Shown piece by piece: positions 1-64,000 of a stretch of DNA of 64,000 nucleotides (its first letter is position 1; the number at the start of each line of letters is the position of its first letter). The notes under the pieces were generated by a model. The model was not told the DNA's origin. It made no database searches and worked only from the letters and a program-made list of their open reading frames with translations. Made by a program: the position numbers and the translations under genes. The stretch is from the NCBI GenBank assembly GCA_903927025.1, contig CAIYLG010000015.1, positions 124,001-188,000 of the forward strand, written 5' to 3'. Source of the stretch: an uncultured Armatimonadota bacterium (lineage in GTDB: Bacteria > Armatimonadota > Fimbriimonadia > Fimbriimonadales > Fimbriimonadaceae).

Positions 1-262
1 TGCGAACCTTTGCATCTGGAAAGCCGGTGTGCCAGCCGGTATAGGTGACATTGTCATAAGGCTGATCGTCAACATCCCACCCGAGGATCACGTCACAGAA
101 GCCTAGACCGGTCTCTAAGCCTGAGAGAAACTTGTCTCGAGAAACATACTTCCCTCGCATCACTCCATCGAGGTCAAAAACGCCGATCTTGATGTAGGCA
201 AGATCCCTCTCCAGCACGATGCTCTTCGCCTCTTCGGCGGTCCGAACGTCCCTTGGGCTCAT
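1..262 (-). CDS. Glutamine synthetase family protein (N-terminal part, runs off window)
   Basis: The reverse strand reads from an ATG at 262 to the window edge (87 codons) without a stop. The translation contains YIKIGVFDLDGVMRGKYVSR and a later GFCDVILGWD...YDNVTYTGWHTGFPDA segment, the N-terminal beta-grasp region of glutamine synthetase-like enzymes (GlnA/PuuA type), which ligate ammonia or an amine to glutamate. The C-terminal catalytic domain is outside the window. The gene is divergent from an APC amino-acid permease, and that pairing is common in gamma-glutamyl-amine or amino-acid utilisation loci. Substrate choice (glutamate plus ammonia versus polyamine) cannot be decided from this fragment. 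Confidence 0.85.
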   Translation of the reverse strand, partial: MSPRDVRTAEEAKSIVLERDLAYIKIGVFDLDGVMRGKYVSRDKFLSGLETGLGFCDVILGWDVDDQPYDNVTYTGWHTGFPDAKVR

Positions 263-386
263 GAGGTTCCTATTATGTGCGCTGATGCAGAAACTGGCTC
301 GTTGCTATTGTTAAGGAACGCGCAGGACCCCTTAATTCAGGTGGAAAGCTTGGGTTAGAATAGGAGCCCCGCTTAACCTTGCCCCT
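263..386. promoter_or_regulatory. Divergent intergenic region between GS-family gene and permease
   Basis: This 124-bp gap must hold the promoters for two divergent genes. A -10-like TAGAAT lies at 356-361 on the plus strand, 25 nt before the permease ATG. I see no convincing -35 box for either direction and no strong Shine-Dalgarno. Confidence 0.4.
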
Positions 387-1961
387 ATGAAGCAATCTCC
401 TCCAAACCTCAGCAGCCACAACCTTGAGGTGGAAGAAGCCGACCGCCAAATCCTTCATCAGATGGGCTATGCGCAGGAACTCCTGCGGGGAATGCGCACC
501 TTTCAGAATTTCGCCATCTCCTTCAGTATCATCTGCATCCTTGCTGGTGGCGTCAATTCCTTTAGCCAAGGTCTCTCAAGCGTAGGTGGAGCATCCATCG
601 GCCTCGGTTGGCCCCTGGCGACCATCATCGCACTGCTCTTTGCGTTGGCGATGGGGCAGATCGGTTCTGCCTTTCCCACCGCGGGCGGATTGTATCACTG
701 GGGTTCGATTCTGGGCGGGCGTGGGTTGGGCTGGTTTACAGCGTGGACAAACCTGTTTGGTCTCATCACCGTGCTATCCGCCGTCAATGTCAGCGCCTAT
801 CAGTTCTTTGTAAGTTCCCTTGGCCCGAACCTGGGACTGGATATGAAGCTGCTTTCCCCGGCAGTGCCGACGCTTGCCAGCATCGGCATCCAAACGGTGG
901 CGGTAATTCTGATCACCTGTTCGCAGGCGGCGGCCAACCACCTTGGCATCCGGTTGACTTCTAAGCTGACAGACATCTCGGGTGTTCTGATCTTTTTAAC
1001 CGCGATTGGGCTTACCATTGCGCTCTTCGCTTTCGCCCACAGCCACGACTTTGGACGGCTCGTGAGCTTTGAGAATTTCAGCGGCAAGGCAGGCGGAGAT
1101 GTTTTCCCGCAGACGTCCAACCTCTCGTATCTGTTTCTGCTCGGCCTGTTGCTTCCTGCTTTCACGATTACTGGATTTGACGCTTCTGCGCATACCGCGG
1201 AAGAAACAATTGATGCACCCCGGGCGATACCCAAAGGGATGATCCATTCCGTGCTGTGGTCTGGAGTGGTCGGCTGGCTGTTTCTGTGTGCCCTTATCCT
1301 CGCGGCGCCCACCCTTAAGGAAGCCGCTTCGCAAGGGTCCAACAGCTTCTCCTGGATCCTTGAGAAGACTCTTCCGGGCTGGCTCAAACTGACATTCTCT
1401 GCCGCCATATTCCTCTGCCAGTACCTGTGCGGCCTTGCCACCGTGACCTCACTGAGTCGAATGGTTTTTGCCTTTGCTAGGGATGGCGGTTTGCCTTGGA
1501 GTAATCGCCTTAAGCATGTCAGCCACCGATTCCGAACGCCAGGTGTAGCGATCTGGGTCGCGTCTCTCGTGTCAATCCTGTTTACGATCTACACGCCGGT
1601 CTACACCATCCTCGCTGCCGTCTGTGCGATGTTCGTGTATCTCTCCTACGTGCTGCCGGTCGCAGCGGGCCTGTTCGCTTATCGAAAGAGCTGGACAAGG
1701 ATGGGTCCGTTTGACCTTGGAGGCTGGTACCGACCGATTGCGGTGATCTGCATCCTCGGTTGCGCACTGTTTATCTACATCGGCATCCAGCCGCCCAATG
1801 ACAAGAGTCTTCAGATCCTCATTGGATGCGGAGTCCTTACCCTCATCGCCTGGTTTGGCTTTGAGAAGAAGCGATTCCAAGGCCCTCCAATCGGGAAGCG
1901 GATTCAGGAAATCCAGAAAGATATCAGCCGGGCTGAACAAGAAATGACAGAGCCGGAATAG
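387..1961 (+). CDS. APC-family amino acid permease
   Basis: A 524-residue polytopic membrane protein with about 12 hydrophobic segments. The motif AFPTAGGLYHWGSILGGRG (about residues 94-112) and HTAEETIDAPRAIPKG (about 269-284) are typical of the amino acid/choline and GABA permease branch of the APC superfamily. It should import an amino acid or amine by secondary transport across the inner membrane. The divergent glutamine synthetase-family gene suggests a joint role in amine or amino acid nitrogen use. The start is the first ATG after the promoter-like TAGAAT. The charged soluble C-terminus after about residue 490 is normal for the family. Substrate is not predictable from sequence alone. 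Confidence 0.88.
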   Translation: MKQSPPNLSSHNLEVEEADRQILHQMGYAQELLRGMRTFQNFAISFSIICILAGGVNSFSQGLSSVGGASIGLGWPLATIIALLFALAMGQIGSAFPTAGGLYHWGSILGGRGLGWFTAWTNLFGLITVLSAVNVSAYQFFVSSLGPNLGLDMKLLSPAVPTLASIGIQTVAVILITCSQAAANHLGIRLTSKLTDISGVLIFLTAIGLTIALFAFAHSHDFGRLVSFENFSGKAGGDVFPQTSNLSYLFLLGLLLPAFTITGFDASAHTAEETIDAPRAIPKGMIHSVLWSGVVGWLFLCALILAAPTLKEAASQGSNSFSWILEKTLPGWLKLTFSAAIFLCQYLCGLATVTSLSRMVFAFARDGGLPWSNRLKHVSHRFRTPGVAIWVASLVSILFTIYTPVYTILAAVCAMFVYLSYVLPVAAGLFAYRKSWTRMGPFDLGGWYRPIAVICILGCALFIYIGIQPPNDKSLQILIGCGVLTLIAWFGFEKKRFQGPPIGKRIQEIQKDISRAEQEMTEPE

Positions 1962-1974
1962 CCTCAGAAACGGG

Positions 1975-1980
1975 GATAAT
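1975..1980 (+). promoter_or_regulatory. -10-like GATAAT for fpg, near-leaderless
   Basis: GATAAT ends 8 nt before the ATG of the glycosylase gene, and no Shine-Dalgarno fits between them. Transcription starting about 7 nt after the hexamer would give a leaderless message. A matching -35 is not obvious. Confidence 0.4.
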
Positions 1981-1988
1981 CATCTCTC

Positions 1989-2825
1989 ATGCCCGAGTTG
2001 CCAGAAGTCGAAACCGTCCGTCGAATCCTATCAAGTGTGTTGGAAGGACAAAAGATTGTCGCCGCAGAGTTTCCGGCTGATTCCATCGTCCAGAAAAAGC
2101 TGCCAGAGGGCACCCTGCTCGCCGCTTGCATCGGTGCAAAGGTAGAGCGAGTGGGGCGACACGGAAAGTTTTGGTGGATTGAACTGGACCGCAAGCCGTG
2201 GATCTTTGGCCATCTCGGGATGGCAGGGTGGATTCGTGAGCTGGGGCAAAGCTCCATCCGACTCCGAGAGCATGGGCAGGCGCCTTTCGATGATGAGAAC
2301 GGTCGTCCTCGCTTCCTAAAGATGCTTCTTGAATCGGAGAACGGCAGGAGAGTAGCGATGACGGACGGACGTCGATTGGCAAGACTCTGGATTGGCGATG
2401 ACCCGAAATCTGCCCTACCAAAGCTTGGTCCGGACATGATGCTGAACCCGTGGTCAAGTGAGGCCCTTTTAGCGAAGCTGTCGGGCCGATCTGCCCCGAT
2501 CAAGGCGCTTCTCCTAGATCAGGCTCTCTTCTGTGGGGTGGGAAACTGGATCGCCGATGAAGTTCTGTACCAAGCAGGAATCGCACCCAATCGCGCCTCT
2601 GGAGAGCTTTCCAAACTCGAACTCGGAAGGCTTATCGATGCGCTTGCCGAAGTCCTCGCACATGCGGTTCGAGTAGGAGCAGACTCCGATCAGTACCCGC
2701 CCACCTGGCTGTTCAACGCCCGATGGGGTGGCGCCAAAGGCCAAGAAATGCTAGACGGTTCCGCAATCCGAAGAGAAACAATCGGCGGCCGAACAACCGC
2801 CTGGGTTCCTGGTAAGCAGAGCTAG
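1989..2825 (+). CDS. mutM: Formamidopyrimidine-DNA glycosylase (Fpg/MutM), zincless-finger type
   Basis: A 278-residue base-excision repair enzyme that removes 8-oxoguanine and ring-opened purines and nicks the AP site. The N-terminus MPELPEVETVRR carries the catalytic Pro2 and Glu3. Lys60 in GRHGKFWWIEL and the HLGMAG motif (75-80) match Fpg. The usual C-terminal zinc finger with four cysteines is absent: the tail reads DGSAIRRETIGGRTTAWVP with no cysteine, preceded by VGADSDQYPPTWLFNARW. This matches the zincless-finger subclass known from plant and fungal FPG, where GGRTTAYVPELQ occupies the same place. It lies 27 bp behind the permease gene but has its own -10-like box. Confidence 0.92.
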   Translation: MPELPEVETVRRILSSVLEGQKIVAAEFPADSIVQKKLPEGTLLAACIGAKVERVGRHGKFWWIELDRKPWIFGHLGMAGWIRELGQSSIRLREHGQAPFDDENGRPRFLKMLLESENGRRVAMTDGRRLARLWIGDDPKSALPKLGPDMMLNPWSSEALLAKLSGRSAPIKALLLDQALFCGVGNWIADEVLYQAGIAPNRASGELSKLELGRLIDALAEVLAHAVRVGADSDQYPPTWLFNARWGGAKGQEMLDGSAIRRETIGGRTTAWVPGKQS

Positions 2826-2960
2826 CTTAACTGTCCGGGGAGTGCGGGTTGCGGCACGCACTGCTTTGGTGACTCTCCATCTCGGCCGAAATGGCTTGCC
2901 CTCAAAGGCGCGAATGTCGAAAACTTCTAAATTTTCCCTAAAATGGGCTCTTTAGGCATC

Positions 2961-2989
2961 TTGACCCGCCGTTAACAAGGGCCTAGCAT
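2961..2989 (+). promoter_or_regulatory. Sigma70-like promoter of the first prepilin gene
   Basis: TTGACC at 2961-2966 and TAGCAT at 2984-2989 are separated by 17 bp. The expected transcription start is near 2996. An AGAGGTG-type Shine-Dalgarno follows at about 2998-3004, just ahead of the ATG at 3012. Confidence 0.55.
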
Positions 2990-3011
2990 CATCGCTAAGA
3001 GGTGTTCTCCC

Positions 3012-3863
3012 ATGCGAAAAGCATTTACTCTCATTGAACTCTTGGTGGTTATCGCCATCATCGCAATCCTAGCAGCCATCCTTTTTCCCGTGTTCGCTCA
3101 GGCAAAATTTGCCGCGAAGAAAACGGCATCGCTTTCTGGCCTCAAGCAGATGGCACTTGCCCTGCAGATGTATTCAAACGACTTTGAAGACATGGCAGTT
3201 TTTGAATACGGATACTCGGACGGCAGCATCCCAGGGGATACGAACGCGTACCACTACAACACAACTTGGGCTGGCCGAATCCTGCCCTACGTGAAGAACC
3301 AGCCGATCTTCTTCGACAAGACGACAACTGAGATTCACGACTACAACAAGTATTTCCAAGACCCTTACTATTCCAGCACCTACTACTCGTACTCCTGGGC
3401 CTGGGTCACGGACTTCTCGCTCAACACGGACGGCTACTCCAGGCAGACTTATGCTGGCTCAAGCTGCGTGAACTACGGATCATCAACTTCCGTGACCCGC
3501 AGCCTCACCGCCATCGATCAACCTGCCTCGCGTCTTGCGATCACGCCGACACGATACGGAAATATTGACGGCTGGTCATGGGCTCGATTCATCGCTTACG
3601 ATGCATCATTCCCCTACGCAGATGCCTACGCGAACGGATTCTCTTGGAACCAGCTCGTATGGGACAGCCGAAAGCAGTATGGACAGCGCTTTATCGGTGG
3701 ATATTCCGATGGACATGCCGGCACCTATGGACCCGAGAAGTTCATTAAGCGCTACTACAACAATCCGAGCCAGAACCAGGCAAATGACTGGAACTCGTAT
3801 TGCGGCGCAATGGACAATCAAAAGCTGTGGGACTTCTGGGGGCCGTTTTGGTCCGGAAACTAG
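3012..3863 (+). CDS. Type IV prepilin-like protein, Tyr-rich (DUF1559-like)
   Basis: The 283-residue product starts [20 protein letters not shown], a class III/type II pseudopilin leader with Phe at +1 and Glu at +5 (FTLIE) after prepilin peptidase cleavage. The FPVFAQAK continuation is characteristic of Armatimonadota and planctomycete-type minor pilins. The C-terminal YSDGHAG resembles the DGH motif of the DUF1559 family. It should be processed by a prepilin peptidase and sit in the inner membrane or in a pilus/pseudopilus. The body is very rich in tyrosine (26 of 283 residues), with clusters such as DPYYSSTYYSYSW. It is followed by a small lipoprotein gene that overlaps its end and then by a TPR-sulfotransferase. 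The same three gene types recur at 47.5-50.7 kb. Confidence 0.9.
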   Translation: MRKAFTLIELLVVIAIIAILAAILFPVFAQAKFAAKKTASLSGLKQMALALQMYSNDFEDMAVFEYGYSDGSIPGDTNAYHYNTTWAGRILPYVKNQPIFFDKTTTEIHDYNKYFQDPYYSSTYYSYSWAWVTDFSLNTDGYSRQTYAGSSCVNYGSSTSVTRSLTAIDQPASRLAITPTRYGNIDGWSWARFIAYDASFPYADAYANGFSWNQLVWDSRKQYGQRFIGGYSDGHAGTYGPEKFIKRYYNNPSQNQANDWNSYCGAMDNQKLWDFWGPFWSGN

Positions 3864-4081
3864 GAGCTCTCCTCCTTGCATCGGCTGTGCTTAGTTTAGT
3901 CGGCTGTAGTGGAAACGGCGGGAACCAGGAAGGAACCACCGTGAACGCGGCAGATCTGAACAAGGCGTCATCGAACATGATGCAGAAGAATGGAAAGAAG
4001 GGACCAGGCGTCCCTGCTGACCACGTCGGTGGACCGGCCGGCGGCCCGGGTGCTGGCCCAGGACAGGGCCAGCCCCGCTAG
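3848..4081 (+). CDS. Small secreted lipoprotein, overlaps prepilin gene (TTG start)
   Basis: The preferred start is TTG at 3848, giving 77 residues beginning MVRKLGALLLASAVLSLVGC. This is a lipoprotein signal ending in the lipobox LVGC. The mature part is short, ends in a Gly/Pro/Ala-rich tail, and has no recognisable domain. A GGGGGCC stretch at 3838-3844 can serve as the ribosome binding site inside the prepilin gene. The CDS overlaps the prepilin stop by 16 nt, so the two are probably translationally coupled. A second prepilin gene (47730-48677) is likewise followed at once by a TTG-started small lipoprotein, which supports this being a real gene. Confidence 0.72.
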   Translation: MVRKLGALLLASAVLSLVGCSGNGGNQEGTTVNAADLNKASSNMMQKNGKKGPGVPADHVGGPAGGPGAGPGQGQPR

Positions 4082-4090
4082 GGGCAACTT

Positions 4091-4118
4091 CGAGTCGGGC
4101 ACGGATGTGCCCGACTCG
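4091..4118. terminator. Strong stem-loop after prepilin-lipoprotein pair
   Basis: Perfect 12-bp inverted repeat (arms 4091-4102 and 4107-4118) with a 4-nt GGAT loop, placed 10 nt after the lipoprotein stop. No T-run follows, so it may act as a partial terminator or mRNA stabiliser between the pilin pair and the sulfotransferase gene. Confidence 0.6.
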
Positions 4119-4151
4119 ACCAGGTATACGAGTTAAGTCTTGAGCACCTCA

Positions 4152-5993
4152 ATGATTGAAACGGCGGTTCAAGCTGCCATGTCCGCGTACCTTTCTGGCA
4201 ACCTTCGGGATGCAGAATCGATCGCCAAGAATGTGCTCAGTGCCGCGCCGAATCATCCTCCCGCACTCGTCGTCGTCGCCCTTGTATGCGCCCGAACTGG
4301 ACGAAAGCCAGCCGCGATCGCCTACCTCCAGAACGCCACCCGACGAGATCCAAACAGCTTTGAGGCACATATTTCCCTCTCCACACTGCTTTTTGGAGAG
4401 AACAAGTCCGATGAGGCAATCGAACTTGCCGAGCGTGCGATTGAAATATCGCCACACGACCCAGATTCCTATCGACATTTCAGTCGCGATCTGATGCAGG
4501 CGGGGATGGCAACCCGCGCACTGGACACTCTGACACGTGGTGCCCTTGCCGTTCCCACGGATGCTTCCCTTCACCAGGACGTTGCCGCGCTGTGCACCGA
4601 GCTTGGTCAAACAAGAGAAGCGGCGCTCGCGTGGATGCGAACGCTCGAAATAAATCCTGATCTCCTGATCGGATGGCTCAAGTTGGGAGGACTCCACCTG
4701 TCCGCCTCCGCATTTGAACCAGCGGTGGAGTGCGGAAGGCGGGCTGTAGCCATTGATCCAGACTCGTCTGACGCAAGAATCCTGTTGGCGCTGTCCCTCG
4801 CCGAATCGGGTGGGGCGGCAGAAGCCGAGGTCCACCTTCGAAGGGCCATTGATCTCAATCCCACGGAGCACATTGCCTATGCCGCCCTCGGCCTTTCCCT
4901 GCAGGAACAGGGTCGGTTTGACGAAGCTCGACCCTACCTTGAACACACCCTCCAGATTTGCCCGACGAACGGTCAGGCCCACTATGCGCTGGTCAGAACC
5001 CGAAAGACCCGTTCCGAAGACCAGAAGCTCCTTAGTGAAATTGAGGCTCAAACCGAAAGCCCAGATGCCAACCTGCTGGATCGCTCCTACATGCACTATG
5101 CGCTTGGCAAGGGCTATGAAGACCTCGCGGAGTACGAGAAGGCGATTCGCCACTACGACCTAGCCACGGAATTGGCCGCACAATTTTGGTTTAAGGATCG
5201 TCCCGCCGATAGAGATTGGTATTCCTCAATGATCGACGCGACAATTGAGCGGTTCACCTCCAAGTCGATCAAGGAACTGCAGAAGCAAGGCTCAAAGTCT
5301 TCCCAGCCGCTCCTCATCGTGGGCATGATGCGCTCAGGCACGACGTTGGTGGAACAGATCGTGTCTAGCCACCCCGAAGTGGCGGCAGGAGGCGAACTGA
5401 CGTACTGGCACGACCACGCCAGCAAAGTGTTTAACCCTAGTGGCAAGAAAATCGACTCTGAGGCATTGGAATCCGTTGCTTCCGGCTACTTAGATCTCCT
5501 TAATCGAATTGGTCCGGACGCGGCGAGAGTTACGGATAAGCTGCCCCATAACTACGCCATGTTGGGATTGGTTTTGGCTGCGTTTCCGAAGGCCAAGGTG
5601 ATTCATGTTCGCCGAAACCCCATCGACAACTGCCTGTCGATCTACACGACCGCATTCAATCGTCCCCCTGAATTTTCGTTGCAGAGGGACAACATCGTCT
5701 TTGCCTACCAGGAATATCAGCGCCTCATGGATCACTGGCGAGAGACGCTGCCGAGTGATCAATTCATTGAGGTGGAGTACGAACAGCTCATCGCCAACCG
5801 GGATGAGGAGACTCGACGCCTGATCGATTTCGCGGGCCTCGCTTGGGACGAAGCCTGCCTTCACCACGAGGAGAATGTCAGGGCCGTCAACACACCTAGC
5901 GTCTGGCAAGTTCGCCAGCCCATCTACAACACTTCAGTTGAGCGCTGGCGAAGATTTGAGCCCTGGTTACGCGAGTTTAGGGACCTAGCCTAG
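4152..5993 (+). CDS. TPR repeat-containing sulfotransferase
   Basis: The 613-residue product has an N-terminal half of tandem tetratricopeptide repeats (about residues 5-330) and a C-terminal PAPS-dependent sulfotransferase domain. The 5'-phosphosulfate-binding loop is GMMRSGTTLVEQI (about 394-406), and the 3'-phosphate motif is VIHVRRNPIDNCLSIY (about 484-499). Members of this family transfer sulfate to carbohydrate or protein acceptors, and the TPRs probably bind the substrate. No signal peptide is seen, so it is likely cytoplasmic. ATG 4152 is preferred; an in-frame TTG at 4140 would add four residues. It is close in architecture and sequence to the product of 48811-50667, and both lie beside a prepilin and a small lipoprotein. 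Confidence 0.88.
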   Translation: MIETAVQAAMSAYLSGNLRDAESIAKNVLSAAPNHPPALVVVALVCARTGRKPAAIAYLQNATRRDPNSFEAHISLSTLLFGENKSDEAIELAERAIEISPHDPDSYRHFSRDLMQAGMATRALDTLTRGALAVPTDASLHQDVAALCTELGQTREAALAWMRTLEINPDLLIGWLKLGGLHLSASAFEPAVECGRRAVAIDPDSSDARILLALSLAESGGAAEAEVHLRRAIDLNPTEHIAYAALGLSLQEQGRFDEARPYLEHTLQICPTNGQAHYALVRTRKTRSEDQKLLSEIEAQTESPDANLLDRSYMHYALGKGYEDLAEYEKAIRHYDLATELAAQFWFKDRPADRDWYSSMIDATIERFTSKSIKELQKQGSKSSQPLLIVGMMRSGTTLVEQIVSSHPEVAAGGELTYWHDHASKVFNPSGKKIDSEALESVASGYLDLLNRIGPDAARVTDKLPHNYAMLGLVLAAFPKAKVIHVRRNPIDNCLSIYTTAFNRPPEFSLQRDNIVFAYQEYQRLMDHWRETLPSDQFIEVEYEQLIANRDEETRRLIDFAGLAWDEACLHHEENVRAVNTPSVWQVRQPIYNTSVERWRRFEPWLREFRDLA

Positions 5994-6631
5994 GCTTCCT
6001 TGGCGTGGACTTCGATGCTCTTGGTCGACTCTGCTTCTGCGGTCTGAAGGAGCTTGGCCAACTTCGCCGCCTGGTCAGCCGGAAGGGACGACTCCACCGC
6101 CTTCAAATCCTGGATAGCCTTCTGGACGAGTTCAAGGCCGTGTCGGAAACGAACTTGACTCGTGATGACCTTCTTCATCTCCTCGGCTTTAAGTTCTTCA
6201 GGAGTCTTTGGGGCAGCTGCGGCAACCGTGGCGGCAACTGGCTTAGGTGCAGGCACAGGAGCAACCTTGGGTGCCTCCTCCTTCCCTTTCTTGGGTGCTT
6301 CCTTGAGTTTTGCCTTCTCATTGGCAGGCTTTTCCACAGGCTTGGGAGCAACCGGTGCAGCTATCGCAACGGCCGGTTTCGCCTCTTGAGGAGGCTCGTT
6401 TGCAACGATAACGCCGCGCACAGCAACTTCCGCCTCATGGAGAGCGTTCATGGCGACGCCGCGATGGCCCTCATAAATTGGCATGCAGGATTGAATCGTC
6501 CGATAAGCGGAGCGAATCTCTCTATGAAGCACTTTCAGCGATTCAAGATTGACCTGGGTCGAAGACTGTCCCATGGACAAACCTGCGACCAGAACACCGG
6601 CCAAAACTAAAGAATTGCGAATAAGCTTCAT
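5990..6631 (-). CDS. Exported Ala/Pro/Lys-rich protein of unknown function
   Basis: 213 residues with an N-terminal signal peptide (MKLIRNSLVLAGVLVAGLSMG). There is a short helical N-terminal domain (about 25-80), a long low-complexity linker rich in Ala, Pro, Lys and Glu (about 80-150), and a helical C-terminus (about 150-213). No family is recognised. The linker could span the periplasm or peptidoglycan. Its stop overlaps the stop of the convergent sulfotransferase gene by 4 bp (5990-5993). An extended -10 (TGCGATAAT) lies 6 nt before the ATG and there is no Shine-Dalgarno, suggesting a leaderless message. Confidence 0.7.
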   Translation of the reverse strand: MKLIRNSLVLAGVLVAGLSMGQSSTQVNLESLKVLHREIRSAYRTIQSCMPIYEGHRGVAMNALHEAEVAVRGVIVANEPPQEAKPAVAIAAPVAPKPVEKPANEKAKLKEAPKKGKEEAPKVAPVPAPKPVAATVAAAAPKTPEELKAEEMKKVITSQVRFRHGLELVQKAIQDLKAVESSLPADQAAKLAKLLQTAEAESTKSIEVHAKEA

Positions 6632-6637
6632 GGGCGA

Positions 6638-6643
6638 ATTATC
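6638..6643 (-). promoter_or_regulatory. Extended -10 (TGC-GATAAT) for the 5990-6631 gene
   Basis: Reading the minus strand, TGC precedes GATAAT, which ends 6 nt before the ATG at 6631. Spacing places the transcription start at or next to the start codon. Confidence 0.45.
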
Positions 6644-6692
6644 GCAGAGAAGACACCTCGGTGACCAGTAAAGATTCCCTCAGGTTAGGCAC

Positions 6693-6727
6693 AAAAAGGC
6701 CCCGACAACCTTTGAGTCGCCGGGGCC
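6693..6727 (-). terminator. Rho-independent terminator of the sugar ABC operon
   Basis: On the minus strand GGCCCCG (6727-6721) pairs with CGGGGCC (6704-6698), followed by a run of five T residues (6697-6693). It begins just past the stop codon of the binding-protein gene. Confidence 0.75.
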
Positions 6728-6737
6728 AAGAAGGATC

Positions 6738-7745
6738 TTAGTAGATCGAGTCTGGGAAGTAGAAGTTCTTGGCATTCTCTGGAGTAATCAGCGAGACGTC
6801 GATCATCACATGGCCAGGGGTGTACTTCTTCGCAGTGTCCTTGCCGACCTTGAGCATGCTGGCCGCCGTCTGCATTCCGTAGGCGATCATCGAAGGTGGG
6901 TACGTGATGTTGCCTGGGTACATCTTGTCCCCGTCCATCACACGCTTCACGACTTCCTTCATGCCGCCTCCACCCAGAATCCAGGTGTTCTTGTCTCGGC
7001 CGGCGGCCTTGAGAGCGGACTCGACACCAAGTGCCATGTCGTCGTCACTGGCCCACACTGCGTCAATCTGTGGATTGGCAACGAGCATGTTCGTCATGAC
7101 CTTCTCCGCCTTCTCTCGGTTCCACATGCCGCTGTCTTCAGCCACGATCTGAATGCCTGGGTTGGCCTTAAAGACCTCTTTGGCCGCGTTCACGCGATCC
7201 GTGTTGACGGTGCAGGGGATTCCTTCCAAAACGGCAACCTTGCCCTTGCCGCCTAGCTTCTGCACGATGAACTCGGCGGACTTGCGTCCGAATGCCTTAT
7301 TGTCACCTTCAATGAAGACGTCGGCCGCTGGCTTGGTAAAGCCACGGTCCACATTCACGATGAGGATTCCAGCAGCATGGAGCTTCTCGGCAATTGGAGT
7401 CAAAGGAGCGCTCTCAGTAGCGAGGATCACGAGGGCATCGACACCCTGTGTCTGGAGGTTCTCCAAACCGCTGATCTGCTCGCCTGGCTCTTTGGCGTCT
7501 TGAATGACCCAGTCCACATCTGGATTGGCCTTTTTGGCCTCTTCTGCCCAGTACTTCACACCTGCGGTCCAGCCATGATCGGCAGCTGGAATCGAAACGC
7601 CAATTTTAAACCGCTTGCCACCAGCTGCAACGGAAGACGATCCGCCACCCGAAGCTGTGCCGCCGCCACCGCCGCCTTGGCATCCCGCCATCATGATGGC
7701 CGCAAGACCAAGTGCCCCAAAACAGACCGATTTGAACCTAATCAT
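6738..7745 (-). CDS. Sugar ABC transporter substrate-binding lipoprotein (type I periplasmic-binding fold)
   Basis: 335 residues from the ATG at 7745. The signal MIRFKSVCFGALGLAAIMMAGC ends in a lipobox with Cys22, followed by a Gly/Ser linker. The mature domain (KIGVSIPAADHGWTAG...) is of the Peripla_BP_4/ribose-binding class that captures monosaccharides for import. An extended upstream reading frame exists, but this start is chosen because it gives a clean lipoprotein signal and overlaps the permease stop by 8 nt. It is last in a three-gene operon ATPase-permease-binding protein. The ligand is unknown; the neighbouring sugar-oxidising cluster suggests a modified or released monosaccharide. 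Confidence 0.9.
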   Translation of the reverse strand: MIRFKSVCFGALGLAAIMMAGCQGGGGGGTASGGGSSSVAAGGKRFKIGVSIPAADHGWTAGVKYWAEEAKKANPDVDWVIQDAKEPGEQISGLENLQTQGVDALVILATESAPLTPIAEKLHAAGILIVNVDRGFTKPAADVFIEGDNKAFGRKSAEFIVQKLGGKGKVAVLEGIPCTVNTDRVNAAKEVFKANPGIQIVAEDSGMWNREKAEKVMTNMLVANPQIDAVWASDDDMALGVESALKAAGRDKNTWILGGGGMKEVVKRVMDGDKMYPGNITYPPSMIAYGMQTAASMLKVGKDTAKKYTPGHVMIDVSLITPENAKNFYFPDSIY

Positions 7746-8736
7746 TATCTTTTCTTCCCCGTTGAATAAGAACCGCTGCCAGAATGACGATTCCGCGAAC
7801 CAGTCCCTGCCAGTTAGTATCAATGCTGAACGCTGTAAGCATATTCGCGATCAGCGTCAAAAGTAAAACTCCGACAACCGTGCCCCAGATTCGGCCCTTG
7901 CCGCCCCGTAGACTCGTACCCCCAATCACGACTGCAGCGATAGCGTCCAGTTCGTAATAAAGCCCCACCGAACCAGTTCCCACCGAGTTCATTCGAGCTC
8001 CCACCAGAACCGAAGCAAGGCCCACTAATCCACCTAAAATCGTGTAGACGGCAAGCTTCACTGTTTGAACGTTGATGGCAGAGTACTCGGCCACACGCTG
8101 GTTCGCACCGACGGCAATCACATACCGTCCGAATCGGGTGCGGTTCAGAACAAAGCCCGCCCCAATTGCGACCAACACGAAGATGAGGGCGCTCCAGTAG
8201 AAGTCCACAGACCCGCCGCCCGCGTTCTTAACAAACGGGATTGGGATGCCGCCAAAGCCAAAGTCCTGTAGCGCTGGAACCGTCGAGCGAATCTCACCGC
8301 CATTCCCGAGCACAAGCGCAATCGACCGGAAGCCCGCCAACCCGCCGAGAGTAACCACAAACGCCGCCACACGCCCGTAGGCGATGATAAATCCGTTCAC
8401 GAACCCCGAGAAAGCACCAATGAGGATCCCGCCCAGAACGGCGAGGAGAATCGCCATGTTGGGGCTCATCCCAGAACTGGCGAATTTATTCACCAGGAGA
8501 ATTCCGGCAGCTCCGCACATGGCGGTCATGCTGCCCACGCTGAGGTCGATGCCGCCAGAAATAATGACCAGCGTCATTCCCACCGCGATAATGCCGACCG
8601 CGGCGTTCTGGCTCACCAGATTCCGCAGATTTTCAATCTGCAAGAAGTTGCCCTTTCGGGTGATGACGTTGATGACAAACAGGATGACTAGCGCAAGCAG
8701 CGCGCCGTACTCCGTGAGAATGTTGTTCCGCTTCAT
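7738..8736 (-). CDS. Sugar ABC transporter permease (RbsC/YtfT-like)
   Basis: 332 residues from the ATG at 8736, with about 8-10 membrane segments. Motifs VGMTLVIISGGIDLSVGSM and GARMNSVGTG are typical of the BPD_transp_2 family of ribose, xylose and related importers. The ATG overlaps the ATPase stop in an ATGA arrangement, indicating translational coupling. The C-terminus overlaps the start of the binding-protein gene by 8 nt. The family works as a homodimer with the duplicated ATPase encoded upstream. Confidence 0.92.
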   Translation of the reverse strand: MKRNNILTEYGALLALVILFVINVITRKGNFLQIENLRNLVSQNAAVGIIAVGMTLVIISGGIDLSVGSMTAMCGAAGILLVNKFASSGMSPNMAILLAVLGGILIGAFSGFVNGFIIAYGRVAAFVVTLGGLAGFRSIALVLGNGGEIRSTVPALQDFGFGGIPIPFVKNAGGGSVDFYWSALIFVLVAIGAGFVLNRTRFGRYVIAVGANQRVAEYSAINVQTVKLAVYTILGGLVGLASVLVGARMNSVGTGSVGLYYELDAIAAVVIGGTSLRGGKGRIWGTVVGVLLLTLIANMLTAFSIDTNWQGLVRGIVILAAVLIQRGRKDND

Positions 8737-10202
8737 GCCGCCGCTACTCCGGCCGCAAGATGCATCACGGCCTCCTCGTTCAATTCCTCGCCCTTGAGCT
8801 CTCCCACGATCTTTCCATCTCGCATCACGACTGTTCGGTGGCACAGCCCGATGATCTCGGGCAGTTCGGAAGAGATGACGATGCATGCCATGCCTTCTGA
8901 TGCCAGCTTCTGGATCAAGTTGTACATCTCACGCTTCGCACCCACGTCCACGCCTCGAGTGGGCTCATCCAGGATGATAATCCTGGGCTTGATCTCCAGC
9001 CATTTTGCAATCGAAATCTTCTGTTGGTTGCCACCGCTGAGATAGACAGTTTCCTCAGTAAGGCTCCCAGCTCGGATGTCCAAATCAGACTTCCATGTCT
9101 CTGCGCTTTCGCGTTCCGACTTTTGGTTGATCACCACTTCCCCGTAGGAGCGGAGGTTCGCCATCGTCACGTTCTCAATCACGTTGAGGGAGAGGTGGAG
9201 GCCGAGGTGTTTTCGATCCTCGCTGACATAGGCAATGCCATGCTTCATCGCCTCTTTCGGACTCCGAATTCGACACGGCTTGCCGTCAATCTTGATGGAG
9301 CCTTCTCCAATCGGTCGGATACCGATGACCGCTTCTGCAAGCTCCGTTCGACCAGCGCCAACGAGCCCCGCCAAGCCCAAAATTTCTCCGGGCCGCACCG
9401 TGAGCGTCGCACCGCCGATGTTGTCCAACTCAAGAATAGGTGCCGCCTCGGGCGAGGAGGATTTGGGTGGAAAGAATTCTGATAGCGGACGCCCAACCAT
9501 AAGCCCAGCCAATTCAGAGGGAGTCGCGGCTTTGGCCTGGACGGTGGCCACAAAGGCTCCGTCTCGCAATACCGTCACCCGGTCGCAGATGGCGCAAACC
9601 TCGGGGAGCCGGTGGGAGATGTAGAGAACAGTGGTTCCTTTAGCCCTCAGCTTCCCTATTAGTTCAAACAGCGATTCCGCTTCGGGCTCGCTGAGGACCG
9701 CAGTAGGCTCATCCATGATCAGCACAGAGGCATTCAGAGCCAGCGCCTTGGCGATCTCGACAAGCTGCTTGCCCGCAATAGACAGCTCGCCGACCTTTTG
9801 CTGGGGTGAGTAGGTCGCATGGACCTGCTGTAGGAAGCCCTCCGTCAATTCACTCATCTTTGCACGGTCCAGCAGACCGGCCTTGGTTAGTTCATGGCCC
9901 AAGAAAACGTTCTCGGAAATCGTCAGTTCATCCACCAGGTTGAGCTCCTGGTGAATCATGACGATGCCATGCTTTTGGGCATCTCGGACGCCGCCGAGCG
10001 CGACCGGCTTTCCGTCGACGAGCACAGTTCCGGCAGTTGGCTTCTGCACGCCACCAAGGATCTTCATGAGGGTGCTCTTGCCCGCCCCATTTTCACCCAC
10101 GACGGCGTGTACCTCACCCTCTTCAAAAGAGATTGAGACCCCTGTCAGCGCCCGCACCGATGGGAACGCCATTTCAATGTCCTGGACCTCCAGTTTCGAC
10201 AC
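8733..10202 (-). CDS. Sugar ABC transporter ATP-binding protein (duplicated, RbsA-like)
   Basis: 489 residues with two fused ABC domains. The first has Walker A GENGAGKST (36-44) and Walker B VLIMDEPTA. The second has the usual degenerate Walker A (GLVGAGRTE), an intact signature LSGGNQQK and Walker B IIILDEPTRGVDVGAK. This layout is that of RbsA/MglA/XylG. The GTG at 10202 is chosen because homology begins at once after it (KLEVQDIEMAFPSVRAL) and the length fits the family (about 490-510). The longer open frame to 10457 would overlap the divergent ThuA-like gene. First gene of the importer operon. Confidence 0.92.
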   Translation of the reverse strand: MSKLEVQDIEMAFPSVRALTGVSISFEEGEVHAVVGENGAGKSTLMKILGGVQKPTAGTVLVDGKPVALGGVRDAQKHGIVMIHQELNLVDELTISENVFLGHELTKAGLLDRAKMSELTEGFLQQVHATYSPQQKVGELSIAGKQLVEIAKALALNASVLIMDEPTAVLSEPEAESLFELIGKLRAKGTTVLYISHRLPEVCAICDRVTVLRDGAFVATVQAKAATPSELAGLMVGRPLSEFFPPKSSSPEAAPILELDNIGGATLTVRPGEILGLAGLVGAGRTELAEAVIGIRPIGEGSIKIDGKPCRIRSPKEAMKHGIAYVSEDRKHLGLHLSLNVIENVTMANLRSYGEVVINQKSERESAETWKSDLDIRAGSLTEETVYLSGGNQQKISIAKWLEIKPRIIILDEPTRGVDVGAKREMYNLIQKLASEGMACIVISSELPEIIGLCHRTVVMRDGKIVGELKGEELNEEAVMHLAAGVAAA

Positions 10203-10263
10203 GAGCAGTATTCTATCTTCAACTGAAATTCTAAGTACGGTTATGGCGCGGTAATCTGCCGGA

Positions 10264-10992
10264 ATGGTCTTACCCATCCTCGCATGCGCCGCTGTCCTCA
10301 CGGGGTTGCCGCAAGCATCCACCCCCCATCGGTCGATCTTGGTCTTCTCCGGATCCAAGGGATTTCGCCACGATTCCATCCCAAATGGAAGGGCCGCGAT
10401 CCTGAATCTAGGCATCGAAAGGGGCTGGACGATCACTTTCTCAGAAGACGCCAACATTTTTCAGCCGAAAAAGCTTCAGTCGTTCGATGCCATCGTTTTT
10501 CTGAGCACCACCGGGAAGTTTCTCGATAAGGATCAGGAGAAGGCACTCGTCGGATTCATCCACCACGGCGGTGGATATGCGGGCATTCACGCGGCTGCCG
10601 ATGCCGAATACGAATGGCCTTGGTACGGTCAGCTTGTGGGAGCATGGTTCGCACACCACCCAGCTCAGCAGGTCGCCGAAGTTAAGATTGAGGACACCAC
10701 CAGCCCGATCACCCAGGGCCTCCCCGCTGTCTGGTCTCGCAAGGACGAGTGGTACGACTATAAAGTCGATCCTCGCGACAAGGTGCACGTGCTCGCGTCC
10801 CTCAACCAGTCGAGCTACACCGGTTCGACGATGGGGGCAGACCACCCGATTATGTGGTCCCACGAGTTCGAAGGCGGCCGCTCTTGGTACACCGGAATGG
10901 GGCACACCCAGGAGTCCTACCAGGACCCCCTTTATCTCAAGATGATCGCCGAAGGCATCGAATGGGCCTGCGGCAACAGCAAGAGGAAGTAG
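10264..10992 (+). CDS. Exported ThuA-like protein (GATase-like fold)
   Basis: 242 residues. A signal peptide (about 1-20) is followed by ILVFSGSKGFRHDSIPNG, the start of the ThuA (PF06283-type) domain, and the later motifs FIHHGGGYAGIHAAAD and HPIMWSHEFEGGRSWYTGMGH. ThuA is linked to trehalose and other disaccharide catabolism in rhizobia, where its partner ThuB is a Gfo/Idh/MocA dehydrogenase that makes 3-keto sugar. Here a Tat-exported Gfo/Idh/MocA gene follows 88 bp downstream on the same strand. The exact reaction of secreted ThuA-like domains is not established. Divergent from the sugar importer (61-bp gap). Confidence 0.85.
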   Translation: MVLPILACAAVLTGLPQASTPHRSILVFSGSKGFRHDSIPNGRAAILNLGIERGWTITFSEDANIFQPKKLQSFDAIVFLSTTGKFLDKDQEKALVGFIHHGGGYAGIHAAADAEYEWPWYGQLVGAWFAHHPAQQVAEVKIEDTTSPITQGLPAVWSRKDEWYDYKVDPRDKVHVLASLNQSSYTGSTMGADHPIMWSHEFEGGRSWYTGMGHTQESYQDPLYLKMIAEGIEWACGNSKRK

Positions 10993-11080
10993 TATTCACG
11001 GGTCGATTCCAAAGCTGGTATCGACCTATCTTTTTGGATCCACACCGGATGGTGTAAAACACAGCTTCGAAGGCTTCACT

Positions 11081-12394
11081 ATGGCAAAAGAAATTTCAAG
11101 AAGAGACGTCCTGCGCGGTTCTGCCGCGGCGGTAGTCGGTTTAACAATCGGTCAAGCGGCCGCCGCAAGTCCCCAGCCAACGAAGGCTCCCAACGGACGC
11201 CTTCGCTTTGGAATTATTGGGTGCGGTGGTAAGGGTTGGAGCGGCATGGCAGCCGCATCGGAGCATGGCGACATCGTAGCCCTGGCCGACATCGATGCCC
11301 AAAATCGAACCAAGGCGATGCTGGAGCACCCACGCGCCGCGGCATTCGATGACTATCGCAACCTGTTCGAAGCGATGAAGGGCAAGTTGGATGCCGTCGT
11401 TATCAGCACGCCGGATCACCACCACAGCATCGTCTCCTCGCTGGCCATGCACCAGGGCCTGCACTGCTACACGGAGAAGCCTCTGTGCCGTACGATTTGG
11501 GAAGTCCGCCAGTTGATGCGGATCGCCAAAGAAACCGGCGTTGCCACCCAAATGGGCAACCACAGCACCGCCTCCACCGCCATGCGCAAAACTGCCGCCG
11601 TCATCAAGCGCGGCGACTACGGAGCAGTGAAGGAAGTTCACCTCTGGACCGACCGAGCCAAGGGCTGGTGGCCACAGGGCGTCGAGCGACCAAAGCCAAG
11701 CAAGGCTCCCAAGACGGTGGACTTTGACCTCTGGCTTGGCCCAAGACCGACCCGACCTTACGCAGAGGGCTACCACCCATTCTCCTGGCGCGGCTGGTGG
11801 GATTTCGGTACGGGGTCGCTCGGCGACATGGGCTGCCACATCTTCAACATGCCGTTCATGGCCCTTGACCTTCGCGACCCGCTCGCGATCACGGCAAAGA
11901 CCAGCGGCCACAACCGCGACAGCTACCCTGAGTGGGTAGAAGTCCACTACGAGTTCGGCCCACACAACGGTCGACCGGCTCTGGATGTGTTCTGGTACGA
12001 CGGTGGACATCGCCCGCCCGCATCCCTCGCTTCGGACTTCACGTATGGCGGCAACGGCGTCATCGTAGTCTGCGAGAAGGCGACGATCTATAGCCCAGAC
12101 GAGTCGAACACCAAGTTCATGCTCCAGGGTGGCGGCACGATCCCCGACATCAAGGTCGACGAGTCGCCCGGTCACATGGCCGAGTTCGCACGAGCCGCCC
12201 TCGGTGGACCTCCAGCCGTCTCGAACTTCCCCAACTACGCTGGCCCCCTCACAGAGACGGTCCTGCTGGGCAATCTCGCCATCTGGGCAGACGGCCCACG
12301 CGTCGAGTGGGACGCCAAGCGCATGTCCGTAAAGGGCAAGCCCGAGTACGACGCCCTCATCCGCCCCAAGTTCAACCCCGGCTTCGGGGTCTGA
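11081..12394 (+). CDS. Tat-exported Gfo/Idh/MocA family oxidoreductase (1)
   Basis: 437 residues. The N-terminus has a twin-arginine signal (ISRRDVLRGSAAAVVGL), so the folded, cofactor-loaded protein is probably exported. The Rossmann motif FGIIGCGGKGWSG (about 44-56) binds NAD(P), and CYTEKPLCRT holds the EKP motif of the family. The C-terminal domain has HPFSWRGWWDFGTGSLGDMGCH, common in the Planctomycetes/Armatimonadota exported group. It probably oxidises or reduces a sugar or glycoside hydroxyl. Located between the ThuA-like gene and a strong terminator. Confidence 0.9.
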   Translation: MAKEISRRDVLRGSAAAVVGLTIGQAAAASPQPTKAPNGRLRFGIIGCGGKGWSGMAAASEHGDIVALADIDAQNRTKAMLEHPRAAAFDDYRNLFEAMKGKLDAVVISTPDHHHSIVSSLAMHQGLHCYTEKPLCRTIWEVRQLMRIAKETGVATQMGNHSTASTAMRKTAAVIKRGDYGAVKEVHLWTDRAKGWWPQGVERPKPSKAPKTVDFDLWLGPRPTRPYAEGYHPFSWRGWWDFGTGSLGDMGCHIFNMPFMALDLRDPLAITAKTSGHNRDSYPEWVEVHYEFGPHNGRPALDVFWYDGGHRPPASLASDFTYGGNGVIVVCEKATIYSPDESNTKFMLQGGGTIPDIKVDESPGHMAEFARAALGGPPAVSNFPNYAGPLTETVLLGNLAIWADGPRVEWDAKRMSVKGKPEYDALIRPKFNPGFGV

Positions 12395-12399
12395 AGTGC

Positions 12400-12433
12400 A
12401 AATGGAACGCTGGCCCGAGCCAGCGTTCCATTT
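12400..12433 (+). terminator. Terminator after oxidoreductase 1
   Basis: Perfect 15-bp inverted repeat (12400-12414 with 12419-12433), 4-nt loop, A-rich on the left and ending in TTT on the right. It lies directly after the stop codon and could work in both directions. Confidence 0.75.
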
Positions 12434-12668
12434 AGCCCCGATTCAACCCCAAGGGTGGCAACACCTCAATCCCAAAAGGGGTTCATTCTTCGGCTGACGT
12501 CCGAATCGATTAAACCGGGCCGGTTGTCGCAGTTAGGCCACATCAAATGTCGAGGGTCGGTGTCGCGGATCCGAACATGCATCGGACTCTCTCAGCCCGC
12601 ACATCCCGTCGTAGAATGTAGTTCCAACGACGGACTTCGTCTATCGAGACCCCGGCAAGGACATCTGA

Positions 12669-13100
12669 ATGCAAAGGTTCATCAACCGGAATCACGCTCT
12701 TGCGTTCGGCGTTTTTTTGGGCTCATTCGTGATGTTGCAGGGTTGCGATCCAGCCACGACGGCGATCAAAGTGCAAAACACGAGTGACCGTGCGGTTCGC
12801 GCCGAGCTTCTAGACAGAGGACCTGGCACCGCCGCAACCGTCCTACCGGGGACAACGGTTCAGCTCTCGGACCGGAACTTCATCGGCAGTTCCATCGACG
12901 TCTCTTACACAGACACTGCCACCGGAAAGTTCCTCTACGCCAAGCGATACCGGCGAGAGAACATGGAGGGCAGCTACGCGGAAGGCGCGATCACGCTCAA
13001 GTGCCCACCTCCTAATGGGGTAGAGACGATCGAGCTAAAGAAGAAGCCAAAAGCGATAATCCCGAAACGTTTGGGGCAGTCGCCCTCAAACCGCCCCTGA
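12669..13100 (+). CDS. Putative lipoprotein of unknown function
   Basis: 143 residues with a signal and lipobox FVMLQGC (Cys26), then a compact domain (IKVQNTSDRAVRAELLDRG...) that looks like a small beta-rich fold, and a basic C-terminal tail. No family is recognised. AAGGAC about 5 nt before the ATG is a plausible Shine-Dalgarno. A TAGAAT hexamer at about 12611-12616 could be its -10. The preceding 12434-12660 stretch contains no other gene I can support. Confidence 0.65.
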   Translation: MQRFINRNHALAFGVFLGSFVMLQGCDPATTAIKVQNTSDRAVRAELLDRGPGTAATVLPGTTVQLSDRNFIGSSIDVSYTDTATGKFLYAKRYRRENMEGSYAEGAITLKCPPPNGVETIELKKKPKAIIPKRLGQSPSNRP

Positions 13101-13119
13101 CGAAACGCTGCCGCCCCAA

Positions 13120-13160
13120 ACAAAAATGGCCCCGAGGCAATGCCTCGGGGCCATTTTTGT
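13120..13160. terminator. Bidirectional terminator between convergent genes
   Basis: A 41-bp perfect dyad centred on 13140 with GC-rich inner arms and flanking AAAAA/TTTTT runs. It can terminate both the lipoprotein gene (plus) and oxidoreductase 2 (minus). Confidence 0.85.
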
Positions 13161-13167
13161 TACGTTC

Positions 13168-14565
13168 CTAGTACCAGTATTCGCGCTTTGGATTCATGCC
13201 GGGCTGGGGGACCGGGTAGCGGCCGTTGGCGCCTGGCATCAGCGGGGAGTCGTCTCCCTGCTTGAGCTGGTCGAGGTTGGGTGCGAACTCGTGGTCGCAG
13301 TTCAACATCTGGTCAAACGTGATGACCTGCCCGGTGTGGGCGGCCATACGGCCCATGCTGGAAGTGACCGAAGCCTCGACACCGCGCTTGACCTCGTTGT
13401 ACGGCTTATCATTGCGAACGGCGAGCACAAGGCTGTCCCACTCGTTCTGATACGGGTTGGTGTTGTCCGTAGACTGCCAAACCGGCTTCGTGTTCGTGTT
13501 CTGTCCCTTGTAGATGGCGGCAGGACCGTTGTAGTCGTTGGCTCGAGCGGCGATGGCGCTTCCCTTGGTGCCGTGGACATAGCTGGAGTAGATGCCCTCC
13601 GCTCCCTCGACGCACCGGCCGTCAAAGTACATCTTGGTGCCGTCCTCAAACGTGTACTCCACCGAGTAGGTGTCGAAGTTCTGGTCGACAAACGGAATCC
13701 CTTCCGCATTGGTCTTGTAGTGCCTTCCACCCAGTGCCTGAGCCTGAACCGGCCAAGCGTTCTTCATCCAGCAGAGATGATCGATGTGGTGGATGTAAAA
13801 GTCGTTGAAGTTGCCACCGCTTGCCCAAAGGAAGCTGTGGAATCGGCGCACCTGGTAATCAAGGTGGCTAATATTGTCCGGCTTGGGGAGCGAGTTAAAG
13901 AAACCGGCTGGGCCGTGCATTCGGTAGCCGCGCATCACGAGAATCTCGCCAAGCTGACCGTGCTGAATGCGATCATGCAGCTCAATCAGAGGCTTGTAGT
14001 GACGGGACATCAAACCAACACCAACCTTGAGGTTGGCGGCAGAGGCTTCTTCGCCAAGCTTCAGCATCTTCTTGCTGGCAGGGCCGTCCACCGTAACCGG
14101 CTTCTCCATGAAGACGTTAAGCTTCTTGGAGATGGCGTACTGGAAGTGAACCCATCGGAAGGCGGGAGGGGTGGTGAGGATGACGATGTCGCCAGGTCTA
14201 AGGGCATCCATCGCATGCTTGTAGGCATCCCAGCCAAGGAACTTTCGGTCCGCAGGAACGTCCATTCGGTCGCTGAACGTCTTGCTTAAGTTGTCGTAGC
14301 TCGCACTGAGGCGATCCTCAAATGCATCGGCCATCGCGACCAGCTTAATCGGGCCGGTCTTGGTAGAAAGCGCGTTTGCCGCCGCTCCGCTACCGCGTCC
14401 ACCGCAACCGACGAGGGCTACCTGGATTAGGTCGCTGCCGCCAGCATGAACGTTGGGGAAAGTGAATCCGGAGAGCACGGTGGCAGCTGCCACCCCGCCC
14501 GTTGCCTGCAGAAACTGTCGTCTAGATGGATTTTCGTTATTGTCCGTGCTCATGTTCTTTGCCAT
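13168..14565 (-). CDS. Tat-exported Gfo/Idh/MocA family oxidoreductase (2)
   Basis: 465 residues with a classic Tat signal (NPSRRQFLQATGGVAAATVL), the Rossmann motif VALVGCGGRGSGAAAN, the EKP motif NVFMEKPVTVDG and a C-terminal domain containing SGGNFNDFYIHHIDHLCWM. Probably a periplasmic NAD(P)-containing sugar oxidoreductase. ATG 14565 is used; an ATG four codons later is equally possible, and neither has a clear Shine-Dalgarno. Divergent from a third oxidoreductase and convergent with the lipoprotein gene. Confidence 0.9.
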   Translation of the reverse strand: MAKNMSTDNNENPSRRQFLQATGGVAAATVLSGFTFPNVHAGGSDLIQVALVGCGGRGSGAAANALSTKTGPIKLVAMADAFEDRLSASYDNLSKTFSDRMDVPADRKFLGWDAYKHAMDALRPGDIVILTTPPAFRWVHFQYAISKKLNVFMEKPVTVDGPASKKMLKLGEEASAANLKVGVGLMSRHYKPLIELHDRIQHGQLGEILVMRGYRMHGPAGFFNSLPKPDNISHLDYQVRRFHSFLWASGGNFNDFYIHHIDHLCWMKNAWPVQAQALGGRHYKTNAEGIPFVDQNFDTYSVEYTFEDGTKMYFDGRCVEGAEGIYSSYVHGTKGSAIAARANDYNGPAAIYKGQNTNTKPVWQSTDNTNPYQNEWDSLVLAVRNDKPYNEVKRGVEASVTSSMGRMAAHTGQVITFDQMLNCDHEFAPNLDQLKQGDDSPLMPGANGRYPVPQPGMNPKREYWY

Positions 14566-14810
14566 TGAGTGCCCGATGCACCACTCGCTATTCCTCGTCG
14601 AATAGAGTCCGCAGCCTCAAAGATGAGCGGACTCGACTGATGCCGACTATTATGCTCGGCAACAGCTTCGTTGTTGCGAGTTTAGACCGAACTCCGTGCG
14701 TTTCGCAGGATCAGACTAGGCCCGTCCGATCCATCCAACTTACCGGCTTAACGAAACGTCCAGTTTCCAGTAAGATCGCGTTGGAGTTCGATAGGATTCC
14801 GACTCATTGT

Positions 14811-14815
14811 GGAGG
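14811..14815 (+). promoter_or_regulatory. Shine-Dalgarno GGAGG that fixes a TTG start
   Basis: GGAGG lies 8 nt before TTG 14824. An in-frame GTG at 14809 overlaps this site, so TTG is the better start for oxidoreductase 3. Confidence 0.55.
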
Positions 14816-14823
14816 CAGAAGAT

Positions 14824-16185
14824 TTGTCTGAGATAGAAAAGAATACTGACTGGACTCGACGTCAATTTATCGTAAGAACCGGTGCCGCGGCGGCAGCCGG
14901 AGCAGTTGCCCCGTTCGCCCTGGCATCAGCTCCAGGGTCACTCAAGGGGATTTCGCGATCTGCGAATGAAAAGCTCGTGATTGGGCTTGTCGGCTGTGGA
15001 GGAATGGGCGCGGCGAACATGCGCAATCTCATGAACTTCCCCGATGTGGAGATCGCCGCCGTTTGCGACGTCGACGAAAACAGAATGCCGGGTGACATCT
15101 CAACAGTCGAAAAGAAGTACGGCCGAAGACCAGACGTATACAAGGATTACCGAAAAATCCTAGACCGAAAGGACATCGACGCCGTCATTGTGGGAACCCC
15201 AGACCACTGGCACGCTCTGGTTCTCATTCACGCATGCCAGGCAGGAAAGGACGCCTACTGCGAAAAGCCGATTAGCCACAACATCGTGGAAGCCCAGTAC
15301 ATGGCCGAAGCGGTGAAGCAACACAAGCGAGTGGTTCAATGCGGAACCTGGCAGCGCAGCACCAAGGAATTTACTGACGCGATCGACTACATTCGTTCCG
15401 GCAAACTTGGCCGCGTCACCCTCTGCCGAGCATGGATCTCAGATGACTTCCGTGCAGGTCGACAAAAGCCCACTACTCCTCCCGCCGGGTTGGATTACGA
15501 CTCCTGGGTGGGACCGGCCGCAATGCTTCCGTACCAGTCCAACCGATGCCACTGGAACTGGCGATGGTTTATGAACTTTGGTGGAGGACTCAGCACAGAC
15601 TGGGGCGTTCACATGATGGACATTGCTCTACTCGGCATGAGCAAGGACGAGAACCTCGTGATGCCTACGAAGGTCAGCGCATTTGGCGGTCAGCTGGCGA
15701 TCCTCGACGATGACCGAACCGCACCCGACAGCATGGAGGCAATTTACGAGTTCCATGATCCCAACTTCACCATGCACTGGTCAATCGGGCGAGACCACCC
15801 TGGAAAAGAATCCCATGGAACTGAGTTTGTCAGCGCTGATGGCCGAACGCTGAGAGTGTGGCGAGGTGGATGGAAGGTTCTGGATTCCGGAGGCAAAGAA
15901 ATTCCAAAGGAAGAGTCGGCTCCGCCGCCCAACCACTGGAGAGACTTTGTGGACTGCGTCAAAACACGCAACAAGCCTCGAGCCGATCTTGGATCCGTGG
16001 CTCAAACCACCATCGTCTGCCACCTTTCAAATGCCGCGTTGTACGCCGGTGAAACCGTCCACTGGGACGGGGAGAGAAACGACATTGCCGGCAAAGCTGG
16101 CAAGAACACCCTCTCCTACAAGAGGCCGTATCGAAAGGGATACAAACTTCCGGTGTACAAGCCACTTTCCACCGAAGTGGGCTAA
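14824..16185 (+). CDS. Tat-exported Gfo/Idh/MocA family oxidoreductase (3)
   Basis: 453 residues from TTG 14824, placed 8 nt after GGAGG; GTG 14809 would add five residues. A Tat signal (DWTRRQFIVRTGAAAAAGAV) precedes the Rossmann motif IGLVGCGGMGAANM. GTPDHWHALVLIHACQAGKD and CEKPISHN are diagnostic of the exported Gfo/Idh/MocA subgroup. The C-terminal part has MNFGGGLSTDWGVHMMD. It likely acts on a sugar or glycoside outside the cytoplasm. A separate promoter is expected in the 14566-14810 gap. Confidence 0.9.
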   Translation: MSEIEKNTDWTRRQFIVRTGAAAAAGAVAPFALASAPGSLKGISRSANEKLVIGLVGCGGMGAANMRNLMNFPDVEIAAVCDVDENRMPGDISTVEKKYGRRPDVYKDYRKILDRKDIDAVIVGTPDHWHALVLIHACQAGKDAYCEKPISHNIVEAQYMAEAVKQHKRVVQCGTWQRSTKEFTDAIDYIRSGKLGRVTLCRAWISDDFRAGRQKPTTPPAGLDYDSWVGPAAMLPYQSNRCHWNWRWFMNFGGGLSTDWGVHMMDIALLGMSKDENLVMPTKVSAFGGQLAILDDDRTAPDSMEAIYEFHDPNFTMHWSIGRDHPGKESHGTEFVSADGRTLRVWRGGWKVLDSGGKEIPKEESAPPPNHWRDFVDCVKTRNKPRADLGSVAQTTIVCHLSNAALYAGETVHWDGERNDIAGKAGKNTLSYKRPYRKGYKLPVYKPLSTEVG

Positions 16186-16238
16186 AGACACCTGTGCCTT
16201 GCCGTCCGCTATCGTGCAGACGGCAAGGCAATTGGCGG

Positions 16239-17219
16239 CTAGTTCTTCAAAACTCGAAGATACATTTTGGTTCCGCGGTAGGTCCGCAACAAGCCCTTCC
16301 TCGTTTCGTCGCTCACCAGCGTTAGTGCCGTCGACAGTGGATCGGCGATCAGCCCGTTAGGACTAAGAATCGTCACCTCAACCCTGGTGGTGCTTGCCAT
16401 ACCCGTGTGCGGATTCACCACGTGTGAATAGTGCTTTCCGCCGATCTCTACGAACTGCTCCGTATCCCCAGAGGTTGAGACAGCACAGTTGGCCACCTTG
16501 ATCTCAACATTTCCGTGCTCAGTATCCGCGTTGGGAACTTCAATCGTCCAACCCTTCGTTCCCGGTGGCGGACCAGTGACAACAATGTCGCCTCCCATCT
16601 CCACAAGGGCGTGCTTGATTCCGAACCGCTTGAGCACCGTCTGTGCTTCGTCATCGGCATAACCTTTCGCGATGGCCCCCAAATCGAGGCGCATCCCAGG
16701 AATCGCCAACTTCACGGTCTGATTGCGCTTGTCCAGCGTCATCATCTTCCATCCGACGAGTTTCCGCGCCCGCTCAACATCTTCAGGCGCGGGCAGAACG
16801 TGCGTCTTTCTCGCTTTGCGCCACAGCAGGACTTCAGGGCCAGAGGTCACGTCGAACATCCCGTCCGATCGACTTGAGATCTCTTGTGCCACCCACAGGA
16901 CTTTGAACAGCTCGGGCGAAACCTTCTTAGCCGGGCCACCAGCACCGTCGCTCAAAAGGTTCAGCTCGCTGTTCTTGCGGTAGTCGCTCATCATCGTATC
17001 GAGGAAGGCGATTCGCTCAAAAGCAGCCGTACACGCTTTTTCTGCGGTCTGTTTGTCGTACGCATAGACAACTAACCGCGTATCGACCCCCATGTGGTAC
17101 TCGGTGAAGGTAAAACGTGTCAGTTCCCGCGCGTGCGAAAAAGCGCACAGCGCGGAACGGCTGCAAGCAACGGTGCATACCGCAATGACGATCCGGACGA
17201 AGTTAAACAACCCCTTCAT
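16239..17219 (-). CDS. apbE: FAD:protein FMN transferase (ApbE family)
   Basis: 326 residues from ATG 17219 (another ATG lies at 17231). ApbE uses FAD to attach FMN covalently to a Ser/Thr of target redox proteins in the periplasm. Seen motifs are LDLGAIAKGYADD, VEMGGDIVVTG, YSHVVNPHTG and ADPLSTAL, the flavin and Mg-binding signature set. The N-terminus is a signal-like hydrophobic stretch (NFVRIVIAVCTVACS). I see no obvious FMN-accepting protein in the window. Its 5' end overlaps by 35 bp the 5' end of the divergent SUMF gene, so at least one start or promoter is unusual. Confidence 0.9.
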   Translation of the reverse strand: MKGLFNFVRIVIAVCTVACSRSALCAFSHARELTRFTFTEYHMGVDTRLVVYAYDKQTAEKACTAAFERIAFLDTMMSDYRKNSELNLLSDGAGGPAKKVSPELFKVLWVAQEISSRSDGMFDVTSGPEVLLWRKARKTHVLPAPEDVERARKLVGWKMMTLDKRNQTVKLAIPGMRLDLGAIAKGYADDEAQTVLKRFGIKHALVEMGGDIVVTGPPPGTKGWTIEVPNADTEHGNVEIKVANCAVSTSGDTEQFVEIGGKHYSHVVNPHTGMASTTRVEVTILSPNGLIADPLSTALTLVSDETRKGLLRTYRGTKMYLRVLKN

Positions 17220-18048
17220 TGTTCTCGGCATTCTGACAGGAACCACAACCGCCTTTGGGTACGGATTTGTGACGCGTTCAGTGCCCCACACTCATTCCAA
17301 GCATCCTGCCGTCAAGCAGGCCCTTCAGGCGTATGAGGAAACCCTTCCCGGATCGGTCGTCAAGATCAAGATGGTTCCGGTGCCTGGCGGATCGATCAAG
17401 ATCGGCGATAAGTCGGTGGACGTAAAGCCGTTCTATATCGCCACCACGGAAACCCCGTGGGAAGCCTACGACGTCTTCATCGCCAGCGGCCCTCCCTCCA
17501 AGCCGTACGATCAGACGAATTTTGCCGCTGACGCGATTGCCCGCCCGAGCCGCAGCTACATCCTGCCCGACCTGGGATGGGGCCACCACGGCTACCCGGT
17601 GATCAACGTCAGCTTCACCTCGATTGAGATGTTCTGTCGCTGGCTCTCCGCCACGACGAAGAAAAAGTACCGCGTGCCCACCGAAGCCGAGTGGGAGTTC
17701 GCCTGCCGAGACGGCGCGCCCGACACCTGGAAGCCAGAGAAGGCAATGGACAAGATCGCCTGGCACAGTGGAAACAGCGCCTCCACTACCCATCCGATTG
17801 CGCAGAAGGCTCCCAGCAAATTGGGTCTCTACGATATGTTTGGCAACGTCGGCGAATGGGGAACTGACCTTGAGGGCAAGCCCGTTTTGTGCGGCGGAAG
17901 CTACAAGGATACTGCTGCTGAACAGACTGCAACTCTGAGAAAAAGATGGCAGCCAAGCTGGCAGGAAACAGACCCACAGCTCCCCAAGAGCCGCTGGTGG
18001 CTGTCTGACGGTTCGTTCGTCGGCTTCCGCCTGGTTTGTGAACCCTGA
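17185..18048 (+). CDS. SUMF-domain (formylglycine-generating enzyme-like) exported protein
   Basis: 287 residues from ATG 17185. A signal-like N-terminus is followed by the FGE-sulfatase fold: MVPVPGGSIKIGDKSV, YIATTETPWEAYDVF, YPVINVSFTSIEMFCRWLS, YRVPTEAEWEFACRDG, LGLYDMFGNVGEWGTD, GSFVGFRLVCEP. The catalytic cysteine pair of true formylglycine-generating enzymes is not present (the region after CGGSYKD has none), so it is more likely a non-catalytic or EgtB/PvdO-like binding module. Stop TGA abuts AGGAGG, the ribosome site for the DUF1080 gene, so the two form an operon. Confidence 0.85.
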   Translation: MTIRTKLNNPFIVLGILTGTTTAFGYGFVTRSVPHTHSKHPAVKQALQAYEETLPGSVVKIKMVPVPGGSIKIGDKSVDVKPFYIATTETPWEAYDVFIASGPPSKPYDQTNFAADAIARPSRSYILPDLGWGHHGYPVINVSFTSIEMFCRWLSATTKKKYRVPTEAEWEFACRDGAPDTWKPEKAMDKIAWHSGNSASTTHPIAQKAPSKLGLYDMFGNVGEWGTDLEGKPVLCGGSYKDTAAEQTATLRKRWQPSWQETDPQLPKSRWWLSDGSFVGFRLVCEP

Positions 18049-18065
18049 GGAGGTAGTCTGGCGCC

Positions 18066-18893
18066 GTGAAGCTGAAAATCACCCGTAAAACAGCGCTGTT
18101 CTTCGTAGGTGCCATGGCAACTTGCGTGAGCGGAGCCTATATCGTCCAAGACCATCGAGACGGATATAAGAACACTCCAATCATTCCAGGGCAAAAATGG
18201 CACGTCCACGATTCAGACCGCCCATATCCTGCTGAAGTTGTTCCTGGAGATAAGCCAGGTGCGCCTCCTTCTGACGCAGTTGTGCTTTTCGATGGCAAAG
18301 ACCTGTCGAACTTCACTCAGGAGCGAGATGGAAAGGATGTCGAGCCTCAGTGGAAAGTGGTGGATGGAACGATCGAGGTCGTGAGCGGGACTGGCTACCT
18401 TTACACCAAAGAGAAATTTGCTGACTGTCAGCTTCACCTCGAGTGGCAGGAGTCTCCAAAGATCACCGGGCGTGGACAGGGCCGCGGCAATAGCGGCGTC
18501 TTCCTGCAGAGCCTGTACGAAGTCCAAGTCCTTGATTCCTACCGCGCCCCAACTTACGCGGATGGCCAGGCTGGTGCCCTCTACGGTCAGTGGCCACCCA
18601 TGGTCAACCCAATGACGAAGCCAGGAACTTGGCAAACCTACGACATCATGTTCGAGGCCCCCAAGTTCGATAACGGCAAGCTGGTTTCGCCCGCGTACAT
18701 CACGGTGCTGTTCAACGGAGTCCTGGTTCACAACCACCAGAAGCTAAACGGTCCTACCGCTCACCAACAGGTTCTGGACTACACGGACGCCGTTACCGAA
18801 GGCCGCCTAGCCTTCCAAGACCACGGTCCTGCCCAGCCCCTCCGATTCAGAAACATCTGGTTGCGAAAGCTAAAAGGCTACGACCAGCCCTAG
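18066..18893 (+). CDS. DUF1080 family exported protein (3-keto-glycoside hydrolase/lyase-like)
   Basis: 275 residues beginning with GTG 18066, 12 nt after AGGAGG. A signal anchor (about 7-27) is followed by the concanavalin-like DUF1080 domain: AVVLFDGKDLSNFTQE, EPQWKVVDGTIEVVSGTG, GNSGVFLQSLYEVQVLDSY and PLRFRNIWLRKL. DUF1080 proteins are reported to cleave 3-keto-glycosides formed by Gfo/Idh/MocA enzymes, which fits this neighbourhood. Probably periplasmic. Co-transcribed with the SUMF-domain gene. Confidence 0.88.
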   Translation: MKLKITRKTALFFVGAMATCVSGAYIVQDHRDGYKNTPIIPGQKWHVHDSDRPYPAEVVPGDKPGAPPSDAVVLFDGKDLSNFTQERDGKDVEPQWKVVDGTIEVVSGTGYLYTKEKFADCQLHLEWQESPKITGRGQGRGNSGVFLQSLYEVQVLDSYRAPTYADGQAGALYGQWPPMVNPMTKPGTWQTYDIMFEAPKFDNGKLVSPAYITVLFNGVLVHNHQKLNGPTAHQQVLDYTDAVTEGRLAFQDHGPAQPLRFRNIWLRKLKGYDQP

Positions 18894-18968
18894 TAAGGAT
18901 AACCGAAGCCCGAAATGGGCTGTGGGCGCGACACGAACTCCATACCCCGAGCCGGTTGCGGCTTCGCC

Positions 18969-19007
18969 CACCCAGGTAACTCGAACGACATTCGGGTTAC
19001 CTGGGTG
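18969..19007. terminator. Long hairpin between convergent genes
   Basis: Arms 18969-18985 and 18991-19007 form a 17-bp stem (one G-T pair) with a 5-nt loop, in the 268-bp gap between the DUF1080 gene and the isomerase gene. There is no T-run. The rest of this gap shows nothing else I can name. Confidence 0.6.
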
Positions 19008-19161
19008 GCGAGGAAGATGGCCACATCAGCCAACCCGGTGGGCGCGCGGCTAGAGCCACGGATGGGTAGCAGACTGAAGTTCTGCGCTCCGATGTGCTAC
19101 CACAATTGCTCACCATCGAATAGTGTGGAATCCCGCACCCCATATTCGAGCCTCAAACTTC

Positions 19162-20025
19162 CTAGTTAGCCGCCCACATACGCTCGAAGTTGCGGAGGCA
19201 CTTTTCGGCGCTGTCCAGGGGGGTGGTTGGGTAGGTTTCCTGCTCGATGATGAAAAACCGCGGATGCGCCTTGGTCTTTAGGATCTTAAAGGTCTCTGCC
19301 CAATTCTCGTCTCCTTCTCCCAGCAACGCGTTGGGGTTGGTGCTCGAGAAGTCCTTCACGTGGACCGAGATGACGCGCTTGGGATACTTCAGCAGGAACG
19401 GAGCCGCCTGAGCACCAGCCGACAGCGCGTTTCCAGTGTCGAACTGAACCGCGACGTCGTTGCCTGTGTTGCCAAAGAACGTGTACCAGGGCATCTCCCC
19501 TTCCACCTCTTTGAACTCATCCATGTGGTTGTGGTAGCCCAGGGTGATCCCGTCGCGCTTGAGACGCTTCGCCAATTCGCCAAACTTGTGTGCGGTTTCA
19601 ATCAGCGCCGCTTTGGTATTGCGCATCTCGGAGGGAATCCAGGGCACCACGATCAACGGATTGCCAATCGCTTTGTTGAACGCCACCGTCTTCGCGTAGT
19701 TGTCACCTTGAAGGTCACCCCACGGAACGTGGGAGCCGTAGCATGCTAGGTGGTCCTCATCCAGCAGCTTCTTAAGCCGCTCGGCCGTGTATCCGTAGTA
19801 GCCAGCAAACTCGACGCCACTGAATCCCATCTTTGAGACCGCCTTGAGCGTCCCAGGAAAGTCCTTGGCGCAGTCCGAACGGACGGTATACAGTTGAAGC
19901 CCAACCAAAACGGGTTTGACGGTTTTAGGCTCAAGCGGATAAGTTGCACTCAATGCGGAACCGACCACCAGGGAGGCGGCAACGAAACCGACGAGCGTTC
20001 GCGTAGCTAGGGTGAGAGTCTTCAT
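19162..20025 (-). CDS. Exported sugar phosphate isomerase/epimerase-like TIM-barrel protein
   Basis: 287 residues from ATG 20025 (a TTG four codons upstream is less likely). A signal peptide (about 1-27) precedes a xylose-isomerase-like AP_endonuc_2 barrel: VGLQLYTVRSDCAKDFPGTL, GFSGVEFAGYYG, ITLGYHNHMDEF, AVQFDTGNAL, VISVHVKDF and FFIIEQETY. The conserved His/Asp/Glu residues of the metal site are visible. Exported members next to Gfo/Idh/MocA and DUF1080 genes are candidates for epimerase or beta-elimination lyase roles on 3-keto sugars. Divergent from the GH9 gene. Confidence 0.87.
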   Translation of the reverse strand: MKTLTLATRTLVGFVAASLVVGSALSATYPLEPKTVKPVLVGLQLYTVRSDCAKDFPGTLKAVSKMGFSGVEFAGYYGYTAERLKKLLDEDHLACYGSHVPWGDLQGDNYAKTVAFNKAIGNPLIVVPWIPSEMRNTKAALIETAHKFGELAKRLKRDGITLGYHNHMDEFKEVEGEMPWYTFFGNTGNDVAVQFDTGNALSAGAQAAPFLLKYPKRVISVHVKDFSSTNPNALLGEGDENWAETFKILKTKAHPRFFIIEQETYPTTPLDSAEKCLRNFERMWAAN

Positions 20026-20090
20026 TGATCCAGCCAACCTTACCTTTTATCAATTCCTCTCTAACTTGGGAATTCTGTAAACCTTTCAAC

Positions 20091-22430
20091 ATGCCTATCT
20101 CTATGCTCACCGCCGCAATTGCACTCTTCCTTCCCGGCCCTACCGAAGGGCCTGAGTTGGGCGTCGTGGACGTTCGGCTCGCGGACTCAAAGACGGTGGT
20201 GATCCACTTCCGAGACGGCTACGTCCGGCACCACGAGCTCGGGAAGAGCCGCAGCGAAGAAACGGTGATCCTTGCATTTCCGCTCAACACGGCAATGGCA
20301 GCCACACCAGATTTATATTCGGTCTCGAGCAACGATGATCCAAAGTTTGCAAAACCGATTCACCCCGAGAAGATCTATCGAAAAACCAAGGGAACCGATT
20401 TCGCTTGGTTCGCAGACAGCTGGTCAAACGGGCGAGCGGTAAACAATCGCCCTGATTTTGCGGCGGAACATTGGCTGTATCTCACTCTCCCCCACCCATT
20501 CAAGGAGGGAAAGTTATACCGAATCCAATCACCGAGTCTACGATTCGACTTACCCCTCAAGCTTGATCCACAAAAGGCACTTTCGGATTCCATTCACGTC
20601 AACCTGCTTGGCTATCGACCCGATGCGCCACAAAAATTTGGCTACGTTTACGCCTGGATGGGTGACGGCGGGAGTCTAGAAGGCAAGAAACTGGCTGATC
20701 TCAATTTTCAGATCATCGACACAGCAACAAACAAACCAGTCCTTTCTGGGAAAACGAAATTTCGAGCTGGAAGCACCCAACCTGAAACTTCAAACCTGAA
20801 CGACACACCAAACGGCAACTTCTTGGGAGCCGATGTCGCCGAGTGCGACTTTACTGACTTGCGATCGCCTGGCCACTACTTCCTGCACGTGGACGGCATT
20901 GGACGCTCGCAAGCTTTTGAAGTGCGCCCAGACGTCTACACTCCGGCGTTTCGCGCCGTGATGCAGGGGATTCTTGGCAACAGGAGCGGGATCGAGCTTG
21001 GACCCCCATATGTTCCCTACCATCGCCCCGCTCCGCACAACGCTACACTCACTCCCGGCTTTGCGGGCAAGCTGAAATACTCCACGTCCAGGTACCTCGA
21101 CCGAAAGAACCCTGACTACTCTGGTGAAGACCGAGCCGCAGTGGAGCAGGGCATTAAAGGCGACCTGGAAGCAAGCGGTTGGTATCAGGATGCGGGAGAC
21201 TGGGACAGCTACTCATCCCACATTCAAGTGCCCGAGCGACTGATGCTGGCGTACCAGCTCAATCCGAAAGCGTTGGGCAAACTCGATTTCCCACTTCCAG
21301 GAGCGCATAAAGGACTGCCAAGCATTCTAGAGGAGGCACGATGGCTAATCGACTTCTGTTATCGTCTCCGACATGAACTGCTCATCAAAAAGTTTGGATC
21401 TGGCGGCATCGGCTTGCGAATCTGCGGAGACCACTTCGGATCGGACACTGGCCCGAAGGACGTAGGCAGAGGCTCTTGGCAAGATGTGGACCGAATCTGG
21501 ACGGCTTCTGGTGAAGATCCCGTTTCGACCTACGGCTATGCGGGAATTGCCGCTCAATTTGCCATATGCCTCCAAATTCAGGGCATCCCGGACCCTGAGG
21601 GCGTAGATTGGACTAGGGAAGCTTCTGAGAGCTTCAAGTGGGCGGAAGCTCACTCCCTGCCAGGAGATAAAGACAAACCTGACTATAAGGAGTACCGAAC
21701 CTATGCACTCGCCGGGCTCGCCCTGCTCAGTAAGGATGATTTCTACTCCTACCTGTTGAAAACCGCCACCAAAGATATGAACTCAGCCACTCGATTGTGG
21801 TGGTCAGTCCTGGATGGGCCAGCGCTCTATTTGATCACTCAATCCTCAAATCGAGATGAAGCCCTGACCACTCGATTCCGCGAAGCATTACTGGCGACAG
21901 CAGACTTCGAACTGGAATCCTCTCGAAAGCGTGCCCTGAGATGGGGCGGAGACTGGGGCATGCCGATGCTCATCGGACAACAAACGACCCCTTGGGTGGA
22001 AGCGATGGCAGCTGCATATGTGGTGACGCGAGAAACGGACCGTGCAAAATCAGAAGCCTATTTCAGCGCTGTTCTCACGACGGCGGACTACTTCTTGGGT
22101 ACCAACCCGCTCAACCAAACTTGGGTTTCGGGTCTTGGGCCGGCTTCTCCAAGAAATGTGTTCCACATGGATGGCTGGTATGAAGACGGCCCCCAGCCGC
22201 ATCCCGGGATTGTGCCCTACGGCCCTTGGCAAAAGGGTGCAAACCAGGGTGCAGGTCCGTGGGATCACGACTGGGCAAACAAGAGCGTCTATCCAGCAAT
22301 TGACGCTTGGCCAGGGGCCGAGCGATGGTTCGAGAATCGATGTAGCCCAATGACAAATGAGTTCACTATTTGGCAAAATCTTGCCCCATCCGCGTTCACT
22401 TATGGATTTTTACTGGCTTTGCCGAAGTAA
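20091..22430 (+). CDS. Glycoside hydrolase family 9 (cellulase-like), secreted
   Basis: 779 residues. A short signal is followed by an N-terminal beta domain (about 25-170), an Ig-like CelD_N domain (about 185-295, IHVNLLGYRPDAPQKF ... GHYFLHVDGIGRSQAFEV), and the GH9 alpha6/alpha6 barrel. The catalytic base region is GWYQDAGDWDSYS (about 363-375). The C-terminal motifs YFLGTNPLNQTWVSGLG and PMTNEFTIWQNLAPS contain the general acid Glu near 757. The enzyme should hydrolyse beta-1,4-glucan or a related polymer outside the cell. ATG 20091 is taken in place of an upstream TTG because the signal peptide starts here. Confidence 0.88.
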   Translation: MPISMLTAAIALFLPGPTEGPELGVVDVRLADSKTVVIHFRDGYVRHHELGKSRSEETVILAFPLNTAMAATPDLYSVSSNDDPKFAKPIHPEKIYRKTKGTDFAWFADSWSNGRAVNNRPDFAAEHWLYLTLPHPFKEGKLYRIQSPSLRFDLPLKLDPQKALSDSIHVNLLGYRPDAPQKFGYVYAWMGDGGSLEGKKLADLNFQIIDTATNKPVLSGKTKFRAGSTQPETSNLNDTPNGNFLGADVAECDFTDLRSPGHYFLHVDGIGRSQAFEVRPDVYTPAFRAVMQGILGNRSGIELGPPYVPYHRPAPHNATLTPGFAGKLKYSTSRYLDRKNPDYSGEDRAAVEQGIKGDLEASGWYQDAGDWDSYSSHIQVPERLMLAYQLNPKALGKLDFPLPGAHKGLPSILEEARWLIDFCYRLRHELLIKKFGSGGIGLRICGDHFGSDTGPKDVGRGSWQDVDRIWTASGEDPVSTYGYAGIAAQFAICLQIQGIPDPEGVDWTREASESFKWAEAHSLPGDKDKPDYKEYRTYALAGLALLSKDDFYSYLLKTATKDMNSATRLWWSVLDGPALYLITQSSNRDEALTTRFREALLATADFELESSRKRALRWGGDWGMPMLIGQQTTPWVEAMAAAYVVTRETDRAKSEAYFSAVLTTADYFLGTNPLNQTWVSGLGPASPRNVFHMDGWYEDGPQPHPGIVPYGPWQKGANQGAGPWDHDWANKSVYPAIDAWPGAERWFENRCSPMTNEFTIWQNLAPSAFTYGFLLALPK

Positions 22431-22621
22431 CTCATCTGTGATTCAAAACCACTTGCAGGTAAACATCTTTAGTTCAAAAACTCTCCGCTCGGGCCAGATT
22501 GCATGGACTTTCTGCCTACGAAAAATAAGCATTTTTACCGGTAAAGCTACTACACATCCTCGGACGCAGACACAGTTACTCCAAAGTGATCGCGTGACAC
22601 GTCGACTTGTCGAGGAACGAG

Positions 22622-23530
22622 ATGCTTGAGCAGATGAATAGAGATCAAACGGTTGTCGTCATTGGTGCGGCCGGATTCATCGGGGGCGCCGTTTACCGTG
22701 AACTAATCAGCCAGGATTTTGATGTTTTGGGCTTAGACGCCCGACGTAGCCCAATTCACACTGAGATCAGGCAGGTGGACATTCTTGACTTGGAATCCCT
22801 CACCGAACAGATTCCGGCAGGCGCATCCGTCATCCACCTGGCGGGTCCAGTCGCGGGAAGTTTCTCAAGGGGAATGGCTTCACCTTGGCGACTTCAAGTC
22901 GATGGAACCTCGAATGTTCTGCATGCCGCTGCCTCAAAGGGATGTCCTAACATTGTGTTTGGCAGCAGCTATCACGTCTATATGGCCTCGCCTCCTGAGT
23001 CGAAGGTCGATGAGAATACTGATTTGCCAGAGAAGGACCTGGACGCCTTCGGGACCTCCAAGCTTGTCTCAGAGCACTTGGCTCGCGCATTTTGCAGGCA
23101 TGCGGGCATGAACTTGGTCACGCTCCGATTTGGCTCCGTTTACGGGCTAGGAAGCTGTACAAACCTAATGGGAGATCTCTTTAGCGCATGCAGCTCCGAC
23201 AAGGAGGTCGAGATATGGGGCGCGGGCAAACGAACCAACCATTACGTCGATCTCTACGATTTGGCTAAGGGATGCGCACTCGCTCTTACCGCCCAACCCG
23301 GCACCTACAACGTGCTGGACCCCCACCGCTATACCATTCGCGATGTGTGCGAAGTAGCAGAACAAACTCTGGGCGTTCGCACAACTTACCGGATGGACAT
23401 CCCGGAAAGACCCAGTTTCGCGACGATCAGCGCAGATCGGTTTATGGACGCCACCGGCTGGAAGCCAACCAGTCTCACCGAATCCTTCCGTCGAATTTTG
23501 CCTCAGATCGTCGCTCAAAGAGCGGCCTGA
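22622..23530 (+). CDS. NAD-dependent epimerase/dehydratase (extended SDR) with Tyr-to-Phe active site
   Basis: 302 residues from ATG 22622, with GAGG 6 nt upstream. The Rossmann motif GAAGFIG (15-21) and the downstream LRFGSVYGLGS and TNHYVDLYDLAKG belong to nucleotide-sugar epimerases/dehydratases. The catalytic YxxxK is replaced by F143-G-T-S-K147 (codon TTC), so the usual proton-relay Tyr is missing. That makes the reaction uncertain. It is followed 42 bp later by a GT4 glycosyltransferase, suggesting a role in making or modifying a surface glycan precursor. Confidence 0.85.
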   Translation: MLEQMNRDQTVVVIGAAGFIGGAVYRELISQDFDVLGLDARRSPIHTEIRQVDILDLESLTEQIPAGASVIHLAGPVAGSFSRGMASPWRLQVDGTSNVLHAAASKGCPNIVFGSSYHVYMASPPESKVDENTDLPEKDLDAFGTSKLVSEHLARAFCRHAGMNLVTLRFGSVYGLGSCTNLMGDLFSACSSDKEVEIWGAGKRTNHYVDLYDLAKGCALALTAQPGTYNVLDPHRYTIRDVCEVAEQTLGVRTTYRMDIPERPSFATISADRFMDATGWKPTSLTESFRRILPQIVAQRAA

Positions 23531-23572
23531 AGTCTGTTGCACGCCATCGCACCAGCCCCGAAAACGACTCCT

Positions 23573-24757
23573 ATGCAAAGTGATCTCTCCAGAAAACCAA
23601 AGATTCTCATCATGGCCAACTACGCCCCGGACGCGCAGTTCAGCCAACTCGGCCACGCCAAATGGCTGGTCAACGAAATGCCAAAAGAGGGGTTTGAGGT
23701 CAGCGTGATCTCACCAAAGAAGATCTTCGGTGGTGGCACCGGCGAATTCGCCAAGTGGCGAGGCTACGTCGACAAATACATCCTATTTCCGTTCGTGCTG
23801 TATAGGGCCTCCAAGAAGGTGGACATGGTTCACATTGCGGACCACTCCTATGCCATGTACGGAAAGTTTTGCGCGGGTCGGTGGGGCGTCACCCTTCACG
23901 ACCTGATTCCTCAGAGATCGATTAAGGGAGAGTTGGAGGTGAACGTCAGGTTCACCGGTCGAGTGCTCCAGAACTGGATCCGCACTTGGCTGAAACGGTG
24001 CCCATGTGTCGGGAGCGTCTCAAGGGCTTCGATGGAAGACTACCTACGATTCATCAACCCTGACCCTTCAGTGCTGTTTCTCACTCCAGACTGCCTCTAC
24101 CGAGACTTTCACCGTATCCCCGAGAATGAGTCGCAGCGGCTCTTCGAGGAAGCAGGAATCAGCGAACTGCTGTCAACGCCGTTCATGTTCCACATTGGAG
24201 GGAACGGGTTTACCAAGAACCGTAGAGGTTATCTGCGAATCGTCTCGGAGCTGAAGAAGAACCCTAAGTTCGCCCACATGAAGTTCGTGGCTTGCGGCAA
24301 GACGTTTGACGCGAAGACCCGCGCCGTTCTCGAGGAGCTCAACCTTCAGGACACGATCATTGAGGTCCAGTCGGCGTCCGATGACATGGTCTTGGCACTC
24401 TATTCAAGAGCTCAATGCCTCATCTTCCCCTCCTTAGTCGAGGGTTTCGGCCTGCCGGTACTTGAGGCCATGGCATGTGGATGTCCCGTTTTCACCTCGG
24501 GTCGCCTGCCAATGACCGAAGTTGGCGGCCAAGCCGCCCGCTACTTCAACCCAGACAATCCTGCCGAAGCCGCCGAAGTGATCTCCCACCATTGGGACGA
24601 GCGAGAGGAAATGGTTGCCCAAGGTTATATCGAGGCAGAAAGGCAAAACACCGCCGCCTCTTCTGGTGCTTATGCTGAGTGGTATCACGTTGTGCTCAAT
24701 GGCGAGAAATCCAAGGCCGGCTCCAGGGCCAAAGCCACCGCCAACATCACCGCCTGA
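23573..24757 (+). CDS. Glycosyltransferase family 4 (GT-B)
   Basis: 394 residues from ATG 23573 (an upstream in-frame TTG at 23537 is possible). The N-terminal domain begins KILIMANYAPDAQFSQLGHA. The C-terminal nucleotide-sugar-binding domain carries the E-x7-E motif in FPSLVEGFGLPVLEAMACGCPVF and ends with the usual helix. Such enzymes use UDP/GDP/ADP sugars at the inner face of the membrane for glycan assembly. It is paired with the upstream SDR gene. Acceptor and donor are unknown. Confidence 0.87.
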   Translation: MQSDLSRKPKILIMANYAPDAQFSQLGHAKWLVNEMPKEGFEVSVISPKKIFGGGTGEFAKWRGYVDKYILFPFVLYRASKKVDMVHIADHSYAMYGKFCAGRWGVTLHDLIPQRSIKGELEVNVRFTGRVLQNWIRTWLKRCPCVGSVSRASMEDYLRFINPDPSVLFLTPDCLYRDFHRIPENESQRLFEEAGISELLSTPFMFHIGGNGFTKNRRGYLRIVSELKKNPKFAHMKFVACGKTFDAKTRAVLEELNLQDTIIEVQSASDDMVLALYSRAQCLIFPSLVEGFGLPVLEAMACGCPVFTSGRLPMTEVGGQAARYFNPDNPAEAAEVISHHWDEREEMVAQGYIEAERQNTAASSGAYAEWYHVVLNGEKSKAGSRAKATANITA

Positions 24758-24810
24758 GCTCATCGTGCGGGCGTTTTGCACTGCGGCTTGTGTCGTAGCA
24801 GTGCTGCAGT

Positions 24811-24840
24811 CCTCTGCCGGTCTTCCCTAATTGGCAGAGG
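24811..24840 (+). terminator. Hairpin after the glycosyltransferase gene
   Basis: CCTCTGCC (24811-24818) pairs with GGCAGAGG (24833-24840) across a 14-nt loop. The remaining sequence to 25032 shows no gene or other signal that I can support. Confidence 0.5.
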
Positions 24841-25032
24841 AATCTTCGACCAGGGACAGATCCTGCATGGATCATTAACCTAGTTTAAAGGTCACAAAAG
24901 CGAGAAGCGTGGTCCATAAACCAGACATCGCGACACGGAACTGCGCAGAAGCTAAGGCTGACTGCGGCAAGTCATTCTGGATCTAAAATCCGCCAACCTG
25001 GCTAATGCCGGAGTGCCAAGCGAACCCAGCAG

Positions 25033-26769
25033 CTACTCGCACCGCAGATTCTCATCCCATTTCATTTCGTAACCTCGGCCATGGCTAACCAAAACGGCCT
25101 GGATTCGCACCTCGCTGCCACGGTGCAAAGGTTTTCCAAATGACTTGAATGGAATTTGAAGCGCAAGGATGTGCTTGAGGCCCGGCCTTTCCGAGCAACT
25201 CGCAATTCCAGTTGACAAGGAGGCCTTTTTCGAGAATCCGTATCGGACGGTTCCCGTCCAGTTCCCAACCTTCAGTTTGAGTAGCGGCCGATCAACCTCT
25301 GGAATCTTTCCTGACTCATACAGGTTGGCATCGCCATATTCCATCGGCACGAGACCGAAGTACAAACTCGACGCATCGCGGCAAGCATACAGGTCCGCCC
25401 ATTGTCGCTTAGAAGCTGACCTGAGCCGCCCATCAAGGCGATCCCAGGACTTCAGATGATCCGCTAGCGGGCTCCTGGGTGCTACCGGTAAAGCGTGCTT
25501 CGTCAAGCTTTGAGTTGACTGGTGAACCTGATCTGCGTGGAAGCCTTTGAGCACAGACTCCATTTGCGAATAGGTCCTTCCCTTTACGTCGACCAACCCA
25601 AAGTTCCAGTCTTCACCGTCTCCACGGCCCTTTGGCGGTTCATCCGAAAATTGAAACCAGTGCGCGCCAACCACGTAGGGAATTCCCGCCAATTGCCGCA
25701 GACAGTTGGCAAATCCAGATCCCCGCATCTCTTGAGTTTCCACCTTGGGAAAAGCGTTGCCGGTGTTTCGATTGCCAGACTGATTCTGGTTCGCTGAAAA
25801 GTAAAACTCAGTTACCATCAGCGGCTTCCCGGTCAAGGCGTAGAGGCTCTCAAAATAGCCAGTAGAGTAGGTGCCGTCAGTCCAATCCGCACCAGCATTG
25901 GTCGAGGTCACATCAGTCCATGGCGCTGACGCTTCGGCGGTGGCCATGTTGTAGTACTGGCAGTAGCGATCTCCTAGGATCAGGTGACTCGGGTCGTATC
26001 TCCGCACTAGGTCATGGACCTCGCGATAATATTCGCTAGCAAGCTTGAAGTTGAAATCGTGAACAGCGCGGATTCCACTTGTTCCTGCTTTCAGCCAAAT
26101 CTTCGTAGTTGCGGCTAGGTCCTCAAACGAGGTGGCGTCTGTCTTCCACTCGCGCAGAAATGCAGAATAATTTCCACCATAGGTCTTGCGAATCGACTCA
26201 ACCAGAGCCAGCTTTCCTGGTGCGCCCTTTTTGAATCCGAAATAGGTGATAAACAGCGTGTCGTCCCACCAGCCGAGTTCATTATCAGTGAAATAGCCGA
26301 TGAGCTTGGGGTCGTCCCGGTGCTTCGGGATGAGATCGGCCGCAGCCTTTGCAATGATTGTCTTTGACTCAGTCGAAAAGAGGTCGTGCCAGGGAGCCTT
26401 GTCATAACTTCCCAAATGGAGGACTTCGGTGTAGGGAAATTGTCCCCTGAAGGGCTCAGGTTGCGACCAGCCACCAAGCGTGTTGATGCCCCAAGCGTGA
26501 AATTTTCGGGTTGTGTCTGCTGCCCACGCTTCGTTACTGCCGAACAGCCCTATGCCGTCGTAATTTGGGTTATCTGGCTTGCCTTTATCTCCAATCCCTA
26601 CACAATCCACGCCCAGGCTCCACAACCTTTGTCCACCCGGTGCACTTAGCCACCAGACGCCATTCTTTGACTCGACTCCAAACCTGTCGGGAGTTAACTT
26701 CGCCGGACACACAAGCAAGCCAGTCAGAAAAGCAGGGGCAAAGAGGCCGAAAAGCGAAGTCATGGACAT
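25033..26769 (-). CDS. Secreted TIM-barrel glycoside hydrolase (agarase/beta-galactosidase-like) with C-terminal binding domain
   Basis: 578 residues. A signal peptide (about 1-22) precedes DRFGVESKNGVWWLSAPGG and a TIM barrel. IGYFTDNELGWWDD places a probable acid/base Glu164, and KPLMVTEFYFSA places a probable nucleophile Glu321, consistent with clan GH-A. The C-terminal 150 residues (DRLDGRLRSASKRQWADLYACRD...) resemble a CBM9-like or DOMON-like sugar-binding sandwich. Family assignment within clan A is uncertain; agarase-like or GH42-like are the best guesses. No operon partner. Confidence 0.7.
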   Translation of the reverse strand: MSMTSLFGLFAPAFLTGLLVCPAKLTPDRFGVESKNGVWWLSAPGGQRLWSLGVDCVGIGDKGKPDNPNYDGIGLFGSNEAWAADTTRKFHAWGINTLGGWSQPEPFRGQFPYTEVLHLGSYDKAPWHDLFSTESKTIIAKAAADLIPKHRDDPKLIGYFTDNELGWWDDTLFITYFGFKKGAPGKLALVESIRKTYGGNYSAFLREWKTDATSFEDLAATTKIWLKAGTSGIRAVHDFNFKLASEYYREVHDLVRRYDPSHLILGDRYCQYYNMATAEASAPWTDVTSTNAGADWTDGTYSTGYFESLYALTGKPLMVTEFYFSANQNQSGNRNTGNAFPKVETQEMRGSGFANCLRQLAGIPYVVGAHWFQFSDEPPKGRGDGEDWNFGLVDVKGRTYSQMESVLKGFHADQVHQSTQSLTKHALPVAPRSPLADHLKSWDRLDGRLRSASKRQWADLYACRDASSLYFGLVPMEYGDANLYESGKIPEVDRPLLKLKVGNWTGTVRYGFSKKASLSTGIASCSERPGLKHILALQIPFKSFGKPLHRGSEVRIQAVLVSHGRGYEMKWDENLRCE

Positions 26770-27008
26770 TAGCCTATGACATTCAGGTACGGACCCATTT
26801 CAGGCGTATTTCTACTTAATGTCCGCCAACGTGGAGCGATCTGATCATAGGTCAAATTGCAAACTCTCGATCCAATAGCAATCCGAAACAACACCACAGT
26901 CAAGTTATAGCGATCCACGACGACTTAGGCAAGTATTCCGTTCATCGAATCTGTCGAGGGCAGATTTGCAAAAATGAGAGTAGCCTTACAAAGAAGCACC
27001 GACACAAA

Positions 27009-27043
27009 AATCGGGGCAAGGCGTCTGCCGCCTCGCCCCAATT
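27009..27043 (-). terminator. Rho-independent terminator of the Asp-box protein gene
   Basis: On the minus strand a GC-rich hairpin (27043-27011, one internal A-C mismatch) is followed by a T-run (27010-27006). The gap 26770-27008 otherwise holds only unassigned AT-rich sequence that must include the promoter of the upstream hydrolase gene. Confidence 0.7.
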
Positions 27044-27059
27044 CTCAGGAAATTGGATC

Positions 27060-30000
27060 CTACTTTGAGAGGGTTATCTGCGGTATTCCCGCTTTGGCCA
27101 GCTTGGTGTTTAGCTCCGGAATCTCTTTGTTCTGAATTGCCTGAAGCTGCTTCTCCAAGTTGGCCAGATTCTTCAGCACCGCATTGGCAGCATCTCGAAC
27201 AGGCTGGCTCGGAGCCAAGTCGCCAAATTCGACTTTCGAGAGATAGTTCAGGGCCTGACCCTGCAACCCACCAAACGTTGCGCTTCCCGATCCGCCAAAT
27301 CCGAACACACTGTGCTGCGCTTTGGAGCCACCGATTTTGTCAATCTTCTCCAGGAGCGCATCCACTGCCGCGCTGAGGTCTTTGGGCAGCTTCGCCTTTT
27401 GGACTTCAGCAACTTTTGCACGGACAGATGCCACCGCGCCGATACCTGACATGGCCCTCTTGTCGCCCTCATACAGCTCGATCTGGAACTTGTGCTGCTC
27501 CGCAAGATCTCGCAACGATGCGGGTGACCGAGGATCGTTCTTTACCGACACCTTCTGGGAATACTTCTTCCCTTCTACAGTAAGCGTGACGGTATAGACG
27601 CCGGGGAACACGAGCGGCCCCTGCGGGGAGGTCGGGGTGAGGAACGGAGTCGCGCTGATGTCGTAGTCGTGCGAGAAAGAAGGCGGGTTATCGTATCGGA
27701 GATCCCAGTTGATTCTGTTCGTCCCAAGCTCGGTTGGCAGCGGCTTCGGAATCTCTTTCCAGAAGTCAGGTAGGGGCTGAAGATCTTCCTTCACTGGAGC
27801 CAGTGGCTCGCTGGAGTAATGGCGAACTGAGTTCCCTTTGCTGTCAAATACATCAATCGTAATGGGCGCACTTGGCTTATTCCCCAGATAGTAGTAGATC
27901 AGCGCTCCAGGAGGGGCATTGAGAGAGTGAGGCACCTCCGGTGGCATCGGTGTGTCCTGGTTCACGTTCCGACGAACTCGAACTGCATCCCCAGGGGCGA
28001 ACAGGTAGGCGGAACCTAGGTCCGTTCCTACTTGGCGCAACGGCGAAATGTCGTCCAATACCCAGAAGCTGCGACCGTATGTGCCGACAACGAGGTCATT
28101 GTCCTTGACGATGATGTCTCGGTAAGACGTATTGGGTGAATTGAGCCTTAGCGACTGCCAGTTTTTGCCGTCATCAAAGCTGACGTAGATAGAGCTCTCC
28201 GTGCCGAGGAACAAGAGACCATCCTTTTTGGTATCCGCGCGGATAACGTTGGCATGACTCCCAGTGATCTCATCCGTCGGCAACCCTTTTACGATTTTCT
28301 TCCAGGTCTTGCCGAAGTCCTTTGTGCGATAGACGACCGGGTTGTCGTTGGTCGCAACAACCGCATAGGCAGTCGCCAAGTCAGTGTGGCTGGATTCGAT
28401 GCAGGCGATGGATCTCTTGGAGTCAGGGATATTGACGTCGTCCCATGTCTTTCCATGGTCCATGGTCAGCTTGATCGTTCCATTGCTGATCCCCGCCCAG
28501 ATGACACCGCCATTAAGACTGCTTGGTGAGAGCGATGAAATCGCGCCAAATCCGCCTGAACCACGCTGGCCCTCACTGTCCATGAGTTCCTGCGCCCGTT
28601 CCATTGCATCCTTCTGATTGAAAAACTGATCATGAGTGTCGCGGTCCTCATCTTCGTCGTGCTCGATCTCGCGCTCATTGGCCTTCTTTTTGGGCGGAAC
28701 CGGTTTGTCCTTCTTCGGCACCTCTGGCTTCGGAGGAACATATCCCTTGGGGAAGCTCAGGTCTCCGCCAAGCTTGTGCCAAGTTCTTCCCCCGTCCACC
28801 GACGACATCAGGAACTGATAGCCCAAGAACAGCTCATGGGGATTTGTGGGTGAGAACTGGATCGGCTGATTGAAGTCATGCCGGAGCTTGAGCGTTGGGT
28901 CATTGTCCGGACTGATGCTCACATACTGGCCCGATGGGAAGCTCTGCTTGATGACGTCGTTCTGTTGCCCTGTCGAGTACAGGACGTTCGGATTGAGCGG
29001 ATCGACCGTGATCGAGCCCCACTCCCAGCCAGGGTTTGGACTCCAGTCCAAAGGCGTGATTTCGCCATAGTTCCCCCGACTGCTCATGCCGATGGCTCCA
29101 GAATCCTGCATGGTTGCGTAGATCCAATACGGCCAGGAGTTGCTCACCGCGATGTGATAGAACTGGCCATTCGCGATGTTGTACCAACCGCTCCACGTCT
29201 TTCCGCCATCCAACGAGACGGTTGGACCCTGATCCACACCAAGGAACAGTCTGTTTCCATCGGTGGGATCCACCCACATCTGTTGAGGGTCGTCTCCCCC
29301 TGGAGCACCCTTGAATCCGGTGAACGTCTTTCCGCCGTCATGGGAGATGTACGAACAGGTGTTCAGAACATAAACCGTGTCTGGGTCCTTAGAGTTTGTG
29401 TAGACGCCGCAGTTGTAGCCGCCCTGTCCATTGCGGATTCGGTTGTCCTCCTTGTCCATACGCGCCCAGCTGTCGCCACCGTCATCGGAACGCCAAAGAC
29501 CCGCATTGCTTACATAAAACACGCGCTTAGAATTCGTGTGCATGGCAACGGAAATGCTCGACTTTCCACTAAGCGCACCAGACAGCCCGTCGCCTTTCAC
29601 TTGCTTCCAGGTGACACCACCATCCGTAGATTTCACAATTCCGGTGCCCGTGAATGCCCCTGGGGCACTCTTCTCCTCCCCGCCGGAGCTGGTACTGCAG
29701 TGCCTCTGGGTAACCGCAAAGATGACATTTGGGTTCTCAAAATCTCGGGAGAAATCCTGAACACCCGTGATGTTGTCCGTAATCAGCGTCTTCTTCCACG
29801 TCTTGCCACCATCGGTGCTGCGATAGCCACCACGCTTAGATGTGGGCGCCTTCTGATCGCCGAGCACGGCAACGAGAAGCGTATTCGGATCCTTGGGATC
29901 CACAAGAATCCTGGGCACCTGCATCGCGAAGTCGAGCCCGATGTGGGTCCAGGTCTTACCTGCATCAGCCGATCGATAAATCCCGTTCCCTTCGTTGTGA

Positions 30001-30380
30001 CCTCCTCCCGTCGTTCCATCCCCAAGGCCAACATAGACGATGTTGGGATCGCTGGGAGCGACACTCACAGATCCGATGGCACATGCATCTTTGATTTCGT
30101 CAAAGATGGGTTCCCACGTAATTCCTGCGTTGGTCGTTTTCCAGAGTCCACCTCCAGGGGTGCCAGCATAGAACACGCCAGGCTGGCCAATCGCTCCCCC
30201 CACAGCAGAGACGCGACCGCCCCGAAACGGGCCGATGTTCCGCCATACGAGGCCGCTGTAGGCGTTAGGACTCACCGTTCGGAGAGTGCTTTTCATGCCG
30301 ACTGGCGATAAGGGAGTGGCTGCGCAGACGGCGGCAAGCGCCACAGCAAGGGTTGAGAGGGCAACAGTCTTTCGATTCAT
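27060..30380 (-). CDS. Large exported BNR/Asp-box beta-propeller protein (sortilin/VPS10-like)
   Basis: 1106 residues from ATG 30380. A signal peptide (about 1-24) is followed by two propeller-like blocks with about eleven Asp boxes (S/T-x-D-x-G-x-T/S-W). Examples are SADAGKTW, STDGGKTW, STDGGVTW, SDDGGDSW, SLDGGKTW, SVDGGRTW, TMDHGKTW and TKDFGKTW. Between the blocks is a charged linker (KKDKPVPPKKKANEREIEHD). The C-terminal 300 residues hold an Ig-like segment and helices. Such proteins are annotated as glycosyl hydrolases or sortilin-like, but catalysis is unproven. Divergent from the peptidase operon. Confidence 0.85.
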   Translation of the reverse strand: MNRKTVALSTLAVALAAVCAATPLSPVGMKSTLRTVSPNAYSGLVWRNIGPFRGGRVSAVGGAIGQPGVFYAGTPGGGLWKTTNAGITWEPIFDEIKDACAIGSVSVAPSDPNIVYVGLGDGTTGGGHNEGNGIYRSADAGKTWTHIGLDFAMQVPRILVDPKDPNTLLVAVLGDQKAPTSKRGGYRSTDGGKTWKKTLITDNITGVQDFSRDFENPNVIFAVTQRHCSTSSGGEEKSAPGAFTGTGIVKSTDGGVTWKQVKGDGLSGALSGKSSISVAMHTNSKRVFYVSNAGLWRSDDGGDSWARMDKEDNRIRNGQGGYNCGVYTNSKDPDTVYVLNTCSYISHDGGKTFTGFKGAPGGDDPQQMWVDPTDGNRLFLGVDQGPTVSLDGGKTWSGWYNIANGQFYHIAVSNSWPYWIYATMQDSGAIGMSSRGNYGEITPLDWSPNPGWEWGSITVDPLNPNVLYSTGQQNDVIKQSFPSGQYVSISPDNDPTLKLRHDFNQPIQFSPTNPHELFLGYQFLMSSVDGGRTWHKLGGDLSFPKGYVPPKPEVPKKDKPVPPKKKANEREIEHDEDEDRDTHDQFFNQKDAMERAQELMDSEGQRGSGGFGAISSLSPSSLNGGVIWAGISNGTIKLTMDHGKTWDDVNIPDSKRSIACIESSHTDLATAYAVVATNDNPVVYRTKDFGKTWKKIVKGLPTDEITGSHANVIRADTKKDGLLFLGTESSIYVSFDDGKNWQSLRLNSPNTSYRDIIVKDNDLVVGTYGRSFWVLDDISPLRQVGTDLGSAYLFAPGDAVRVRRNVNQDTPMPPEVPHSLNAPPGALIYYYLGNKPSAPITIDVFDSKGNSVRHYSSEPLAPVKEDLQPLPDFWKEIPKPLPTELGTNRINWDLRYDNPPSFSHDYDISATPFLTPTSPQGPLVFPGVYTVTLTVEGKKYSQKVSVKNDPRSPASLRDLAEQHKFQIELYEGDKRAMSGIGAVASVRAKVAEVQKAKLPKDLSAAVDALLEKIDKIGGSKAQHSVFGFGGSGSATFGGLQGQALNYLSKVEFGDLAPSQPVRDAANAVLKNLANLEKQLQAIQNKEIPELNTKLAKAGIPQITLSK

Positions 30381-30559
30381 AGGGCAGAGTAGGAGGGCAG
30401 ATTGGATTGGGTGATAAGGACTCAGATCCACTCAAGTCCACACGGTCAGCTGTTCATTACGAACAGTGGTGCCACGTACGTGCCGACATTGGCACGGGTT
30501 GCGACCGTATAGGGAGTGGCGCACAGTCTGCGCAACTTGAAACTAAGGATAATGGACCC

Positions 30560-32008
30560 ATGGCCGAAGCCGATAGCAACACAACCAAGAAAGCTGAAGA
30601 AAAAGTCATTTCTTACGCAATTCAACCGGAAGCAGACCCGATTGTCACTCAGCATGCCCAGGGCAAGCTGAAGTACACCGCGACAGTCGGAATGATCCCA
30701 ATCAAGGATGCGCTTGGTGAGGTGAAGGCTGGGATTTTCTACACCGCCTACACCGTGGAATCCAACAAGCCGCGCCCGCTGACGTTCAGCTTCAATGGCG
30801 GTCCTGGCAGCAGCTCCGTTTGGCTGCACCTTGGTGCACTGGGTCCAAAGCGTGTGAAGCTTGGTGACGAAGGCGAGGCTTTGAACGCGCCTTACGAGTT
30901 AGTTGACAACCCCGAGTCTTGGCTCCCGTTTACGGACCTTGTGTTTATCGACCCAGTGGGAACCGGCTTCAGTCGCAGCGTCAAATTGGAGGATGAAAAG
31001 TCATTTTGGGGACTCAAAGGGGATGTCGACTCCGTTGCCGAATTCATCCGCAACTACCTAACGAAATTTGAGCGCTGGCTTAGCCCGCTTTACATTGCGG
31101 GCGAATCTTACGGCACCACCCGAGCTGCCGGACTCAGCGATGCGCTGATGGATAGGGGGATCGGGCTCAAAGGTCTCGTACTGATCAGCAGCATCCTCAA
31201 CTTTCAGACGGCACGCTTCCAGCGCGGCAACGATCTGCCGTTTCTTCTCTTCCTTCCCACCTACACCGCGACCGCCTACTACCACGGCAAACTACCCGCA
31301 GACCTTCAGAAAAAGAAGCTTGAGGAAGTTCTTGCAGAAGTCGAAGCGTTCTGCGACAGCGAGTACCTTGTCGCCCTCAATCAGGGAACGGCGCTGCCGA
31401 GCGACAAGCGCGACCAGGTTGTCGAAAAGCTCGCACGCTATACCGGATTGGACCCGCAGTACGTTGATCTGACGGACCTCCGAATCAACATCCATCGGTT
31501 CTGCAAGGAGCTGCTGAGGAGAGAAGGACGAACCGTCGGTCGGCTAGATTCTCGATACAAAGGCATTGATGCGACCGGGGTCAATGAGATGCCAGAGTTT
31601 GACCCATCAACTGTCATCGCCCCTGCGTACACCCACTGCCTGAATGACTATGTTCAGCGCGAATTGGGCTACAAATCGAACCTTCCCTACTACATTTCCA
31701 ATCCTCATCAGCTTTGGGCAAGCTGGACCTGGGGAGACGCCGGTGCGGGATATCCGGACACCAGCGAAGCGCTTCGTCGAACCTTGAGCAAGAACAACTT
31801 CATGAAGGTGTTCATCGCCAACGGCTACTACGACCTCGCGACGCCCTATTTTGCAACACGATACACGCTGAACCACATGTCGTTGGATCCAACCCTACAG
31901 GGCAACATCGAAAACGGATTCTACGAGTCGGGGCACATGATGTATGTCCACGCGAAGGAATTGGCACAGCTAAAGACTGACGTCGAGAAGTTCTACAAGA
32001 AGTCGTAA
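30560..32008 (+). CDS. S10 family serine carboxypeptidase
   Basis: 482 residues from ATG 30560, with GGAT/GGA upstream. The oxyanion motif TFSFNGGPGSSSVWLH (75-90), nucleophile Ser183 in AGESYGTTRAAGL, Asp in FIANGYYDLATPYFA and His in ESGHMMYVH complete the triad. Unlike most S10 enzymes it has no visible signal peptide; the N-terminus is polar (MAEADSNTTKKAEEK), so it may be cytoplasmic. It removes C-terminal residues from peptides, usually best at acid pH. First gene of a tight operon with a UlaG-like and an M20 gene, suggesting peptide turnover. Confidence 0.9.
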   Translation: MAEADSNTTKKAEEKVISYAIQPEADPIVTQHAQGKLKYTATVGMIPIKDALGEVKAGIFYTAYTVESNKPRPLTFSFNGGPGSSSVWLHLGALGPKRVKLGDEGEALNAPYELVDNPESWLPFTDLVFIDPVGTGFSRSVKLEDEKSFWGLKGDVDSVAEFIRNYLTKFERWLSPLYIAGESYGTTRAAGLSDALMDRGIGLKGLVLISSILNFQTARFQRGNDLPFLLFLPTYTATAYYHGKLPADLQKKKLEEVLAEVEAFCDSEYLVALNQGTALPSDKRDQVVEKLARYTGLDPQYVDLTDLRINIHRFCKELLRREGRTVGRLDSRYKGIDATGVNEMPEFDPSTVIAPAYTHCLNDYVQRELGYKSNLPYYISNPHQLWASWTWGDAGAGYPDTSEALRRTLSKNNFMKVFIANGYYDLATPYFATRYTLNHMSLDPTLQGNIENGFYESGHMMYVHAKELAQLKTDVEKFYKKS

Positions 32009-32017
32009 GGCAGAGTC

Positions 32018-32854
32018 ATGGCAGAAAGCAACACTCACCAAGCACTTATCGACGAGGTCAACCACGCGCAAGTCCCTTACGGGACATGCGCGCTCTGGTG
32101 GCTTGGGCAGCACAGCTTCATCGTGAAGCTGGGAGAAGCGGTCATCTACATCGACCCTTATCTCACCCCCAACGATGCGCGAAATACGCCTCCATTCCTG
32201 AAGCCCGAAGAAGTTACGAACGCAGCCATTATCATCGGCACCCATGACCACAGCGACCATATCGATCGTCCGATTTGGCCAGACTTGGCAAAAGCTTCCC
32301 CAGAAGCCGTGTTCGTGATGCCAATGCAGGTTCGCGACGAATTGGCGAGGATCCTTGGTGTTCCGTCGAACAAAGCGATCGGAGTAGATGAAGAGATCGT
32401 CACAACCATTGCCGATATCAAAATCACGGCGATTCCGGCAGCCCACGAACTGCTGGTGAAGGACACAGTCACCGGATTTCATGAGTGCCTCGGTGTGATC
32501 ATTGAAGGCAACGGCTTCTGTCTCTATCACGCTGGTGACACGTGCATCTACGAAGGAATACAGGACCGACTTCGAAAGTGGAAACTTGACCTAGCGCTGC
32601 TGCCAATCAACGGCCGGGACGCTGCTCGACTTCGATCTGGCTGTATCGGAAATATGACTTACCAGGAGGCAGTGGACCTTGCTGGCGCCGTCAAGCCGGG
32701 ACTCACCATTCCGACTCACTGGGACATGTTCAACGGCAACACGGAGAACCCACAGCTATTCCTCGACTACATTCAGGTCAAATATCCCAATCTCAAGGCT
32801 GAGATTCCCATTCACGTCAAGCAGACCCACGTGCGCTCCAGCGCAGCCCACTAA
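32018..32854 (+). CDS. UlaG-like metallo-beta-lactamase-fold hydrolase
   Basis: 278 residues, starting 9 nt after the S10 stop. The metal motif GTHDHSDHID (about 74-83) and LLPINGRDAARLRSGCIGN plus MTYQEAVDLAGAVKPG match L-ascorbate-6-phosphate lactonase (UlaG) and its homologues. It is cytoplasmic, with one or two Mn/Zn ions. The surrounding peptidases and the absence of ula genes argue against ascorbate use, so the substrate is open (a lactone or phosphodiester-like compound). Confidence 0.85.
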   Translation: MAESNTHQALIDEVNHAQVPYGTCALWWLGQHSFIVKLGEAVIYIDPYLTPNDARNTPPFLKPEEVTNAAIIIGTHDHSDHIDRPIWPDLAKASPEAVFVMPMQVRDELARILGVPSNKAIGVDEEIVTTIADIKITAIPAAHELLVKDTVTGFHECLGVIIEGNGFCLYHAGDTCIYEGIQDRLRKWKLDLALLPINGRDAARLRSGCIGNMTYQEAVDLAGAVKPGLTIPTHWDMFNGNTENPQLFLDYIQVKYPNLKAEIPIHVKQTHVRSSAAH

Positions 32855-32860
32855 ACACCC

Positions 32861-34264
32861 ATGGCAGAACTCCAAGCAACCTGGATTGAATGGCTGAACA
32901 GTAGAAAATCCTCCTCTCTAGAGGAACTGTTAACCTTCCTCCGGATTCCGTCTATTTCGACAGCAGATGCTCATATAGAAGACGTCCTGAAGGCGGCGCA
33001 GTGGGTGGCGGAAAAGTTGACCACGGCCCATCTTGAGAACGTTGATATCGTCCCGACCGGAGTGCACGCCTGCGTTTATGCAGACTGGCTCCACGCGCCG
33101 GGCAAACCCACGGTGCTGATTTACGGTCACTTTGATGTGCAGCCCGCCGATCCACTTGAGCTTTGGGAGAGCCCACCGTTTGAGCCAGTCATCAAAGACG
33201 GATGCATCGTCGCCCGAGGGGCATCCGACATGAAGGCGAACGTTCTCCTTTCGATCCTCGCGGTCGAGTCGATGCTTGCCACGATTGGATCGCTTCCTGT
33301 CAACGTAAAATTCTTACTTGAGGGACAGGAGGAGATCGGAAGCCGAGACCTTGGCCCATTCGTCTCGGCGAATATCGACCGATTGGCCTGCGATATCGTG
33401 CTGACTCCCGATGGAGGCCAGTGGTCTGCCGATACCCCTGCGATGCTGATGGGCACCAAAGGAATGTGCGCCCTGCAAATCGACATAGAGACTGCTTCGA
33501 TGGACCTTCACTCCGGTATGTATGGTGGCGCAGTTCCAAACGCACTCCATGCCTTTGCGGAGTTAGTTGCATCTTTCCACGATAAAGATGGACAAATCCT
33601 AGTAGATGGCTTCTTCGATCAGGTGGTTTCGCTCACAGAAAAAGACCGCGAAGAGATCTTAAGGGTCCCTTTCGATGCAGCTGACTACCAGAGCCAGATT
33701 GGAATCGACGCGCTCGTTGGGGAGCCAAACTACTCCACCTACGAAAGAGCATGGTCCCGCCCAACTCTTGAAATTAACGGCCTTTGGGGCGGCTACCAAG
33801 GAGATGGAGTCAAGACTGTAATCCCTGCACAAGCTCATGCTAAGGTCACCTGCCGGCTCGTGGCTGGTCAGGAACCAGAGGATGTCTTGGCATGCCTTAC
33901 CCAACATATTCACAAGCACTCCCCCCTAGGTGCAAGGGTCACCGTCTCTCCTTTACAAGGCACGGCAAGAGCTTATAGAATGCCGGCAGACAACGCAGCG
34001 GTTGAGGCCGTAGCATCTGTGCTTGAAACGCACTACGGCCGACCACCTTACTACATCGGCATCGGAGGCACGCTGCCGATCATGGATATGTTCCTGCAGG
34101 ATCTAAACGCTTACACCATTGACTGCGGCTTTTCATTGGACGATGAAAAGATCCATAGTCCGAACGAATTCACTCGGATCGCCAACTTTGAGCGAGGCGC
34201 GGAGGTGTACGGACACTTCTTTGAAAGGCTTGGCCAGTTCGAGTCAGGAAAATTTAAGCCTTAA
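32861..34264 (+). CDS. M20 family metallopeptidase (dipeptidase-like)
   Basis: 467 residues, starting 6 nt after the UlaG-like stop. Metal and catalytic motifs are YGHFDVQPAD, ARGASDMKAN, EGQEEIGSRDL, LTPDGGQW and the dimerisation-domain segment ETASMDLHSGMYGGAVPNAL. It groups with the M20 dipeptidase/CNDP-like branch that hydrolyses dipeptides or acyl-amino acids in the cytoplasm. Forms an operon with the S10 carboxypeptidase, which would feed it small peptides. Confidence 0.9.
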   Translation: MAELQATWIEWLNSRKSSSLEELLTFLRIPSISTADAHIEDVLKAAQWVAEKLTTAHLENVDIVPTGVHACVYADWLHAPGKPTVLIYGHFDVQPADPLELWESPPFEPVIKDGCIVARGASDMKANVLLSILAVESMLATIGSLPVNVKFLLEGQEEIGSRDLGPFVSANIDRLACDIVLTPDGGQWSADTPAMLMGTKGMCALQIDIETASMDLHSGMYGGAVPNALHAFAELVASFHDKDGQILVDGFFDQVVSLTEKDREEILRVPFDAADYQSQIGIDALVGEPNYSTYERAWSRPTLEINGLWGGYQGDGVKTVIPAQAHAKVTCRLVAGQEPEDVLACLTQHIHKHSPLGARVTVSPLQGTARAYRMPADNAAVEAVASVLETHYGRPPYYIGIGGTLPIMDMFLQDLNAYTIDCGFSLDDEKIHSPNEFTRIANFERGAEVYGHFFERLGQFESGKFKP

Positions 34265-34340
34265 GCAAGAACTTCTCCCACATGAAAATTTCATAGAATC
34301 GGTGTGTTCGCAAAACCCTCCGTGGTATTATCTCCCTCCA

Positions 34341-34380
34341 ACGGCCAGTCGCTCAATGTAGAGCGTGCTGGCCCGTTTTT
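34341..34380 (+). terminator. Rho-independent terminator after the peptidase operon
   Basis: Stem 34341-34354 with 34361-34376 (small bulges, 6-nt loop) followed by TTTTTATTT. It ends the S10-UlaG-M20 operon 76 bp after its last stop and separates it from the M13 gene. Confidence 0.75.
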
Positions 34381-34442
34381 ATTTGTCCTTAGAGGCGCTC
34401 AGGAACTGGAGATTGTTCTCGGCTGAGATATCCTTGGAACTC

Positions 34443-36485
34443 ATGCCGACTGCCGCACTTATCCTAGCAGCCTCGATCGCCGTTGGGGGCCACCCCGCTC
34501 ATCGCACCGTCGATGTTCACAAAGGGAAAAAGCCAGACCTTCTGAGCATCATTATCGACAAGTCAGTCGATCCTGGCGTGGACTTCTTCTCTTACTCCAA
34601 CGGGTTATGGATCAAGGCGTATCCCATCCCGCCATCGGAATCTTCATGGGGAATCGGCAACGCTGTCATCACGGAACTGCGATCGAAGTTGCTGACGGTC
34701 AACCAGCACGCCTCGAAGAATGCGAAGCCAGGTTCAGACGACCAAAAGGTGCATGACTTCTGGACAACTGGAAATGATGAGGCTAAAGCCGAGCGGTTGG
34801 GCATTACTCCGCTGCGCCCCCTATTTGACCGAATCGATGCGATCTCAACGGTACAGGACGCAGTCGACGTAAGCTTCTGGATCCAAAATCAAGGTGTCAG
34901 TTCCCTGTTCAGCTTCTATGTAGGCCAGGACGAGAAAAGCAGCGACGTCATGGCAGTGCACGTGCAGCAAGGCGGACTGGGACTGCCCGAACGAGACTTC
35001 TATTTCAATTCAGAAGCTGGCGTCGCCAAGATTCGCGCCGAGTACCTGAAGCACCTCGAAATTCTGCTCAAGCTGGCGGGGGACAGCGATGAGACTGCAA
35101 CAGCCAAAGCCACTTCCATCATGAATTTCGAGACGTCGCTTGCCAAGGCATCTCGGAAACTGGAAGACCTGCGGGACCCTATCGCCAATTACCACAAGAT
35201 GACCCCTGATGACGTCACTTCAAAGCTGACGCCGAGCATCGACTGGCAAAAGCACCTCAGTGACTGGCATCTCAATCCGTCAGCCGTCGTGGTCGGACAA
35301 CCAGAATTTTTTTCCTCTCTAGAAGCGCTACTCAAAGGCACCTCGATCGACTTGCTCAAGAGCTATTTTCGAGTCCGCACTTTGGCCGCCTACTCGCCTT
35401 ATCTCAACAAGAGTGCGGTCGACGAGGATTTTCGATTCAACCACACAGTATTGAGTGGACAGAAGACGCTGAAGCCGAGGTGGAAGCGTGTGATCGATTC
35501 GGAAGGCGAGGCGATTGGATTCATTCTTGGACGAATCTTTGTCCGTGATTACTTCCCTCCCGCCTCAAAAAAGCGATACGCCGATATTGTTGAAGCATTT
35601 CGGCAAGCCTATGGTCGCCGAATCGACAAGCTGGACTGGATGAGCCCGGCGACCAAAGCCAAGGCACACCTCAAACTCTCCATACTCCACAAAAAAGTCG
35701 GCTATCCAGATAAGTGGAAGGACTACTCCAAACTCGAGATCGGCACCGAATCCTATTGCCAAAACATGATCAATGCCTCGAAATGGGCGTTTGAGGACAT
35801 GTTGTCCAAGTTCGGCAAACCGGTAGATCGAAACGAATGGGACATGACGCCGCAGACATACAACGCGTACTACAACCCGTCGAACAACGAAATCGTGCTG
35901 CCTGCAGCTTCTTTCGCTGTTCCTGGGCTCTTGGACTCAGAGGTTGACGAGGCATTCGCCTATGGCTACGCAGGAGCTTCAACAATCGGCCACGAGATGA
36001 CGCACGGCTTTGACGACGAAGGCAGACAGTACGATGGGAAAGGCAACTTGTCTGAGTGGTGGACAAAAGACGACGCCAAGAAATTCCAAAACCGTGCCGC
36101 GGTGATGATTAAGCAGTTCAACTCCTATCAGCCGCTTCCCGGGCTCCATATCAATGGCAAGGCGAGTCTAGGTGAGAACATTGCTGATTACGGCGGGATT
36201 CTCCTCGGGATCGACGCTTTCAAGCGAACCGCGTCTTACAAGTCCGGCAAGAAGATTGGCGGTCTAACTCCAATCCAGCGATTCTTCCTAGGCTATGCGA
36301 TTAGCTGGATGACAGAGGAGAGACCCGAGGTCCTTCGCCGCCAGCTTCTTAGCGACGTGCACGCCCCCGCCAAGTGGCGCGTTCTGGGACCTCTTTCGAA
36401 TATCCCTGAATTCTATAAGGCGTTCCACATCAAGCCAGGACAACCCATGTGGCGACCAGAAAACCAGCGCGTTCGAATCTGGTAG
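34443..36485 (+). CDS. M13 family metallopeptidase (neprilysin/PepO-like), exported
   Basis: 680 residues from ATG 34443. The signal peptide (MPTAALILAASIAVGG) precedes the family opening DPGVDFFSYSNGLWIKAYPIP. The catalytic zinc motif HEMTHGFDDEGRQYDGKGNL is near residues 516-535, with the third ligand in GENIADYGG and substrate-binding NAYYNPSNNEIVLPAA. The C-terminus ends KPGQPMWRPENQRVRIW, nearly the canonical family end. It cleaves small peptides outside the cytoplasm. Monocistronic after the terminator at 34341-34380. Confidence 0.93.
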   Translation: MPTAALILAASIAVGGHPAHRTVDVHKGKKPDLLSIIIDKSVDPGVDFFSYSNGLWIKAYPIPPSESSWGIGNAVITELRSKLLTVNQHASKNAKPGSDDQKVHDFWTTGNDEAKAERLGITPLRPLFDRIDAISTVQDAVDVSFWIQNQGVSSLFSFYVGQDEKSSDVMAVHVQQGGLGLPERDFYFNSEAGVAKIRAEYLKHLEILLKLAGDSDETATAKATSIMNFETSLAKASRKLEDLRDPIANYHKMTPDDVTSKLTPSIDWQKHLSDWHLNPSAVVVGQPEFFSSLEALLKGTSIDLLKSYFRVRTLAAYSPYLNKSAVDEDFRFNHTVLSGQKTLKPRWKRVIDSEGEAIGFILGRIFVRDYFPPASKKRYADIVEAFRQAYGRRIDKLDWMSPATKAKAHLKLSILHKKVGYPDKWKDYSKLEIGTESYCQNMINASKWAFEDMLSKFGKPVDRNEWDMTPQTYNAYYNPSNNEIVLPAASFAVPGLLDSEVDEAFAYGYAGASTIGHEMTHGFDDEGRQYDGKGNLSEWWTKDDAKKFQNRAAVMIKQFNSYQPLPGLHINGKASLGENIADYGGILLGIDAFKRTASYKSGKKIGGLTPIQRFFLGYAISWMTEERPEVLRRQLLSDVHAPAKWRVLGPLSNIPEFYKAFHIKPGQPMWRPENQRVRIW

Positions 36486-36586
36486 CTCCGCGATTCCATG
36501 CCTCGGCCTTCCCTGAGTTAGAGAATCTAAACGAAACCGACACGGTGCAATCGTTGGATCGTCTGACGGACGGGAAGGTTGAGAAA

Positions 36587-37291
36587 ATGACATTAATCGT
36601 TTGTTGTGCCGCGATGGCGATGCTGAGGCAAGTAGCATCTCCTATTCTTTGGTTAGATACTCAGGGCAATGTCCTTGTTCAGGGGCGAGAGTACGTACCG
36701 ATCGTGACCCCTGGTGTCACTGCAAATCACACTTCAAAGGGAGTCGTGTACGACTTCAGTGGCAACCGTGGCGGGATCCTCTTTGGGGATCCAGATGCCC
36801 TGAAGCTGAGTGGATCGATGACGATTTCTTCCTGGATCTACCTCCGCTCTTATGCCAACAACGGTGCGCAGGCTCAGATTCTGTTTCGAGGTGACGACCG
36901 AAACGGGCTGGACCCGTACTGCCTGGCAGCAGAGGCAGATGGGACAATGAATTTCACAATAAACAACGCTCAGGGCCAAGGGATGGGTGTTAAAACGGAA
37001 GTTCCCCTCAACCAGTGGCTTCATGTCCTGGCGAGCTTTAACGACCAAACGGGCGAACTTGCAATGTGGGTGAACGGTGAAAAGACGGCCTTCGCGCGCA
37101 CCGCAAAGCACCCCTTTACCAATCTGCAGGCTCAGTTCACCCCTGGCGTCGGCGTTGGAAACGTCCAAAACAACCACGGTCCTCACAACCAGCCGCTAAA
37201 CGGCATGATTGCGGATCTGCGTCTTTACACTTCCGCACTGACTCCGGAAGACGTGAGTTGGTTCGCTCCTGGCACAAGCAAGCAGCCTTAA
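36587..37291 (+). CDS. LamG/concanavalin A-like domain protein
   Basis: 234 residues from ATG 36587, with GGGAAGG upstream. A short hydrophobic N-terminus, possibly a weak signal, is followed by a single LamG_3-type sandwich: VVYDFSGNRGGILFGDPDAL, MTISSWIYLRS, FRGDDRNGLDPYCLA, LNQWLHVLASFNDQTGELAMWVNG and LNGMIADLRLYTSALTPEDV. It probably binds carbohydrate or protein outside the cell. No catalytic module is fused. It follows the M13 gene by 101 bp. Confidence 0.8.
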   Translation: MTLIVCCAAMAMLRQVASPILWLDTQGNVLVQGREYVPIVTPGVTANHTSKGVVYDFSGNRGGILFGDPDALKLSGSMTISSWIYLRSYANNGAQAQILFRGDDRNGLDPYCLAAEADGTMNFTINNAQGQGMGVKTEVPLNQWLHVLASFNDQTGELAMWVNGEKTAFARTAKHPFTNLQAQFTPGVGVGNVQNNHGPHNQPLNGMIADLRLYTSALTPEDVSWFAPGTSKQP

Positions 37292-37309
37292 TCGATTCGC
37301 GAGTTCCAG

Positions 37310-37720
37310 CTACTCGGATGCCTGCGATCCGACTAGCTGGAGTTCTGCCGCCAACTCTCCGATCTTGCGGAGGTTATCGATATTTCGGGTCGTAATTCGC
37401 TGGAGAATTCCTTCCCCCTTCTCGGTGAGAGAAACCCGCACTACCCGTCGATCACCTGGGTCTTGCTCGCGATCAACGAGTCCAGCAATCTGGCAACGAT
37501 CCACCAGCCCGACCGTGGCATGATGCTTAAGCTGGAGTGCATCCGCAAGCTCCCCAACCGAAGACCACTCTCTTTCCGGGTGCCCGGCCACCGCTAGGAG
37601 CAACTGATGCTGTTGGGGAGTAATGCCCTCTTCGAGTGCAAGATTTTCGACAAATTTGAGGAGCCTTCTCAGAGCTCGTCTGAATCTGGCAACCGCTACA
37701 AAATCTTGCTTTCCCACCAC
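37310..37720 (-). CDS. MarR family transcriptional regulator
   Basis: 136 residues with a GTG start at 37720 (a second GTG follows at once). The winged-helix domain contains ITPQQHQLLLAVAGHP, SSVGELADALQLKHHATVGLVDR and DPGDRRVVRVSLTEKGEGIL, the hallmark DxRxxxVxLTxxG wing. It would act as a dimer, repressing its own and the divergent promoter. TAGAAT at 37734-37729 is 8 nt before GTG, so the message may be leaderless. Two dyads in the divergent gap are candidate operators. Confidence 0.92.
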   Translation of the reverse strand: MVGKQDFVAVARFRRALRRLLKFVENLALEEGITPQQHQLLLAVAGHPEREWSSVGELADALQLKHHATVGLVDRCQIAGLVDREQDPGDRRVVRVSLTEKGEGILQRITTRNIDNLRKIGELAAELQLVGSQASE

Positions 37721-37728
37721 AGCGGTTT

Positions 37729-37734
37729 ATTCTA
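37729..37734 (-). promoter_or_regulatory. -10-like TAGAAT for the marR-type gene
   Basis: Read on the minus strand, TAGAAT is followed by 8 nt and then GTG GTG. There is no Shine-Dalgarno, consistent with leaderless initiation. Confidence 0.4.
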
Positions 37735-37930
37735 GTCCCTTCAGGCCCTCATGGCATGAAGGTGTGATGACGTGAGGAGAACTATCCGATTTCACTCCTG
37801 ACCTATCTAGGGCCAAAACACTCCTGTAGCACCTTGGTTCGGGCACGCGAAGAAGAACTCATATAGAACGTTCGGTGCGGGGCGCGCGTGATGCTCATTG
37901 TCGATTCTCGGGGGCAAAGGCATCGTTCAA

Positions 37931-37962
37931 ATCTCAGTTGATGAGATTCTTCTTACAAGAAG
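37931..37962. promoter_or_regulatory. Two adjacent dyads, possible MarR operator
   Basis: ATCTCA-5 nt-TGAGAT (37931-37947) is followed at once by CTTCTT-AC-AAGAAG (37949-37962). Both lie in the MarR/thioredoxin divergent gap, upstream of TATACT (37990-37995). Confidence 0.4.
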
Positions 37963-37989
37963 TTCGCAGCACTCAGACTGGGTCCGCCG

Positions 37990-37995
37990 TATACT
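37990..37995 (+). promoter_or_regulatory. -10-like TATACT for the thioredoxin-TPR gene
   Basis: TATACT ends 7 nt before ATG 38003, so the transcript is predicted to be leaderless. No convincing -35 is seen; activation by a regulator is possible. Confidence 0.45.
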
Positions 37996-38002
37996 AACCA
38001 AG

Positions 38003-39076
38003 ATGAAACCTTGGCTTTCCGCTCCCGCACTTCTGCTGGCGCTTAGCACTGGCGCACTCGCTGCAGACAGCGTGGGTCCAGGCACCGCAGCACCAAAACT
38101 CGACATTCAGACCTGGTACAAGGGCACCCCGGTAAAAAGCTTCGACAAAGACAAGCTCTACGTTGTTGAGTTCTGGGCAACATGGTGCGGCCCCTGTAAG
38201 CAGAGCATTCCTCACTTAACGGAGCTAGCCAAGAAGAACACCGACGTCAAGTTTATCGGCGTCAGCATCTGGGAAGACGACAAAGACGGCAACATCAAGA
38301 AGTTTGTCGACGAGATGGGCACAAAAATGGATTACACCGTCGCCTATTCCGGAAACAAGACGGGCATGTCTCAGTCCTGGATGACCGCATCTGGTCAGAA
38401 CGGAATTCCGACTGCATTCGTGATCAAGGAAGGAAAGGTTGAGTGGATTGGTCACCCAATGGAACTCGAGAAGCCACTTGAGGAAATCAAGGCAGGCAAG
38501 TTCGATGAGGCCGGGTTTAAGACAAAGTTCGCCAAGCAACAGGAAGAGCGAGAAGCTCAGCAGAAGGCTTACAAAGAGCTCTCAAATATCCAGAAGCAGT
38601 ACGCGGCTGGCAAGAAGGCTGAAGCTGACACCGCTCTTACAGAGCTAATCAAGAAGTATCCAGAAGTAGCCGCTGGCCCAGCCGCCAGTATCCGACTTGG
38701 GTGGTATGCAAAAGACGATGTTGCCAAGTGGCGCGAAGCCGTGAAGGCATACGCCTCCTCGAAGGATGACGCCAAGATCCAGATGGTGGCTGCGTTCGCA
38801 TTCGAGCAGACCCAGAAGGGCGGCAACCTTGATCTAGGAAAGGAAGCAATCGAAACGGTGCAGACCGCAACGAGCAACTCCAATTTCTTGGTGAACTACT
38901 ACGGTGGAATGTTCTACAAGGCAACCAAGGACTACGCTTCTGCACTCCTGTGCTACAACAAGACCCTTGAGCTGCTTCCGAGCACTCCATACAAGGAGAA
39001 CGCTGGACTCGCCGACGAGCTGAAGAAGCTCCAGGCCGAAGTCGCCAAGCTTGCACAGCCAAAGAATAAGTCTTAG
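38003..39076 (+). CDS. Exported thioredoxin-like (TlpA/ResA type) protein with C-terminal TPR-like region
   Basis: 357 residues from ATG 38003. A signal peptide (1-21) is followed by an AhpC/TSA-thioredoxin domain with the redox motif WCGPC (Cys62, Cys65) and the cis-Pro segment NGIPTAFVI. After about residue 170 come helical repeats (YKELSNIQKQYAAGKKAEAD ... DYASALLCYNKTLELLPSTP) of TPR character. It should reduce or oxidise disulfides in the periplasm, with the TPR part selecting a partner. The divergent MarR gene may control it. A strong terminator follows. Confidence 0.88.
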   Translation: MKPWLSAPALLLALSTGALAADSVGPGTAAPKLDIQTWYKGTPVKSFDKDKLYVVEFWATWCGPCKQSIPHLTELAKKNTDVKFIGVSIWEDDKDGNIKKFVDEMGTKMDYTVAYSGNKTGMSQSWMTASGQNGIPTAFVIKEGKVEWIGHPMELEKPLEEIKAGKFDEAGFKTKFAKQQEEREAQQKAYKELSNIQKQYAAGKKAEADTALTELIKKYPEVAAGPAASIRLGWYAKDDVAKWREAVKAYASSKDDAKIQMVAAFAFEQTQKGGNLDLGKEAIETVQTATSNSNFLVNYYGGMFYKATKDYASALLCYNKTLELLPSTPYKENAGLADELKKLQAEVAKLAQPKNKS

Positions 39077-39096
39077 GCTCAAACCTAGCACATCAG

Positions 39097-39134
39097 AAAG
39101 CCCGCCGCTCAATTGAGCGGCGGGCTTTTCTTTT
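39097..39134 (+). terminator. Rho-independent terminator after the thioredoxin-TPR gene
   Basis: Perfect 14-bp stem (39097-39110 with 39115-39128), AATT loop, then TTTTCTTTT. Confidence 0.9.
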
Positions 39135-39452
39135 CGCTCTTCCCTGAGTTACCGCACATCTGGGGAGTGCGATATCTACTGCGGAGGGTTGGGCAGCGAA
39201 GCTGGACGGGGTGGTTCCGATAGTTAATGCCCTGCTCCACAGTGGTCAATCGTCCAGACAAGCTAGCCAGCGAAATCTTAAACTGGATGACATTAGGCTG
39301 AATGCCCGCGCGCCCTATCTGGTGGACGTAAGCCCTACAAAACATCAAACCGTTTCGTCCGAGTCAGAGGCGACACGGCTCAAAAATTCCAGTGCACTCT
39401 TTGACCGCGGGCAACAGCGCAGAATCGCCGTAGACGAATCATGAATGCAAAT

Positions 39453-39494
39453 CGATTCATAAATAAGTAGTTTTTACTGCTGATTTATGAATCG
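39453..39494. repeat. AT-rich inverted repeat with 12-bp perfect arms
   Basis: CGATTCATAAAT (39453-39464) and ATTTATGAATCG (39483-39494) flank 18 nt that can form an inner AGTA/TACT stem. It may be a protein-binding site or an RNA hairpin. Confidence 0.6.
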
Positions 39495-39556
39495 AGTTTG
39501 AATCTCGCTTCGGCAGTCACAGAAAACAAGAACATTCCAGCCACCGTCGACCCAAA

Positions 39557-39571
39557 TCTCAATAATTGAGA
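39557..39571. promoter_or_regulatory. 15-bp palindrome TCTCAAT-A-ATTGAGA
   Basis: Perfect 7-bp half sites around a central A, about 230 bp upstream of the glycan operon. Possible operator. Confidence 0.35.
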
Positions 39572-39803
39572 GCATTATTTTGGTGAATCCACAAAAAATG
39601 GGACATCCTTTCGAGGAACCACCCGTCTGTACCGATAGAGGTTCATAGCCCTTTCTAGATGTGCCTCCATTACGCAGTCGACAAGGATGTCACTGACAAG
39701 AAGAAGGAGACGCCATTATCAGCTGTATGAACTGCTAATAAATGGGAGCAGACTAGAAGGCTTGCAGACTTAGAAAGAGACAAAAGATAACGGATTATCG
39801 CAA

Positions 39804-40358
39804 ATGACTCAACAGTCACTCTTTGATAGGGCATTAGGAGAAAGATGCCCTCGCTGTGGAAGCACAGATGTGACGTCGATGGACGAGCTCAGTGAGCTTG
39901 TCTCCACGGCGTCGTACCAATTCGCGCCAGATGTGTCTAAGTGGATTTCCCCTCCACAAAGCCCAGATCGCCCTATTCCGCAAAAGCGCCGGGTCGCCGT
40001 TCGAAACAGTATCGCTTTCGGAATTTCGATGGTGCTTGCTCTCTCCGTGAGCGTGTTCGCGATCACTGGAAGCCTACCTTCGTGGATTATCTGGTTTATC
40101 ATCATCACAATTGGACTCTCCGTCAGCACAAGGAACTGGAGAACGGAGTCCCGAGGTGCCGAAGAGGAAGAGGCGATGCTGCTGGAGACTCACGCTGAGC
40201 TCTACCGCGCGTACCTGCATCGGAAGAAGGTTTGGTCACGTCTCCAGTACTGCTGCAAGTGCTCCATCGTCATCGACCCGACCACATATCAAACTCGATC
40301 CCTTTATGAAATTCACGAGTTGGCAAACAACCGGACCAGTGGGGTGAGCCTCCGCTGA
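39804..40358 (+). CDS. Small membrane protein with split zinc ribbon, function unknown
   Basis: 184 residues. The N-terminal CPRCGS (Cys15, Cys18) and the C-terminal CCKC (Cys150, Cys153) are CxxC pairs on either side of two close membrane segments (about 68-88 and 91-107). If the two segments form a hairpin, both ends lie in the cytoplasm and could join into one zinc ribbon. A Glu-rich stretch (EEEEAMLLETH) follows the membrane part. No family is recognised. Its stop codon TGA overlaps the proposed CTG start of the BcsB-like gene, so it belongs to the glycan operon and may be a regulatory or scaffold subunit. Confidence 0.7.
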   Translation: MTQQSLFDRALGERCPRCGSTDVTSMDELSELVSTASYQFAPDVSKWISPPQSPDRPIPQKRRVAVRNSIAFGISMVLALSVSVFAITGSLPSWIIWFIIITIGLSVSTRNWRTESRGAEEEEAMLLETHAELYRAYLHRKKVWSRLQYCCKCSIVIDPTTYQTRSLYEIHELANNRTSGVSLR

Positions 40359-42313
40359 TTCGCGCAACCATCTTTGTTGGAACCGCATTCTTGGCAGGGC
40401 AAGCGCTGGGCGCGGATGCTCTTCTCCATCCGTTTACAACGGATCGGCCCAACCATGTTGACGGCTACGCCTGGAGCTATTTCTTTGAAATTCCGGGCGG
40501 TACGACCATGGCCCAGGATGGCGTCTTCAACATCGACTACGACACTTCACCCACTCTTTCCGGAGTGGAGGGCGGACTCACCGTACTGTTCAACCACCAG
40601 CCGGTCAACGCAGTCCCGCTGAGAATAGCCAGTCCTGATCCCACCCACTGGCAAGTTTCGATTCCCAAGAAGTACTGCAAGAAGGGCTTTAACGAGATAG
40701 ATATCATCTCCCGGAGCCGCACTACACTAGGCCCCTGCCGCGAAGATGATGACCTGATGAACTGGATTCGGTTCCGAACGACGTCAAGTCTTAGACTGCA
40801 GTTCACCGAGCCGGCACTCTATCCGCTAACGGCCTATCCGTTCCCCTTTGTCGATTGGACAAAGCAACCGGTTGCCACATTACCAATTTCTGTCACCGCG
40901 CTCGCAAAGGATCGCACCCTATCCGCTGGCCTGAATATCGCGGCTGGATGGGGCAGTAAGATGACCAATGATCTTCTAAGCCTCAAGATGACTCGGGAGC
41001 CAGTCAGCGGTCCATCAGTCCACATCGGACTGCAGCAAGAGTTTGGACTTCCGCTGACCACATTCCCAATCGAGAGCAAGAATCACGAACTCTGGGTCAC
41101 CGGAAAGAATAGCGACACCATCGACGCCGCAGTACGAGCGCTCAACAATCCTAACCTCATCGCCCAGATGACTGGGCAGACCGCGGCGCCGGTCGAATAT
41201 GTACCTAAGCCCGACGATGCGGGACCTCGAGTCGGCTCCATCACACTTGAACAGCTTGGCTACCCATTTACACGGTTAGCTGGCATCGGCAGTCAAGGTG
41301 CCGTACTCGTACTTCGGCGGCCCGTTGCTGCTCGACTCGGTCGAGGTGGCGAGCTTCGACTCAAGTTCAGACACTCAGCAGTCTTGATGAAGACTCGGTC
41401 GATTCTCTCTGTCACGATTAATGACCAGCAGGTCGGCAGTGTTGCCCTGACACCGGAAAACGCAAATGAAGGTGAAATGGTTTGCCCGTTGCCGATCAAC
41501 TTGGCGGATGCGAATGAGTGGAACGTTGCCATCATCGCCCACAACGAACTAGCAAGCGTTGACTGCGCGAAAACGTACCAAGACGTCGCCTGGACAACTA
41601 TTCTCGGAAGTTCTGATTTTGAACTCAGAGAAGGGACTCTTCCCAGCTCCCCCTTTCTGGAAGGCTTTCCTTACCTGCGTTCCCGCGAAGGCCTGTTGCC
41701 CCAATCTGCAGTCGTCAACGTCGGATCTAAGCCAAGCACAGAAGTCTTATCCTTCGCCGCCACCACCGCGGCAAGATCGTCTCAAACCAATCGCGGCCTC
41801 ACAAATTGGACTGCAAGTACGGGAGAGATCACGGGAGACGAAGATGTTGTGATCGGATTGCTTCGACAAGAAGATCGGTTCCGACCAGTGCTCCAAAAGC
41901 TCCTCGTTGCTCCATCCAAGAGCGGAGATCCAAAGATTGCCGGCAACCTGCCGATTCTCCCATCTGCGCTCGTAGGTGGGGTTGTGATTGAAGCCATTCC
42001 GAAGTCTGGAAACGGAGTTTCCTACTACGTGCTGGCATCTTCGAACGGAGCGCTTCAGCGCTTCACCGACTATCTCGCCAAACCTGAAGCCGCCGGTCTG
42101 CTCCGGGGTCAGGTTGCAGTGTTCACCAAGGAGGGAGAACTCTTTACTTTTGATACGCTAACGCCAGAAGAGCGACGGAACGCTGAGCTGGCGGAGATGC
42201 GCCGCTACAAGCCGGAAATGTCTGTGTACATGACCATCGTGCTTGGACTGTTGGCGGCAGCAGGCGTTTTCATCGCCAGCAAATTTGTAAAGAGAACTCG
42301 CCCAAAGCAGTAG
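40355..42313 (+). CDS. BcsB-like cellulose synthase regulatory subunit homologue, exported and membrane-anchored
   Basis: About 652 residues if it starts at CTG 40355 (or ATT 40358). This start restores a full signal peptide (IRATIFVGTAFLAGQALGADA) and overlaps the preceding stop; the first conventional start, TTG 40391, would cut the signal in half. The body has paired beta-sandwich and flavodoxin-like regions typical of BcsB (HWQVSIPKKYCKKGFNEIDI, GQGAVLVLRRPVAARLGRGG-like stretch, LRFKHSAVL-type strands). A C-terminal membrane helix follows (MTIVLGLLAAAGVFIASKFV). BcsB guides a nascent polysaccharide across the periplasm and docks on the synthase. The next gene, 4 bp away, is a membrane glycosyltransferase. 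Confidence 0.8.
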   Translation: MIRATIFVGTAFLAGQALGADALLHPFTTDRPNHVDGYAWSYFFEIPGGTTMAQDGVFNIDYDTSPTLSGVEGGLTVLFNHQPVNAVPLRIASPDPTHWQVSIPKKYCKKGFNEIDIISRSRTTLGPCREDDDLMNWIRFRTTSSLRLQFTEPALYPLTAYPFPFVDWTKQPVATLPISVTALAKDRTLSAGLNIAAGWGSKMTNDLLSLKMTREPVSGPSVHIGLQQEFGLPLTTFPIESKNHELWVTGKNSDTIDAAVRALNNPNLIAQMTGQTAAPVEYVPKPDDAGPRVGSITLEQLGYPFTRLAGIGSQGAVLVLRRPVAARLGRGGELRLKFRHSAVLMKTRSILSVTINDQQVGSVALTPENANEGEMVCPLPINLADANEWNVAIIAHNELASVDCAKTYQDVAWTTILGSSDFELREGTLPSSPFLEGFPYLRSREGLLPQSAVVNVGSKPSTEVLSFAATTAARSSQTNRGLTNWTASTGEITGDEDVVIGLLRQEDRFRPVLQKLLVAPSKSGDPKIAGNLPILPSALVGGVVIEAIPKSGNGVSYYVLASSNGALQRFTDYLAKPEAAGLLRGQVAVFTKEGELFTFDTLTPEERRNAELAEMRRYKPEMSVYMTIVLGLLAAAGVFIASKFVKRTRPKQ

Positions 42314-42317
42314 TTCT

Positions 42318-44357
42318 ATGACCTTTCGGCTAGACAATTACGACTGGCTCCTGATGCTCCGGGATTTTTTCGCGGGCATGACGTGGGTTGTTGCCATCGT
42401 CTACTTCCTCAGCGGCACCCAAGATCTCATCTACGATATTGGGGCCTATTGGCTGCGCTTTTGGCGGTACATGACCTACCGCAAACAGCCTCGCCTTTCA
42501 CTGGAGCGCTTAAGAGCGCGTGAGCAGCAGCGGATTGCGGTCATGGTGCCAGCATGGAACGAGGGTGAAGTTGTTGCGAGCATGGTTGACAACATCATCA
42601 AGCGGGTGGAATACGACAACTACAAGATCTTTGTGGGTACGTACCCGAACGACCCTGCAACGCAGAACTGCGTGGACCGTCTCGCCAAAGAGTATCCACA
42701 GATCATCAAGGTCGTTACGAAGCGCCCAGGTCCAACCACCAAAGCAGACTGCCTACAGAATGTCCTAGAGACCATTCGTGCCCATGAGGATGCCAATAAC
42801 GTCAACTTCGACCTCATCCTCATGCATGACGCGGAGGACTGGGTTCACCCCCAAGAGTTTCTGATCCACAACTATCTGATCCCATCTGTGGATGTCGTTC
42901 AGATCCCGATCCTTCCATTCCCATCAAAGTGGACCAAGTGGGTTCACTGGATTTACGCGGACGAGTTCTCAGAGAACCACATGAAGGACGTCCCCGTCCG
43001 AGAGAAGATCTCTGGGTTCGTCCCTTACGCAGGGACGGGAACTGGATTCTCACGCAAAGTCATCGACTTCCTCAACGATGAACACGGCGGCTACGTGTTC
43101 AACGAGAAGTCCATGACTGAGGACTACTCGATGTCCAAGAAGGTTCGAGAGTCTGGCTTCAAGTCGGTCTTCGTTAATGTCGTCCTCGCTGACGATGACT
43201 CCAAATGGTGGGTCCCGCTTTGCAAGCGACCGATGTTTATCTCGAACTGGTCTTACTTTCCGATGGACTGGACTCGGTCTGTTCGTCAGAAATCCAGATG
43301 GATCATCGGTATCTCCCTCCAAGAGTGGGAGCAGACGGGCTGGGACGGCAATTGGCTGATGAAGGAGAATTTCGTAAAGGACCGCAAGGTATTTGTCGCG
43401 GCCACAGCGTCCTTCCTCGGCTATTTGGTGCTGATCTACAACATCCTTTACGTGCTTGGCTATATGGGCTGGGTTCCATTCAAGCTGATACAAACCCTCG
43501 AGATGGGTAGCCCGCTTACCAATCTCGTCACCTTTTGTACGTTCTTCATGGTCCTCCGAATCACCCAGCGCATCGTCTGGGTGGGCCGAACCTATGGTCT
43601 CGGGGCAGGGCTTCTTGCCGTGCCCCGATTGATTGTCGGCAATATCCTCAACGGCCTTGCTTCAATGCGGGCACTCAATCAGTTCGCTGCATCTCGATCT
43701 GGAAAGGCCACCGTTCGCTGGGACAACACCCAGCACCTTGAGGGAATTGGCGACCTTGGTGGCGAGATCATGAAGAAGAAAACCATTGACCTCCAGGGGA
43801 TTCCCCTCGATCAGGTGGTTCTAGGACTCACGTCGGAAGACAACACCCTCGTGGTGAATTCACTCGGATATATCCGCTCCGATCTCAACGAGCTGGAGCG
43901 ACCGGAAATCGTCAGTTGCCTGCGCAATCTCGCAACCCACAGAGATTTGACCGTGCGGGCCTCGCTGGCAAAAACAATTGGACAGCTTCCTTGGAATGAA
44001 CTCACACCTACTCTATTTCACGCCCTGCATGACCGAGAGTCGGCAGTCGTTCTCAACGCGGCAAGGTCGTTGCTGGCACGCCCACGTTTAGGTCCGCTTC
44101 TTGAGGAAGCGTTCACAACCGGAAACTATCGAGCCGTAGACATCCTGGTCCGTATGGTTGAGCAGGATCGTAAGAGACAGAGGAACGTGTTTGAGATGAT
44201 TGAGCGAGAACACCTCGTAGTCACCCGAACGCGGATGATGAGCATGTCTCCATTCCTGCGCAAGCGGTATCAGGCGTTCTTAGAGACGCGAAATGCAGAA
44301 TCACGCGGAGCCATTTCAACCTTTGGAATGGAGTTCCCAACAACCGATCCGGCGTAG
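42318..44357 (+). CDS. NfrB-like membrane glycosyltransferase (GT2) with C-terminal HEAT-like repeats
   Basis: 679 residues. An N-terminal membrane helix (about 15-35) and the GT2 core align by eye with Escherichia coli NfrB: MVPAWNEGEVVASM, FVGTYPNDPATQ, RPGPTTKADCLQNVL, HDAEDWVHP (about 170), GTGTGFSRKV, TEDYSMSKKV (about 267) and RQKSRWIIGI (about 323, QxxRW-type). Two or more membrane segments follow (about 350-430). NfrB ends in an MshEN-type c-di-GMP-binding domain; here the last 190 residues instead look like HEAT/armadillo helices (LVVNSLGYIRSDLNE, VRASLAKTIGQLP, VVLNAARSLLARP). It probably polymerises and exports a glycan together with the BcsB-like protein. Confidence 0.87.
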   Translation: MTFRLDNYDWLLMLRDFFAGMTWVVAIVYFLSGTQDLIYDIGAYWLRFWRYMTYRKQPRLSLERLRAREQQRIAVMVPAWNEGEVVASMVDNIIKRVEYDNYKIFVGTYPNDPATQNCVDRLAKEYPQIIKVVTKRPGPTTKADCLQNVLETIRAHEDANNVNFDLILMHDAEDWVHPQEFLIHNYLIPSVDVVQIPILPFPSKWTKWVHWIYADEFSENHMKDVPVREKISGFVPYAGTGTGFSRKVIDFLNDEHGGYVFNEKSMTEDYSMSKKVRESGFKSVFVNVVLADDDSKWWVPLCKRPMFISNWSYFPMDWTRSVRQKSRWIIGISLQEWEQTGWDGNWLMKENFVKDRKVFVAATASFLGYLVLIYNILYVLGYMGWVPFKLIQTLEMGSPLTNLVTFCTFFMVLRITQRIVWVGRTYGLGAGLLAVPRLIVGNILNGLASMRALNQFAASRSGKATVRWDNTQHLEGIGDLGGEIMKKKTIDLQGIPLDQVVLGLTSEDNTLVVNSLGYIRSDLNELERPEIVSCLRNLATHRDLTVRASLAKTIGQLPWNELTPTLFHALHDRESAVVLNAARSLLARPRLGPLLEEAFTTGNYRAVDILVRMVEQDRKRQRNVFEMIEREHLVVTRTRMMSMSPFLRKRYQAFLETRNAESRGAISTFGMEFPTTDPA

Positions 44358-44363
44358 GGCGCT

Positions 44364-45458
44364 TCAGCGAACAAATGCAATTCCCACCGGGGAACTCAAC
44401 GCAACTCTCGATCCTGCCTCGCCGATCCCTCCGGATTTGGGATCGATCTTAAGAGCCAACAGGTCGTTGCTCATCTGACCGCCCACCACGATCCATTTAC
44501 CTGTTGGGTCAATTGCGAATCCTCGAGGAAAATGAACTGGCAGCTTGTAAGATTGGACAAGTTTCAGCCTCCCGCCCTTCTGGATGGAAAAGCAAACCAG
44601 ACTGTCGTATCCTCGCGTGGAGACGTACAGCCACTTTCCATTTGGGTGGAGAAAGATCTCAGCAGCAGTGGTCCCTTCTAGGGAGACGCCATCTGGAAGC
44701 AGCGGAACCTCCTGAATAGGGGCAAGCTTCCCTGCCACAGCTTCAGCGGAGTACACGCCAACCGTGTCGTTCAATTCATTAGCGACGTAAACGAACTTGC
44801 CATTCTCGGAAAAATCAAAGTGGCGAGGTCCCGCACCTGGTTTAGTCTTTGTTCGGACCGGATCTGCCAAGTGAATCTGGCCCGAAGGGCCGATGGGAAA
44901 TCCAAGCAGTTCGTCCGTCCCAAGATCAGCTGCCAGCACGTATCGCCCCTTAGGATCCACCTGAATGGAATGCATGTGCGGACCTTCCTGCCGATCCCTA
45001 TTGGGCCCGCTCCCGGTATTCAAGAAAGTCTCAGAACCAGAACCTAAGGAACCGTCTCCCAATACTGGAAAGGCGATCACGTTGCCGCTGCTGTAGTTGG
45101 CGGCAAACACAGTTTTGCCGTCGCTTGTCACGCTCACATGGCAAGGCGCGCTCCCACCTGCCGATTGGTTTCCGATAGGCACTAGTTGGTGCTCCCTGCC
45201 GATCTTATAAGCGCCAACCTCTCCGTGGCCCGACTCATTCACGGCATAAAGATAGTGGCCCTGAGGCGAAATGGCGACGTAGCTTGGATTGACTGCTGTG
45301 GCCGCCAGTGATGGCTCCGAAAGCTGTCCGGACTCCGTATTCAGAGTGACTCTGTAGATTCCCTGACTCCCTGTAGGCGATGTGTAAGTGCCGACATAGA
45401 AGTCGATATTCACTGGGGCAAGAGCAGAATGTATGGCGAGCAGTACCGGGAAGAACAT
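44364..45458 (-). CDS. Exported lactonase-family seven-bladed beta-propeller (YbhE/Pgl-like)
   Basis: 364 residues from ATG 45458. A signal peptide (MFFPVLLAIHSALA) precedes DFYVGTYTSPTGSQGIY, the typical opening of the 6-phosphogluconolactonase propeller family. The repeats SYVAISPQGHYLYAVNE, HSIQVDPKGRYVLAADLG, RHFDFSENGKFVYVANEL, EIFLHPNGKWLYVSTRG and GFAIDPTGKWIVVGGQ follow. Export makes a pentose-phosphate role unlikely, so it may hydrolyse sugar lactones produced by the secreted oxidoreductases. It follows the repeat protein gene on the same strand (71-bp gap) and is convergent with the glycosyltransferase. Confidence 0.87.
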   Translation of the reverse strand: MFFPVLLAIHSALAPVNIDFYVGTYTSPTGSQGIYRVTLNTESGQLSEPSLAATAVNPSYVAISPQGHYLYAVNESGHGEVGAYKIGREHQLVPIGNQSAGGSAPCHVSVTSDGKTVFAANYSSGNVIAFPVLGDGSLGSGSETFLNTGSGPNRDRQEGPHMHSIQVDPKGRYVLAADLGTDELLGFPIGPSGQIHLADPVRTKTKPGAGPRHFDFSENGKFVYVANELNDTVGVYSAEAVAGKLAPIQEVPLLPDGVSLEGTTAAEIFLHPNGKWLYVSTRGYDSLVCFSIQKGGRLKLVQSYKLPVHFPRGFAIDPTGKWIVVGGQMSNDLLALKIDPKSGGIGEAGSRVALSSPVGIAFVR

Positions 45459-45529
45459 CTTAAAACACTGAGGGCGCGGAAGTGAATGTAACACTACCAC
45501 GCCCCAAGCGGCAAATCCTGCGGATTCCT

Positions 45530-47356
45530 TTATAGAGTAATCGTCAGAGTTTGCGTCTTGCTGAGGGATCCAACTGATGCAGAAATCTCGGCAATCGTCT
45601 TAGCCGTCACAGCAGCCGTTGTGATCGTAAAGGCAACTGCGTTCTGCCCGGCTGGGATCGTCACCGTCGCCGGTACGCTTGCCGATGCTGAGTTGCTTGA
45701 GAGAGTGACGATCAATCCACCTGCTGGAGCTGGACCATCCAACCGAATCAAGCCAGTGGAAGTGTTGCCTCCCTTAACGTGCGAAGGGTGAATGTCGAGT
45801 TCCACAAGGGAAACTGGGTTCACTATGAGCGTCGCTGTTTGAGTTGCCGTTCCAACCGTTGCCGTGAGGGTCACGGGTGTCTGAAGGGCCACAGAACTGG
45901 TCGCAATCTTGAACGTAGCAGACTTGTGACCTTCCTTGATCGTCACCGTTGCAGGAACTGTTGCCGAAACATCACTGCTGGTAATTCCAACAACGACGCC
46001 ACCGCTGGTAGCGAGCCCATTCAGAGCGACCACTCCAACAACCGTATGACCGCCGGAAATGCTGGTTGGGAAGACATTGATGGAAGCCAACCCAAGCGGG
46101 CTCACCGTCAAGGCAGCCGTTTCCGTAACCGTACCATCGGTTGCCGAAATCACGGCTGAAACCGAACTGGTCACCGTGGCTCCAACCACTTTGAAATCAG
46201 CTTCATCATGGCCCTGCTTTACCGTCACCGTCGCCGGAACCGTAACGGACGAGCTGTTGCTGGAAACTTGAATGGCGTATCCGCCCTGAGGGGCTCGCCC
46301 TGTCAACCGAACGTGACCAATTGTGGACCCACCCGAAGAAAGTGCTGTTTGATCGAGAGTCAATGCCTTCAGCGCAGGAGGCGTCACAGTAATCGAGGCC
46401 GTCTGTGTGACCCCACCGATCGCTACCGTGAGTGTTACGAGTGTGGAAGTCGATACGGAACCAGCCATGATCCCAAACGATCCGGTAGTTTGCCCCCCTC
46501 GAATTCTGACCTGACCTTCAACATTTGCCGCTGAATTGTTTGTCGTTACCTTCGCGGTCAACCCACCAGACGGAGCGGCCGTCGCCAAGGTAACTGTTCC
46601 GGTAGAACTTGAACCGCTTCCAATCGTCGTTGGATTTACGGAAACCGTAAAGGATGCGGTTGGCTCAACCAACAGTCCTGCCGATTCCTTTGAGTTGCCC
46701 AGCGTAGCCGTGATCTTCACGCGAGCCTGACTCGATACTGCCGAAGTGGCGATCGCGAAAGTCGCGGAACTGGTGCCCTCTGAGACGCTGACCGAGGTAG
46801 GCACCGATGTCGAAGCATCACTGCTGGAAAGTGTAACTGTGGATCCGCCGGCCGGAGCAGCTCCATTCAGCGTTACGGTTCCGGTCGCCGCTCCTCCGCC
46901 CGTAACGGTCGCAGGCGAAATGGCGACGGAGGCGATTTGAAGCGCCTCAATCTTAAGTTCTGTGTGACGAGTTCGGCTATCTAAGGATGCCGAGATTCGT
47001 GCGGATGTCGTTTTTCCTACTACCGTTGTCGCTACCGAAAAGGTCGCTGTGGTGGCTCCAGACGCGACGACAGCGCTACCCGGAGTCGTCGCGGCAGCAT
47101 TGTCGCTCGCGAGCGAAACTGACACACCCGCGGTTGGGGCGGCAGAATCGAGGGTGACTGTTCCTGCAGAAGTCGCACCCCCAAGCACAAACCCGGGTGA
47201 AAGCGAAACCGAGGACAGCCGCGGTCCGGATGCAAATGCTTGCCCTATAAGCGCAGTGCACAGGGCAGCCAAAACGACCGTCCCTCTAAGTGACCTGGTT
47301 GACGCTCGCCTAAGCATCCCGCTTCGTTGAGGTCGGCTCGTGAATTTAATCGTCAT
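45530..47356 (-). CDS. Secreted protein of six Ig-like/beta-strand repeats
   Basis: 608 residues. After a signal peptide (about 20-42) there are six tandem repeats of about 94 residues. Each starts like LSSVSLSPGFVLGGATSAG with the core GxVxLxxxAPxGG, then SSxxxxxxVPxxVTVxxGxxxAxFxI, then VxIxAxxGxxxxTAxLxV. The six openings are LSSVSL, IASVAI, FTVSVN, LKALTL, LASINV and LVELDI. This is an extracellular beta-sandwich array that could be an adhesin or a spacer of the cell surface. It lacks cysteine and has no visible anchor domain at its end. AAAGGAG lies about 16 nt before the ATG. Confidence 0.85.
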   Translation of the reverse strand: MTIKFTSRPQRSGMLRRASTRSLRGTVVLAALCTALIGQAFASGPRLSSVSLSPGFVLGGATSAGTVTLDSAAPTAGVSVSLASDNAAATTPGSAVVASGATTATFSVATTVVGKTTSARISASLDSRTRHTELKIEALQIASVAISPATVTGGGAATGTVTLNGAAPAGGSTVTLSSSDASTSVPTSVSVSEGTSSATFAIATSAVSSQARVKITATLGNSKESAGLLVEPTASFTVSVNPTTIGSGSSSTGTVTLATAAPSGGLTAKVTTNNSAANVEGQVRIRGGQTTGSFGIMAGSVSTSTLVTLTVAIGGVTQTASITVTPPALKALTLDQTALSSGGSTIGHVRLTGRAPQGGYAIQVSSNSSSVTVPATVTVKQGHDEADFKVVGATVTSSVSAVISATDGTVTETAALTVSPLGLASINVFPTSISGGHTVVGVVALNGLATSGGVVVGITSSDVSATVPATVTIKEGHKSATFKIATSSVALQTPVTLTATVGTATQTATLIVNPVSLVELDIHPSHVKGGNTSTGLIRLDGPAPAGGLIVTLSSNSASASVPATVTIPAGQNAVAFTITTAAVTAKTIAEISASVGSLSKTQTLTITL

Positions 47357-47500
47357 TTCTAAAGTGTACGACTCCTTTTGAGATCTAGATCAGACCAAGT
47401 GCCTGTTTGCTGGATCTGACATTCACAGAAACCAGTAATTCACACATGCTCGATCCACCCCTTCTACCTTGTGTCCGCTGACTATCCGAATGAAGTCACA

Positions 47501-47540
47501 AAAAAGCGGTACAGGCTCCAAGTGGAGTCTGTACCGCTCT
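47501..47540 (-). terminator. Rho-independent terminator of the second prepilin-lipoprotein pair
   Basis: A 15-bp stem (47505-47519 with 47524-47538, one G-T pair), AAGT loop. On the minus strand it ends in TTTTTTGTG. Confidence 0.85.
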
Positions 47541-47557
47541 TTGGGTAGCTGGTGAAC

Positions 47558-47728
47558 TTACCGACCGCGATCTTCGTGGTTGGGATCTTCGCTCTTATGA
47601 TCGTCCGCTACTTTTTGAAGAGCATCCTTTTTGGCCTTCTGTTCATCGTAAGAGACCTCACCAGCACTGCAGCCCTGAAGCAACGCGGTGATCGTTACCA
47701 GCACCAGCAATAGAAGGGATCGCTTCAA
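47558..47728 (-). CDS. Small secreted lipoprotein after prepilin gene (TTG start)
   Basis: 56 residues from TTG 47728: a lipoprotein signal (KRSLLLLVLVTITALLQGC, Cys20) and a short charged tail ending HEDRGR. The start is one nucleotide past the prepilin stop. GTGGGGGC inside the prepilin end can serve as ribosome site, exactly as for the 3848-4081 gene. No domain is recognised. The conserved layout with the other locus is the main evidence that this is a real gene. Confidence 0.7.
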   Translation of the reverse strand: MKRSLLLLVLVTITALLQGCSAGEVSYDEQKAKKDALQKVADDHKSEDPNHEDRGR

Positions 47729-47729
47729 C

Positions 47730-48677
47730 CTATAGCCCCCACATTGGCCAAGCGCCAGCTGTCCAGCTTGGTGTTCCGTTGCCGTAGTAGGCGGCTGAAA
47801 CAGGACACAGGTAGTGATTGAACGTGAGACCATACTGGGCGGCAGTCGGAGTATTCGCCAAGAACTGGCCGACTGGAATTGCCTTAGCATGGCCATCGCA
47901 ATAGCTTAGAGGCACGCTTGCGGCAAACGGGGCCGTGGTTGGATCGACAACACCAACCTGCTCTCCGCAGGTGCCGGTACCGCCAGTCTTGTAGAAGTAT
48001 CCTGACCAATGCTCCTTCACTGCCATTGGGTAGTACGTCAAATTGATATGGTTGGACGTTGTTCCTGCCTCATATCCACCTACGACGGAATACGTGGTCT
48101 GCTCCATGATCAACATCGTGTCTGCTGGCTGCGGCACGGCAGTGGTGGTCCCGCCCAACCACGAAGTACGACCTCCATACAGTCCAACTGCACCCGTATT
48201 CAGGTTCACATTGAGCGCGCCGGTGATGGCCAGGTTGAGGGCATATCCTCCGTCCACTTCACCTTGAGCCCAGCCCGTGGGGCTCTTCTGGATTACTGGA
48301 TGGAAGAAGATTCCTGTGTTCTTAGTGTACGGAACCGTCCATTTGCCCCAGCTATAGTGGTTGTCTCGGAAAGCATAGCCGCCGTTGTTCCCGTTAGCAC
48401 CAGTACAGAACGGCAGTGGATTAGTGCCTGCGGGTTGGTTGTTGTAGACCGGATTGAACGAGTCATTCAAGGTGCATCCGTCTTCACGGGGATAGGTATC
48501 GTCGTAGTCCCCCGCGTACATGATCAGGGCAAGACCTTGCTGCTTCTGGTTTGAAATCGAAACCGATTTCTTGGCAGCAGACTTAGCCTGAGCAAAAACC
48601 GGGAACAGAATGGCGGCAAGGATCGCGATGATGGCGATAACGACGAGAAGTTCAATCAAGGTGAAAGCTTTCTTCAT
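47730..48677 (-). CDS. Type IV prepilin-like protein (DUF1559-like), second copy
   Basis: 315 residues from ATG 48677, with GGAGA upstream. The leader [20 protein letters not shown] and [14 protein letters not shown] are nearly the same as in the 3012-3863 prepilin. The remainder differs but shares [10 protein letters not shown] near the C-terminus. It has 20 Tyr residues in 315. Four or more cysteines are present, so disulfides are likely outside. It lies between the TPR-sulfotransferase gene (upstream) and the small lipoprotein gene (downstream) on one strand. Confidence 0.9.
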
Positions 48678-48810
48678 GATTTCTCCGAACTCGAAGCAAT
48701 GGATTCGGCCAAGCAAACTTGGCACGTGGCAGAACTCACTGGAACCGCCAACGGAAGTATCTTCACCGTAGTTTAACGACCGGTTAAGATTGTTTCAGTA
48801 TTTACTTGGA

Positions 48811-50667
48811 TTACTTTTCCACAAGCAGTTTTTTGAATGCACCAAGCCAAGGTTCATATCGACGCCAGCGTTCCACGGAGGTTGAATAGATTGGCTGACG
48901 CACCTGCCATAGGCTCGGGGTAATCACGTTTCGCTCGTTCGACTCATGGGTAAGAACAGAATCGTCCCACTCAAGCCCAATAAAATTCAGCATTCTCTGG
49001 GTCTGTCCGATTCGGTCTGCGACAAGATCCTCGTACCGAACTTCCAAAAAACGATCTGACGGCAATACCTCCCGCCAGTGATCCATAAGCCGGGTGTATT
49101 GCTGGTACGCAAACACGATGTTCTCCCGATCATAGGCAAACTCGACGGGCACGCGGTTTGGAGTCGCAAAGATAGAGATGCAGGTGTCGACTGGGTGTCG
49201 GCGCATATGAATGATGCGGGCATTGGGGACGGCGCAGTGAATGGCCCCGAGGTGTTCATAGTTCGCCGGCATCTTGTCCGTCACATAGTCGAAACCTGGC
49301 ACGATTCTTGCGAGAGACGCCGCGTACTCAACCCCGTAGCGCGTAAACATAGGATCCAGGCTTCTGCGGTTTTGCCCGTAGATCGCAGGTCGCCTTAATG
49401 GCCAGAATCTTTGTTCTCCCGCAGCGCCGACACTAGGATGAGATGAGATAATCTGCTCGGCGAGGGTGGTCCCAGACCGCATCATCCCCACGATAAAGAT
49501 AGGTAATTTGCTATCAGACCCTTTGAGCTTTTCCTCTTCAATCCGCTCACGAGAAAACGTCTGGATCAGCCAATCGAAGTCAGCCGCATATTGCTCTCGA
49601 TCAAATACCGAGTCCCCAAACTTAAGCTTTCGCGCGAGCCGATTTGCCTCGTCAAAGTGCCCGATTGCCTTTTCGTATTCTTTGAGGTTCTCAAACGCCT
49701 TACCGAGACCGTAATGCAGGAAATCCAATTGTCTCGGATCAAGCCCCCCGTTTGATAGCACGCGCTCCATCTGCTGAACCATAGGGCGATCCGCCTCGGT
49801 GATCCTATTGTTGTGAACGTAGGCAAAGTACGCAAAACCCTGCTTGGGCTCAAGTTCGATCGACTGAAGCAGATGCTGATTGGCTTCAGTAAATCGCCCG
49901 AGAGACTGGTAACGCTGACCTAGTAGTCCCTGCGACTTGGCATCATTCGGGTCAAGTTCAACGGCACGGAGCATATACTTCTCCGCTTCCCCGGTTAGGC
50001 TATCCTCCACAAGCGCACTCGCCATCAGCAGGTGCGCTTCGGCGGAGTTTGGCGACAGTTCAATCGCCCTCCGGGCACATTTAATGGCTTCGCCCGGGTT
50101 GGTCTGGCTGAGCAAGACCTGCCCAAGCGCTAGGTAGGAGTCCACCGCTTTTGGCGCGAGAAGCAGCGCACGGTCGAATGCCTTTGCCGCATCCAAATCC
50201 CGCCCCAAGAGAAAAAGCGCAGTGCCAAGGTTATGCAGAATCTGTGCGAAGTCCGGCCTCATTTCAGCGGCGTTGGCAAACACCCTTGCCGCTTCTTCAA
50301 GTCGCACTTGCGCGAGCAGGCAGAGGCCAAAATTGTTCAAACCATGAGCATCGGCGGGGCGAATCGCTGTCGCCTTTGCAGCCAAATCGGTGGCCTCATC
50401 GAGGCGCCCACCACGTCTTGCCAAAATTGACAGCCAAAACAGCGCCTCGAATGATTCTGGCTGGACCTTAAGCACTCGCCGCAGGTGGCGCTCCGCCAAC
50501 TCATCTCGCTGCGTCTTGCCCGCGAGGACCCCCTTTAGGAGGTTGGCGGCTGGATCCATCGAGTCGAGTTGGAGCACCTGGTCGACAATGCGCTCGGCAT
50601 TGCCAAGCTGCCCTGCCGCGTGGGCTTGGTTGGCCTGCCGCATCAGGTCCTGATTGCGTTCTCCCAT
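48811..50667 (-). CDS. TPR repeat-containing sulfotransferase, second copy
   Basis: 618 residues. There are about eight TPR units (residues 5-330) and then a sulfotransferase domain with the PAPS loop GMMRSGTTLAEQI (about 399-411) and 3'-phosphate motif IHMRRHPVDTCISIF. The end, WQVRQPIYSTSVERWRRYEPWL, is almost the same as in the 4152-5993 product. It probably sulfates a glycan or protein. A TATAAT (50685-50680) lies 12 nt before the ATG. The prepilin gene follows after 133 bp on the same strand. Confidence 0.88.
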   Translation of the reverse strand: MGERNQDLMRQANQAHAAGQLGNAERIVDQVLQLDSMDPAANLLKGVLAGKTQRDELAERHLRRVLKVQPESFEALFWLSILARRGGRLDEATDLAAKATAIRPADAHGLNNFGLCLLAQVRLEEAARVFANAAEMRPDFAQILHNLGTALFLLGRDLDAAKAFDRALLLAPKAVDSYLALGQVLLSQTNPGEAIKCARRAIELSPNSAEAHLLMASALVEDSLTGEAEKYMLRAVELDPNDAKSQGLLGQRYQSLGRFTEANQHLLQSIELEPKQGFAYFAYVHNNRITEADRPMVQQMERVLSNGGLDPRQLDFLHYGLGKAFENLKEYEKAIGHFDEANRLARKLKFGDSVFDREQYAADFDWLIQTFSRERIEEEKLKGSDSKLPIFIVGMMRSGTTLAEQIISSHPSVGAAGEQRFWPLRRPAIYGQNRRSLDPMFTRYGVEYAASLARIVPGFDYVTDKMPANYEHLGAIHCAVPNARIIHMRRHPVDTCISIFATPNRVPVEFAYDRENIVFAYQQYTRLMDHWREVLPSDRFLEVRYEDLVADRIGQTQRMLNFIGLEWDDSVLTHESNERNVITPSLWQVRQPIYSTSVERWRRYEPWLGAFKKLLVEK

Positions 50668-50679
50668 CAGATGCCCGCG

Positions 50680-50685
50680 ATTATA
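50680..50685 (-). promoter_or_regulatory. -10 TATAAT for the second TPR-sulfotransferase
   Basis: Exact consensus on the minus strand, 12 nt from the start codon, giving an mRNA leader of only about 5 nt. No good -35. Confidence 0.45.
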
Positions 50686-50816
50686 TACCTCCGCTGTTAA
50701 GCTCCTACTTATTCGCTTAATTTAAATATGCCGCCAAGGCGAACGCGTTAACGAAAACTCTTGCCTTTCGCTCATTGCGTGGTTAAACTGCCAATGACAC
50801 TGAGGTCTAATCGTCA

Positions 50817-51884
50817 ATGAAGCACGCACGTTCATCCGTAATCGCATCCTTCACCGTACTCGCAGGTACCGCCGTATCCGCGACACCAGGCACTCTCCCT
50901 GAGCTGCACACCGTGGGAAACCAAATCGTGGATTCATCAGGAAGAGCAGTTCGCCTATGCGGCGTGAATACTGCCTGCCTGGAATGGAGCTCCGATGGAG
51001 AGGGGCATATTCTCGACACGATTCGGGTGGCGACGCATGACTGGCACGCCAACATCATTCGCCTTCCTCTTTCTCAGGATCGCTGGTTCGGAACCGGACC
51101 TGAGCAGAAAGACAAAGGGGAGGCTTACCAGTCCCTGGTCCAGCAGGTTGTGGACTACTGCGCCTCCAACGGCTGCTATGTCCTGCTGGATCTCCACTGG
51201 AACGACTGCAATCAGTGGGGCAGCAACATAGGTCAGCACGTGATGCCGGACATGAACAGCATCACCTTTTGGCGGTCCTGCGCAAGGGCCTATCGCAACA
51301 ACCCCGCTGTGCTGTTCGACCTGTACAATGAGCCCCACGACACGACTTGGGATATCTGGCTCAAGGGTGGCACGATTACAGAATCGAGGGGCGTCGGCGC
51401 ACGACAGGGCAGATTCGTACCCGTCAAATACAAAACCCCAGGCATGCAGGCGCTATTGGACACTGTCCGAGACATGGGCGCAAACAATGTTGTAGTTGCC
51501 GGCGGCCTTGATTGGGCGTACGACCTATCGGGATTCCTTAAGGGATACGCTCTGAAGGACGCGTATGGAAATGGCGTCGTCTATGCTTGTCACGCGTACA
51601 ACAACAAGGGGGAAACCGTCGACAAGTGGCTGTCCCATCTCGACCTAGCGAGGCCAAATTTCCCCATCATCATGAGTGAATTTGGAGATCAGGGTCGCGG
51701 CACAGGCGCAAACAAGCCCACTCCATGGATCGCGAGGGTCGTTGCGGAGATGGACAAGCGAAAGTCCAACTACATCGCATGGGATCTCCACCCAGGAGCC
51801 GGCCCCTGTCTCATCTCGGGATGGGACTACAAACCGACCCCATCGTTTGGTGAAGTCGTGAAGGCCTCAATGGCAAAGCGATAA
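50817..51884 (+). CDS. Glycoside hydrolase family 5 (endoglucanase-like), secreted
   Basis: 355 residues with a signal peptide (about 1-22) and a compact TIM barrel. LFDLYNEPHD holds the acid/base Glu172, and FPIIMSEFGDQG holds the nucleophile Glu288. VLLDLHWNDC and YACHAYNN are other GH5 motifs. It should hydrolyse internal beta-1,4 links in cellulose, mannan or a similar polymer. It has no binding module. Divergent from the TPR-sulfotransferase and convergent with the GH51 gene. Confidence 0.9.
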   Translation: MKHARSSVIASFTVLAGTAVSATPGTLPELHTVGNQIVDSSGRAVRLCGVNTACLEWSSDGEGHILDTIRVATHDWHANIIRLPLSQDRWFGTGPEQKDKGEAYQSLVQQVVDYCASNGCYVLLDLHWNDCNQWGSNIGQHVMPDMNSITFWRSCARAYRNNPAVLFDLYNEPHDTTWDIWLKGGTITESRGVGARQGRFVPVKYKTPGMQALLDTVRDMGANNVVVAGGLDWAYDLSGFLKGYALKDAYGNGVVYACHAYNNKGETVDKWLSHLDLARPNFPIIMSEFGDQGRGTGANKPTPWIARVVAEMDKRKSNYIAWDLHPGAGPCLISGWDYKPTPSFGEVVKASMAKR

Positions 51885-51916
51885 GCGATCAAGTCGTGTC
51901 AACGACATTACTTAGC

Positions 51917-51962
51917 AGAGCGAAGGTTAGGTCCAATTTGCACCGGTTCATACCTTCGCTCT
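51917..51962. terminator. Hairpin between convergent GH5 and GH51 genes
   Basis: AGAGCGAAGGT (51917-51927) pairs with ACCTTCGCTCT (51952-51962) across a 24-nt loop. No T-run, so it may work weakly in either direction. Confidence 0.5.
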
Positions 51963-51994
51963 ATTCGGAAGCGATCCCGCTGGAGAGCGCGCGT

Positions 51995-54436
51995 CTAGTG
52001 CTTGCCCTTGATCTTTAGAACCGTGATCGATCCAGCCGGGAACACATGATGAATGGCATCATCAACCACTTTAACCCGGACATGCTTTGGGCCCACCTTC
52101 GTCGGCTCTTCCACCGTATTAGCATCTTCGCGGTTCCCTGTGAGCACGAGCCCCATTGCCTCTGATACTCCAGTTGAAAGGCCCTCAAGACTGACGTCAA
52201 CCCTTTGCGAAACTTGAGAAACGTTGACGATCTTCAGGTAGATGTCTCCCGTCTGGGAATCGACGCTGGCTGCAGCGTAGAGTGGGTTCACCGCCGGACG
52301 CGGCTCTTCAAACGCTGACTCAATCAGCTTCCCATCCAGGTAGCAATCAATCTTGGGTCCATGAACATCAATGCGAATGTCGTACCAGCGACCCGTTTCC
52401 ACCGTTGTGTCCGTTGGACGTCCAACTTCATCCAGCGATCCGTTGTCCTCTCTCTGAATCGCCGATCGACTGTTCCCCCAGCCACCGATGTTCCAGCGCA
52501 GAAAGCTGTGTCGGCTCTGGTAGTGAAAGGCGACGAGGAACCCTTCGTTCCCGCTCAACTTCCTCGCCTTCAAACTCAGCGAGTAGTCAGTCCACTTGGG
52601 ATCTCCTACCGTCGAGAGCGTGTCTTCATCCAGACTGGACTGGCGAAGGCTGCCATCCTCTACGCTCCACTTGCCAGATTGCTTTGTCCAGTCACTGGTG
52701 CCTTTGGCAATCTCGGACGCGTAGAGCGTCTTGCTTCCCGCGGTAACACGTACATCCTTATATTCCGAGTCGGTGATCCAAGTTCCGACTCCGATCGCAC
52801 CATGCCGCACGGGCAGTTTGGCGGGAGCAACCTTGGGGAGCTTGATCGAAACAGGCAGAACGGTGTTTCCAGTGTAGTTCCCAAACATCGACTGCACGTA
52901 ATACGACGGAGACCCGAAGCTATTGATCCCGTTGTAGCCGATAAGGTTGGTGGGCCATTGAGAGCCGTGCTGATTCACATTCACCAAGAGCGGTGCATAG
53001 GCTTCCATCACGACGATGTCTGAGTTACGCTCCATCCCGGTGAGCCAAGCCGCATCACCAAGCGCTTCGTTGAAGGTCGGAGTCGGGTTCCCGCCGATAG
53101 AGGCCCACTCACCCACAAAGATCTTTGGACCCTTTCGGTCGTAACCGTCATAGTGGATCGCATCTCGTGCCATCTCATCCGAGGAACGGTAGTAGTGCTC
53201 GTCGATGACATCAGGAGTCCGCGACTTGATGGTTGCTGTTGAGATCAGCTGCAGATGCGGATACTTCGCCTTAATGGCGTCAAAGAATTGGGCAAACCTT
53301 CTGTCGTAAGTGCCGGACCGGTCGAACCCATCCTCGTTGCCGATCTCAACATAAGTGAGAGGAAAAGGCTTCGGGTGGCCGTTCTTGGCTCGCACCGCAC
53401 CCCATTTCGTTTTGACACTGCCAGTCACGTATTCAATTTCGTCCAAGGCATCCTCGACGAACGGCTTTAGATCCGCACCAGGCTCAACATGATCTCCTCT
53501 TAGAGAATATCCAGCGTAGACCGCCAAGACAGGTTGCATTTTGAGGTCTTCACACCACTCGAGGAACTCTATCAGACCCAGGCCATCCGTGGATCGGTAA
53601 CCCCATGGCCCCTGGTGCCCTGCTCTCTTGGCAACATCCCCAATCGTATCCTTCCACTCAAAGCGCTCAGGAATCGTGTCTCCTTCGAGATAATTTCCAC
53701 CGGGGAGACGCAGGAAAGATGGCTTCATACCATCCAACATCTGCATTAGGTCGATTCGGTTTCCGTTTGCACGGTTGTGAAACGTGGGCTGAAAAAGGGA
53801 TACGTCTCTGAACCAGACGCTACCGGTTGCAGTAGTCCAAATGACAAACCTTCCGGAGGTTGAAGCGGTCGATCCATCCGTTTTAAGGATGGCAGTGTAA
53901 TGTTTCCAGCCAGTCGAAGTGGCTCCAACACTTGCCTTTGCGTATGAATGTGTCCCGTCTTCCGATTCAATCGAAACGGAAAGGGGAGATCCATCTAGAA
54001 GTCCCTTTGCGTAGAACGAAACCTTGTAGCTTGTATGCGGACGGGTCGGAATTCCCCAGTAGCCATCGTTCACAACTCCAACTTCCCCACCTTTGGAGTC
54101 AAGCCGCAGACTAACATCCAGCGGAGTCGATCCCGCGGAAAAGTCCAGCGAAATGTCCCCGCTCAGTCCGTCTTTCGAGATCATTCGCCAGTGAGGGGTT
54201 GCCTTTGTCGAATCGCGAAAAGACCGGTTCTGGAGCAATTCGCCGTAAAGTCCGCCATCGTAAGAGTGGTTGATCTCCTCCGTCATCAGGCCGTAAAAGG
54301 TCGGGCTAACCTTCACTCCAGGCTTGTCAACCCGAACCGTGATCTTGGCGGCATCAATTTGTGCGTGGCAAATGGCCCAGCTTGCGGCCAAAAGCGGCAA
54401 GATCGCGACCCTTATAGACAGTTGCGGATGGTTCAT
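51995..54436 (-). CDS. GH51-type alpha-L-arabinofuranosidase with inserted lectin-like domain
   Basis: 813 residues from ATG 54436 (a TTG three codons earlier is possible). A signal peptide is followed by a beta-sandwich (about 60-200) and the catalytic barrel. YVEIGNEDGFD carries the acid/base Glu near 367, and KIFVGEWASIGG carries the nucleophile near 442. A region at about 560-720 (WSVEDGSLRQSS ... YSLSLKARKLSGNEGFLVAFHY ... RWYDIRIDVHG) looks like a DUF1080/LamG-type sandwich inserted before the C-terminal beta domain. It should release arabinose from arabinoxylan or arabinan. It follows the nucleotidase gene by 66 bp on the same strand. Confidence 0.9.
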   Translation of the reverse strand: MNHPQLSIRVAILPLLAASWAICHAQIDAAKITVRVDKPGVKVSPTFYGLMTEEINHSYDGGLYGELLQNRSFRDSTKATPHWRMISKDGLSGDISLDFSAGSTPLDVSLRLDSKGGEVGVVNDGYWGIPTRPHTSYKVSFYAKGLLDGSPLSVSIESEDGTHSYAKASVGATSTGWKHYTAILKTDGSTASTSGRFVIWTTATGSVWFRDVSLFQPTFHNRANGNRIDLMQMLDGMKPSFLRLPGGNYLEGDTIPERFEWKDTIGDVAKRAGHQGPWGYRSTDGLGLIEFLEWCEDLKMQPVLAVYAGYSLRGDHVEPGADLKPFVEDALDEIEYVTGSVKTKWGAVRAKNGHPKPFPLTYVEIGNEDGFDRSGTYDRRFAQFFDAIKAKYPHLQLISTATIKSRTPDVIDEHYYRSSDEMARDAIHYDGYDRKGPKIFVGEWASIGGNPTPTFNEALGDAAWLTGMERNSDIVVMEAYAPLLVNVNQHGSQWPTNLIGYNGINSFGSPSYYVQSMFGNYTGNTVLPVSIKLPKVAPAKLPVRHGAIGVGTWITDSEYKDVRVTAGSKTLYASEIAKGTSDWTKQSGKWSVEDGSLRQSSLDEDTLSTVGDPKWTDYSLSLKARKLSGNEGFLVAFHYQSRHSFLRWNIGGWGNSRSAIQREDNGSLDEVGRPTDTTVETGRWYDIRIDVHGPKIDCYLDGKLIESAFEEPRPAVNPLYAAASVDSQTGDIYLKIVNVSQVSQRVDVSLEGLSTGVSEAMGLVLTGNREDANTVEEPTKVGPKHVRVKVVDDAIHHVFPAGSITVLKIKGKH

Positions 54437-54502
54437 AGACAGCAAAGAATATCCCCAAGAGGAATTCTTTGCTGGAATCCACTCAACAAACTGGGAGCCA
54501 GC

Positions 54503-56047
54503 TTAGCGGTGCAGCGGCCTCACTCGATCAGAAGAGCTTGGCTTCAGCGGCGAATTCGCTTTCACATAGTCGATGAGACCGTCCAAATCGATAAGGCCGG
54601 TCTCAAGTCTCTTGCCCGCTGCCGCCTTCAGAATCGCGTGGGCGTCGCCGCCATTTGCGGTGAAGTTCAGGAGCGTGACGTGGTAAGTCTTTGTGGGATC
54701 AAGTGGGGAGCCTGCGACCACAATGTCGGTCACTCGAGAACCTGCTGGCTGCGACTTATCAAATGTGTACGAAGTGCCGCTGGAAGGGTTCAATTGGCCA
54801 CCGGTTCCGATTCCTTCTTCTATTGCAGCCGTAAGTTCAGCTCCTGACAAATCCAAAACGACAAGCGTGTTTCCGAAGGGCTCGATCGACAAAAGGTTCC
54901 CGTATGTGATGTTCCCCGGCTCGAGTCCCCCTCGAACTCCACCTGAATTGATGAATGCCGCTTGGGCACCCATTTTGGCAGTTGCCGCCAGCATCGCGTC
55001 TGCGATCACATCGGCCATCGCGCTATCTCCGCCGGAAGCGGACTCTTTTGGAATTTCGACTGATGCCTTCCCCACTGGCTTGCTTTCAAGTGCAAGGATC
55101 GGCTTCTTGAAGCTTGCGACCATCGCCTTAACAGAAGGGTCTTCAGGAATCGAAGCATCCACGACGATCGCTTTTGCGTTGGACCACTTAGTGACATGGC
55201 CATTTGCATCGAACTCCAAGGTGATATGGCCGAACACCTTGCCCCACTCCCAGCTTTGGACGATGGGTACGTCAAAACCGTCCGCATTCTTCACGACTGT
55301 CGGATACTCGCCCTGCGATTTCGGCCAGCCCGGCAAGTCTGGGGTACCTAGCGGAGTATGGGAGTGGCCACCTACCACAGCGCTCACCCCATGGAGGGTC
55401 TTCACAAGCGCCTGATCTTCGAGGTAACCGATATGCGTCACCAGAAAGATCTTGTGGATCCCCTGTTTTCGAAGCGCGTCCACCTCGGTCTGAACCGAGT
55501 CATGCAGATCCTTGAGCTTCACGGTGGGTCCTGGCGAACTGATATTGGTTACCGTTGGAGTAGTTGCGCCGACCACTCCAAACTTCTCCCCGCCCACAGT
55601 GATCACCGCTGAGGCATGAATCCTCTTTCGGAGCGCGGGTTCACCGCTTACGTCGAGGTTTGCGCTCAGAACGGGAAAATTGGCATGGGCTATGAAATTG
55701 CCCAAAGTCTTGGGCCCACGGTCAAATTCGTGATTGCCTACCGCCATTGCGTTGTAGTGGACCTGGTTCATAAAGGCCAAATCTGCAAGGCCGACATAGG
55801 TGTTGAAGAACATCGTCCCTTGAAATGTGTCCCCTCCGCTGAGCAACAGAACATTTGGCTCAGTCAATCTCGCCCGTTTGATAATCGTCGCCTGGCGGGC
55901 GTAACCGCCAAAATCAGCACCCTTAATCCGCGTCGCCTCCATGTGGGCGTGAAGGTCATTGCTGTGGAGCAACGTGATCGTGATGGGCTTATCGCCAAAC
56001 GCAGAAGCGGCAACCATCAAAAGCGAGGCGGCAGTAAGGAAGCGCAT
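54503..56047 (-). CDS. UshA-like 5'-nucleotidase/metallophosphatase, exported
   Basis: 514 residues from ATG 56047, with GGAG upstream. A signal peptide (about 1-19) is followed by metallophosphoesterase motifs LLHSNDLHAH, SGGDTFQG, VGNHEFD, LVTHIGY and GGHSHTPLG. The C-terminal 5'-nucleotidase domain has FINSGGVRGGLEPGNITYG and LLNFTANGGDAHAIL. It acts in the periplasm, releasing phosphate and nucleosides from nucleotides or nucleotide sugars. Divergent from the DinB-fold gene. Confidence 0.92.
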   Translation of the reverse strand: MRFLTAASLLMVAASAFGDKPITITLLHSNDLHAHMEATRIKGADFGGYARQATIIKRARLTEPNVLLLSGGDTFQGTMFFNTYVGLADLAFMNQVHYNAMAVGNHEFDRGPKTLGNFIAHANFPVLSANLDVSGEPALRKRIHASAVITVGGEKFGVVGATTPTVTNISSPGPTVKLKDLHDSVQTEVDALRKQGIHKIFLVTHIGYLEDQALVKTLHGVSAVVGGHSHTPLGTPDLPGWPKSQGEYPTVVKNADGFDVPIVQSWEWGKVFGHITLEFDANGHVTKWSNAKAIVVDASIPEDPSVKAMVASFKKPILALESKPVGKASVEIPKESASGGDSAMADVIADAMLAATAKMGAQAAFINSGGVRGGLEPGNITYGNLLSIEPFGNTLVVLDLSGAELTAAIEEGIGTGGQLNPSSGTSYTFDKSQPAGSRVTDIVVAGSPLDPTKTYHVTLLNFTANGGDAHAILKAAAGKRLETGLIDLDGLIDYVKANSPLKPSSSDRVRPLHR

Positions 56048-56102
56048 GAGGCTCCGTTTTACCAAACATGTTGAGGCGTCGTACTCAATGCGAAAAAAGT
56101 GC

Positions 56103-56131
56103 TTGCACAATTTGGCTCAACTGCCGATAAT
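56103..56131 (+). promoter_or_regulatory. Promoter of the DinB-fold gene
   Basis: TTGCAC (56103-56108) and GATAAT (56126-56131) with a 17-bp spacer. The predicted start is near 56138, inside the dyad at 56134-56147. Confidence 0.6.
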
Positions 56132-56133
56132 AA

Positions 56134-56147
56134 TAGACAAGTGTCTA
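56134..56147. promoter_or_regulatory. Operator-like dyad TAGACA-AG-TGTCTA
   Basis: Perfect 6-bp half sites with a 2-bp centre lie just after the -10 box, where a bound repressor would block initiation. The ACA-NN-TGT core resembles BlaI/MecI-type sites, but no such regulator gene is nearby. Confidence 0.5.
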
Positions 56148-56169
56148 CTAACAGATACGCAGGAACAAA

Positions 56170-56646
56170 ATGAGAATTCAAGACCAAATCATCGAAGAAA
56201 CGCGACGAGCGGCTGATGAGGCTTTTCGATACGCCGCCGGTACACCAGACGACAAGCTGTCCTGGCAACCACTCGAACTGGGCCGATCGGTCCTCGACCA
56301 GGCTCAAGAACTGGCTAAGTGCCCAGACTGGGCGTACATTCTTGTGTCCGGCGCCGAAATGCCTGAGCAGAACGAAGAGTCTATGGAGGCTTACAAGGCT
56401 GAGATCAGCAGCTGGGATACGATTGAGAAGTGCAAAGCCGCCTGCGACGAGCGGCTAGAAAAGCTCTTCACCCTCTACAGAGAGCTGCCAGATGCCCGCC
56501 TTCTGGAAACAAAATGGTTGCCCTACGGCGGCGGCAAGGATTTCTCGATGGAGGAAATGATGGACTACCCGCGCTGGAACTTCAATTACCACGCAGGGCA
56601 GATCGCCTACATCCAAACCCTGTACGGCGACCGAGAAATGTACTGA
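56170..56646 (+). CDS. DinB-fold protein
   Basis: 158 residues forming a four-helix bundle. The C-terminal YPRWNFNYHAGQIAYIQTLYGD is the DinB/YfiT family signature, with the last metal-binding His in NYHAGQ. The first His of the usual metal triad is not evident; the segment reads LDQAQELAKCPDW. Family members are metal-dependent thiol or detoxification enzymes, or lack known activity. The promoter with an overlapping dyad suggests repression and induction. Convergent with the M55 gene across a hairpin. Confidence 0.82.
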   Translation: MRIQDQIIEETRRAADEAFRYAAGTPDDKLSWQPLELGRSVLDQAQELAKCPDWAYILVSGAEMPEQNEESMEAYKAEISSWDTIEKCKAACDERLEKLFTLYRELPDARLLETKWLPYGGGKDFSMEEMMDYPRWNFNYHAGQIAYIQTLYGDREMY

Positions 56647-56653
56647 GGCAAGT

Positions 56654-56687
56654 TTTGGGGAGTCGGTTTAGACCGACCATCCCCAAA
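56654..56687. terminator. Hairpin between convergent DinB-fold and M55 genes
   Basis: GGGGA-GTCGGT (56657-56667) pairs with ACCGAC-CA-TCCCC (56672-56684) around TTAG, with flanking TTT/AAA. It overlaps the end of the M55 coding region. Confidence 0.6.
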
Positions 56688-57486
56688 CTTGATTCCAAGC
56701 CGTCATCCAATCTGGGCCCGTACTGACAACCGTCAGCGGGTCTGGAAACTCGACTCCAGGGCGACCTTTCCAGGCATTTGCATGTTCAACGGACCCAATT
56801 TCAATCGTGATCCTTGTTGGCTTAGCTGGCACATAAGGTTTCACGTGATGGCGATTCTCTAACGCAATGCGTGCGCCCTCTTCGATCATCTGTCGTGCTC
56901 TTACCGGTGGGATCTGCCTCGCGGAGAACCGACTAAGCCCCTTTTTCACCGCGACTGTTGTCAGTTCCGGGCCGATCAAGCCGGCGGATTCGATACAGGT
57001 CGCTGTGTCCCCCGTCACTAAAACGCAGGGAACTCCGTAATGTCCGCACAGTGCGGCATTGATCCCAACCTCACCTACATAGGTGTCATTGAATCGAAGG
57101 TGACGCCACTGCGTCGTCGAGATCGTGTGGCATAGAACTCCGTCTGGAGTCGCGGCTCTAGCGTGCATTCCAACCAATAGGCAGGCATCACACCCTTCCT
57201 CAAGCATATCGACGTATCGAGACCATGGATGATGTGCAATCCACTCGCAATCAGGATCAAGCAATTCAGGGACAAGCGAGTTGAAAGTCCAGCCTCCCCC
57301 CGCACCGTGGCAGTCCACCACATGGATCTCTGTGGCTCCCGCCGCCTTCGCGCCGCGTACCGCAGCATTGATCTCCTCAGTGTAAAGGCGACGACACTCC
57401 TCGAACATGGGATCGCCGCCGGTTACCTGGTTCCAAACGACGATGCCGCTTACACCTTCCATGTCGGTCATGATCAAAACGCGCAT
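56668..57486 (-). CDS. M55 family D-aminopeptidase (DppA-like)
   Basis: 272 residues. The zinc motifs TDMEGVSGI (8-16), VVDCHGAGGG and LVGMHARAATPDG, and the active-site region EVGINAALCGHYGVPCVLVTGD, define the DppA family, decameric D-aminopeptidases that act on D-Ala-containing peptides. There is no signal peptide, so it is cytoplasmic and could recycle cell-wall peptides. It is a single-gene unit. Translation starts at ATG 57486 with weak ribosome-binding sequence. Confidence 0.92.
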   Translation of the reverse strand: MRVLIMTDMEGVSGIVVWNQVTGGDPMFEECRRLYTEEINAAVRGAKAAGATEIHVVDCHGAGGGWTFNSLVPELLDPDCEWIAHHPWSRYVDMLEEGCDACLLVGMHARAATPDGVLCHTISTTQWRHLRFNDTYVGEVGINAALCGHYGVPCVLVTGDTATCIESAGLIGPELTTVAVKKGLSRFSARQIPPVRARQMIEEGARIALENRHHVKPYVPAKPTRITIEIGSVEHANAWKGRPGVEFPDPLTVVSTGPDWMTAWNQVWGWSV

Positions 57487-57586
57487 GCTCTAGGCTAGCC
57501 AAAACATCCTCATAAAAACCTCATTTCCGTCTTCTAAAATCGCATAAACATCCCAGAAGCGGATTGACTGCAAGAGGTAGCTGCCA

Positions 57587-59128
57587 ATGAACTTCACTAT
57601 CACCCTCGCCCTACTCGCGCTCCAAGCTACGAGCGTTAACCTAGCAACAAACCCATTCTTTGATCAGGCTGATGGGACGGGTCAGTTACCACAGAGCTAC
57701 TCGCTGACCGGGAACGCCAGATGGGCTTGGGTCGGATATTCGGATGAAACTCGAACGCACGGCGTATCCCTGAACGCCTACGCACCGGGCGGTCAAGCAA
57801 CGGGGGAGGTCAGTCAAATGGTTCGTGGCATCGACCAAGCAAAAGGAAAGTGGCTTACCTTCTCGTTTCGCGGGAGGGCAGAGGATGGCTTTACCGTCGC
57901 CAATGACCAGTTCCAGATGAAGATCGACTTCTACGCAAAGGCTGGAGGCAACTATATCGATTCGGCCCAGCGCCTCATCTACCGCGAAGTTCTCCGGGAT
58001 CGCAAAGATTTTGCTGTCAATGGCAATGACCATAAGAGTGGTGCGGCGGCATGGCGCACATATCAAATCGAAGAGCTGATTCCTTTCTCCGAAGTCGATT
58101 CCGTAAAGCTCACGGTTCAGTTCAAGAACGGCAATGCAGGGTCGGACAAGTCCTCGAAGTTCTTCCTTCAAGACTTTTCGTTGACTCAGCGCATTCACTC
58201 CACCGACGGCAAGGTCGAACCAAGTTCAAGGATCGTATCGAATTCACGAATACGCTCAGCTGATGGAATGATTCCGCTCGGGGGGCGCTGGTTTTACCTG
58301 CCGGCAAGTGGCGAGCGGGTCCCAGTTGATTCGACGGGTCATCTTAAGAGCTCGATCAAGGTCGATTTCCAAAATGCAGATCGGCTCTTTTATCGAGATG
58401 ACAAATTGGAGAATCCATTTGCCAAAAACATGACGGCATGGCTCAGAAAAGGCTATCTGGACACTTCCGGTGCCTTAGTGACAGAAGACAGATTTCTCCC
58501 CGAGAATGTCGTCATCGAGTTCGACGGTTCAAAGCGAATGAGGATGCATGTCCGAAATATCCCCAATCATCCAACTGCCGTTTTCCCGGACACTGTGGGC
58601 ACTCAAGGCTATAACCCGAGCTATATCCAGGCCCATAGCGATGTCTACATTCTTCCGGTTGAGCCGAATAGGAATCCAAGCGCTGTCGCAATGACAGATA
58701 GGGATTCGAACGGAGCGCTGAACATGGGGCCGGTTGGTCTTGCCGTCAATGGCGTCGTGTTCTATAACCCTTTCGACGCCAACATGATCGATGCCTCCAA
58801 CATCATGGACAGGTGTTGCGGTCACCCCAGCCCAGACAATCGCTATCACTACCACAAGTATCCGATTTGTGTGAACACCCCGTTTGTGGACAAGGGTGAG
58901 GCTCATTCGCCTGTCATCGGGTTTGCTCTGGATGGGTTTCCCGTCTATGGCCCCTATGAATCGGCGGGAGTTATGGCCAAGGACTTGAAAGAGAATCCTC
59001 TTGATGCCTTCAATGCCCACTACGACAAAGTGAGGGGCTGGCATTATCACGCAACTCCTGGAAAGTTCCCCTATATCATCGGGGGCTACATGGGAGTTGC
59101 CGAGCGCCATCGTATGTACGGCCGCTGA
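57587..59128 (+). CDS. Secreted YHYH-domain protein
   Basis: 513 residues with a short signal peptide (about 1-17). An N-terminal carbohydrate-binding-like sandwich (NLATNPFFDQADGTGQLPQS ..., about 18-205) precedes a C-terminal YHYH domain: GPVGLAVNGVVFYNPFDA, CCGHPSPDNRYHYHKYPICV, HSPVIGFALDGFPVYGPY and WHYHATPGKFPYIIGGYMG. The His-rich motifs suggest metal binding. The function of YHYH proteins is not known to me. It stands alone between the M55 gene and the GH78-like gene. Confidence 0.85.
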   Translation: MNFTITLALLALQATSVNLATNPFFDQADGTGQLPQSYSLTGNARWAWVGYSDETRTHGVSLNAYAPGGQATGEVSQMVRGIDQAKGKWLTFSFRGRAEDGFTVANDQFQMKIDFYAKAGGNYIDSAQRLIYREVLRDRKDFAVNGNDHKSGAAAWRTYQIEELIPFSEVDSVKLTVQFKNGNAGSDKSSKFFLQDFSLTQRIHSTDGKVEPSSRIVSNSRIRSADGMIPLGGRWFYLPASGERVPVDSTGHLKSSIKVDFQNADRLFYRDDKLENPFAKNMTAWLRKGYLDTSGALVTEDRFLPENVVIEFDGSKRMRMHVRNIPNHPTAVFPDTVGTQGYNPSYIQAHSDVYILPVEPNRNPSAVAMTDRDSNGALNMGPVGLAVNGVVFYNPFDANMIDASNIMDRCCGHPSPDNRYHYHKYPICVNTPFVDKGEAHSPVIGFALDGFPVYGPYESAGVMAKDLKENPLDAFNAHYDKVRGWHYHATPGKFPYIIGGYMGVAERHRMYGR

Positions 59129-59179
59129 CAACGGGCACGTCCCATCGCCTCAATTTCGGGTAGCGTGCCTCTACCAAAA

Positions 59180-61423
59180 ATGAGCGATGCACCAAATGCG
59201 CTGTGGTTGCCGGGAAAACCCAAGCCCGATACGCATGTAGCCTTTAGAGGACTGGTCCAATCCTCCACAGAGGGTAAGTCCGAAATTGAAATACTGTCGT
59301 CCTGCCCGTTCCAGCTGTGGCTGAACGGCATCCTGATCGGTGAGGGGCCAATACGGTGGGCAAACTCCCATCCTGAGTCACAGATATTTCAGGCATCGTT
59401 GCGCGCTGGGGCCAACATCATCGCCATTCACGCTCACTATGAGGGTGTAGACACCCGGATGATGCCTTCGATGCCCCCCTTTATTCGGTGTGGCGTCCAC
59501 GAAGCTCCGGTCATTTGGAGGTGCTTACACCTTAGGGCATTCAGCTCCCAAGTTAAGAGAATCAATCCACAATTCGGATGGATCGATTGGTGCGACACAC
59601 ACGAGATACCTTTGGGTTGGCATCAACTCGACTTCGATGATAAAACTTGGGAATCCCCTTCTGAGGTTGTTTCGGCACCCGTCAGCCTTCAAGCAACAGA
59701 TATCGAAGTCCCCATCAACCGGATCCAGCAGTTGAAGGCATCCGCCCACGGCACCTTCACGGAATCGTTTGGTTACGACGCCGACGACCCAAATGCGCAG
59801 TTTTTCCTGCGTGATTTGGAGGCTCATCATGGATCTCCACAGGGTGTTTGGCGTCGCTACGATTTAGGGGTTGTTAAACTTGGCAGACCAAGGTTCGTCC
59901 TCAATCTCCCGTCGGGCGCCATCGTCGAGTTCGCCCTGTCAGAATCCCTGTCGCAAGGAAAGGTCTCCCCATGGATCACCTTGAGTGCCGGACCAAGCTG
60001 CAACCTCTCAAGATTCGTTGCACGCGGAGGACCCCAGGAGTTTGAGCCATTCACAGCTACGGCGGGCCGCTACATGGAAATCCACGTTCGAGCGGACCCG
60101 AACCAGGTTCGGTTCGCTGCAGAGTCATTTCGGATTAGGTCCTACCACGGAGACGCCGTAGGCTCATTCGCGGCGAGCGATCCGCGACTCACCCACATCT
60201 GGGCAGTTGGTGTGGACACATACCGCGCATGTAGTGAAGACTCCGTGATCGACAATCCCACCAGAGAGCGTGGCGAGTGGATTGGAGACTCACTCACGGT
60301 GGGCTTGGAAAACGCGGCATCCGCATTCACGGACCTCAGACTATTCAACCGAGCTCTCCACCAAGCGGCCCAATGCGCCCGCGAAGACGGCCTCGTAGCT
60401 GGACTGTGTCCGGGAACAGTCAGTTATCTGTCCACCTATGCCTGCCACTGGACATCTGCGGCCTGGCGACTTTATGAGATGACGGGCGACCGCCCAGCTT
60501 TAGAATCACTCCACAGGGCGATGGAGCGAAACATGCAGGCTTTCTCATTAAAACTTACTGATAAGGGACTCACAGGCGATCTGGGATGGGCCTTTATCGA
60601 CTGGGGCTACGTCGGATCGCCTTCGGAATCGGAAATGGGTCTGAACCTCATCTGGACCACGGCGCTGAAAAGCGCCATCAGGTGGTGTCAGGCGCTAGAT
60701 AAACCCAGAGACCATCATGAGGCGAATCTTGCGAGGATCACTTCGATCATTCAAACTCACATATCCCAAGCCTTTCAAACCAAAGACCCGTGGGCATTTC
60801 TAGGCCTCCAGCGCGCGGTACTTGCCCTTCGAGAAGACCTCATCCCAAAGGAAAGACTGTCGGAATGTATTGCATTCATCAAACGTCACTATCACTCCTG
60901 CTTTCCCAATGATCCATTTGGACCCAACCTCGCAAATCCCGAAACTGCCCAGCCAAGGCTAATCACCCCTTTCTTCAGCCACTTTGCCCTCTCCGAGCTA
61001 TGGAAGCATCACGAAGGTGACTTCGTCTTGGACCAGTACCGAACGTGCTGGGGTTGGGCGCTCGATCTAGGGTTGACAACGTGGCCGGAGGTCTTCGATC
61101 TTAGGTGGTCACACTGCCACCAATGGTCCGGCTGTCCCACATGGCAGCTCTCCCGATACGTTCTTGGAATTTCAGTGCGTCAAGATTTGGGCTCGCGCAC
61201 CGTAGAATTTGACCCTTCTCCGTGCGCACTCCATAACGCCAACGGATTCGTCCCTATACCTGGGTCAGACCATCCAATCAGAGTCATCTTCGAGCGCCGA
61301 AGTCGAGACTGCTCGTGGTTGCTTGAGTCCAAATCACCGTTCGATGTCATCGAGAACGGGAAGCGATTGAAGGGTGTCACTTCTTTCAGCACCACCCGCC
61401 CTCACGGGACGTCAAGCGGCTAG
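59180..61423 (+). CDS. GH78-like alpha-L-rhamnosidase family protein
   Basis: 747 residues from ATG 59180 (GTG 59165 would add five). N-terminal beta domains (about 15-320) are followed by an alpha6/alpha6 barrel. CSEDSVIDNPTRERGEWIGDS (near 350) is the family motif that carries the catalytic acid region, followed by GLCPGTVSYLSTYACHWTSAAW. The C-terminal beta domain has WPEVFDLRWSHCHQWSGCPTW and VEFDPSPCALHNANG. There is no signal peptide, so it may act on imported oligosaccharides. The rplA promoter begins at its stop codon. Confidence 0.83.
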   Translation: MSDAPNALWLPGKPKPDTHVAFRGLVQSSTEGKSEIEILSSCPFQLWLNGILIGEGPIRWANSHPESQIFQASLRAGANIIAIHAHYEGVDTRMMPSMPPFIRCGVHEAPVIWRCLHLRAFSSQVKRINPQFGWIDWCDTHEIPLGWHQLDFDDKTWESPSEVVSAPVSLQATDIEVPINRIQQLKASAHGTFTESFGYDADDPNAQFFLRDLEAHHGSPQGVWRRYDLGVVKLGRPRFVLNLPSGAIVEFALSESLSQGKVSPWITLSAGPSCNLSRFVARGGPQEFEPFTATAGRYMEIHVRADPNQVRFAAESFRIRSYHGDAVGSFAASDPRLTHIWAVGVDTYRACSEDSVIDNPTRERGEWIGDSLTVGLENAASAFTDLRLFNRALHQAAQCAREDGLVAGLCPGTVSYLSTYACHWTSAAWRLYEMTGDRPALESLHRAMERNMQAFSLKLTDKGLTGDLGWAFIDWGYVGSPSESEMGLNLIWTTALKSAIRWCQALDKPRDHHEANLARITSIIQTHISQAFQTKDPWAFLGLQRAVLALREDLIPKERLSECIAFIKRHYHSCFPNDPFGPNLANPETAQPRLITPFFSHFALSELWKHHEGDFVLDQYRTCWGWALDLGLTTWPEVFDLRWSHCHQWSGCPTWQLSRYVLGISVRQDLGSRTVEFDPSPCALHNANGFVPIPGSDHPIRVIFERRSRDCSWLLESKSPFDVIENGKRLKGVTSFSTTRPHGTSSG

Positions 61424-61436
61424 AAGCCCAAGCAGG

Positions 61437-61442
61437 TATAAT
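61437..61442 (+). promoter_or_regulatory. -10 TATAAT of rplA
   Basis: Consensus hexamer 57 nt before the proposed TTG start. No good -35. The leader contains GGAGG-A-CCTCC and GGACC/GGTCC complementarities (61460-61475) that could fold. Confidence 0.5.
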
Positions 61443-61487
61443 CCGGCTCCAATTCCGTGGGAGGACCTCCGGGTCCGCCTGCACCAC

Positions 61488-61493
61488 AGGTGA
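61488..61493 (+). promoter_or_regulatory. Shine-Dalgarno AGGTGA that fixes the rplA start
   Basis: AGGTGA is 5 nt before TTG 61499. The upstream in-frame GTG codons (61457, 61490) lack such a site, or overlap it. Confidence 0.55.
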
Positions 61494-61498
61494 TTCAA

Positions 61499-62218
61499 TT
61501 GAGACAGAACGTACGTAAGAATCCGCATTCGCCTCGCTTTGAGGCCATCGCCAAGACTATCGATAAGGACACGACGCTCGACATAGCGAGTGCGCTTGCC
61601 GAAGTCAAGAAGACCGCAACCGCCAAGTTCGTTGAGAGCGTAGATCTCGCTGTCGTGCTCGGCATTGACCCCAAGAAGGGTGATCAGAACGTTCGCGGCA
61701 TCACCAACCTTCCGTTCGGAACAGGAAAGATCCGAAAGGTTGCCGTCCTTGCCAAGGGCGATCTTGCAACTCAAGCAGAAGCAGCCGGCGCAGACACTGT
61801 TGGCGGAGATGACCTCATCGCCAAGATCCAGGGCGGCTTCCGAGACTTCGACGTTCTGCTGGCCACGGAAGAGATGGCTCCTCAGATCGGAAAGATCGGT
61901 CGAATCCTCGGCCCCAGAACTCCGAACAAGAGAAACGGCACTGTCACCAACAACGTTGGAACCGCCGTTAAGGAAATCAAGGGCGCAACCCGTGTTGAGT
62001 ACCGTGCAGATAAAGCCGGTATCGTTCACATGTCCATCGGCAAGGTGAGCTTCACCGAAGAGCAGCTTCTTGAGAACTTCAAGGCTGGCCTCGGCGCGCT
62101 CCTCAAGGCCAAGCCACCAACGGCAAAGGGCAAGTATGTGAAGAGCATCACAGTCAGTGCCACCATGGGCCCTGGTATCCCAGTAGAGACCAGCAGCGCA
62201 TCCAAGCTCGCCGGTTAA
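61499..62218 (+). CDS. rplA: 50S ribosomal protein L1
   Basis: 239 residues from TTG 61499, chosen for the AGGTGA at 5-nt spacing and a length close to the usual 229-235. Motifs VKKTATAKFVESVDLAVVLGIDPKKGDQNVRG, LPFGTGKIRKVAVLAKG and GRILGPRTPNKRNGTVTNNVG are those of L1, which builds the ribosomal L1 stalk and represses its own mRNA in many bacteria. The normal neighbours rplK (before) and rplJ-rplL (after) are absent here: a GH78-like gene precedes and msrB follows. A strong terminator follows, so it is monocistronic. Confidence 0.96.
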   Translation: MRQNVRKNPHSPRFEAIAKTIDKDTTLDIASALAEVKKTATAKFVESVDLAVVLGIDPKKGDQNVRGITNLPFGTGKIRKVAVLAKGDLATQAEAAGADTVGGDDLIAKIQGGFRDFDVLLATEEMAPQIGKIGRILGPRTPNKRNGTVTNNVGTAVKEIKGATRVEYRADKAGIVHMSIGKVSFTEEQLLENFKAGLGALLKAKPPTAKGKYVKSITVSATMGPGIPVETSSASKLAG

Positions 62219-62237
62219 TCTGTTAACCCAAAATTCC

Positions 62238-62275
62238 AAAACGGCCCCTCGGCACACGCTGAGGGGCCGTTTTTT
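62238..62275 (+). terminator. Rho-independent terminator of rplA
   Basis: A 13-bp stem (62238-62250 with 62261-62273), 10-nt loop, ending in TTTTTT. Confidence 0.92.
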
Positions 62276-62368
62276 GTTTAAAAACCGTTAAGACAGCTTT
62301 CCAAAGGCGACTCACAGGAGAATAATTCAACCAGGATAAAACCGAGCACGTACCTAGTAAGAGGACAT

Positions 62369-62872
62369 ATGAAACCTGTTGCTTCTACTCTCTTAGCAAT
62401 TTTCGCAGTGGCTTCGCTTGGATGTGCCTCGGCGGAAGCGCTCCAGCAGAAAACCGAAAGGAAAAAGTATGAGGTGACTCATACGACAGCTGAATGGAGG
62501 AAGCTCCTGCCCCCTCCCGTCTTCCGCGTACTGCGCCAGGCATTCACCGAACAGCCGTGGAGCGGCAAACTGCTGGACGTTCATGAAAAGGGAGTCTTCG
62601 TTTGCGCTGGCTGTGGTCAGAAGCTGTTCAAATCCGAAACGAAGTTCGATTCGGGTACCGGCTGGCCGAGCTTTTGGGACCCAATCACAAAGGCTTCAGT
62701 CGATGAAGTAGAAGACCTTAGCGACGGCATGGATCGCACGGAGGTGAAGTGCGCCAAATGCGGCGGTCACCTCGGCCACGTATTCAACGATGGTCCGGCA
62801 CCAACTGGGCTTCGGTTCTGTATGAATTCCTTAGCCATGAAATTTGTGCCGGATGTTCCTCCTAAGAAGTAG
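62369..62872 (+). CDS. msrB: Peptide-methionine (R)-S-oxide reductase MsrB, lipoprotein form
   Basis: 167 residues. A lipoprotein signal with lipobox ASLGC (Cys19) places it at the membrane facing the periplasm. The MsrB fold has zinc ligands Cys79/Cys82 and Cys128/Cys131, the substrate loop SGTGWPSFW, GGHLGHVFNDGP and catalytic Cys151 in LRFCMNS. It repairs oxidised methionine in exported proteins. AAGAGG lies 6 nt before the ATG. It needs a reductant outside the cytoplasm; the exported thioredoxin-TPR protein (38003-39076) is a possible donor. Confidence 0.94.
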   Translation: MKPVASTLLAIFAVASLGCASAEALQQKTERKKYEVTHTTAEWRKLLPPPVFRVLRQAFTEQPWSGKLLDVHEKGVFVCAGCGQKLFKSETKFDSGTGWPSFWDPITKASVDEVEDLSDGMDRTEVKCAKCGGHLGHVFNDGPAPTGLRFCMNSLAMKFVPDVPPKK

Positions 62873-62880
62873 CTTCGACG

Positions 62881-63270
62881 CTAAGACAGTGGGGCGAACA
62901 AGTCGATGATGTTGCCGTCTGGATCGATCACTTGGGCGTATCGCTGTCCCCAGAAAGCATCCCAAGGTTCGCTCTTGCCTGCGAATCCGTTCTCAAGAAC
63001 TTCCTGATACTTTCCATTGACAGCGGATGGACTTTCACACTGAAAAGCCAGCCCAATGCGGTGACCAATAGGATCAACCCAATCCGGATTAATCTGCTTC
63101 ATCAATTCGATCGTGTCCCACGAGATCTTGAGACCACTTGGGAGCACTGCCTCAACATGATCCTCGCCCATTTCTGGAGTGGGCACGGGAACATCCAGCA
63201 GCGCATAAAAACGCAGTGAATTCTCAATACTTGCCGTCGTCAACTCAATCACTTCCAATTTCAGTGCCAT
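62881..63270 (-). CDS. VOC (glyoxalase/bleomycin resistance-like) family protein
   Basis: 129 residues with two beta-alpha-beta-beta-beta modules: LKLEVIELTTASIENSLRFY opens the first, and RYAQVIDPDGNIIDLFAPL closes the second. VOC proteins bind a divalent metal and act on small reactive or aromatic substrates. The start lies one nucleotide after the stop of the upstream gene, so they form an operon. Convergent with msrB, 8 bp apart. The substrate cannot be inferred. Confidence 0.88.
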   Translation of the reverse strand: MALKLEVIELTTASIENSLRFYALLDVPVPTPEMGEDHVEAVLPSGLKISWDTIELMKQINPDWVDPIGHRIGLAFQCESPSAVNGKYQEVLENGFAGKSEPWDAFWGQRYAQVIDPDGNIIDLFAPLS

Positions 63271-63271
63271 C

Positions 63272-64000
63272 TCATTCTCCTATCCAAATCGCCAACCCCT
63301 CGGCCAACGTCACATTTCCAGCCTGCTGCAATGCATCCAATGCGGACGCGTAAGCCGCCGCAGGCAGACGCAAGTGCTTGCCAAGCAGCTTGACATCCAC
63401 ATAAATCGCATTGGGCAGGTATCTCACCAAGAATCCAACGAGAGCATCTTCGACACTCATGCTTAAGCTCTGGTTGACCGCATCCCGACAATGTGCTGAG
63501 ACCAAAGAGTGAGCCATGTCTTCCCCATCGCCGTCCGGGCTAAAGGTCTTACAGACCAGCAGCATCAGCTCAAGTTCTTCTAATGCCTTTAAGTAAGCGG
63601 CGCGGTCCGCTTTCCCTGTGGGGAACCCAGCGCGAGCACGAAGTTCCTTCGTTGTCAGCGTGCCGTCCGAGCCGTCAAAAGCACGCGCGAGCCGCATCGC
63701 GTTCGCAGACAGAAGGCCTTCGGAATACATCTCCTCTGGATCTCTTCGCTCCATTCCGAACCCCAGGACGAACGGAAGCATCTCCCAAGAAATCCATGTA
63801 GGTTTCTTGGCAGCCATCAGCCCGTAGAAGGCCGCATTCGTTCGCCCTAACTCCCAGCGCCAAGTGTAAACATGGCCAGCGGCGCTGTCCCATTTGGCTT
63901 CAGCCCGGGAATCTGCAAGTCCCACATAACCCCAATAAAGGTTCGGAACTTCACTCGACGCGCTGTACAGCGTGACGAAACCGTGCCGATTAATAAAGTC
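63272..64000 (-). CDS. Partial gene, possible winged-helix AlkZ-related protein
   Basis: The frame is open to the window edge (242 codons plus stop) and the true start is outside; GTG 63925 is only an internal candidate. Features: FINRHGFVTLYSASSEVPNLYWGY near the visible start, many Trp residues (TWRWELGRT, TWISWEMLP), and a helix-turn-helix-like LTTKELRARAGFPTGKADRAAYLKALEELELM. These loosely recall the AlkZ/YcaQ-related DNA glycosylase group, but I am not certain. The downstream VOC gene is in the same operon. Confidence 0.55.
   Translation of the reverse strand, partial: DFINRHGFVTLYSASSEVPNLYWGYVGLADSRAEAKWDSAAGHVYTWRWELGRTNAAFYGLMAAKKPTWISWEMLPFVLGFGMERRDPEEMYSEGLLSANAMRLARAFDGSDGTLTTKELRARAGFPTGKADRAAYLKALEELELMLLVCKTFSPDGDGEDMAHSLVSAHCRDAVNQSLSMSVEDALVGFLVRYLPNAIYVDVKLLGKHLRLPAAAYASALDALQQAGNVTLAEGLAIWIGE

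Follow-up and report, generated by a model that had tools for sequence, protein, structure and literature searches.

Three genes of an uncultured Armatimonadota bacterium probably encode an inner-membrane exopolysaccharide (EPS) synthase, in which a family-2 glycosyltransferase (GT) resembling NfrB has BcsB as its periplasmic partner. The genes lie in a window of 64,000 nucleotides, the whole stretch of DNA that was analyzed, on contig C15 of a genome of 5.25 Mb (G000); among named organisms, its closest relatives are MAGs of the Armatimonadota, including Fimbriimonas. They follow one another on one strand (Table 1) and code for a membrane protein with a putative split zinc ribbon (ZR), BcsB, and the GT; the ZR and BcsB genes overlap, and 4 bp separate BcsB from the GT. 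A sequence-only reading of this DNA had described three genes packed in this way, and the gene positions confirm it.

Table 1. Coordinates of the operon features in the window
Feature	Position	Strand	Evidence
ZR, membrane protein with putative split zinc ribbon, 184 aa	39804..40358	+	Four invariant cysteines; AlphaFold model
BcsB-like periplasmic subunit (probable CTG start)	40355..42313	+	Pfam; NCBIfam; fold match to E. coli BcsB; C-terminal transmembrane anchor at residues 621–639
NfrB-like family-2 glycosyltransferase, 679 aa	42318..44357	+	GT2 core at residues 72–330; DAED, TED, and QKSRW motifs; C-terminal HEAT repeats
ZR/BcsB junction: GGTGAG 40343–40348, CTG 40355–40357, ZR stop TGA 40356–40358	40343..40358	+	Same layout in five orthologues

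The three subunits

The first large protein, read from the sequence as BcsB-like, is a genuine BcsB by profile and predicted fold. It matches PF03170 in Pfam at E=2.2e-38 with 132.5 bits, against a gathering cut-off of 21, and NCBIfam similarity backs the identity. An AlphaFold model built on a 15-row alignment (mean pLDDT 76.9) superposes on E. coli BcsB (9fmt_C) with a Foldseek E of 7.2e-36 and a TM-score of about 0.6, and every one of its best 22 PDB matches is a BcsB or cellulose-synthase chain.

The start of this gene is unusual and had escaped the sequence-only reading. Upstream of TTG 40391, the first standard start codon, the frame has no ATG, GTG, or TTG, and a hydrophobic N-terminal leader, judged by hydropathy, runs from CTG 40355. 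This signal peptide within the BcsB frame implies that CTG 40355, which overlaps the ZR stop, is probably the point where translation begins. Across five orthologues, the leader starts at the codon that overlaps the ZR stop (CTG, CTG, TTG, ATA, and ATA), and a purine-rich GGTGAG, GGAGCGAG or GGAGTGAG lies about six bases upstream of it. A non-ATG start overlapping the ZR stop, together with the purine-rich stretch, suggests that BcsB translation is coupled to ZR and perhaps throttled. Non-ATG starts appear to be used in the window (40343–40391) and at L122, L118, L110, and L119, although L110 offers an ATG three codons downstream, which may be the one used.

The second large protein is an NfrB-like GT2 enzyme, as had been proposed. 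It matches the NCBIfam model of NfrB (NF008411) at E=8.9e-124 and 414 bits, short of the equivalog cut-off of 1170, and its best model is PRK15489/NF012033 at E=9.2e-133, again below the equivalog cut-off. Its GT2 core is about 39% identical to that of E. coli NfrB over 465 aa, and the two enzymes have in common the DxD/TED/QxxRW motifs and the two strongest hydrophobic segments. These motifs are intact in the window GT and kept across 19 Armatimonadota copies. A scan of a viral collection with the GT returned no relative.

The C-terminal domain sets the GT apart from NfrB, a feature that the sequence-only reading did not include. Experiments support NfrB as an EPS synthase under c-di-GMP control; MshEN is the c-di-GMP-binding part of the E. 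coli protein and is present in 1705 of 1841 homologues (PMC8669469). HEAT_2 repeats were detected by Pfam in the window GT and in all 19 Armatimonadota copies scanned, whereas MshEN was found in none of the 19 with the same library, which did detect it in an enterobacterial NfrB-like control (L033) and in the Chitinilyticum GT. A third arrangement is seen in the L022 GT, which carries C-terminal TPR repeats instead of MshEN. MshEN, HEAT, and TPR behind one GT core indicate that the C-terminal module is exchangeable, and, with HEAT in the MshEN position, the Armatimonadota GT probably does not sense c-di-GMP directly. At L022 (6809–9989), wecB is followed by this NfrB-like GT, which is 48% identical to the window GT; the contig is labelled Methanofastidiosum, an archaeon, and is possibly mis-binned.

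ZR is consistent with the description of a membrane protein with a split zinc ribbon. A helical hairpin separates two CxxC knuckles, CPRC (residues 15–18) and CCKC (residues 150–153). All four cysteines are unchanged across 11 homologues, drawn from a pair of subfamilies that otherwise share about 20–26% identity with each other. Arginine-rich flanks suggest that both ends are cytoplasmic. Besides two long helices (61–88 and 94–146), the AlphaFold model (mean pLDDT 82.8) contains just three strands, all of them short: one follows the first knuckle, and the other two surround the second. DSSP calls strands only where a partner exists; the strand behind the first knuckle is therefore expected to pair with the hairpin at the C-terminus, which predicts that the two halves meet in a single ribbon. 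Pfam assigns the window ZR to no family above cut-off, and a fold search with the model gave no PDB match better than E=1.4.

Conservation across the Armatimonadota

Among 291 Armatimonadota genomes, a solid BcsB is present in 10, the GT in 11, and both in 10; marginal BcsB matches (18–22 bits) in G051, G150, and G276 were left out of the BcsB counts. The hypergeometric probability of this co-occurrence is 1e-17, a value not corrected for shared ancestry. Reading the neighborhoods placed 14 of 16 solid BcsB genes immediately upstream of the GT on the same strand, and the pairing noticed in one window is thus conserved; the survey and the neighborhoods together rule out chance adjacency. The other two BcsB genes are in G189 and G190, genomes of another family. 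In family f20, BcsB and the GT are found apart: two-component signaling genes follow BcsB at L111 and L113, and the GT is elsewhere. The group after BcsB at L113 includes a GAF/PAS histidine kinase with a receiver, and a HEAT-repeat protein gene lies just upstream of BcsB at L111.

Strong ZR matches are confined to five genomes of the window's genus. All 11 lie upstream of a GT, with BcsB in between at eight loci and ZR directly beside the GT at three. The host genome itself has three GT copies: that in the window, one on C22 with the full ZR-BcsB-GT order, and one on C39 with ZR and GT but no BcsB. Three Fimbriimonas-type GT loci have no adjoining BcsB and, with the separation seen in f20, indicate that BcsB is not needed beside every GT copy. 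ZR accompanies the GT even at the three loci without BcsB, and its partner is therefore most likely the GT. Weaker relatives of ZR, forming an unnamed family, occur across the Armatimonadota away from polysaccharide genes; those at six loci (L138, L139, L140, L141, L142, and L143) have a CxxC, a hydrophobic stretch, and a CPxC...DP. Their unrelated neighborhoods make the ZR family broader than the operon, and its role may be more general than this one.

In a tree of the GT, two subfamilies are resolved within the genus. The BcsB-less loci are nested in the subfamily of the window, which suggests that BcsB was lost there. The C22-type BcsB-GT operon adjoins convergent genes judged by sequence to be dTDP-rhamnose-like (rmlA, rmlB, and rmlC-like) in three genomes, at L005 (15667–19531), L114, and L115, and a UDP-sugar dehydrogenase-like gene, identified in the same way, is also near it at L005.

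Two further genes of the window deserve mention. A 608-aa protein of ~94-aa repeats, without a significant Pfam match, is encoded at 45530–47356 on the minus strand, and in 5 of 9 loci of the window's GT subfamily a member of its family follows the GT on the downstream side, no more than ~1.2 kb away. The family is hugely expanded, with 176 matched stretches in the host genome and 196 in G091; the host-genome count led us to drop this Ig-like repeat protein as a dedicated operon partner. A gene of the GH5 cellulase family (Pfam) at 50817–51884 is not evidence of a BcsZ-type enzyme.

Missing partners, rival readings, and a proposed mechanism

BcsA, BcsC, and NfrA had been noted as missing beside the operon. 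They are neither nearby nor over cut-off in the genomes checked, and homologous loci are not always accompanied by bcsA or nfrA. No outer-membrane exporter is linked to the operon, and the phrase "secretion machine" used in the sequence-only reading goes beyond this evidence. Two candidates are encoded elsewhere: wecB is over cut-off in 9/9 genomes, and a Wza-type Poly_export protein is present in 9/9. Neither adjoins the window operon; they are for this reason only a possible supplier of the donor sugar and a possible export route, respectively. Because wecB is widespread, we drew no conclusion about the substrate from its presence.

These counts bear on the possibility that the operon is a plain Nfr system, with its exporter and WecB encoded elsewhere and an NGR-like glycan as its product. 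We consider this unlikely. An NfrB-like GT and the wecB of all nine genomes fit such a system, but wecB is also common in control genomes that lack the system, NfrA_C (PF13283) is over cut-off in 0/9 genomes, and the absence of MshEN from the Armatimonadota GTs weighs against it. The GT tree argues in the same direction, as the Armatimonadota copies, together with L022, are split from proteobacterial NfrB by a long, fully supported branch.

The two large proteins could also act separately, with the GT glycosylating an acceptor, either lipid or protein, while BcsB is merely inherited along with it. The BcsB-less loci of three Fimbriimonas-type genomes and the separation in f20 would be explained in this way, yet in the 291 genomes a solid BcsB never occurs without the GT, a BcsB neighbor is retained in both GT subfamilies, and the conserved QxxRW is typical of processive GT2 enzymes, all of which makes separate action quite improbable. 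Least probable of all is a divergent cellulose synthase in which the GT replaces BcsA and makes cellulose with BcsB: although BcsB is a true homologue, the GT scores 404–444 bits on the NfrB, PRK15489, and PRK14716 models and has no match to cellulose-synthase models at E<=1, no PilZ domain was found in it, CelA (TIGR03030), the BcsA model, is over cut-off in 0/11 genomes and BcsC (PF05420) in 0/9, and the betaproteobacterial cousins of the system have a linked wecB, whose product forms UDP-ManNAc.

For the EPS synthase that we favor, we infer the following division of labor. On the cytoplasmic side of the membrane, the GT would polymerize sugar units supplied by a nucleotide-sugar donor and would pass the chain across; by homology with NfrB, the polymer possibly contains ManNAc. 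BcsB, held by its C-terminal helix, would receive the chain on the periplasmic side, the part that it plays for BcsA in cellulose synthase. The HEAT domain, sitting where MshEN sits in NfrB, would provide cytoplasmic control or docking, and ZR, anchored in the membrane, may serve the GT as an adaptor or assembly factor in the cytoplasm.

Precedents and a candidate for the Fimbriimonas capsule

The pairing of BcsB with an NfrB-like GT is not new in kind, and here the sequence-only reading, sound in its BcsB, its NfrB-like GT, and their conserved pairing, overreached in presenting the hybrid itself as novel. Variovorax paradoxus likewise has BcsB immediately before an NfrB-family GT, in the order wecB-bcsB-GT-nfrA; this GT has neither HEAT nor MshEN. 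BcsB adjoins the GT in Chitinilyticum as well (bcsB-GT; PF03170, 2.2e-16), and Sellner et al. 2021 (PMC8669472) reported that the nfr cluster of Achromobacter contains a BcsB homologue. The Variovorax and Achromobacter clusters differ from the window in having a linked wecB and an NfrA-type protein, with no ZR reported. Of 70 loci beyond the first Armatimonadota set, 62 have NfrA next to the GT. Compared with the E. coli NfrB/NfrA system of the N4 glycan receptor (NGR), the Armatimonadota module lacks NfrA and has BcsB and ZR added. It resembles the BcsA-BcsB cellulose synthase in the BcsB fold and C-terminal membrane anchor but differs in its catalytic partner, which is not BcsA, and in having no PilZ domain and no BcsC.

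More distant parallels are Bacillus ydaJKLMN and the zetaproteobacterial stalk genes sfz1-sfz2 (PMC8250860): in each of these EPS gene groups, a BcsB-like protein is combined with a GT2 other than BcsA. The PF03170 match given by B. subtilis is YdaN. Both groups differ from the window operon in the family of the GT2 and in the remaining partner genes. What is distinctive here is the exchange of MshEN for HEAT, the ZR subunit, and the lack of a linked exporter.

A capsule has been seen in F. ginsengisoli, and no complete EPS cluster was found in its genome paper (PMC4072686). The genome G080, from the genus of the window genome and probably F. ginsengisoli Gsoil 348, has two GT loci; taken together, these observations make the module a candidate maker of that capsule. 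As a tentative extension, the operon could represent a distinct, c-di-GMP-independent class of synthase, in which HEAT repeats and a split-zinc-ribbon subunit would control an NfrB-type GT, BcsB would act in the periplasm, and the Fimbriimonas capsule would be made and exported through an unrecognized outer-membrane route. Beyond this genus, the findings suggest that BcsB, as a subunit that handles the chain, can be reused without being bound to BcsA or to cellulose, and that NfrB-type synthases can exchange their cytoplasmic control module among MshEN, HEAT, and TPR. For F. ginsengisoli, whose capsule has had no recognized complete EPS cluster, specific candidate genes can now be named.
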